Source: a virus. Taken from it: DNA of 27,713 nucleotides. The translations under genes and the position numbers were made by a program. The stretch lies in the IMG/VR virus record IMGVR_UViG_3300010233_000172, positions 1,507-29,219 of that record; one strand, written 5' to 3'. Shown piece by piece: positions 1-27,713 of the stretch. The stretch's first letter is position 1, and every line of letters starts with the position of its first letter. The notes under the pieces were generated by a model that saw only the letters and a list, made by a program, of their open reading frames with translations, was not told where the DNA came from and made no database searches.

Positions 1-228
1 CAAAAAACAGTTTACTTTGTAGATGGTGCGTTGCAATCTCATAGAGACAAACACGAAGGTGCTGTTTGCGAAGTTCCAGGCGTGAAACATGGCCCTGCTT
101 TCAATATCAAACGTTTAGAACGTATTGAACATTGCATTGATACTGTTGACTTTTATAGTAGTTCTGCTGCATTTTTTTTCTCTAAGGACGGACTTACGAG
201 AGGTGTGTTAGCAGGAGTAAGTGTATGA
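1..228 (+). CDS. Unrecognised protein, C-terminal part (open at left edge)
   Basis: The reading frame is open from the first base of the window to a TGA at 226-228, so the gene begins outside. A TTG at 31 could serve as a start, but the in-frame codons before it (QKTVYFVDGA) read like ordinary protein. About 75 residues are visible, mixed charged and aromatic, with no membrane segment. I recognise no family. Its stop overlaps the next start as ATGA at 225-228, so it belongs to the same + strand early operon as the DNA polymerase. Confidence 0.6.
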   Translation, partial: QKTVYFVDGALQSHRDKHEGAVCEVPGVKHGPAFNIKRLERIEHCIDTVDFYSSSAAFFFSKDGLTRGVLAGVSV

Positions 229-419
229 AAGCGTTTATTGTTTGGAATGAAAATAGAACTGAAGGTTTTGTTACAACAGATTCTCAATTAGCTTACGAAG
301 TTAGAAAAGGTAGTGATTCAAATTGTGTTAATGAAGACGGTAAATTTTCAAAAGTAGGTGTTACGTTTTGTGACGTATTCAGCGAAGAGAACTGCACAAT
401 TCAAGAAGTTGAAGTTTAA
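225..419 (+). CDS. Small hypothetical early protein (64 aa)
   Basis: This 64-residue acidic soluble protein begins MKAFIVWNENRTEGFVTTD. The start is fixed by the ATGA overlap with the preceding gene, which suggests translational coupling. It has two cysteines in its second half and no signal peptide or membrane segment. The N-terminal strand pattern resembles small phage accessory proteins, but I cannot assign a family. It lies upstream of the polymerase gene in the same direction, so a role in early metabolism or replication is likely only by position. Confidence 0.65.
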   Translation: MKAFIVWNENRTEGFVTTDSQLAYEVRKGSDSNCVNEDGKFSKVGVTFCDVFSEENCTIQEVEV

Positions 420-432
420 TTAGGAGTTTGTT

Positions 433-591
433 ATGATAAGCGACGTATTGAGCGAAGCGATTTCAGATATTGAAGATTATTTGAACGATCCTGTTTATGT
501 TCCAGTTTATTACGGCGAAATTCGCACACGACTCTTTAAATTAGTTAAAGACATGGACAAAATGCGTAAAGAATTGGACAAACCTGCATGA
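433..591 (+). CDS. Small acidic/charged hypothetical protein (52 aa)
   Basis: The frame from ATG 433 to TGA 589-591 encodes 52 residues (MISDVLSEAISDIEDYLNDP, then a charged helix ending in ELDKPA). A good ribosome-binding site (AGGAG, 423-427) sits before the ATG. The stop overlaps the polymerase start as ATGA at 588-591, so polymerase translation is probably coupled to it. The second half (RLFKLVKDMDKMRKELDK) looks like an amphipathic or coiled-coil helix. No family is recognised. It could assist the polymerase, but only position suggests that. Confidence 0.65.
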   Translation: MISDVLSEAISDIEDYLNDPVYVPVYYGEIRTRLFKLVKDMDKMRKELDKPA

Positions 592-2519
592 AATTCTTCG
601 ACCTACCAAACGAACCTGCCAAACGCAAACAACGTGCAAAGACTTCAACAGTTGCTTTAGAGCGCGAAGAAGTTCCTTTTGAGTTGTTTACTGACGATGA
701 GCTGACCGCTGCAAAAGGGGGGATTTTAGTTTACGATACAGAGTGCTATCCTACATACTGGTTAATAGCATTCAAGTGCTATTTCACCAATAAAATAGTT
801 TATTTTGAAAGAACTGCTGACAAAGTTTTGGAATATCACAAGTTGCTATTTGTGCTCCATAACTTCACAATTTGTGGATTCAATAGTATTTCATACGACA
901 TGCCTTTAACGTGGTTTGCACTTAATGGTGCAACGACCGAAACACTAAAGAACGTTACCGACTTCATTATCAGAGAGAATTGGCGTCCTTCAGATGTCGA
1001 GAAAGCGTTCAAGTTCAAAATGGGTTCAATCAACCATTTGGATTTAATTGAAGTTGCACCCCTCAGCGCAAGTCTTAAAAAGTATATGGGGCGAATGCAC
1101 TCAAAACGACTTCAAGATTTACCTTATAATCCAGACCAAACGTTATCGCCTGAAGAAATGCTTAACGTTCGCAACTACTGTATCAACGACCTCGAAGGTA
1201 CGCTTGACCTTTTAAAAGAATTATCCCCACAATTAGAACTTCGTTCAGTTCTATCTCACGACTACAATCAGGATTTACGCAGTAAGAGCGATGCTCAAAT
1301 TGCAGAAGCGGTAATTTGTTCAGAAGTTAAAATGAGCAACGGTTATTGGGCAAAGCGACCTACTATTGAACCAGGAACAGTCTACAAATATAATGTTCCA
1401 TGCTACGTTAAATTTCAAACTCCATTGTTGCAAAACATGCTTGAAGTTGTACGAAACGCGAACTTTGTTATTCACGAAAATGGTTCAGTAATTGAGCCGC
1501 CTGAGTTTTCAACACTAAAGTCACTTAAAGTAGGTCATTCAAGCTACCGAATGGGAATTGGCGGTTTACATTCAACTGAAGAATGCGCTTCACATATTGC
1601 AGATGAAACTACAATTCTTTGTGACGTTGACGCCACCAGCTTTTATCCTCAAATTATACTTAACCAAAAACTTTATCCTAAACAATTAACTGAAAACTTC
1701 TTGAGAGTTTACGAAAGCATTGTTACTCGAAGAATTAAGGCTAAAAAGTCAGGTGATAAAGTTACAGCCGATTCACTTAAAATTACAATCAATGGTTCAT
1801 TTGGTAAATTCGGAAGTAAATACAGTTCGTTATACAGTCCAGACCTTATGTTTCAAACTACGGTTTCAGGTCAATTAAACTTATTAATGCTGATTGAGAT
1901 GATTGAACTTTCAGGCATTCCTGTTGTGAGCGGTAACACCGACGGTATCATTATTAAATGTCCTGTTGATAGATATGAACATCTGAATATATTAATCGCT
2001 GAATGGGAACGAGTGACAAACTTTCAAACAGAAGAAACGAGATATTCTGCCGTTTACTCCAAAGATGTCAATAATTACCTCGCGGTAAAACTTGACGGAA
2101 AATGCAAGGCTAAGGGATGCTATTCAACGCCAGGGCTGCAAAAGAATCCAACCTCATTGATTTGCGTTGATGCTGTGATTGCGCTCCTTGTGGGCAACAT
2201 TTCGATTGAAAAAACCATTCAAGATTGCAAAGACATTACAAAATTTGTAACCGTTCGGGAAGTTAGAGGAGCTGGTGAGAAAGATGGAGTTTATTTAGGC
2301 AAGGTCGTTAGATGGATTTATACTAAGGGAACTACCGGAACTATAAACTACGTCGCTACGGGCAATAAAGTTCCAAAAAGTGATGGCGCGTTTCCTCTTA
2401 TGGATTTGCCAAAATCGTTTCCTAACAATATTGATTACGACAGATATGTTGAAGAAACGAAGTCTATACTATATGATATAAACTATTATAAACGCGAAGT
2501 TCAGCAAAAATTCTTCTGA
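588..2519 (+). CDS. Family B DNA polymerase with 3'-5' exonuclease
   Basis: This is a replicative phage DNA polymerase of 643 aa. The N-terminal exonuclease motifs are all visible: Exo I as YDTE (D50, E52), Exo II as FNSISYD (N99 to D104) and Exo III as YCIND (Y197, D201). The polymerase domain has motif A, DATSFYP, with D348 as metal ligand; motif B, KITINGSFG, with K398 and N402; and motif C, GNTDG, with D452. A thumb-like KDVNNY follows near 492. The first Asp of the usual DTD in motif C is Asn, a variant I believe is common in compact phage enzymes. The TPR1/TPR2 insertions of protein-primed polymerases are not obvious. The gene is the last of the + strand early operon and starts in an ATGA overlap. 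Confidence is high for the family; its exact subfamily is not assigned. Confidence 0.93.
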   Translation: MKFFDLPNEPAKRKQRAKTSTVALEREEVPFELFTDDELTAAKGGILVYDTECYPTYWLIAFKCYFTNKIVYFERTADKVLEYHKLLFVLHNFTICGFNSISYDMPLTWFALNGATTETLKNVTDFIIRENWRPSDVEKAFKFKMGSINHLDLIEVAPLSASLKKYMGRMHSKRLQDLPYNPDQTLSPEEMLNVRNYCINDLEGTLDLLKELSPQLELRSVLSHDYNQDLRSKSDAQIAEAVICSEVKMSNGYWAKRPTIEPGTVYKYNVPCYVKFQTPLLQNMLEVVRNANFVIHENGSVIEPPEFSTLKSLKVGHSSYRMGIGGLHSTEECASHIADETTILCDVDATSFYPQIILNQKLYPKQLTENFLRVYESIVTRRIKAKKSGDKVTADSLKITINGSFGKFGSKYSSLYSPDLMFQTTVSGQLNLLMLIEMIELSGIPVVSGNTDGIIIKCPVDRYEHLNILIAEWERVTNFQTEETRYSAVYSKDVNNYLAVKLDGKCKAKGCYSTPGLQKNPTSLICVDAVIALLVGNISIEKTIQDCKDITKFVTVREVRGAGEKDGVYLGKVVRWIYTKGTTGTINYVATGNKVPKSDGAFPLMDLPKSFPNNIDYDRYVEETKSILYDINYYKREVQQKFF

Positions 2520-2527
2520 TATTAGAA

Positions 2528-2563
2528 CAGGAACTACAGAGTGTTAAGTTCGTGTAGTTCCTG
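2528..2563. terminator. Inverted repeat between convergent modules, probable bidirectional terminator
   Basis: A perfect 11-bp inverted repeat (CAGGAACTACA at 2528-2538, TGTAGTTCCTG at 2553-2563) with a 14-nt loop lies just after the polymerase stop and before the end of the tail fibre gene on the other strand. Neither side has a strong T tract, so efficiency is uncertain, but the location between convergent operons fits a terminator for both. Confidence 0.6.
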
Positions 2564-2575
2564 CCAAGTCACATC

Positions 2576-2592
2576 GCGATTAAATTAATCGC
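2576..2592. repeat. Perfect 17-bp palindrome GCGATTAA-A-TTAATCGC
   Basis: Two perfect 8-bp arms around one base sit 12 bp from the preceding hairpin, in the 89-bp gap between convergent operons. It may be a second terminator hairpin or a protein-binding site. There is no T run directly adjoining it on either strand. Confidence 0.5.
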
Positions 2593-2608
2593 AAAGGGAA
2601 ATTAATTC

Positions 2609-3640
2609 TTATTTTTGTTCTAGCGCAGCTAACCTCATTTCAAGTTGCTCAATTATTACTGTCAACCGCTGAATTTTGTTGTGATGTATGGCTGTTATGC
2701 GCTGATAATCTACGCCATCAGGTATAAGTGGTAATGATTCGTCAACTACGGTTTTTGTTACAATGCGCGGCGTTTCTGTTACAGTGCCATCCTCATTCTC
2801 AACTTTATCAATAACGGTTTCTTCGATCTCTTTGTATTGCGGAGTCCACGATACCAAGCGCGGCTCAACTTCCGCCATTTCTTCCGCTATGAACCCATAA
2901 AAACTAGGGTCTGCAAACTCCTGGCCTTGTGGGTCTTTCAGCTTGTGCCAAACAGCCCTGACAGCCATAACAGCGTCAACCATAGCAGGGTCGATATCTT
3001 CAATATCTTTTTTGTACCGCTCTGAAGATGTTAGTTTGTAGAGTCTGCCGTCGCTGGCAACCATTACGGCTGTCGTGCCGCCAGCATTCGCCCAAATGGA
3101 GGGAATGAGTACATCGCCGCCGGAAGTAATGCGTAACCGTTCAGCAGATGACGTTAAAAACGCAATAACAGGCGCGGCAGACCCCCCACCGCCAAAATAT
3201 ATTTGTGAAACCTGACCAGCAGTTGAACCAGCTGTTAGAATTGTCAATGATGCGTCTGATCCTGACCCTACTGTGGTATTATACGGGTATGTAGCGCCGG
3301 AAATAACACCATCGGTCTTAACACTAGACGCCGTCAGCGTCCCAGTAGCAAACGCCCCGCTAAATGCAGCATTTACGCCGGTAAGCTTCTTCGCAAGACC
3401 CAAACCACCGGCAAGCACAAGGCATCCTGTAGAAGTTGAACTTGATTCAGTTGTATCTGAAAGAGTAACTATACCTGTGAACGTAGGTGTTGCTGCTAAA
3501 GCCCTACGATCAACAGCAGCGCGAAGATTGACAAGGTTCTGATCGAACTCAGTTGCATTCAGCGGTGCGCCTTTGTTATAATCACTACCCGAAGATTCTC
3601 CTGGGGGAGTTGCTGCTACGGTAATTATTTTAGTTGACAT
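2609..3640 (-). CDS. Tail fibre/appendage protein with C-terminal S74 chaperone domain
   Basis: This 343-aa fibre protein has three parts. Residues 1-110 are a low-complexity Ser/Thr/Gly shaft containing a GCLVLAGGLGLAKKLTG motif typical of phage fibres. Residues 110-200 are a beta-rich shaft. Residues about 204-343 are an intramolecular chaperone (Peptidase_S74) with the signature SSERYKKDIEDI (S205/S206), then GFIAEE at 249-254 and a terminal coiled coil (about 314-341). In this family the chaperone trimerises the fibre and cuts itself off before the conserved Ser, so the mature protein would end near residue 205. It is the last gene of the late operon, and its ribosome-binding site AGGAGG lies in the end of the preceding 46-aa gene. 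It is probably a distal tail or side fibre involved in receptor contact. Confidence 0.88.
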   Translation of the reverse strand: MSTKIITVAATPPGESSGSDYNKGAPLNATEFDQNLVNLRAAVDRRALAATPTFTGIVTLSDTTESSSTSTGCLVLAGGLGLAKKLTGVNAAFSGAFATGTLTASSVKTDGVISGATYPYNTTVGSGSDASLTILTAGSTAGQVSQIYFGGGGSAAPVIAFLTSSAERLRITSGGDVLIPSIWANAGGTTAVMVASDGRLYKLTSSERYKKDIEDIDPAMVDAVMAVRAVWHKLKDPQGQEFADPSFYGFIAEEMAEVEPRLVSWTPQYKEIEETVIDKVENEDGTVTETPRIVTKTVVDESLPLIPDGVDYQRITAIHHNKIQRLTVIIEQLEMRLAALEQK

Positions 3641-3781
3641 TTAAGCCTCCTGTTTAGCAGTTGCTTCTTCGAGTTGTTTCTTCAAACTAACACATTGTTC
3701 GTTAAGTTCAATAATAATCTTGTTACGTTCAGCAATCATTTCGGTGAGTACTACTTCGATTTGCAAACTTTTGAGTTCCAT
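3641..3781 (-). CDS. 46-aa coiled-coil protein ahead of the tail fibre
   Basis: The frame from ATG 3781-3779 to TAA 3643-3641 encodes 46 residues with a heptad-like pattern (IAERNKIIIELNEQC, then VSLKKQLEEA), predicted entirely helical. A ribosome-binding site, AGAGGA, precedes the ATG. Its stop directly abuts the ATG of the tail fibre, and its last codons carry that gene's AGGAGG, so the two are coupled. Short coiled-coil proteins beside fibres may act as fibre chaperones or trimerisation adaptors; that role is inference. The start region lies close to, and opposite, the promoter of the + strand lipoprotein gene. Confidence 0.65.
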   Translation of the reverse strand: MELKSLQIEVVLTEMIAERNKIIIELNEQCVSLKKQLEEATAKQEA

Positions 3782-3794
3782 TTTAAAATTCCTC

Positions 3795-3823
3795 TTGACT
3801 TTCGTTTAGTGTGGTGCTAAATA
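3795..3823 (+). promoter_or_regulatory. Sigma70-like promoter for the lipoprotein gene
   Basis: TTGACT (3795-3800) and TAAATA (3818-3823) are separated by 17 bp. They are followed by a short leader and a strong ribosome-binding site, AAGGAGAT (3831-3838), before ATG 3844. This gives the lone + strand gene independent expression against the late operon. Confidence 0.6.
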
Positions 3824-3843
3824 TAACTTCAAGGAGATATGTT

Positions 3844-4098
3844 ATGAAAAAGTTAATCTTAATTCTCGTTGCGCTGATTGCTGGTTGTGGTGATCCGAAT
3901 TATGTTGAGACTCAAGCGCATATTGAAGAACCTCGCATAGTGTCAATCATTTTGGGCCGTATCGCGCCCACCGATGAAGATTTGAAGCTTTACGATAAAG
4001 CCCCAGTTGTTGACGGCAAGTCCATTCCTGATGGCAAAATTGGCATTGATGATCTTATTGTATGGCAAAACACTTCTACTTCTTTGCAACCTGAATAA
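3844..4098 (+). CDS. Small lipoprotein, probable moron (superinfection-exclusion candidate)
   Basis: This 84-aa protein has a classic lipoprotein signal: MKKLILILVALIAGC, with lipobox LIAGC and lipidated Cys15. Gly at +2 and no Asp there suggest outer-membrane sorting. The mature part of about 70 residues contains DGKIGIDDLIVWQ (63-75), which resembles a dockerin calcium-loop half-repeat. I start it at ATG 3844, not at the in-frame upstream GTG 3811, because AAGGAG precedes 3844 and the upstream residues do not look like a signal peptide. It is the only + strand gene in the late cluster, it overlaps the end of the gpJ gene by 23 bp, and it has its own promoter. Small lipoproteins beside receptor-binding tail genes (T5 Llp, the Cor proteins of lambdoid phages) block the phage's own receptor. 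The same role here is inference from position and type. Confidence 0.8.
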   Translation: MKKLILILVALIAGCGDPNYVETQAHIEEPRIVSIILGRIAPTDEDLKLYDKAPVVDGKSIPDGKIGIDDLIVWQNTSTSLQPE

Positions 4099-7000
4099 AA
4101 AAGTTTCCATTTGTGAAATGGGCCGTTGATAAGGGTGATCCAAATATTATTATATTATGTGTCCCTTCCGTGGTTGGCGTATACCCTCCTGTGGCTATCA
4201 GGGCATTGAAATTTCCGTAAGACGTTATCATTGGAACCAATATAGCTTTATCATTAGCAGTATTTGTGTTGTTGCGGAAATAAATAGTAATGAAAGCCTG
4301 TGATGTATCACATTGAGCATAAAAGCTAAAATAGTGCGGTTTGTTGACGGTATTTGAATCAACTACTAAACTCACAGTATACCATTGTTGGAGCACGCTC
4401 GTATTCGTGAAATCGCTTAAAGTGGCATCTATTGCAACTGTTACAGCATTATTTGCAATCTGCAATGAATCGACAGTAAGATCTTGAATATGTGCCGACG
4501 TAATCACAGCATCCGCAATATTGGCCGAATCAGTAATAATCTGATTCGCCCCGATAGTGGTCGCTGTAATAGTCTCATCAACAATGAGATTGCCATTGAT
4601 CCCAACCGACGACACCCCTCCAACCGTACCAACTGAAAATACGTTCTTCGATCCTGTGCCGTCCGGTTTGGCAATAGCGAGGGTATCAGTCAACAGCGTG
4701 ATATTTGACCGCGTGTGACTGCCGTCGGTCCACGATATGGCGATCCCTGGCCCGACTGTGCCGGTTGCGTTGAGCTTCAGCCCGATGAGGTCAGAAAGTA
4801 TGTCAACCTGCCCTGATAAATCCGCCGACGTTGCCCGTAGATTGATTGCAGCGTTCGCGCCGTCAATCGCTATCTCTGCCGAGGATAAGCGCCCCTCTGC
4901 CCCTGAAATCCGCCCAGCTTGCAGGGTGATTGCCGAGTTTGCCGTATCCATGTTGATGCGGGTTTTTGATACTTCGATTTCAAGGGGAAGAACGTCGGTA
5001 ACAGATTCGATCTGCACACCTGATTCAACAACAGCTCCGGCGACAAACGCCAGCGGTCCGGTGATCGACGTTCCCTGTAGGGTGATATCGGTTGAGTTCT
5101 GGGTGATGTTGGTTTCGGCAATCGTGACACGGCCTGATGGCGACCCTGCCAGCGCCGCAATATCAGCCGTGAGAGTTGACGCCGTACTTGTCCATGTGGC
5201 GGTTGCAGCGTCAAGGTTCGTCTGAATATCAGATATCAGCGTTGCAAAGTCGCTGATTGATTGCCAGTAAGTTGCGTTTGGTGGGGAGTCACCGGTACTT
5301 GCCAGAATACATTGATAAATGAGAGTGTCCGAACCGGTGACGAGGTTTCCGACAACGTATGCGGTCCCGGCATCATAGGCAGCAGGCGCAAGAAGCCCTG
5401 ATACCATACCGTTCAACGTGGTAAGCAGTGTCTTGTTTTTGTTCATCTCGCTGCTGGCCTGTGCAATGGCCTCGGTGTACGTCGCGGCGATTCCCGGCCC
5501 CACTACTCCCAGCTCGAAAAGCATATTGCGCGTGTCGAGAATATTGATAAGCGAGGTTTCACCGGCAAGATATGCGTTCGCGCTGTCGCTCGTTACGTCG
5601 GCGTTCAGGAGTTGCAACATCGCCGTCGGGTTAGACATCGTTGAACCTTGAACGCCTGCATTAATTCCGGACGGATACCAAGCACCTGTTTCACCGAATA
5701 CATTAACTATCCTAACCCAATAATAGCGAATAGTCGCATTGTTTAAATCACGATGTTTCCAACGTTTTTCTTTAGCAGTCCCAATCCACGAAGCTGAATT
5801 TCTGTCGTTCGTTGAGGCTGCATGGATTTCAACATATTGTGTATCTTGCCGTGACATATCAAAAGTAATATCAAGGTCAATTTCAAGAAGTTGTGATATA
5901 GGGACGATTGCAGTCGGAACATCCGCTGTAGGAGCGGTTGCTGAAGCCGTAGCCGCTGTAGCCGATTCATTACCTGACGTATCAAATGCTTTGATCCAAA
6001 AAGCAACCGCACCTGAAGCAGTCGGCCTATATTCATAAGAGTTACCAGACCATTCGGCTTGAAGTGTCACCCCCGTACCCCATGACGAGCCTGAACGAAT
6101 TTCGTAATAATCTAGATCATATTCAGTGTTGGGAGTCCAAACTAGTTTAAACAAATTACCCACGAAGGTAGCTGTAAACGAAGCAATGTCTGAAGGAACT
6201 GTGTCTTGGCCTGTTGTAGTAATTACGCCAGAAATTCCACTAGAAACAGGTTGAAACTCACCTATTGAATTTATAGCACGAACAACTACACGATACGAAA
6301 GTCCTTGGGAAACGGTAAAGTAAGCAAGCTCGTTAATAATGAACACACCTTTACTTACAAAAGCAGCACCGGCTTCAGATACAAGCAATTCAACTTTAGG
6401 CCATGTTGAAGCATCTGAAATGTTGTCATAATCGACATTTACAACATTAGAAACCCCACCACCGGCAAGTTTTTCAACTCCTTCAGTAAGAACCAATCCT
6501 GAAAACGTAGGCCAAGTTTTAAGTTGACTGTAATTTGGAACAGGTATTACAGGATCACCTTCGTCATTATAAATATTAACGTTATATTCAACCGCTGAAA
6601 TTGTTGCTTCAAGATCACCACTTTTTTGTATTGAGGAAATTCTAAAAGGTTTTGATTCTTGATTTGAAATCCCAAAGGTATAAACGTCATACGGCGACGG
6701 AACTGTTTCAAACGCACTTGTAACAGTCAAAGTATTTGTAGTTCCAGGCGCATTTGAAATTGTGCGTTCAACAATGGTGTCTGAACCCAACCTTATCAGT
6801 ATACTGTAGGAAGTAGCTGCTGCGATTGTTACAATTTGATCTAAAACAACGCTTGTAGTAGTGGCCGAAACTATTCGACCACCTAAGCCCCATTGCGGAA
6901 CATCCGATTGAAGTAATACAACGTCACCTACAGTACAAGCAATTGCGTCAATATCTGCTTTCCATGAAACATTACGTGTTATAAGTTCATTATAAAGAAG

Positions 7001-9169
7001 ACGTTTCTTGGCAATGCGCCACGCTTCTGAAACTTTAGTAACTCCAACCATTTGCAAACCGACTTTACTAGATATAGTCTTAATGTTCGCGTTGGTGATT
7101 GTAACTTTGTCACGCTTGTAATCGTTAGCTGAATTGGTAAAATCAACTTCAATTTCAGCAGCTCTATCTTCCATTGAAACAAATGTCTCAGTAAATGAAT
7201 CAACGCCCGTATTGCCCACAGAGAAGAGTTGAACAGGGTCAGACGGCTTGTCTATAGCAAGGGTTAGTTTAACCCCATTCCAGACAAGTATAGCTCCCCC
7301 AATCTGGCATACAGTCATCGCCGCGTCCCAAAGATTTGTCTCAGCGTCAAAGCCACCGTTGAAGGTTATGCGTTTTTCGGTTTCAACACCGACGCCACTT
7401 GGAACAAGTTCGTCACAGTAGTCAGCCCACTCTTTAAACTTAACAACATCCAAGCGGGAAGGGTTAATGCCGTCGTAGCGAATAACGACGTAAGGATCGG
7501 CTTCAGTTCCCGAACCTGAATACACAGGTTGAGTCAGTACATCGAAGAGAACCCAAGCTGGATTGTTGCTGAAGTTTATAACCCAAGCCGAACCGTTCCA
7601 AATTCTGACAACCAAGCAATCGGCTATTACTGAAAAGCGCAAACTACCTGAAAGTGTATCGGTGGCAAGTGAACGTATACCGACTAAAGCATGTCGTGAA
7701 TATTGAAACGGAGTCATCACCATTTCGCGCACAGCACTTAAGTAAAGATCGTTTGAGATAGTAGAAAGTGAATTGTCTGCTGTGATTCTTGTAACTTTAA
7801 CGTTCCAAGTTCCGTGGGCCAAACCGAACACACGCCAAATTCTACGAACTACTTTTTGAGAACTTGAAACAACTGTAGAATAGAGGGTTTGACCTGAAGA
7901 CCAAGGTACAGATTCAGGTGAATAAGTAACCGAATCTTTATTTCCAAAATAATGCCAAGTTAAACCAGTGGTTGCGTCCACATCACCTTCAATGTGGTAT
8001 GGAATATAACCAGCAGCATCACCGATACCGCCGCCGTCATAGTAATAACTGTAATCAGTATCACCAGCCGTAGTTTCAACCCAAGCTTTTCCAACTATAA
8101 CGTTGGGGTTTGTAGCAAACGATTGAATATCAATCCATTTACCTAACGACCATCGCTTTATATCTTGATAAGTAACGTTATTACTTTCACTTGTTAAAAT
8201 GTGACTATCTGTACCGTTTGTAATTTCAACTTTCAAGTCAACGGACTGTGATTCAAATGCACCAGTTTGTTGATTTATTTTATATAAACCTTGAGGGAAA
8301 GTTACTTCAACTTCAAGACCATCAAACGCAGTTCCGGCAGGAGTATATGTATACGGGGAGTTAACGACTGTAACTTTTTGAGATAAAGCATGTTCGACAA
8401 TCGTTGTTTTAAAGTTCGGAATAGCGTCTTGATTTAACCAACCATACCTGACGGGCGTTTCAACCATACTGAAGTTAGCAACAGGCTGATCGTTCACCAT
8501 CATATCAGCGTGAGCTATTTTTGAAAATGGCCCAATGCCTAAATCAATAAGTGCGTTTATATACTGCTTGTCACCGTCGCTTTCAATGTATCCGCCTATG
8601 ATATTACCGTACAGTTTGTTAGTACCGTACCAACGAGGAACAGGCACACCTTGTTGCTGCAATGACTGAGGACTCCACGAATAAGCATTGCTGTTATTGA
8701 AGTTATTACCGAGAGCAGGTGTGCTTGGCTTAGGTGGGGGTAAGACTGCATTTACAAGCAGCCCACCGGCCACCATCAACCCGCCAGCTATCAGACCTGA
8801 AGCAAATGCACTACCCGTGGCACTCGCACCGAGCGCCCCTTGCATAAATCCAGCACCAAGAGGGCCGGTTAGATACATTGCAACTGCTACTACAACAATC
8901 ATGCCAATTATTCGACCGATTTGTTTGCCATCAGCCCCGCCAATAATCGGCACAAATAGAATGCAATCACCAGCACAGGGAAATACTTCAATTAACCTTT
9001 CTTCAGGTACTACAATTCCGTTCAATGAAACAGCAAACGTAACTCCTGTAGGCATTGTTGCGTGAATTTCAGCAAGCGATTGTCCCGGTACGTATTTCCA
9101 TTGAACTACATCACGATCTGCTCTGTTTATTGAATTGTGTATTTTAGTTAATGTTAAAGTTTCATTCAT
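4076..9169 (-). CDS. Central tail tip/host-specificity protein, gpJ-like with gpI-like N-terminus
   Basis: This 1697-aa protein forms the tail tip that contacts the receptor. Residues 1-75 look like a small beta-grasp domain, and 83-145 are a hydrophobic Gly/Ala-rich stretch with two membrane-like helices; both resemble lambda gpI, so this may be an I-J fusion. The gpJ core follows from about 150 (GVPVPRWYGTNKLYGNIIGG). About 988-1077 is a fibronectin III domain (PSDIASFTATF ... WIKAFDTSGNES), with a second FNIII-like unit at about 1083-1180. About 1262-1305 is a short carbohydrate-binding-like motif (YQCILASTGDSPPNATYW). From about 1520 the sequence is like DUF1983 (NGNLIVDETITATTIGANQI), a C-terminal region common in gpJ homologues. 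It starts in an ATGA overlap with the NlpC/P60 gene and ends 23 bp inside the opposing lipoprotein gene. Confidence 0.92.
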   Translation of the reverse strand: MNETLTLTKIHNSINRADRDVVQWKYVPGQSLAEIHATMPTGVTFAVSLNGIVVPEERLIEVFPCAGDCILFVPIIGGADGKQIGRIIGMIVVVAVAMYLTGPLGAGFMQGALGASATGSAFASGLIAGGLMVAGGLLVNAVLPPPKPSTPALGNNFNNSNAYSWSPQSLQQQGVPVPRWYGTNKLYGNIIGGYIESDGDKQYINALIDLGIGPFSKIAHADMMVNDQPVANFSMVETPVRYGWLNQDAIPNFKTTIVEHALSQKVTVVNSPYTYTPAGTAFDGLEVEVTFPQGLYKINQQTGAFESQSVDLKVEITNGTDSHILTSESNNVTYQDIKRWSLGKWIDIQSFATNPNVIVGKAWVETTAGDTDYSYYYDGGGIGDAAGYIPYHIEGDVDATTGLTWHYFGNKDSVTYSPESVPWSSGQTLYSTVVSSSQKVVRRIWRVFGLAHGTWNVKVTRITADNSLSTISNDLYLSAVREMVMTPFQYSRHALVGIRSLATDTLSGSLRFSVIADCLVVRIWNGSAWVINFSNNPAWVLFDVLTQPVYSGSGTEADPYVVIRYDGINPSRLDVVKFKEWADYCDELVPSGVGVETEKRITFNGGFDAETNLWDAAMTVCQIGGAILVWNGVKLTLAIDKPSDPVQLFSVGNTGVDSFTETFVSMEDRAAEIEVDFTNSANDYKRDKVTITNANIKTISSKVGLQMVGVTKVSEAWRIAKKRLLYNELITRNVSWKADIDAIACTVGDVVLLQSDVPQWGLGGRIVSATTTSVVLDQIVTIAAATSYSILIRLGSDTIVERTISNAPGTTNTLTVTSAFETVPSPYDVYTFGISNQESKPFRISSIQKSGDLEATISAVEYNVNIYNDEGDPVIPVPNYSQLKTWPTFSGLVLTEGVEKLAGGGVSNVVNVDYDNISDASTWPKVELLVSEAGAAFVSKGVFIINELAYFTVSQGLSYRVVVRAINSIGEFQPVSSGISGVITTTGQDTVPSDIASFTATFVGNLFKLVWTPNTEYDLDYYEIRSGSSWGTGVTLQAEWSGNSYEYRPTASGAVAFWIKAFDTSGNESATAATASATAPTADVPTAIVPISQLLEIDLDITFDMSRQDTQYVEIHAASTNDRNSASWIGTAKEKRWKHRDLNNATIRYYWVRIVNVFGETGAWYPSGINAGVQGSTMSNPTAMLQLLNADVTSDSANAYLAGETSLINILDTRNMLFELGVVGPGIAATYTEAIAQASSEMNKNKTLLTTLNGMVSGLLAPAAYDAGTAYVVGNLVTGSDTLIYQCILASTGDSPPNATYWQSISDFATLISDIQTNLDAATATWTSTASTLTADIAALAGSPSGRVTIAETNITQNSTDITLQGTSITGPLAFVAGAVVESGVQIESVTDVLPLEIEVSKTRINMDTANSAITLQAGRISGAEGRLSSAEIAIDGANAAINLRATSADLSGQVDILSDLIGLKLNATGTVGPGIAISWTDGSHTRSNITLLTDTLAIAKPDGTGSKNVFSVGTVGGVSSVGINGNLIVDETITATTIGANQIITDSANIADAVITSAHIQDLTVDSLQIANNAVTVAIDATLSDFTNTSVLQQWYTVSLVVDSNTVNKPHYFSFYAQCDTSQAFITIYFRNNTNTANDKAILVPMITSYGNFNALIATGGYTPTTEGTHNIIIFGSPLSTAHFTNGNFFIQVAKK

Positions 9170-9546
9170 GTGAGCAACCTGTAAAACCCTGCAATTTTAT
9201 GTTGCCATTGCAAACTATCAATACGTTCCACCGTCACACTTGAATTTCGAGTTATGTGAATGAATTGCGTAGAATTAAGCATCATACCCACATGGGAGAC
9301 GTAAGGAGGGTATAATTTGAACATTACCAAACAGTAAGTTTCAGGACTGCTTATTTGAGTTGTATATTTAGCCAAACCTTCAGCAAAACGTTCGGATTGC
9401 ACAGCCGGTTCGTCGCTGCTATCATAATGAGGAAACTTAAAATTCATGCGTTTGAAAAGTTCGACCATCAAACCTTTACAATCGTAAGCGTCAGGGCCGA
9501 TTGCTCCATAATCAAATTTCTTACCAAGTAGGTCGAAGTAATACAT
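9166..9546 (-). CDS. NlpC/P60-family tail tip peptidase
   Basis: This 126-aa protein is a compact NlpC/P60 papain-like domain. The catalytic cysteine is C23 in YDCKGLMVEL, the catalytic histidine H85 in SHVGMML, and the third polar residue probably H97 in FIHITR. The family cleaves peptidoglycan stem peptides. In tails it corresponds to the second half of lambda gpK and is thought to help the tail cross the cell wall. The JAMM domain of gpK is absent. The gene sits between the gpL-like and gpJ-like genes, exactly the lambda order, joined by a TGATG junction on one side and an ATGA on the other. Confidence 0.88.
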   Translation of the reverse strand: MYYFDLLGKKFDYGAIGPDAYDCKGLMVELFKRMNFKFPHYDSSDEPAVQSERFAEGLAKYTTQISSPETYCLVMFKLYPPYVSHVGMMLNSTQFIHITRNSSVTVERIDSLQWQHKIAGFYRLLT

Positions 9547-10196
9547 CAGGCAAACCTCAAGCCGCCAGATTCGAGACCTGGAAAGCCGCCGAAACGAGGA
9601 GCGTTGCTCTTTGCTTCACAAGCGGCAAGAGTTCTGTCACAAGTTGTATCGGAACCAGCGTAGGCACATTCGTCGCCAAGGTGTGAGCCTGAAGCTCTGA
9701 CTATAGGGGAATTGAACTGCCAGTTGCAATGAGCGGCAAAATACTTATCGGCGGGAAAGCGACGGCGCAAAGGGTTTGAAGCACCACACTTCAATGTTAC
9801 CCATTGAGCTGTACATGTTGCTTGCAGCACTTCAAATTCCATTGTCAATTCAGCATAATCTTCGGACAACAAACCGGCGTTGACAATTATCAATTCAACG
9901 GTTGTTCCTAAAGCACCATTTAATGCTTCGAGATGACTTTGCAGAACTCTGGTTATGTTTGAAACTTGCAACGAAATCGACGGAATTTCACCTGAGTTGG
10001 TTTCTTTGGGAAGTTCGATTTGCACAGGAAAAGCTGTATAAGTGTTACTCTGAAAAACAATATCCTCAGTGTTTGGCACGATCCTGAAAACGGTATTGTC
10101 CGGCGACGGCAAGGTGAGCGTCAGCAGCATCAACCAGGGGGAGTCTTGGCCAAAAGCGTTCTTGGCTTGCCGTAGCGCGAGTGGGATGTTTTTCAA
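9546..10196 (-). CDS. gpL-like minor tail protein with probable Fe-S cysteines
   Basis: This 216-aa protein belongs to the lambda gpL-like tail tip family. The N-terminal half is a beta domain. The C-terminal part has C157, C177, C186 and C193 and ends in RFGGFPG (201-207), the hallmark of this family (CAY.G ... CD.T..AC ... N..RFGGFPG). Lambda gpL and relatives have been shown to hold a [4Fe-4S] cluster with such cysteines, so metal binding is likely. Start is TTG 10196, chosen because GGAG lies six bases before it and no better start is near. Six cysteines in all (128 and 137 also) are present. It follows the gpM-like gene and overlaps the NlpC/P60 start (TGATG). Confidence 0.85.
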   Translation of the reverse strand: MKNIPLALRQAKNAFGQDSPWLMLLTLTLPSPDNTVFRIVPNTEDIVFQSNTYTAFPVQIELPKETNSGEIPSISLQVSNITRVLQSHLEALNGALGTTVELIIVNAGLLSEDYAELTMEFEVLQATCTAQWVTLKCGASNPLRRRFPADKYFAAHCNWQFNSPIVRASGSHLGDECAYAGSDTTCDRTLAACEAKSNAPRFGGFPGLESGGLRFA

Positions 10197-10238
10197 GTCT
10201 TACTCCGAATATTCAGATGTGTGCATATAAGCACAATT

Positions 10239-10574
10239 CTACACTGTTTGCAAGGAGAAATTGACCGGCCAAAGCCCTTTTGAATCAGGTGTTCGACCTT
10301 TGGTAAAACGCTTGCTGTAACGCACGTTGTATGTCACGCCTTCGTCTGGATTCGTCCAACCGAAGATACCTGAACCAGTTACCGAAATATCGTGTGCTTC
10401 AAGCAAAGCAAGATCGGCTGCATTCAGCAACATAGTTATGTCAAACGTTAAGATACGTCGCGTGGTTCGAGGTCGAGTGTGAACGTATCCCGCTTCGGTA
10501 GGTGAACGTAGTGTATTGTCAACAATCTGACGATCTATTTTATTAGGTACCCTTGATAATGTGGGAAATGCCAT
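10239..10574 (-). CDS. Minor tail protein, probable gpM-like
   Basis: This 111-aa protein lies between the tape measure and the gpL-like protein, the place of lambda gpM. Sequence features such as FDITMLLNAADLALLEAHD and the closing WPVNFSLQTV fit the small beta-rich minor tail proteins that join tape measure and tip. The start at ATG 10574 is preceded by GAGGTTAATT overlapping the end of the tape-measure gene. Family assignment rests mainly on order and general pattern, so another small tip protein is possible. Confidence 0.7.
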   Translation of the reverse strand: MAFPTLSRVPNKIDRQIVDNTLRSPTEAGYVHTRPRTTRRILTFDITMLLNAADLALLEAHDISVTGSGIFGWTNPDEGVTYNVRYSKRFTKGRTPDSKGLWPVNFSLQTV

Positions 10575-10576
10575 AA

Positions 10577-13570
10577 TTAACCTCGCACTGCGTTTCTGAA
10601 TGTATAGTCTGTGTCAAGGGCTTCGAGAATAATTGTCTTGACCATTTGTTTACCGTCAAAGGTTGAGCCGCCGTCACGTTGCTTCATTTGAGTTCCTGTG
10701 TTGTTTTGCAGGATGAACGTTGTGTTACCGGCTGAAGCCGTTGCTGCTGAAGTACCGCTTAAATTTGCGCCAGGAGTTGATGTGGCAGCTTTAGCTAACA
10801 CTTTAGTCATTACCGTAGGTGAAGTTGTCGGTGCATATATCCCAGGGCCAGTTGCGTCTTGCCCAGGTACGTTATACCCACCAGCGAGCATATTTGTCAT
10901 ACCTTGGGCAAGCACCCCAGTCACTTGTTGCTGAATAAAGATACGAACCATGTCAGAAATGATCGCATCAGCAAATTGCTTAAAGTTCAACTTACCGTTT
11001 ACTACAAACGAAACTAACGCATCTTCCATACCTTTAAATATCGAAGTTGTAATTGACTTTACGTGTTCACCCATGTTAGTTGCGGATTCAGCATAAGACT
11101 TCAAAGCATTACTAAAGCCACCCATTGCAGTTTGGTCAAACATAGCTTTTTGAGTTTCAAGAATCTGCTTTTGGGTAGCATTTAACTTCAACATTTCTTC
11201 GTTCCGAGCTTTATCAAAAGCAATACCCACCGGAATATCCGACAATTCTAATTGCTCTTTAGCAAGCAATTCTCTTTGCAGATTAAGTTTGTTTTCAAGC
11301 AATTCGTTTGTTGAGATTAAACCCATTTTACTTTCAAACTCAAGATCGGTGATTTGACTTTGAGTTGATAGTATTTCTTTTTGACGTTGTACTTTAATGC
11401 TATTAAGTTTATCTTTATCAGCAGCGTCACCTTTTAACCTATCGATCTCAGCTTGAGCATTAGCCACAGCTTGACTTTCAGTCACACCTTTAGCAGTCAT
11501 TTGATCTTTAGTATATTGCGACAAAGAACTATATTTAGCTATCCAACTGTCGAGCTTGGTTTGAACAGCGGCTACATCACGCTCAACTTTGGTTGCTTCA
11601 GACCTATCGGCAAAACCATTGAACGACCCAACTAGATCATTCATTGCCATAGTTTCTTTGTTTTGCAGGTTTTTAGTTAGTTTATCTTGAATCCATTTAA
11701 AGGCGTCGTTTGCCTTACCCTCAAAACCTTCGCTTTGCATTGCTTTTGTCCAAGTCACTTGTTCCGACAAAGACATTGATTCATACGCTGTTTTTAAATT
11801 ATTAACGCGAGTTTGTATCTTACCTAAACTTTTTTCATAACTATCTGGAATTGATTCGTCCAACGCTTGAGCAAACATTCCTATAAAAGAATTATATTTT
11901 GAAGGGTCGTATTTATCTTCAGAACCACCGACTTTAATGCCTTTAGGGGTTTTAACCGGTTCTTTATCCTGCTTCATGTAATCAATAGCCATTTGATTCA
12001 TTTGAAAATTAGAACCGAACTTGATTGCCCCGGCTTCTTTCCAATGTGTTATATCTTCATCGGAAGCCATTGGATTTTTAGCAAGAATTGCCTGTAATTG
12101 TTCTCTTGTTATTTTGCCATCTAACGTTTTAGCTTTTAGATTTGTAACTCTTGTGTCAATAGCTTGATTGTCAAAGTATTTTTTAGCTCCGTACATCCCG
12201 AACGTAGCCAAACCAGCAAGTAATAAATTAAGTCCACCCGTTGCGGTAGTTACTTCAATAGCTATTGCGCCTAACGCTTTAACAACACTATACATCCCCG
12301 CCGTAATGACTGCCCACACGGCAGGCTCGCCTACTTTATAAATAGCCGAAGCCATTGAACCAAAAACTTTAGCAACAGAAACAACATCGTCAAAGTTACT
12401 TTTCAACCAAGCTTGTATTTTTTCCTTATTTTCATCTGCATATTTTGTAATTTCTTTCATCTTTTCAACAATCAGCGCAAAACCTTGAGTCAACCCACCT
12501 CTCAAAATTTGGTCCCGCATCGTCACCATAGTTGTCTTAACGGTATCCCAAAGTGCGCCTATATCACCAGAAGCAGCGGCAAAACCTGTAAGCAACGGAG
12601 CGAGTTTTTCAAGAACTAAACCGTAGTTACCCGTTTCCTGAGAAATCTTTTTCCAATCTTCAAGATGTGTTTTAAGTTGCCCACCATCAAGAGCATTTAA
12701 GAGCTTAAACAATCTATCCCCAGGACGATTTTCACCAGTAACCAAGGCTCTGACTTCCTGCGAATATTGCATGTCTTTATTAGGATCACCTGCTGTAATT
12801 ACAGCAAGGGCGTTGGCAATCCGCTTATACCCGTCAACCTGTTTTGCGTTATTTGTGTCAATCAGCACACCTTGTAAAACGAATTGATCGTTCATCAATT
12901 GGAGCTGTTTAGCTGAAGCCACTGTAGATGAAGACATTCTGACAAGCGTGTCTTGAACAGATGTAGCGTAAGCTTTATTGTCAGCATAAGCCCCAGCAAC
13001 ATCTTTAATGTTAGTTTGCATTGACGTTATGATTGCAGCGTTCTTTACAATCGAAGATTGATATGAGTCTACAGCTTCGAGTACAACGCGAGGCATTGAG
13101 CCTATTGCGCTCATAATGTTATTAATTAAAGAATAAAGAATCTGAATCTTGGCAATTGCAGCTACTGAAGCGAGTGAAAAGCCATTCATCCCTTCAATAT
13201 GACCTTTCATCATGTTTCCACTACCGTCCAAACCTGCTAGTTTTTCTTTCATCGCAGTTTGAGCGCGAGCTATTTCATTAGCACTCGCAACACCGCTATT
13301 CTTAATACGTTCAAAAGCAGCTTGTATATTAGCAGCTTCTCTATCAATCTGAAGCCCTGACTTTATATTTAAAGTATTAAAAGATTGTTGCAAACGATCT
13401 ATTGACGTAATGCCGATAGATGACATTTTGCCTATGGCTAGTTCAGCGGCTTTTGCAGAATTTCCGACGCTATTACCCCAACGCTCTACGAGCTGTGCAG
13501 CTCTACCCATATCTGAATCGAAACGAGCAGTATTAGCCGAAAGACTTATTACAAGATCACCCAAACTCAT
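10577..13570 (-). CDS. Tail tape measure protein
   Basis: At 997 aa this is the typical long, mainly helical protein that sets tail length. The N-terminus (GDLVISLSANTARFDSDMGRA) matches tape-measure proteins of lambda-type tails. A hydrophobic Gly/Ala-rich segment lies at about 413-458, and long charged coiled-coil stretches at about 560-830. The C-terminal part contains SFVVNGKLNFKQFADAIISD, a region common near the end of such proteins. At the usual 0.15 nm per residue it would specify a tail of about 150 nm. The gene starts in an ATGA overlap with the gp10-like gene and is preceded by the frameshifted chaperones, as in most siphoviruses. Confidence 0.92.
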   Translation of the reverse strand: MSLGDLVISLSANTARFDSDMGRAAQLVERWGNSVGNSAKAAELAIGKMSSIGITSIDRLQQSFNTLNIKSGLQIDREAANIQAAFERIKNSGVASANEIARAQTAMKEKLAGLDGSGNMMKGHIEGMNGFSLASVAAIAKIQILYSLINNIMSAIGSMPRVVLEAVDSYQSSIVKNAAIITSMQTNIKDVAGAYADNKAYATSVQDTLVRMSSSTVASAKQLQLMNDQFVLQGVLIDTNNAKQVDGYKRIANALAVITAGDPNKDMQYSQEVRALVTGENRPGDRLFKLLNALDGGQLKTHLEDWKKISQETGNYGLVLEKLAPLLTGFAAASGDIGALWDTVKTTMVTMRDQILRGGLTQGFALIVEKMKEITKYADENKEKIQAWLKSNFDDVVSVAKVFGSMASAIYKVGEPAVWAVITAGMYSVVKALGAIAIEVTTATGGLNLLLAGLATFGMYGAKKYFDNQAIDTRVTNLKAKTLDGKITREQLQAILAKNPMASDEDITHWKEAGAIKFGSNFQMNQMAIDYMKQDKEPVKTPKGIKVGGSEDKYDPSKYNSFIGMFAQALDESIPDSYEKSLGKIQTRVNNLKTAYESMSLSEQVTWTKAMQSEGFEGKANDAFKWIQDKLTKNLQNKETMAMNDLVGSFNGFADRSEATKVERDVAAVQTKLDSWIAKYSSLSQYTKDQMTAKGVTESQAVANAQAEIDRLKGDAADKDKLNSIKVQRQKEILSTQSQITDLEFESKMGLISTNELLENKLNLQRELLAKEQLELSDIPVGIAFDKARNEEMLKLNATQKQILETQKAMFDQTAMGGFSNALKSYAESATNMGEHVKSITTSIFKGMEDALVSFVVNGKLNFKQFADAIISDMVRIFIQQQVTGVLAQGMTNMLAGGYNVPGQDATGPGIYAPTTSPTVMTKVLAKAATSTPGANLSGTSAATASAGNTTFILQNNTGTQMKQRDGGSTFDGKQMVKTIILEALDTDYTFRNAVRG

Positions 13571-14067
13571 TCAGAACCTCCGGTATTAACTATCGTTCTT
13601 CCGCCGTCTTCTATTCGAGATAAAATATAATTTCTAATAACTAAAGTTGCATCTTCTTTCATCATTTCAAATGCACTTCTCATAAAAGTTCTTCCATACA
13701 TTTTACTACTTCCAAATTCAACCCATCGCCAATACCACGTATCTTTATTTTTAACATACACTTCGTATGATATTTTATGGCCGCGTGTACCACTTTTATC
13801 CACTTTAACACGAATCATTTTTTTCAAATTCCCAGGCATGATCCAAGTGCCTAGTTTCTGCTTTTTAGACTTTAATAAATGAGGTGCGTCGCTTTTAGGC
13901 GCATATTCTCGCGCTTGTTTTTGAATCACAACAGCACCTGCTCGTATTGCCCCCGATAACACCTGTCGAGCCAATTTATCTGGAAACGATAGCATTGCTA
14001 TTTCCAAGTCTCGCAGACCTTCTATCTCAATTAAACCCATTCTAACTTTATCGCTCATATTGCCCAC
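13567..14067 (-). CDS. HK97 gp10-like tail component
   Basis: This 166-aa basic protein has the C-terminal signature of the HK97 gp10 family (WYWRWVEFGSSKMYGRTFMR, where the family has W..vEFGt....p.pFlrpA). The N-terminal helix (LRDLEIAMLSFPDKLARQVL) also fits. The family is implicated in tail assembly. GTG 14067 is in phase seven bases after an AGG; ATG 14058 is an alternative start. Its ribosome-binding site lies inside the right arm of an 11-bp inverted repeat. Its position between the chaperones and the tape measure is unusual, as gp10 more often precedes the tail terminator. Confidence 0.8.
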   Translation of the reverse strand: MGNMSDKVRMGLIEIEGLRDLEIAMLSFPDKLARQVLSGAIRAGAVVIQKQAREYAPKSDAPHLLKSKKQKLGTWIMPGNLKKMIRVKVDKSGTRGHKISYEVYVKNKDTWYWRWVEFGSSKMYGRTFMRSAFEMMKEDATLVIRNYILSRIEDGGRTIVNTGGSE

Positions 14068-14070
14068 AAA

Positions 14071-14115
14071 GAAGCCTGCTTAATTTCAACAGTATTGTCA
14101 AATCAAGCAGGCTTC
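14071..14115 (-). terminator. 11-bp hairpin between chaperone gpGT and gp10-like gene
   Basis: GAAGCCTGCTT (14071-14081) and AAGCAGGCTTC (14105-14115) are perfect inverted repeats with a 23-nt loop in a 54-bp gap. On the - strand the stem is followed by TTTGTGG, a weak T tract. It could be a partial terminator or, because the AGCAGG of the gp10-like gene is inside the stem, a translational control hairpin. Confidence 0.5.
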
Positions 14116-14121
14116 TCCTTA

Positions 14122-14879
14122 TCATCCAAAAATCTTATCAAAACATGCTTCGATTTCTTCAGGTGTCAATATCTTCTCAGGAGGACGTTCAACGAAGTTC
14201 ATAAAATCCATTGCTGTAAACGGCTCCGAACGTTGCTTTGAATCCCGGTTGAGATTTGCGTGTAAGGCCATTATGGAGCCGTGACGCAATTCCGATCTGA
14301 ACTCCCCGAACGGCTCAATATTCATGTAGGCATACCATTCGTTCAACTGCTTCGCTGTCAGGCCGAGTTTCCCTGGCAACCTGATACAAAGCTCTCGAAC
14401 TTTACCCCGCCACGTACCAAGGGGGATTCTCAGCAACGTGACGGGGGTTCCTGCAATCAGTTCGTCAGGGTGCCTTATTCCGAGGTGGAGGCAGAGTCTA
14501 AAAAGGGCAACTCGCTCTGGCTCCCGTCGGAGTTTTTTTCTTCTTCACCAGAAAGACCATTCAGGCGTCGTGCTGGATCAGCCAGCTTCAGAAACACATC
14601 TGAATTGAAACGTGACAGCTTTTCAACGTCGGCTTCAGTGAACAGTCTGTTGCCAGCTTCGTCAACTACGGAGTAAGAGATAAGGGCAGGCGTGAACCGA
14701 GCCATATCAATTACGTCTTTTCCGTTTTCATCTTTCTTCTGATTTTTTGGATCAGACCAAAGTGCAATGTAATCAGCACCGCCAATTTGTGACACAATTA
14801 CTTCGCCTTTTTTCAGTGTAACTACTTCGGTTTTTAAAGCACCTTCTTCAAACAATTCAGCTTTTGTTAAGATACTCAT
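14122..14879 (-). CDS. Tail assembly chaperone fusion gpGT (made by -1 frameshift)
   Basis: Translation starts at ATG 14879 and shifts back one base at A AAA AAC (14538-14532), then continues to the stop at 14122. The product would be 252 aa: 116 residues shared with gpG plus 136 residues of the T frame. The T frame is open through the overlap (LRREPERVALFRLCLHLGI, then RHPDEL) and carries a DUF4035-like motif (LNEWYAYMNIEPFGEF ... TAMDFMNF), the usual T half in lambda-type tails. The only T-frame start shown by simple ORF finding is a TTG at 14436 without a clear ribosome-binding site, supporting frameshift expression. The fusion recruits tail tube and tape measure during assembly and is not in the mature virion. 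Confidence 0.85.
14475..14879 (-). CDS. Tail assembly chaperone gpG
   Basis: This 134-aa unshifted product lies between the tail tube and tape-measure regions, the invariable place of the G chaperone. It has an alpha/beta N-terminal part (GEVIVSQIGGADYIALWSD) and a Ser/Glu-rich C-terminus. It ends 18 residues after the slippery heptamer, so gpG and gpGT share 116 residues. A ribosome-binding site, AAGGCG, is located before ATG 14879. The protein coats the tape measure before tube polymerisation in the lambda model. Confidence 0.82.
   Translation of the reverse strand: MSILTKAELFEEGALKTEVVTLKKGEVIVSQIGGADYIALWSDPKNQKKDENGKDVIDMARFTPALISYSVVDEAGNRLFTEADVEKLSRFNSDVFLKLADPARRLNGLSGEEEKNSDGSQSELPFLDSASTSE
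14532..14538 (-). promoter_or_regulatory. -1 ribosomal frameshift site A AAA AAC
   Basis: Read on the - strand, gpG codons GAA AAA AAC contain the heptamer A AAA AAC in the correct phase (X XXY YYZ). The overlapping T frame is exactly -1 and open for 32 codons before its first TTG. A longer run of seven A follows a G at 14540. This is one of the most efficient bacterial -1 slippery sequences. Confidence 0.9.
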
Positions 14880-14998
14880 TGCAATTTCGCCTTTCTGACG
14901 TTAAGTTATCACCCGAAGGTGTTTGAAATTAAAACTGAACAGCTTAAAGGTTTGCCGAAAATAACTTTTCAACCTAACTTTAAACCGCTCAAACTGAA

Positions 14999-15637
14999 TT
15001 ACGAAACTGTGATTGCGCCTGAAATTTGTATCTCCAAGCTGCCCGTCTGGACACCATCCACACTTGCGTCAGGTGCCGTTGGGAATTTCAACAATGTGCC
15101 GCTGAAAGTGCGAGTTTTGCCAGGGGTTACAAACTTAAAGTTACAAGCACTCGCCGCAATAAAAGCAGCCAAAGCAGCAGTCTGCCCAGCGTCACTTTCG
15201 AGAATATTAATGTCAGCAGAAAGAGTACCGTTATCAACAAGACCTGAACGATATTCTTTAGCAACTGAATCGAGGTCGGTGGTGTCAATCTTAGTCACAC
15301 TTGCACCGGAAGGCTTGATTGACTTCACTTCTTTAATCTGAGTCCAAGTCACAGGTGTAGCTGTACCAGCACTTGTGTAAGTGGTGAAGCCGCGTGTGTC
15401 AATGTCAACTACAAACGAAGTGGTTGACGTAGTAGCGATAACAGTACCCACAAGAGTGTTGATTTCGGTCATACCACCGACTGAGGCGAAAGTTACACGA
15501 TCACCTTTTGTAAGAGCGTGAGTACCTGTCACTTCAGCACGAAATGCCTTTGTGATTGCGGTGATTGTTACTGCGGAACCTGTACCCGAACCTATGTACA
15601 GCTTAGAATTTTGAGCGAGCTGAGCGGCGATTGACAT
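14999..15637 (-). CDS. Major tail tube protein
   Basis: This 212-aa beta-rich protein fits a siphovirus tail tube protein. It has the conserved segment TKIDTTDLDSVAKEYRSGLV followed by DNGTLSADINILESD, which is typical of tail tube families, and a C-terminal strand GSLEIQISGAITVS. Many Thr/Ser/Val residues and only one Cys fit a tube subunit. The start is at ATG 15637 after AAGGAG. It sits just upstream of the chaperone genes. A 119-bp gap (14880-14998) separates it from gpG and holds only the chaperone's ribosome-binding site and a trivial 4-bp stem. Confidence 0.85.
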   Translation of the reverse strand: MSIAAQLAQNSKLYIGSGTGSAVTITAITKAFRAEVTGTHALTKGDRVTFASVGGMTEINTLVGTVIATTSTTSFVVDIDTRGFTTYTSAGTATPVTWTQIKEVKSIKPSGASVTKIDTTDLDSVAKEYRSGLVDNGTLSADINILESDAGQTAALAAFIAASACNFKFVTPGKTRTFSGTLLKFPTAPDASVDGVQTGSLEIQISGAITVS

Positions 15638-15689
15638 GATAGTTCTCCTTTTTGAACTTAATAGTTTCTACCCATTGCAGAAACTTAAT

Positions 15690-16043
15690 TTACTTGCGAT
15701 GTTGGTCTTCCCACCTATGGCGATCATCTATATCTTTAATACTTGCTTTTATATTCGGTATTTCAACGTCGCGCAACGCTCGTATTTGTTCAGCGTGTTG
15801 CATCATACTAACTTGTGCGCTATTCATTGTAGATTGAATGTTTGAAAGCATCGTTATGGCAACTGTGATACCGATGCACATACCGGTTCCAATTATACCC
15901 ATAAACCAAAGCATTGCCGTAAATCTACCTGAATTTTTAGAATTGATAAGTTTAACTTCTTCCAATTCCCTTTCATGTTGAAGACAATCTTCATCACGTT
16001 CTCTTCGTCCAGGTGATAAACTTCGTGTGTCAGTGGTCATCAT
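15690..16043 (-). CDS. Single-pass membrane protein with cytoplasmic and distal helices
   Basis: This 117-aa protein has a charged N-terminal helix (about 12-38), one membrane segment (about 43-67, MLWFMGIIGTGMCIGITVAI) and a C-terminal coiled-coil-like tail (about 75-115) rich in Asp, Arg and His. The stop/start overlap with the tail terminator is ATGA, with GGGGGA upstream. This topology is compatible with a holin-like or accessory lysis protein, or with DUF7201-like phage membrane proteins, but no motif decides. It is unusual between the tail terminator and the tail tube, where only virion proteins are expected. Confidence 0.7.
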   Translation of the reverse strand: MMTTDTRSLSPGRRERDEDCLQHERELEEVKLINSKNSGRFTAMLWFMGIIGTGMCIGITVAITMLSNIQSTMNSAQVSMMQHAEQIRALRDVEIPNIKASIKDIDDRHRWEDQHRK

Positions 16044-16468
16044 TCCCCCGTAAAAACGTAAAAATCAGCATGGCAATAATAACGTTTAGTATCTACTTCT
16101 TTACCTTCGGTTGGGACAGTTGACGAAACGTTAACCAAAGCGCCAGCTACGCCAAATACGTCCGTAGCAGTTCCCACATATTGTTTAGCAAGTTCGTTTG
16201 CTGCCACCATTGCGACGGAAGTCGCACGAAGTTTTGCTTTGAACTCAGTGTAATCTACAGCATAAATTGAAATCTGAACTCGAACCCTTGAGATACCAGC
16301 ATCCCCATCAAGCTTATTAAATGACTGACCGCCAATTACTGTAAAGACTGCGAAGGTATTGCTAACACTCGCAATTAACCCGTCCGGATCAGGGTGCGCT
16401 ATTGGGTATATTTCATCCCCAAAAACAGGTGTCAATACCGTTGTGAGTTGTTCTTCGAGTGGGATCAT
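16040..16468 (-). CDS. Tail terminator/completion protein (DUF3168-like)
   Basis: This 142-aa protein begins MIPLEEQLTTVLTPVFGDEI and contains SRVRVQISIYAVDYTEFKAK, both matching the DUF3168 tail-completion family (lambda gpU-like), which caps the tail tube and joins it to the head. Length and position (after head closure, before the tail tube) agree with the family. The start overlaps the 34-aa gene (ATGA) and the end overlaps the membrane-protein gene (ATGA), so translation appears fully coupled. Confidence 0.82.
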   Translation of the reverse strand: MIPLEEQLTTVLTPVFGDEIYPIAHPDPDGLIASVSNTFAVFTVIGGQSFNKLDGDAGISRVRVQISIYAVDYTEFKAKLRATSVAMVAANELAKQYVGTATDVFGVAGALVNVSSTVPTEGKEVDTKRYYCHADFYVFTGE

Positions 16469-16569
16469 TTATTAAGCCTAAAAGTTTCCAGCTCACTTTC
16501 AGACCAAGAAGCGAAAGTTTCAGAAGCTTTTTTAATTCTAAGTAGCAACCAACCTTTTTTAAGTTTCAT
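16465..16569 (-). CDS. 34-aa basic mini-protein
   Basis: The frame from ATG 16569-16567 to TGA 16467-16465 encodes MKLKKGWLLLRIKKASETFA followed by a short acidic helix, 34 residues. It is locked between its neighbours by ATGA overlaps at both ends, the same junction used across this operon. That is the main reason to believe it is translated. No family is recognised. The N-terminal part is an amphipathic, basic, hydrophobic helix that could touch membrane or nucleic acid. It may also serve mainly as a coupling leader for the tail terminator gene. Confidence 0.6.
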   Translation of the reverse strand: MKLKKGWLLLRIKKASETFASWSESELETFRLNK

Positions 16570-16892
16570 ATTGAACTCACGCCTGTTTGCGTCGTTAATT
16601 CCACGTCCCGGTGTCGTTCCTCAAGATCATTTATACCAAGAATCGAATAAGACCTTCCGTTATAAACAACTCTCATTGTGGGCAATAAACCTGCGACATA
16701 ACGAAATGAAATTTTAACATCTGAAGCAGGCCATGACGCGCAAGCAACTTGCCGTTCAAAACCTTTCAACGTTTCAACGTTCGCCCAAACTTCACGGTAT
16801 AAATTCCAAGTTGTAACTACAGAACCATTTGCCTGTTTTACTTGAACCGGAACTTCCACACGAACGAGATGTCTGAGCGTTCCAGACCTCAT
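16566..16892 (-). CDS. Head closure/head-tail adaptor protein
   Basis: This 108-aa protein begins MRSGTLRHLVRVEVPVQVKQ and contains WNLYREVWANVETLKGFE and ISFRYVAGLLPTMRVVYNGR. These follow the pattern of SPP1 gp16/HK97 gp7-type head closure proteins (Phage_H_T_join). It forms the ring under the connector that closes the portal channel and accepts the tail. It overlaps the connector gene upstream (ATGA-type) and the 34-aa gene downstream, in the usual order connector, closure, terminator. Confidence 0.87.
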   Translation of the reverse strand: MRSGTLRHLVRVEVPVQVKQANGSVVTTWNLYREVWANVETLKGFERQVACASWPASDVKISFRYVAGLLPTMRVVYNGRSYSILGINDLEERHRDVELTTQTGVSSI

Positions 16893-17491
16893 AAACGTGG
16901 CATCCGATAACTTTCAATAAGTCCGTCGCACAAAGTAGCATCCAAGTTAAACACTGTACTACGCCCCATTGCTACGCCTTGCGATTCACGATTTTCATAA
17001 AGATTTGCGACTTGAATCAAAATCCATTGCAAAATTGCTTTTGGAACATTCAAACTTGTGTCATGAGAAATCGGGCCATACCCACAAGTGAAGCGAATCT
17101 TAACAGTTTCAAGATCAGCTAAAGTCGTCGGCCAAAGTGAACCATAAACAGGTTGAACTGCTCCAGGTTCGCCACCTGTGAGAACTCTGTAAGCAGCGAC
17201 GTCAAGAGTTTGTTCGACGCCGTCGGTGTCAATGTACTTAATTGAATCTACAGTTTGAAGCGGCGGTTTTGGTAAGTTAATTGCGCCGTAAGGAAAGCCG
17301 TCAAGAGTTAATTCCCAAGTCTGTTTGACGAAAGCCCTGCGGGTGATCTGTTCAGCTCGTTCGCGCACAGCCTGAATCATAGTTTCAATCGTTGAAGCTT
17401 CGGCAGATAAGTCAGTTATACGGCACTGACCCTCAACCGTCGTCAAGTCAATTGGTTCTGAAGCAGGCTGTGTTATGCAAACAAGTTTCAC
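16889..17491 (-). CDS. Head-tail connector (HK97 gp6-like)
   Basis: This is a protein of 200 aa when started at GTG 17491, with GGAG nine bases upstream and a GTGA overlap with the preceding stop. The longer frame to 17599 lies inside the previous gene and is less likely. The N-terminal part (PIDLTTVEGQCR, then TIETMIQAVRERAEQITRRA) has the typical helical gp6/gp15 connector pattern: a short leader, then helices that begin with a buried Arg. The second half (VPKAILQWILIQVANLYENR) matches the family's last helix. The ring binds below the portal and receives the head closure protein. Confidence 0.85.
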   Translation of the reverse strand: MKLVCITQPASEPIDLTTVEGQCRITDLSAEASTIETMIQAVRERAEQITRRAFVKQTWELTLDGFPYGAINLPKPPLQTVDSIKYIDTDGVEQTLDVAAYRVLTGGEPGAVQPVYGSLWPTTLADLETVKIRFTCGYGPISHDTSLNVPKAILQWILIQVANLYENRESQGVAMGRSTVFNLDATLCDGLIESYRMPRL

Positions 17492-17907
17492 TGGAAGACT
17501 CCAAATGCTGTTTTTGCTACCGGCGTTGTTGCTGTCGAATACCCGCGTAAGCAAACTTTTACGACAGTAGGTGATTTTGAAGTCGGAGCATTCTGCCATT
17601 GTGCAAAAGACGTAGTTACCGGATAAAGAACCGAACTATCGTTATTGTAGTACATCAAGAACGGCAGCGTTGTATTGTCGGTAGTCGCGGTCGCTACAAC
17701 TTTTATTTCCCAGGACATATGCAAGAGCGTTGAAAAGCAAGCAAACGTGTTGCCTTTCGCGCCAAGACTTTTGGAGCGAATTGTGTTAAAGGCATAACCT
17801 GTGTGCTTCAACCCATCTCCATCGCGGCTTAAAGTTGTGTCTGCCATAGCCATAGCCGAAAACAGAGCTATTGTCAATACAATTATACAAATATTCAAAT
17901 ATCTCAT
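17488..17907 (-). CDS. Exported small beta-rich protein, copy 2 of a paralogous pair
   Basis: Started at ATG 17907 (GAGG just upstream; a GTG at 17913 is possible), this is 139 aa. MRYLNICIIVLTIALFSAMA is a Sec signal peptide, with likely cleavage after AMA before DTTLSRD. The mature part of about 115 aa shares a pattern with the gene at 20618-21013: the common elements are SRD, CFSTL, TTD, SFAQ, KSP, VCLR.YST and a terminal FQ. Two cysteines (in ACFSTL and VCLRGYS) could form a disulphide after export. The function is unknown. The stop overlaps the connector's GTG, so an exported protein is coupled to virion assembly genes. Confidence 0.75.
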   Translation of the reverse strand: MRYLNICIIVLTIALFSAMAMADTTLSRDGDGLKHTGYAFNTIRSKSLGAKGNTFACFSTLLHMSWEIKVVATATTDNTTLPFLMYYNNDSSVLYPVTTSFAQWQNAPTSKSPTVVKVCLRGYSTATTPVAKTAFGVFQ

Positions 17908-17922
17908 AATCACCTCACTGTT

Positions 17923-19497
17923 TCATCTGATCCTCAGTTTGTATTCAGCATGATAGCAGTGCGCCGGTTCCGTGTTATTTGCCGCATCCGTTGACGATAC
18001 GCAGTAGTCACAGTTGGCTATGTTTTGTCCACATGCAAACGGCACTGTATATGGTGTGTCAGGCGTACATGTTCCGCCTTTTGTGGCTGTGAGGCAGTAT
18101 GATGTTGCCGTAACACCTACATTGTCGCTGGATTGAAGCGTTACTAGCTTATCGATAGGTGTTGAGCCTTGTTTGGTAATCCTGCCTGATTTGTTGGAGG
18201 TGGTTGTGGGTGTGGCCGAGTCAAGAGCACCGTTGGTAATAACAACTGCATTACTGGGTGTTGATTGTGTTCCAGCCTCAGTTGTTATAAAAGCGTATAC
18301 CATTTGCCCATTAGTGAAACTCCCGGCATTATATGTTGCCGTGATACTCCCATCGGACCAAGCAGTTGCAGGCTGTATTTCACAATGAGTTCGACTTGCC
18401 CAAACACTTGAATCACATAACTCAACACGCGCCCATGAATTATCAATGTAAATATTTGAGTATTGTAGGTTTGTCGATACTTGGTACCCATAGGGGTCTA
18501 CATCCCAGTATGTAGTATTTGTCGGTAATTGTGGTGGGTCATGCGCGAGTTTACATTTGTAATACACCCCACCGTATGTGACTAAATAATTAAGGGCATA
18601 CCCGCCCGATTTCGCCGGATTATATGCCGGAGGGTCAGGCAAATTACCTAAATAATTATCCCAAAATACTGCATTATAATAAGCATTACCATTAGGGTTA
18701 GTTGCATTAATCATCTGGATATTCGTTTTTGATACAGTTTCAATCGGGCTGCCGAAATTTGCTTTAGATGATGAGATAAAATAACTGCCGTCACCTGCCC
18801 CGATTGATGAATCCATTTGCCCATATACCTGTACGTTGTACCAGCCGGGTGTATACCAAGTATTATCACTCAGATAGGCAGGCTGGATGTCTGCCAGTTG
18901 ATAATATCTAGTCCCGGCGTAGTCATGGCCGTATGGGTTGCTTACTGTCCTGAAATTCTGTGTATCTACAAAAAATGATGGGTAATTCACACCATTAAAT
19001 GATCCGCCTATAACATCAGCAAGTAATCTAGTAGATTTAATTTGCCAGTATTGGGTGCCGACAGCATCGGAAAAATTGGCAGGAGTCGCTCCTGCGTCGA
19101 AGTACCACCAATAATTAATATAGAACTTTTTGGTATCTTTAAATCCGATGTTATCTCTATACGCCTGCTGATCAGCGGAATACGGATATGCAGAGGAGTT
19201 TCCTTTGGAAGTTCCGGCTGATAATGCATTAGCACTTTTATTACCACTATAACGAGGATTGTTATTTGTAATTGTCATGGCCCTTGAAGTATCAGTCCAC
19301 CAATTGCTAGTTGCTTGTGCCATTGTATTACCAACAGTTGCACCAGCAAAATCATCATACCGAATAGGCGTCACTACTGGTTTGGTTCCAAATCCACTTC
19401 CGGAGATGGTCAATGTACCAGCATTTAAAGATGCTGACGGAGCACCATATACAGGGGTAACTGAAATTATAATCAATACTAATATTAAATATCTCAT
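17923..19497 (-). CDS. Large exported lectin-like protein
   Basis: This 524-aa protein has signal peptide MRYLILVLIIISVTPVYG and likely cleavage before APS. After a short TIG-like strand pair (LTISGSGFGTKP, about 28-40) comes a long jelly-roll-like, aromatic-rich domain (about 45-360) with FYINYWWYFDAG (125-136). Within it, a short carbohydrate-binding-type insertion (about 300-332, VTYGGVYYKCKLAHDPPQ) ends in TYW. Residues 430-524 form a Cys-rich C-terminal domain (C468, C477, C489, C496, C499, C514). It overlaps the upstream 374-aa gene as TAATG at 19497-19499. Carbohydrate binding at the cell surface is plausible, but no catalytic residues are recognised. The family is not named. Confidence 0.78.
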   Translation of the reverse strand: MRYLILVLIIISVTPVYGAPSASLNAGTLTISGSGFGTKPVVTPIRYDDFAGATVGNTMAQATSNWWTDTSRAMTITNNNPRYSGNKSANALSAGTSKGNSSAYPYSADQQAYRDNIGFKDTKKFYINYWWYFDAGATPANFSDAVGTQYWQIKSTRLLADVIGGSFNGVNYPSFFVDTQNFRTVSNPYGHDYAGTRYYQLADIQPAYLSDNTWYTPGWYNVQVYGQMDSSIGAGDGSYFISSSKANFGSPIETVSKTNIQMINATNPNGNAYYNAVFWDNYLGNLPDPPAYNPAKSGGYALNYLVTYGGVYYKCKLAHDPPQLPTNTTYWDVDPYGYQVSTNLQYSNIYIDNSWARVELCDSSVWASRTHCEIQPATAWSDGSITATYNAGSFTNGQMVYAFITTEAGTQSTPSNAVVITNGALDSATPTTTSNKSGRITKQGSTPIDKLVTLQSSDNVGVTATSYCLTATKGGTCTPDTPYTVPFACGQNIANCDYCVSSTDAANNTEPAHCYHAEYKLRIR

Positions 19498-20621
19498 TAT
19501 TTATACCCCATCACAATATTGTCATAAGTAAACATATTGGTGAGTGATGCCCCAGGTTCTACCCCCGCGTACAGCCTCGATATATTAGCATTGAATGTAT
19601 TGATGTTTGTCACGGCGACCTGGCTTGTTTCTGCTGCCCCGTTATCTGAGATATACAGTGTGAAATTGCCATCGGAACTTGAGGTTGTGACACTACATTT
19701 ACTGATAAATCGTATGGAGTATTTATGCCCGGCTGTAAATGTGTATGCGCTTCCTGTAACGTTGGTGTTGGAGTTGCTACCATTACGATAGGCTATTCTC
19801 CAACTAGTATAGTTTCCAGAGCTGGCAACTAAAGTTATGTCAAATTGGGATGCTGTTGATGTTCTAATCTCAAATACGGGCGTTCCATTGCCAATACCGG
19901 TGACATTCGCCAGTGTTACGTCAAAACTCAGTTGAGTGTCATTGTGGTTTGTTAGCGTGGACGTGAACAACTGGTCCGTTGTACTGGTTGCCGACTTTGT
20001 AATGACATACGCCCCACTCACAATGGTATTTTCGGTCGTACCCACTACAGTATTAAATGCATTGGCAGTAGTGCAATTCGCTATAATTGTGGAATATGCA
20101 CCATTCGAGCAGGTAAAATTATTACTCCAGTATGTAGAGTAGGCTCCAGTTCCAACTATTCCGCTTCCGTACAACCGTGCCATAATATCAGACTTATTAG
20201 GCCAACTATGATGACTTACCGCTGAGTAGTTACCAAGTGTAAGCGGAGAGAACCGCACCCCGCACGTTCTTGATTTACCTGCTGAGATATTGCTGAATGC
20301 ACATGAATAGTGGCTAAATACTGATGACCCACCACCAGTTACTGAACGTGTAAAGCCTTCAGCAATGTCATTGCCTGAGTAGTTGGTGAAAGTGATAGTT
20401 CTAACAGCAAACTTGCCTGTTGTGACATTGCCGAAACGTGCTGTTGAATAGTTAACGTGAACTTTGGGGGTAAGATCAACCCATTGAAATTTTTGTTCAT
20501 TCTGAATAAGATTGGGACTCAAACCTAAATCCAAACTAGACGCAAAGGTAATGGCCGCAATACCAATTACCAGCATTACGACCATTGCGTTCGTTTCTAA
20601 CTTTTTAAATAAGTTTTTCAT
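19497..20621 (-). CDS. Exported or membrane-anchored protein with Hydin-like and LamG-like domains
   Basis: This 374-aa protein begins with a positively charged leader and a hydrophobic segment (about 13-33, VVMLVIGIAAITFASS). It has no sharp cleavage site, so it could stay anchored. Residues about 52-155 resemble an ASPM-SPD2-Hydin/choice-of-anchor D domain (RFGNVTTGKFAVRTITFTNY ... CGVRFSPLTLGNYS), with C107 and C120 likely paired. Residues about 160-374 look like a concanavalin-type jelly roll ending in YDNIVMG, as in LamG-like domains. Such domains are typical of exported adhesins or envelope proteins. The start overlaps paralogue 1 as ATGA and the end overlaps the 524-aa gene as TAATG. 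Confidence 0.75.
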   Translation of the reverse strand: MKNLFKKLETNAMVVMLVIGIAAITFASSLDLGLSPNLIQNEQKFQWVDLTPKVHVNYSTARFGNVTTGKFAVRTITFTNYSGNDIAEGFTRSVTGGGSSVFSHYSCAFSNISAGKSRTCGVRFSPLTLGNYSAVSHHSWPNKSDIMARLYGSGIVGTGAYSTYWSNNFTCSNGAYSTIIANCTTANAFNTVVGTTENTIVSGAYVITKSATSTTDQLFTSTLTNHNDTQLSFDVTLANVTGIGNGTPVFEIRTSTASQFDITLVASSGNYTSWRIAYRNGSNSNTNVTGSAYTFTAGHKYSIRFISKCSVTTSSSDGNFTLYISDNGAAETSQVAVTNINTFNANISRLYAGVEPGASLTNMFTYDNIVMGYK

Positions 20622-21013
20622 TGAAATAATCCAGTTGCTCTTTTAATTACATTTGTAGAATAAGCTCGCAAGCAAACTGAAGTAATCTGTGGTGATTTGG
20701 CAACAGGGCTGTTCATGTACTGTGCGAACGAATCTGAAACTGGAAACGTAACAGTTTCATTACCATTGTAAAACATTTTAAAACCTATCCCGCTACCGTC
20801 TGTAGTGACGGAATCGCTAACTTTAACATTCCAAGCCACACGATTTAACGTAGAAAAACATTTGAAACCTTTCGTTCCAATAGCAGCAGATTGTATTGAA
20901 CCGAACGCACCACCTTGAACTTTCTGACCACCGTAATCACGGCTTTGCTCAGTATCAGCCATTGCCGGAACAGCAAACAAACATGCAATTATGCAGATTA
21001 TAATATATCTCAC
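20618..21013 (-). CDS. Exported small beta-rich protein, copy 1 of a paralogous pair
   Basis: Start is GTG 21013: GGAGGT lies six bases upstream and the GTGA overlap with the previous stop matches the rest of the operon. The alternative TTG 21037 lacks these signals. The 131-aa product has a signal peptide (VRYIIICIIACLFAVPAMA, likely cleavage before DTEQSRD). The mature domain aligns along its length with the protein at 17488-17907 at roughly 40 % identity by eye (SRD, CFSTL, TTD, SFAQ, KSP, VCLRAYST, FQ). Two cysteines are conserved. No function is recognised; the pair may be related to small decoration proteins that acquired or retained a signal peptide. Confidence 0.75.
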   Translation of the reverse strand: MRYIIICIIACLFAVPAMADTEQSRDYGGQKVQGGAFGSIQSAAIGTKGFKCFSTLNRVAWNVKVSDSVTTDGSGIGFKMFYNGNETVTFPVSDSFAQYMNSPVAKSPQITSVCLRAYSTNVIKRATGLFQ

Positions 21014-21345
21014 GCTTTTACCTCCGGTGTTCCCCAAGTTGTGGCTTTGGCTGAAGCAACTGACTGCGACTTACCAGCAGGCACAGCTGGAGGCGCTACA
21101 GGAGCCTTGACTACTTCAGGGGCTACTGCGGCCTTAGCTGTTTCAGTCGGCTTGATAACGGCTCGCTCAGGCGCTGTAATGACTGCTTTCTCAGCAGGAG
21201 CCACAACTGACTTTTCAATCAAGGTAGCGACACCCATCTTGATCCAGTATTCACCCTCTTCGTCGCAAACGGTGCGCTTCTGACCTTCAACCCAATTCTC
21301 CGAAGAAACAGGGCCGCATTTTGTGGTAAGCATTTTAATTTTCAT
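21010..21345 (-). CDS. Small head-region protein with Ala/Pro/Lys-rich tail
   Basis: This 111-aa protein has a short N-terminal domain (MKIKMLTTKCGPVSSENWVE ... YWIKMGVATLIEK), the type found as a small conserved gene in many siphovirus head modules. The remainder (about 46-111) is Ala/Pro/Val/Lys-rich low-complexity sequence, probably disordered. The start at ATG 21345 is preceded by AAGGTG. The stop forms GTGA with the first exported gene. Its role is unknown. Confidence 0.7.
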   Translation of the reverse strand: MKIKMLTTKCGPVSSENWVEGQKRTVCDEEGEYWIKMGVATLIEKSVVAPAEKAVITAPERAVIKPTETAKAAVAPEVVKAPVAPPAVPAGKSQSVASAKATTWGTPEVKA

Positions 21346-21360
21346 AACAGCACCTTTCTA

Positions 21361-21762
21361 TCAGGATGGAACTAGAGGATTTGTGTAGGCAAGCACAGTA
21401 GATGCTCCGACAAAATCACAGCAAGTATATGCAGCCATACTGATTGAGTTACCCGCACCCAAACCGTTGATCTGAACGCTTGCTGTGTTAGGCCATACCT
21501 TCAGAACAGCGTTGGCTGTATTCTTAACGGTGACTCTTTCACCTGGAAGTATTGCGGGAAGTAGAACACCTTTAGTTGCATCGGCAGCGGTTACAAAAAC
21601 AATATTTGTAACAATCGCAGCAGCGTCGGCTATTGTGCTGCCGGTGGCGGCAAGCGAACCGTTGGTGTCAACGATTTGACCCGTACCTACGATTGTCAAA
21701 GCGCCCCCAATTACCGTTTCAGAACCACCTTGTTTTCTATAGTTTTTAGCATTGTAAGCCAT
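21361..21762 (-). CDS. Head fibre or decoration-like protein
   Basis: This 133-aa protein begins MAYNAKNYRKQGGSETVIGG and is otherwise beta-rich with many small residues, with two adjacent cysteines near the end (YTCCDFVG). The N-terminus resembles phage head-fibre proteins (Phage_fiber_2 type). It lies downstream of the decoration gene and beyond a terminator, so it would be made at lower levels than capsid protein. The start has AAGGAG with good spacing. Assignment is moderate. Confidence 0.6.
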   Translation of the reverse strand: MAYNAKNYRKQGGSETVIGGALTIVGTGQIVDTNGSLAATGSTIADAAAIVTNIVFVTAADATKGVLLPAILPGERVTVKNTANAVLKVWPNTASVQINGLGAGNSISMAAYTCCDFVGASTVLAYTNPLVPS

Positions 21763-21773
21763 AAAAATCTCCT

Positions 21774-21799
21774 TAAAAGAAAGGGCGGCGAACCACCCT
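21774..21799 (-). terminator. Intrinsic terminator with UUCG tetraloop inside the head operon
   Basis: On the - strand, AGGGTGG-TTCG-CCGCCCT (21799-21782) forms a seven-pair stem (one G-U) capped by a stable UUCG loop, followed at once by TTTCTTTT (21781-21774). It lies between the decoration and head-fibre genes and probably reduces read-through into the genes beyond. Confidence 0.75.
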
Positions 21800-21814
21800 A
21801 TTCAGGTTGAAATA

Positions 21815-22261
21815 TTAAGCAGTACCTTCGGCAGGAGAAACCCAGAGTTCACCGGCAGTAATTGTGGTGTCCTGAACCGAAGGTTTGACACGACCATTGG
21901 CCTGAATTGCGATTGCGGCACCAACAACGGCATTCTGCGTACCGCGAGAAATGTAGATACGGAGATATCGCTTAATGGGTTTAGTCACTTCAACATAAAA
22001 GGTGGTGTTGTCGTTGGTATCTGCTACCGTAACAGAAGTTCCGGCCAAGTCAGCGAAGTTACCATCAGTTGTATCAACAGACTGCTGAACTTTGATCGAA
22101 GTTACAGCACCGGACGTAATAGTTCCGAAAGGAACGACAAACAAGCAAGTTTCGTAATCGCTCATGTCGATTGCTGTGCCTTTTATGGCAGTTGTGGCGG
22201 CAACACCGGCATCGGTGGTAGTGGCCTGCGTAAGTTTTACACTTGTACTCAAGTTTTCCAT
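21815..22261 (-). CDS. Probable capsid decoration/head protein
   Basis: This 148-aa protein is Thr/Val-rich and beta-rich, directly after the major capsid gene in transcription order. The sequence (KVQQSVDTTDGNFADLAGTS ... KRYLRIYISRGTQN) follows the pattern of small capsid-associated beta-sandwich proteins seen at this place in many HK97-like phages. A strong AAGGAG precedes ATG 22261. Decoration is inferred from place and composition. Confidence 0.65.
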   Translation of the reverse strand: MENLSTSVKLTQATTTDAGVAATTAIKGTAIDMSDYETCLFVVPFGTITSGAVTSIKVQQSVDTTDGNFADLAGTSVTVADTNDNTTFYVEVTKPIKRYLRIYISRGTQNAVVGAAIAIQANGRVKPSVQDTTITAGELWVSPAEGTA

Positions 22262-22276
22262 AATGTTTCTCCTTGT

Positions 22277-22298
22277 AGCCGCTCAGTTAAGAGCGGCT
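22277..22298. terminator. 8-bp hairpin between major capsid and decoration genes
   Basis: AGCCGCTC and GAGCGGCT form a perfect stem with a 6-nt loop. Read on the + strand it is followed by TTTAAGTTT and would be a terminator of antisense transcripts. On the - strand it is followed directly by the next gene's ribosome-binding site, so there it is more likely an mRNA-stabilising or processing hairpin after the capsid gene. Confidence 0.5.
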
Positions 22299-22335
22299 TT
22301 TAAGTTTAATAGTTAAAAGATTTATCGCACGAAAA

Positions 22336-23580
22336 CTACCCCAACTTAATACGGGTGAAAGCTTCAGCCAAAACTGGCATACCGTCCGTTTCGAGCCTGG
22401 CGATGAATCCAATTTGATTGTTCAGAGCAAACAGCTCGTTCAATCTACGGAACTGAAGTGCAAGACTGTCTGCGATCCAATAGTGCGTGAAGTCTGCGAA
22501 CATACCCACATACTGACCTGTAGTGAAAGTGTTCGGAGCATATTCAGACATCATCATTGGACGGCCAAGCAGCATGTCAGGAACGCCGGATTTTTCAGAG
22601 AGGTCGAACAGATAACATCCGTTACCGTCTTTGAGCAGAGCAAGCTGTTTGATAGCGTCACGATGGAATAACCACTGTGCAGATGCCATGTACTGAGCTT
22701 TCATGCTGTATTTAACAGCAATCAGGTTGTCAGCAGTAATCTCAGTCGCGGTGTTACCTTCGGAAACGTCGCGTGAGGTAGGAACGCCATCAGCACTTGC
22801 GGTGAATACGCCAAGAGGCTGCTGCGAGCCGTTACCTGTCAGGTAGCCTTTCTCCATTGCCACGCCGAACTTGTAGCCGATACGGTCATTGACAATACCT
22901 TCAATTGGAAGGGCTGAGTTGCGAAGCAGAGGCTCAGAAACCTTAACCAGTTTGGACAGAGGGTGCGGAGTGAGGGAACGTTTGCCGAAAGCCATGTTTG
23001 TATCTTCAGCAACAGTACCAACTTCAGGAGTCCAATCAGCATCAGCAACATCGGTGTCCAGGGTAGGTACGCCGCAAGACATTGAACCGTTGAGAGGAAT
23101 GATTGTAGCAAGACCTCGCATGAAAACGCGGTTCTTGACGTTAGCCAGGAGCTGATTGACAAATTCAGCAGGGGTGAGAGTAAAACCACCCTTGATGTCA
23201 GTACCGGCAGACAGACCACGAGACTCAATCAGTTCTTTGCGAAGGGATACGAGTTCTTCAACGTTAAGGTGTCTTTCGCCCTCAAGAATCATTTTGCGGA
23301 AAGCATCGGCTCGAAACTCGTCGCGAGGATCGGCACCTATACCGCGTGTGTCAGCAGCGGCAGCAATTGCAACTGTTGCCAGTTCCCGCTCAGTGTCCTG
23401 AAGACGAACTTCGTCGTCAATCTGAGCTTTGTACTTAATCGAATCGTCCATGAACAGGTTAAAGCTCGCCCTTTCTTCAGCACTCAAGGGGCGGCCTGCC
23501 GTGTCAGCAGCGTCTTTAATCTTTCTTGCTTCAGCTACCGCCGTCCCGCGAAGATCGCGGAGTTCGTTCAAAGTTGCCAT
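22336..23580 (-). CDS. HK97-fold major capsid protein
   Basis: This 414-aa protein is a clear HK97-type capsid subunit. The N-terminal helical delta region (1 to about 120) is of the kind cut off during maturation. The capsid fold follows with GGFTLTPAEFVNQLLANVKN, then PHPLSKLVKVSEPLLRNSAL, YLTGNGSQQPLGVF and WLFHRDAIKQLALLKDGNG, a segment highly typical of the family. Cleavage probably falls near residues 120-132 (ESRGLSAGTDIKGG). The start has AAAAGGAG. It follows the prohead protease gene as expected. Confidence 0.95.
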   Translation of the reverse strand: MATLNELRDLRGTAVAEARKIKDAADTAGRPLSAEERASFNLFMDDSIKYKAQIDDEVRLQDTERELATVAIAAAADTRGIGADPRDEFRADAFRKMILEGERHLNVEELVSLRKELIESRGLSAGTDIKGGFTLTPAEFVNQLLANVKNRVFMRGLATIIPLNGSMSCGVPTLDTDVADADWTPEVGTVAEDTNMAFGKRSLTPHPLSKLVKVSEPLLRNSALPIEGIVNDRIGYKFGVAMEKGYLTGNGSQQPLGVFTASADGVPTSRDVSEGNTATEITADNLIAVKYSMKAQYMASAQWLFHRDAIKQLALLKDGNGCYLFDLSEKSGVPDMLLGRPMMMSEYAPNTFTTGQYVGMFADFTHYWIADSLALQFRRLNELFALNNQIGFIARLETDGMPVLAEAFTRIKLG

Positions 23581-23633
23581 TTGAATCTCCTTTTATTACT
23601 TAAAATTCCCTCGCGGGTTCTTACAGCTCTGCT

Positions 23634-24563
23634 TTAATACAAATAATTCATTTTCATCAACGTAGCTTTATCAGTATTTGGACACGTTAAACACTGACAT
23701 TTAGGCTTCATACATTTGGTGCAAGTACCTCCTTCAGATTTGGTCATAAGGGTACAATTTTTAACATTTTCACAAGTTGAACAAAGACAACCTTCTTCAT
23801 TACATTCTTCACACGTACCTATTGTGTTGTAAGAAGCATATCCCATATCCACCCGTTTTTCAGGAGTGCCTTCGGTGTCCATTTCAGCTAACTGAAGTTC
23901 AAGTTCAAGACTTTCCATTTCCATTTTGCGTTGTTCTTCGGCTTTATCTGCTGCGGCTTTTGATGCAGCCGCATCTTCAACATCAATTTGCGAGTGCATT
24001 GAACGCAATGCACATGATGTATCTACGTAAGCCGGATATGTTACAGGGCTTGCGTCATACAGACGCGCAATGCTGTTTATAGACCTAATAAATTGCCCCG
24101 GGTTTGCGCTGTCACGTTCCCAACTATCACCTTTATCGGAAACCGTAAAGCCAAAACTGCACTGGCTAATGTCCCCGCGCTGCATTGAAACTTGCAGGTC
24201 GCGTGAATAGCTCGTATCAGGCGGGTCGTTCTCAAATGCCAAACCAACGTCATCTTCTTTAATTCTCAAAGTACCGGCCAAAGTACGTCCCATAATGAGA
24301 TTCGGGTCGTGATTGAAGAGCGACCTGCAATCCGACACTGCAATTGCCGCTGAAAAACATCCAGGCATTAGTTGCTCTCTGAAGTACACCGTTTTACCGT
24401 CGGTATCTTTCATCGGCATCACTTCGCTAAGAGTATTAAACTTTGCAGCGTAACCTCTTATCGTCGGAGTTCTCTTTCCAATGGAAGGTGGTTCAATACG
24501 CAACTCAGCCGTATAAGTTCTACGCTCCATTACAGTTTCTAAATCTCTAGTTTCAAGTTCCAT
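23634..24563 (-). CDS. Prohead protease with a duplicated cysteine-rich C-terminal tail
   Basis: This 309-aa protein has an HK97-family (S78/U35) protease domain at 15-190: IRGYAAKFNTLSE, catalytic His85 in FNHDPNLIMGRT, and catalytic Ser136 in SQCSFGF. A helical linker (about 195-230) leads to a tail in which the pattern C-x2-C-x4-C-x-C-x2-C occurs twice with identical spacing (C251, 254, 259, 261, 264 and C281, 284, 289, 291, 294), 30 residues apart. This strongly suggests two metal-binding units. Such a tail is not usual for the family. ATG 24563 has GGAG upstream. It lies between the bacterioferritin-like gene and the capsid gene. Confidence 0.9.
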   Translation of the reverse strand: MELETRDLETVMERRTYTAELRIEPPSIGKRTPTIRGYAAKFNTLSEVMPMKDTDGKTVYFREQLMPGCFSAAIAVSDCRSLFNHDPNLIMGRTLAGTLRIKEDDVGLAFENDPPDTSYSRDLQVSMQRGDISQCSFGFTVSDKGDSWERDSANPGQFIRSINSIARLYDASPVTYPAYVDTSCALRSMHSQIDVEDAAASKAAADKAEEQRKMEMESLELELQLAEMDTEGTPEKRVDMGYASYNTIGTCEECNEEGCLCSTCENVKNCTLMTKSEGGTCTKCMKPKCQCLTCPNTDKATLMKMNYLY

Positions 24564-24574
24564 AATTTGCTCCT

Positions 24575-25042
24575 TTAATCAACTTGAGCGATTAAATAAT
24601 TTTCTATACCTGAATTAATTATCTGAGTTAGATTTGATTCAATTGCATTAAGATGTGCTTCCTCTTCTTCAAGAATATGCTCAAGTAACTTGCGTGTTCC
24701 GAAGTCGTTGTTCGCTACGCAAAGATTAATACCTTCAGCATAACCGGCGATTGCGTTGATTTCGGCAGTCTGATCGAAAGGAAACATTTCAATAACGTCT
24801 TTGCCCACAGTTACAGGAGCAACTATTTCAAAGATCGGCGTTCCTTCAAGAAACAGAATACGGTCAATAAGTTCCTGAGCGTGTTCCCGTTCATCTTCAG
24901 CACGTTTCTTAATGTAGGCAGCGAGCTTTGCGTAGCCATTGTTAGCCACCATACTTGCGTGAGTAGTGTACTGAACGTAAGCAGCGTGTTCTTCGGCCAA
25001 ACGAGCGTTTAGCATATTTATAATTTCACCGGAAACTTTCAT
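24575..25042 (-). CDS. Bacterioferritin-like di-iron protein without the haem ligand
   Basis: This 155-aa protein is full length for bacterioferritin (158 aa in E. coli) and keeps its numbering. All six ferroxidase ligands are present: E18, E51, H54, E94, E127 and H130, along with Y25 and D50. The haem-binding Met52 is Arg here, so the Bfr haem at the subunit interface should be missing. The family forms 24-subunit shells that oxidise and store iron. No C-terminal extension is present that could be an encapsulin-type cargo tag. It overlaps the portal stop as ATGA, with GAGGT upstream, and is followed by the prohead protease 12 bases on. Whether it acts in the host cytoplasm or in the virion cannot be told. 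Confidence 0.93.
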   Translation of the reverse strand: MKVSGEIINMLNARLAEEHAAYVQYTTHASMVANNGYAKLAAYIKKRAEDEREHAQELIDRILFLEGTPIFEIVAPVTVGKDVIEMFPFDQTAEINAIAGYAEGINLCVANNDFGTRKLLEHILEEEEAHLNAIESNLTQIINSGIENYLIAQVD

Positions 25043-26379
25043 GGTTTTACCTCGTCAACTTTAGGATCAACTTTAACTTCAGGTTTAGCTACAGGTTCAG
25101 GTGGATTCAACACATTCTTTGCAGCTTGAATACCACTACCCATATAAACAGCGTCACATTCTTCCATTGAGTAGGGGCTTTCACCCTCTTTACGTTTAAT
25201 GTCATTCGGCGTCAGAGAACCTGTGTTTAAACGCGCTTGATAGTAACTCGCTCTCGCTGCTGTGTCGCCGCGCATCAATTCATCAAAGTCAAAATTAAAA
25301 TAGTAATCTTGTTCTGAGTCGTAAAGCAAATCTACTTTAAGCCGCTGTTCAAAATTTTCAAAATCAGGTTGCATGTTCAAAGTTATAAACATCTGCATAA
25401 TAACTTCAGCACTTGCAAACGTTTGATTCTTGTCACCTGAACGATGAATTAACATCATTGGAATATCAAGGTATGAACAAATATCCTCAACTTGAAACTT
25501 GCGACTTTCGATAAACTGCGAATCTTGCATTGTCATACTTAAACTTGAAATGTCCATTCCATTTTCAAGTATGATTGTTCTGTGGGAATTAGCCGCGCCT
25601 GAATATTGGTCAAGTTGTTTCTTCAGTCTGTCAAACGCCGGATCGTCCAGTTTAGCAGGATGTGTAAATACCTTGCCAATTTGAGCGCCATTCGTAAACA
25701 GCCGCGCACCCTGTTCTTCCATCGCCATCGAGAGGCCAACTGATTCAGCCATCAACCGGATTAGCGTTTTGCCCACAATACCGTTGGTAGATGTGTTTCT
25801 GAAATGCAGTATCTCGTCAGCGGTGTAAATTTCACTTTGAGCATTCACCGCAAAATACTGATAGAACAATTTAGAGCCAGCAGGCGGCGTCGGGCTGCTG
25901 TCATTCATGTAATAAGTAATACCGGCCGGTGTAATAACAAACGGCCACATTCTATCAGGATCAAGCGGCACAAGCTGATTTAAGCCGCGCCCCGGTGTGC
26001 TTATCTTCAAGTTGTAAAAGTTGCCGCGCAACTGAAGATGCGTCATGCCAGTTAAACGCCATTCATACGATGTCTGCCAAGCGTTCGGCTTCAGGTGCAT
26101 CTGCTTGTATAACCTGTGCGACTTAGCTATCTCATGGCCGTTTCCAGGCAGTTCCTTCATAACATGAAGCGGCAGCATTGCGAAGGCTTTACCTCGACGA
26201 TTCATACAAGCCCATACTGTAGAAATCTTTAATGCTGTATCGGCGTTAACATTCTGGCCTGAAGCTGTTCCTGCGCTGCCGCCGAACATACCTGCTAACG
26301 CCGAATCGCCGCCATTGCTGATATTTACAGAAGCTCCTACTGAAGCACGTTTTTCAAAGAGCGAGCTTAGGAACCCCAT
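25039..26379 (-). CDS. Portal protein, HK97 family
   Basis: This 446-aa protein has the usual features of HK97-type portals: ALKISTVWACMNRRGKAFAM, then LPLHVMKE, the clip/stem region with NFYNLKI and LVPLDPDRMWPF, the LIHRSGDKNQTFASAE motif (about 307-322) and TPNDIKRKEGESPY (about 397-410). The N-terminal 40 residues are Gly/Ser-rich. It forms the dodecameric DNA entry ring at one vertex. The start overlaps the small membrane gene as TGATG and the stop overlaps the bacterioferritin gene as ATGA. Confidence 0.93.
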   Translation of the reverse strand: MGFLSSLFEKRASVGASVNISNGGDSALAGMFGGSAGTASGQNVNADTALKISTVWACMNRRGKAFAMLPLHVMKELPGNGHEIAKSHRLYKQMHLKPNAWQTSYEWRLTGMTHLQLRGNFYNLKISTPGRGLNQLVPLDPDRMWPFVITPAGITYYMNDSSPTPPAGSKLFYQYFAVNAQSEIYTADEILHFRNTSTNGIVGKTLIRLMAESVGLSMAMEEQGARLFTNGAQIGKVFTHPAKLDDPAFDRLKKQLDQYSGAANSHRTIILENGMDISSLSMTMQDSQFIESRKFQVEDICSYLDIPMMLIHRSGDKNQTFASAEVIMQMFITLNMQPDFENFEQRLKVDLLYDSEQDYYFNFDFDELMRGDTAARASYYQARLNTGSLTPNDIKRKEGESPYSMEECDAVYMGSGIQAAKNVLNPPEPVAKPEVKVDPKVDEVKP

Positions 26380-26579
26380 CAGTTTTCACCGATAGGTTTA
26401 GCTTTAGCAATTGCCTCAGCGCGAGCTTTAACAAGCGCCGTAACAATAAGCAGGATACCAAGAACAATGTAAGCAACGGGGATTGAAAGCTGATAGACGC
26501 CGAAAAAGACGGCAATTATTCCAAGCAGGAACAAGCAGACAGACACGTCGGGCATTATGTGGAAGAAGTTTTTTAGCAA
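26379..26579 (-). CDS. Small two-helix membrane protein
   Basis: This 66-aa protein has hydrophobic helices at about 10-29 (VSVCLFLLGIIAVFFGVYQL) and about 32-50, then a charged tail (KARAEAIAKAKP). TTG 26579 is preceded by AGGTGGG at reasonable distance; ATG 26555 lacks a ribosome-binding site and would shorten the first helix region. It is the first gene after the putative late promoter and overlaps the portal start as TGATG. Size and topology would suit a holin, but small membrane proteins of unknown use occur ahead of portals in other phages, so I leave it unassigned. Confidence 0.65.
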   Translation of the reverse strand: MLKNFFHIMPDVSVCLFLLGIIAVFFGVYQLSIPVAYIVLGILLIVTALVKARAEAIAKAKPIGEN

Positions 26580-26695
26580 GTTGCGCTACCCACCTGTTTG
26601 TTTAGCGACTTTCTCACACTACCCGTTGTAGCGTAAGTATTTGATTCGGCAAGTTCTAATTCGCCCTAAAGCGTTGAACTCTTTTGTTGAGTATT

Positions 26696-26713
26696 CATAT
26701 ATCTGAATATATG
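26696..26713. promoter_or_regulatory. Operator-like palindrome CATATAT-N4-ATATATG over the -10 box
   Basis: Perfect 7-bp arms with a 4-bp centre cover the -10 and part of the spacer of the putative late promoter. Protein binding here would block RNA polymerase. A nearby HTH gene is a candidate binder. Confidence 0.45.
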
Positions 26714-26724
26714 TGAGGTGTCAA
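26696..26724 (-). promoter_or_regulatory. Putative late promoter for the morphogenesis operon
   Basis: On the - strand a perfect TTGACA (26724-26719) is followed by 17 bp and TATATG (26701-26696). It lies in the 164-bp gap between the upstream small genes and the first gene of the head-tail operon. The leader of about 110 bases before TTG 26579 contains no gene. Confidence 0.6.
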
Positions 26725-26726
26725 TG

Positions 26727-26743
26727 ATTATTTTGAAAATAAT
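26727..26743. repeat. Perfect AT-only palindrome next to the -35 box
   Basis: ATTATTTT-G-AAAATAAT lies two bases upstream of the -35 box and ends right at the stop of the upstream gene. It may be a second operator or an upstream-activating AT-rich element. An AT-rich 8-bp stem would be a poor terminator. Confidence 0.45.
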
Positions 26744-26983
26744 TTAAATATTGTTTTTTGAATAAAATTGATGACGCACTTGCCTAAATTTAACCTCAAG
26801 ACGCTCAAACGACTCAACGCAAGCTTCCATATGTCTGTGGATATCATCAATCTTGTCCATTTCAACAAGATTTGCACATCTAAGGTAAACACCGTTGCGA
26901 AGTAGCGGTTGCAGCGAAGTAATTAAATTCCACACCGAATCAACGCAATTCGATTCTTCTTCATTATCAATCGGTAAATTCAT
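26744..26983 (-). CDS. Small hypothetical protein (79 aa)
   Basis: I start this at ATG 26983, with GGGA upstream. The longer frame to 27058 runs into the preceding gene and has an unlikely N-terminus. The product is acidic at the N-terminus (MNLPIDNEEESNCVDSVWNL) and largely helical after that, with HRHMEACVESFERLEVKFR suggesting a helix pair. No family is recognised. It follows the HTH gene 19 bp downstream. Confidence 0.6.
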   Translation of the reverse strand: MNLPIDNEEESNCVDSVWNLITSLQPLLRNGVYLRCANLVEMDKIDDIHRHMEACVESFERLEVKFRQVRHQFYSKNNI

Positions 26984-27002
26984 ATTTTCCCTTTCAACAA
27001 AT

Positions 27003-27263
27003 TTATTCAACAACCGACAAAATACCAGAAGGAAACTTCTTTTCAATATCAACGGCAAGTCTGTTCTTTATCCCATTCATCACTTCGGCGTTATGTCGCT
27101 GAGCCGCTAAAACTTGTTCAGCGGCTTTGTCAGGAATACCACGATTACCCAACTCGCGATCCTGATATGTGCGGTATTTCCAACCAAGAATAGCCACCAT
27201 ACTGACAATATCGAGGTTCATGGAAGTGCGTATAGATTTAAGCTGTTCCGCCGACATTTTCAT
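27003..27263 (-). CDS. XRE-type helix-turn-helix regulator (small)
   Basis: This 86-aa protein resembles short HTH regulators of the XRE type. LKSIRTSMNLDIVSMVAILG forms the first helices, WKYRTYQDRELGNRG the recognition helix and turn, and IPDKAAEQV closes the domain. The family pattern is l..iR..lgl....lA.lLGv..rt....E.G...IP..a. Residues about 1-55 are the DNA-binding part, and the rest is a charged tail. It sits just upstream of the small gene that ends at the late promoter. That makes it a good candidate for binding the palindromes at 26696-26743 or its own promoter. ATG 27263 has only a weak ribosome-binding site. Confidence 0.72.
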   Translation of the reverse strand: MKMSAEQLKSIRTSMNLDIVSMVAILGWKYRTYQDRELGNRGIPDKAAEQVLAAQRHNAEVMNGIKNRLAVDIEKKFPSGILSVVE

Positions 27264-27278
27264 GATTTCACACGCACC

Positions 27279-27629
27279 TTACGGACACTCAGGCGGCTCA
27301 ATTGGGCCATACCACGTTTCATTTTTGTAGTCAGCCTCATAGCAATCCAAATTAGTCCATTGCTTACCGTCCCAATACAAAGGGCTGCCTGAATCGTTAA
27401 ACCAATACCAACCCTCTTGCGTCGGCAAGTCTGAAGTCCATTTTAAAGCAGGCTTGAGGACTTGCAAAGTAGAACCTTCTTCAAGAATAATAGCCTTGTG
27501 TCCAGGTGCAATACCTTCAATGCAACTTTTTACATGTTCAAACATAACATCACTAAGCTTACCACCATAATTCAAAACTAGAATATCGTTAGGCTGTAGT
27601 TGCAAACTTGCAATTTTGTCAATTTCCAT
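27279..27629 (-). CDS. Hypothetical phage protein with WYWF-type C-terminal domain
   Basis: This 116-aa protein is started at ATG 27629 because AAAGGA lies six bases upstream; the frame continues to an ATG at 27650 without such a signal. The N-terminal half (LQLQPNDILVLNYGGKLSDV ... APGHKAIILEEG) resembles small phage domains often found alone. The C-terminal half (LPTQEGWYWFNDSGSPLYW, ending YGPIEPPE) is like DUF551-type domains of phage accessory proteins. The two-domain layout may be a fusion. No activity is known to me. Confidence 0.65.
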   Translation of the reverse strand: MEIDKIASLQLQPNDILVLNYGGKLSDVMFEHVKSCIEGIAPGHKAIILEEGSTLQVLKPALKWTSDLPTQEGWYWFNDSGSPLYWDGKQWTNLDCYEADYKNETWYGPIEPPECP

Positions 27630-27713
27630 TTTGTTTCCTTTCGTTTTCATAGTGGTCTTTACATTTGTTCATTACGGCTACAAATTCAGCAGGTCTGACA
27701 ACAATATCAGTTC
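27619..27713 (-). CDS. C-terminal end of an unidentified protein (runs off right edge)
   Basis: A frame open from the right edge ends at TGA 27621-27619, overlapping the next gene's start by 11 bases. The visible 30 residues (TDIVVRPAEFVAVMNKCKDH, then a charged tail) look like a natural hydrophilic C-terminus. The overlap matches the compact packing elsewhere. Too little is visible to name it. Confidence 0.45.
   Translation of the reverse strand, partial: TDIVVRPAEFVAVMNKCKDHYENERKQNGN

Follow-up and report, generated by a model that had tools for sequence, protein, structure and literature searches.

A haem-less bacterioferritin coupled to the portal gene in the head operon of an uncultured phage

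The head-operon locus and its ferritin

The window (the whole 27,713-nucleotide stretch of DNA analysed here) is part of a 30.7 kb IMG/VR viral contig which carries, in minus-strand order, a terminase fragment, small ORFs, a 66-aa membrane-type protein, portal, ferritin, S78 protease and HK97 major capsid protein. The terminase fragment sits at the contig end, outside the window, and was assigned by similarity to the terminases of relatives. The features of the locus, in window coordinates, are:

26379–26579, minus strand: small membrane-type protein, 66 aa, 5' of the portal and end-to-end with it (phrog_502, E=1e-10)
25039–26379, minus strand: portal, 446 aa (PF04860, E=5.8e-82; phrog_12)
25039–25042, minus strand: portal stop codon overlapping the ferritin start codon (ATGA), read from the sequence
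24575–25042, minus strand: bacterioferritin, 155 aa (Pfam PF00210 Ferritin, E=1.1e-30)
23634–24563, minus strand: S78 prohead protease, 309 aa (PF04586, E=2.4e-40; TIGR01543)
22336–23580, minus strand: HK97-type major capsid protein, 414 aa (PF05065, E=1.9e-53; TIGR01554, 237 bits)

A GAGG lies at 25050–25053, about 8 bases upstream of the ferritin start. Scanning for the sigma-70 consensus only, no promoter or terminator belonging to the ferritin itself rose above shuffled background (fewer sites than in the shuffles), which together with the ATGA coupling suggests that the gene is probably expressed with the operon. A sequence-only reading of this DNA had described a full-length bacterioferritin between portal and prohead protease, central to the head operon and joined to the portal through ATGA. 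Both points are borne out, with the overlap seen at 25039–25042 and the portal, protease and capsid neighbours identified by profile, and to them we add a missing haem ligand that the reading did not mention.

The TIGR00754 bfr score of the window ferritin (115.9 bits) falls just under the NCBIfam equivalog cut-off (125.55), which is exceeded by the sister copies L111 (131 bits) and L113 (127 bits), and its identity as a bacterioferritin also follows from a PDB sequence search and from structure. The closest PDB structure to its AlphaFold (AF2) model (pLDDT 91.8) is Pseudomonas BfrB (TM 0.97, rmsd 1.0), and helices are predicted at 5–34, 38–64, 83–110, 114–144 and 146–151, the fifth being helix E. 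All six diiron ferroxidase ligands are present (E18, E51, H54, E94, E127 and H130), and the haem-ligand Met52 is replaced by Arg. Because arginine, lysine or threonine also occupies position 52 in some cellular catalytic subunits from tandem bfr pairs, we label the protein a haem-less bacterioferritin, and the window gene is a genuine member of that kind. By analogy, these catalytic haem-less subunits of cells support a working window ferritin, for which 24-mer assembly and catalysis would be expected. PHROGs holds no family for the window ferritin or for its more distant relatives described below (group B). The best match in a genome scan, a tandem bfr pair in an Azoarcus MAG, was considered as a pointer to the host and rejected as too distant (39%).

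One slot across viral contigs and a graded iron site

Ferritin- and portal-based searches found the ferritin between portal and protease in 19 viral contigs including the window (group A). Recurrence of the same gene order in a further 18 contigs drawn from numerous metagenomes argues against both chance and an assembly chimera, so that conservation of the portal–ferritin–protease order, which the sequence-only reading had proposed to check, is established in this set. The possibility that would have undone that reading, a recent random insertion, is ruled out for the window ferritin by the portal tree, which is explained by a single gain of the gene and two losses. Group A ferritins also form a single clade (support 100/98). 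The gene was probably captured once by an ancestor of the phage clade, one gain being sufficient, and then held in the head operon; its placement behind the portal is an old arrangement. No other genomic position for the ferritin was seen among group A matches, and no integrase in ten group A contigs, which are possibly fragments. At least 11 contigs within the same portal clade are free of ferritin, where absence applies to the slot only since several contigs are short fragments: in L098 the protease begins 3 bp past the portal, and in L099 the slot holds only a small ORF. Loss in two branches of the clade indicates that the ferritin is dispensable. With the more distant portals fetched (~41% identity and below), a model built from group A sequences detected no ferritin.

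Small ORFs also lie between portal and ferritin in L002:7822-8004, L003, L004:2285-2491, L006:7825-8004 and L113:1691-1969; the window has none. They are of three unrelated-looking kinds, some of them ATGA-coupled to the ferritin, and those of L002 and L006 have no PHROG match. L099 (5292-5510) has such a small ORF in its ferritin-free slot. Two further irregularities were observed in these contigs: the portal frame of L004 (958-2319) is split into two ORFs by a frameshift or an assembly error, and the terminase ORF of L002 (1567-4533) is 988 aa long and includes an intein-like insert (AISINTPLPTPLGW...NLYLAGRHFVPTHN), which is missing from relatives of ~580-640 aa.

Group A forms a series in the state of the iron site. 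A complete diiron site together with helix E is found in nine contigs (window, L002, L003, L004, L005, L006, L012, L111 and L113), whose eight distinct sequences keep all six ligands at identities down to ~50%. The six ligand columns are invariant, compared with one third of all columns (chance p ~0.001), and close pairs within this intact set have dN/dS of 0.07–0.12, indicating strong purifying selection; homology to cellular Bfr, retained ligands and this constraint in close pairs are what the sequence offers on the criteria for an auxiliary metabolic gene. L107 and L108 retain four of six ligands. Eight further contigs (L114, L115, L118, L119, L120, L123, L185 and L186) are degenerate, with one or two of the six ligands and no helix E, L185 and L186 being placed here since their ferritins score the same as that of L120 against the model. 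Degenerate ferritins still match Pfam Ferritin (E 1e-10 to 1e-20) in intact reading frames, and the model of the L118 protein is a confident four-helix ferritin without helix E (TM 0.96 to BfrB). Their dN/dS is higher (~0.2–0.6, from partly saturated data), pointing to constraint that has been relaxed or has changed direction, while the frames stay intact. The position of L107 apart from the degenerate clade in the portal tree makes repeated loss of ligands probable, but this is not firm, as the ferritin tree sets L107 beside that clade (91/85). By analogy with mixed cages, degenerate phage subunits might join host Bfr, against which stands their additional lack of the haem ligand.

Retention of all ligands under strong constraint points to iron chemistry in the window lineage, and coupling to the portal to production with the heads. 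We posit, giving it an even chance on the sequence evidence, that the window gene encodes a working haem-less ferritin which is made with the head and acts on iron in the infected cell rather than serving as packaged cargo. Portal coupling would have the ferritin made late, in step with head building, when it could oxidise and sequester free Fe2+, consuming peroxide or oxygen, during DNA replication and packaging. The outcome might be less Fenton damage, or iron held away from the dying host, and the protein would not enter the virion as cargo. Against an iron role, eight group A contigs and every scored group B locus keep the gene without a complete diiron site, and the gene has been lost in two branches of the clade. 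Iron chemistry alone also does not explain the fixed place beside the portal.

A second clade and the meaning of the portal slot

A second ferritin-fold clade (group B) comprises 35 contigs, in which the gene usually follows the portal immediately. Profiles recover the same fold: the L266 protein, for example, matches PF00210 (E=2e-11) and reaches 49 bits against TIGR00754. At 26 of the 34 loci examined the portal ends no more than ~32 bp from the ferritin start or overlaps it, four others have a gap of 190–460 bp, and three show no portal within the examined stretch. The group B portals belong to PF04860, or to the lambda-type PF05136 in L322, L273, L323, L324 and L328 (by similarity to L272), and the proteases are ClpP, S78 or fusions. 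In L317:2811-6058 the ferritin-fold gene is flanked by two capsid-like genes.

None of the group B members scored has the complete diiron set. In alignments at ~25–30% identity to bacterioferritin, ungapped around positions 51–54, residue 51 is Ala, Ser, Thr or Cys, residue 54 is almost always aromatic and residue 127 is His, while E18, E94 and H130 are kept by most members. Histidine occupies the haem position 52 in 28 of 33 group B ferritins (e.g. L316:4001-4462), and beside the lost diiron ligands it could possibly form a haem or other metal site. Close pairs have dN/dS of 0.07–0.12; the median of 0.27 reflects more distant pairs with near-saturated dS and was set aside. An AU test of one shared viral origin for groups A and B speaks neither for nor against it (p 0.50).

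These observations bear on the strongest rival to an iron role, namely that the protein is a portal-coupled head-assembly factor on a ferritin fold (a chaperone of portal or procapsid, a scaffold or a minor head protein, produced at a constant ratio to the portal), with iron binding ancestral, optional and kept in the window lineage; the two functions may coexist. Such a factor would account for the single slot throughout the 19 group A contigs and for the portal-adjacent position of most group B loci behind two Pfam portal families, and the head-operon loci came from ferritin-based searches too, not from portal-based ones alone. It is equally consistent with the strong constraint on group B close pairs despite their incomplete diiron sites, and with the degenerate group A copies, which keep their ORFs and a confident four-helix fold. 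However, no ligand has been lost in the window lineage, phages such as L098 in that clade build heads without ferritin, and the fast evolution of the degenerate copies would fit slow decay too. To our knowledge, no phage protein of this kind has been demonstrated to serve in head assembly, and we regard the proposal as rather unlikely. A broader version strikes us as slightly more credible, if still doubtful: that the bacterioferritin fold was recruited for head morphogenesis, being portal-coupled in two clades (19 and 35 contigs) and two portal families and mostly without a complete diiron site yet conserved, with the window an intermediate between enzyme and structural protein.

Alternatively, the ferritin could be a moron, an accessory cargo gene unlinked to heads that occupies a head-operon gap tolerant of insertions and prone to recombination and was perhaps spread with homing endonucleases. 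The slot does host unrelated small ORFs, a GIY-YIG-like endonuclease directly follows the ferritin in L003, L012, L114, L115 and L118, and L120 and L123 have identical protease and capsid and mostly 80–90% alike portals but are only ~50% alike over most of the ferritin, a drop that indicates a recombination boundary there. We nevertheless consider a moron improbable: the gene is coupled to the portal, the sigma-70 scan detected neither a promoter nor a terminator specific to it, a single gain is enough for the clade and no group A match places it elsewhere, the endonuclease is present in only five of the 19 contigs, and group B shows this placement again alongside different heads. The GIY-YIG-like ORFs themselves (family assigned by eye; L003:8474-9190, L012:4932-5576, L114:5250-5930, L118:4767-5657 and L006:2745-3785) lie immediately 5' of protease (or terminase) genes and end in W-x-CAL, or in some cases G-C-A-L, and their 3' ends extend into the start region of the next gene; these endings possibly represent a conserved insertion-site signature.

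Coupling to head genes also raises the idea of ferritin cages inside the virion, either as an encapsulin-like iron cargo or as a Ferrojan-type carrier. The parallel with encapsulins drawn from the sequence alone finds no support. The window capsid matches TIGR01554 and PF05065 only and has an adjacent portal and protease and a terminase, as in an ordinary phage rather than an encapsulin-type shell, and the ferritin has no loading peptide and scores 29 and 28 bits against the EncB and encapsulin-associated ferritin models, far below their cut-offs of 90 and 125. The same reading was right that no cargo tag is visible, as the C-terminus is that of an ordinary Bfr and none of the 15 aligned members has a long N- or C-terminal extension. 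Many relatives in the same slot lack the iron site, and sister phages that keep the gene after losing the site are difficult to reconcile with a placement explained by iron storage. Intact delivery would also fail, since a ferritin cage measures 12 nm, too large to leave by the portal channel, which is a few nm wide. In favour of cargo, two host bacterioferritin peptides were detected in CsCl-purified virions of phage AXL1, possibly as a co-purifying contaminant (PMC9206674). This is the least likely of the readings, and we hold it to be very improbable. The window protein instead resembles a product of the head operon that has iron chemistry in its own lineage, and not an iron store packaged in encapsulin fashion.

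Relation to known ferritins and encapsulins

Phage and virus genomes with genes for Dps, Mn-catalase or bacterioferritin have been described (PMC8008677, PMC11780533, PMC10904782, PMC6669764), and these genes were read as acting on host iron and oxidative stress (PMC8008677, PMC10904782, PMC6669764). The virus-borne ferritin-superfamily proteins of Gratiaviridae, Flandersviridae, Lactobacillus phages and a putative Bathyarchaeia virus are likewise interpreted as acting on iron and oxidative stress, but in the Lactobacillus case the gene lies near DNA-metabolism genes whereas the window ferritin is coupled to the portal. Searches of the open-access literature turned up neither a portal-coupled ferritin nor a case of iron-site loss. 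Neither a group A nor a group B ferritin occurred in a phage setting among the matches examined in a 50,697-record collection of isolated phages. Matches in Pseudomonas phage Y5 and faecal 'Bacteriophage sp.' scaffolds have bacterial neighbours (by eye, pyrC, peroxiredoxin, DsbD-like and cysteine synthase genes) and were therefore treated as host DNA, and Salmonella and Acinetobacter matches (130–580 kb records with annotated host-type bfr) are probably host DNA as well.

Viral ferritin-family genes were thus known before, but had been read as loose metabolic extras. In the metagenomic sequences that supply all of the evidence here, many uncultured phages have a ferritin attached to the portal gene, and the copies grade naturally from a complete enzyme to an iron-dead fold. 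With this gradation one can ask experimentally whether phages manage iron while packaging, or whether they have turned an iron protein into a part of capsid assembly.

Compared with ordinary bacterioferritin (TIGR00754; E. coli Bfr, P. aeruginosa BfrB), the window protein shares fold, length, helix E, the six diiron ligands and ~36% identity, and differs in Arg52, in its phage head-operon location and in a score slightly under the NCBIfam cut-off. Hetero-oligomeric bacterioferritins (Shewanella SoBfr12, PDB 9iig) show that cells combine catalytic subunits lacking the haem Met with non-catalytic partners, whereas in the degenerate group A copies the haem ligand is missing as well as the diiron site. 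Encapsulins with ferritin-like cargo (EncFtn, EncB, FLP) likewise pair an HK97-fold shell gene with a nearby ferritin-superfamily gene, but the window has no loading peptide, its capsid comes with protease, portal and terminase, and its ferritin is a bacterioferritin rather than of the encapsulated type. If the phage protein does prove to be an assembly part, encapsulins and phage heads would be at least two separate encounters of an HK97-fold shell with a ferritin, each serving a different end.
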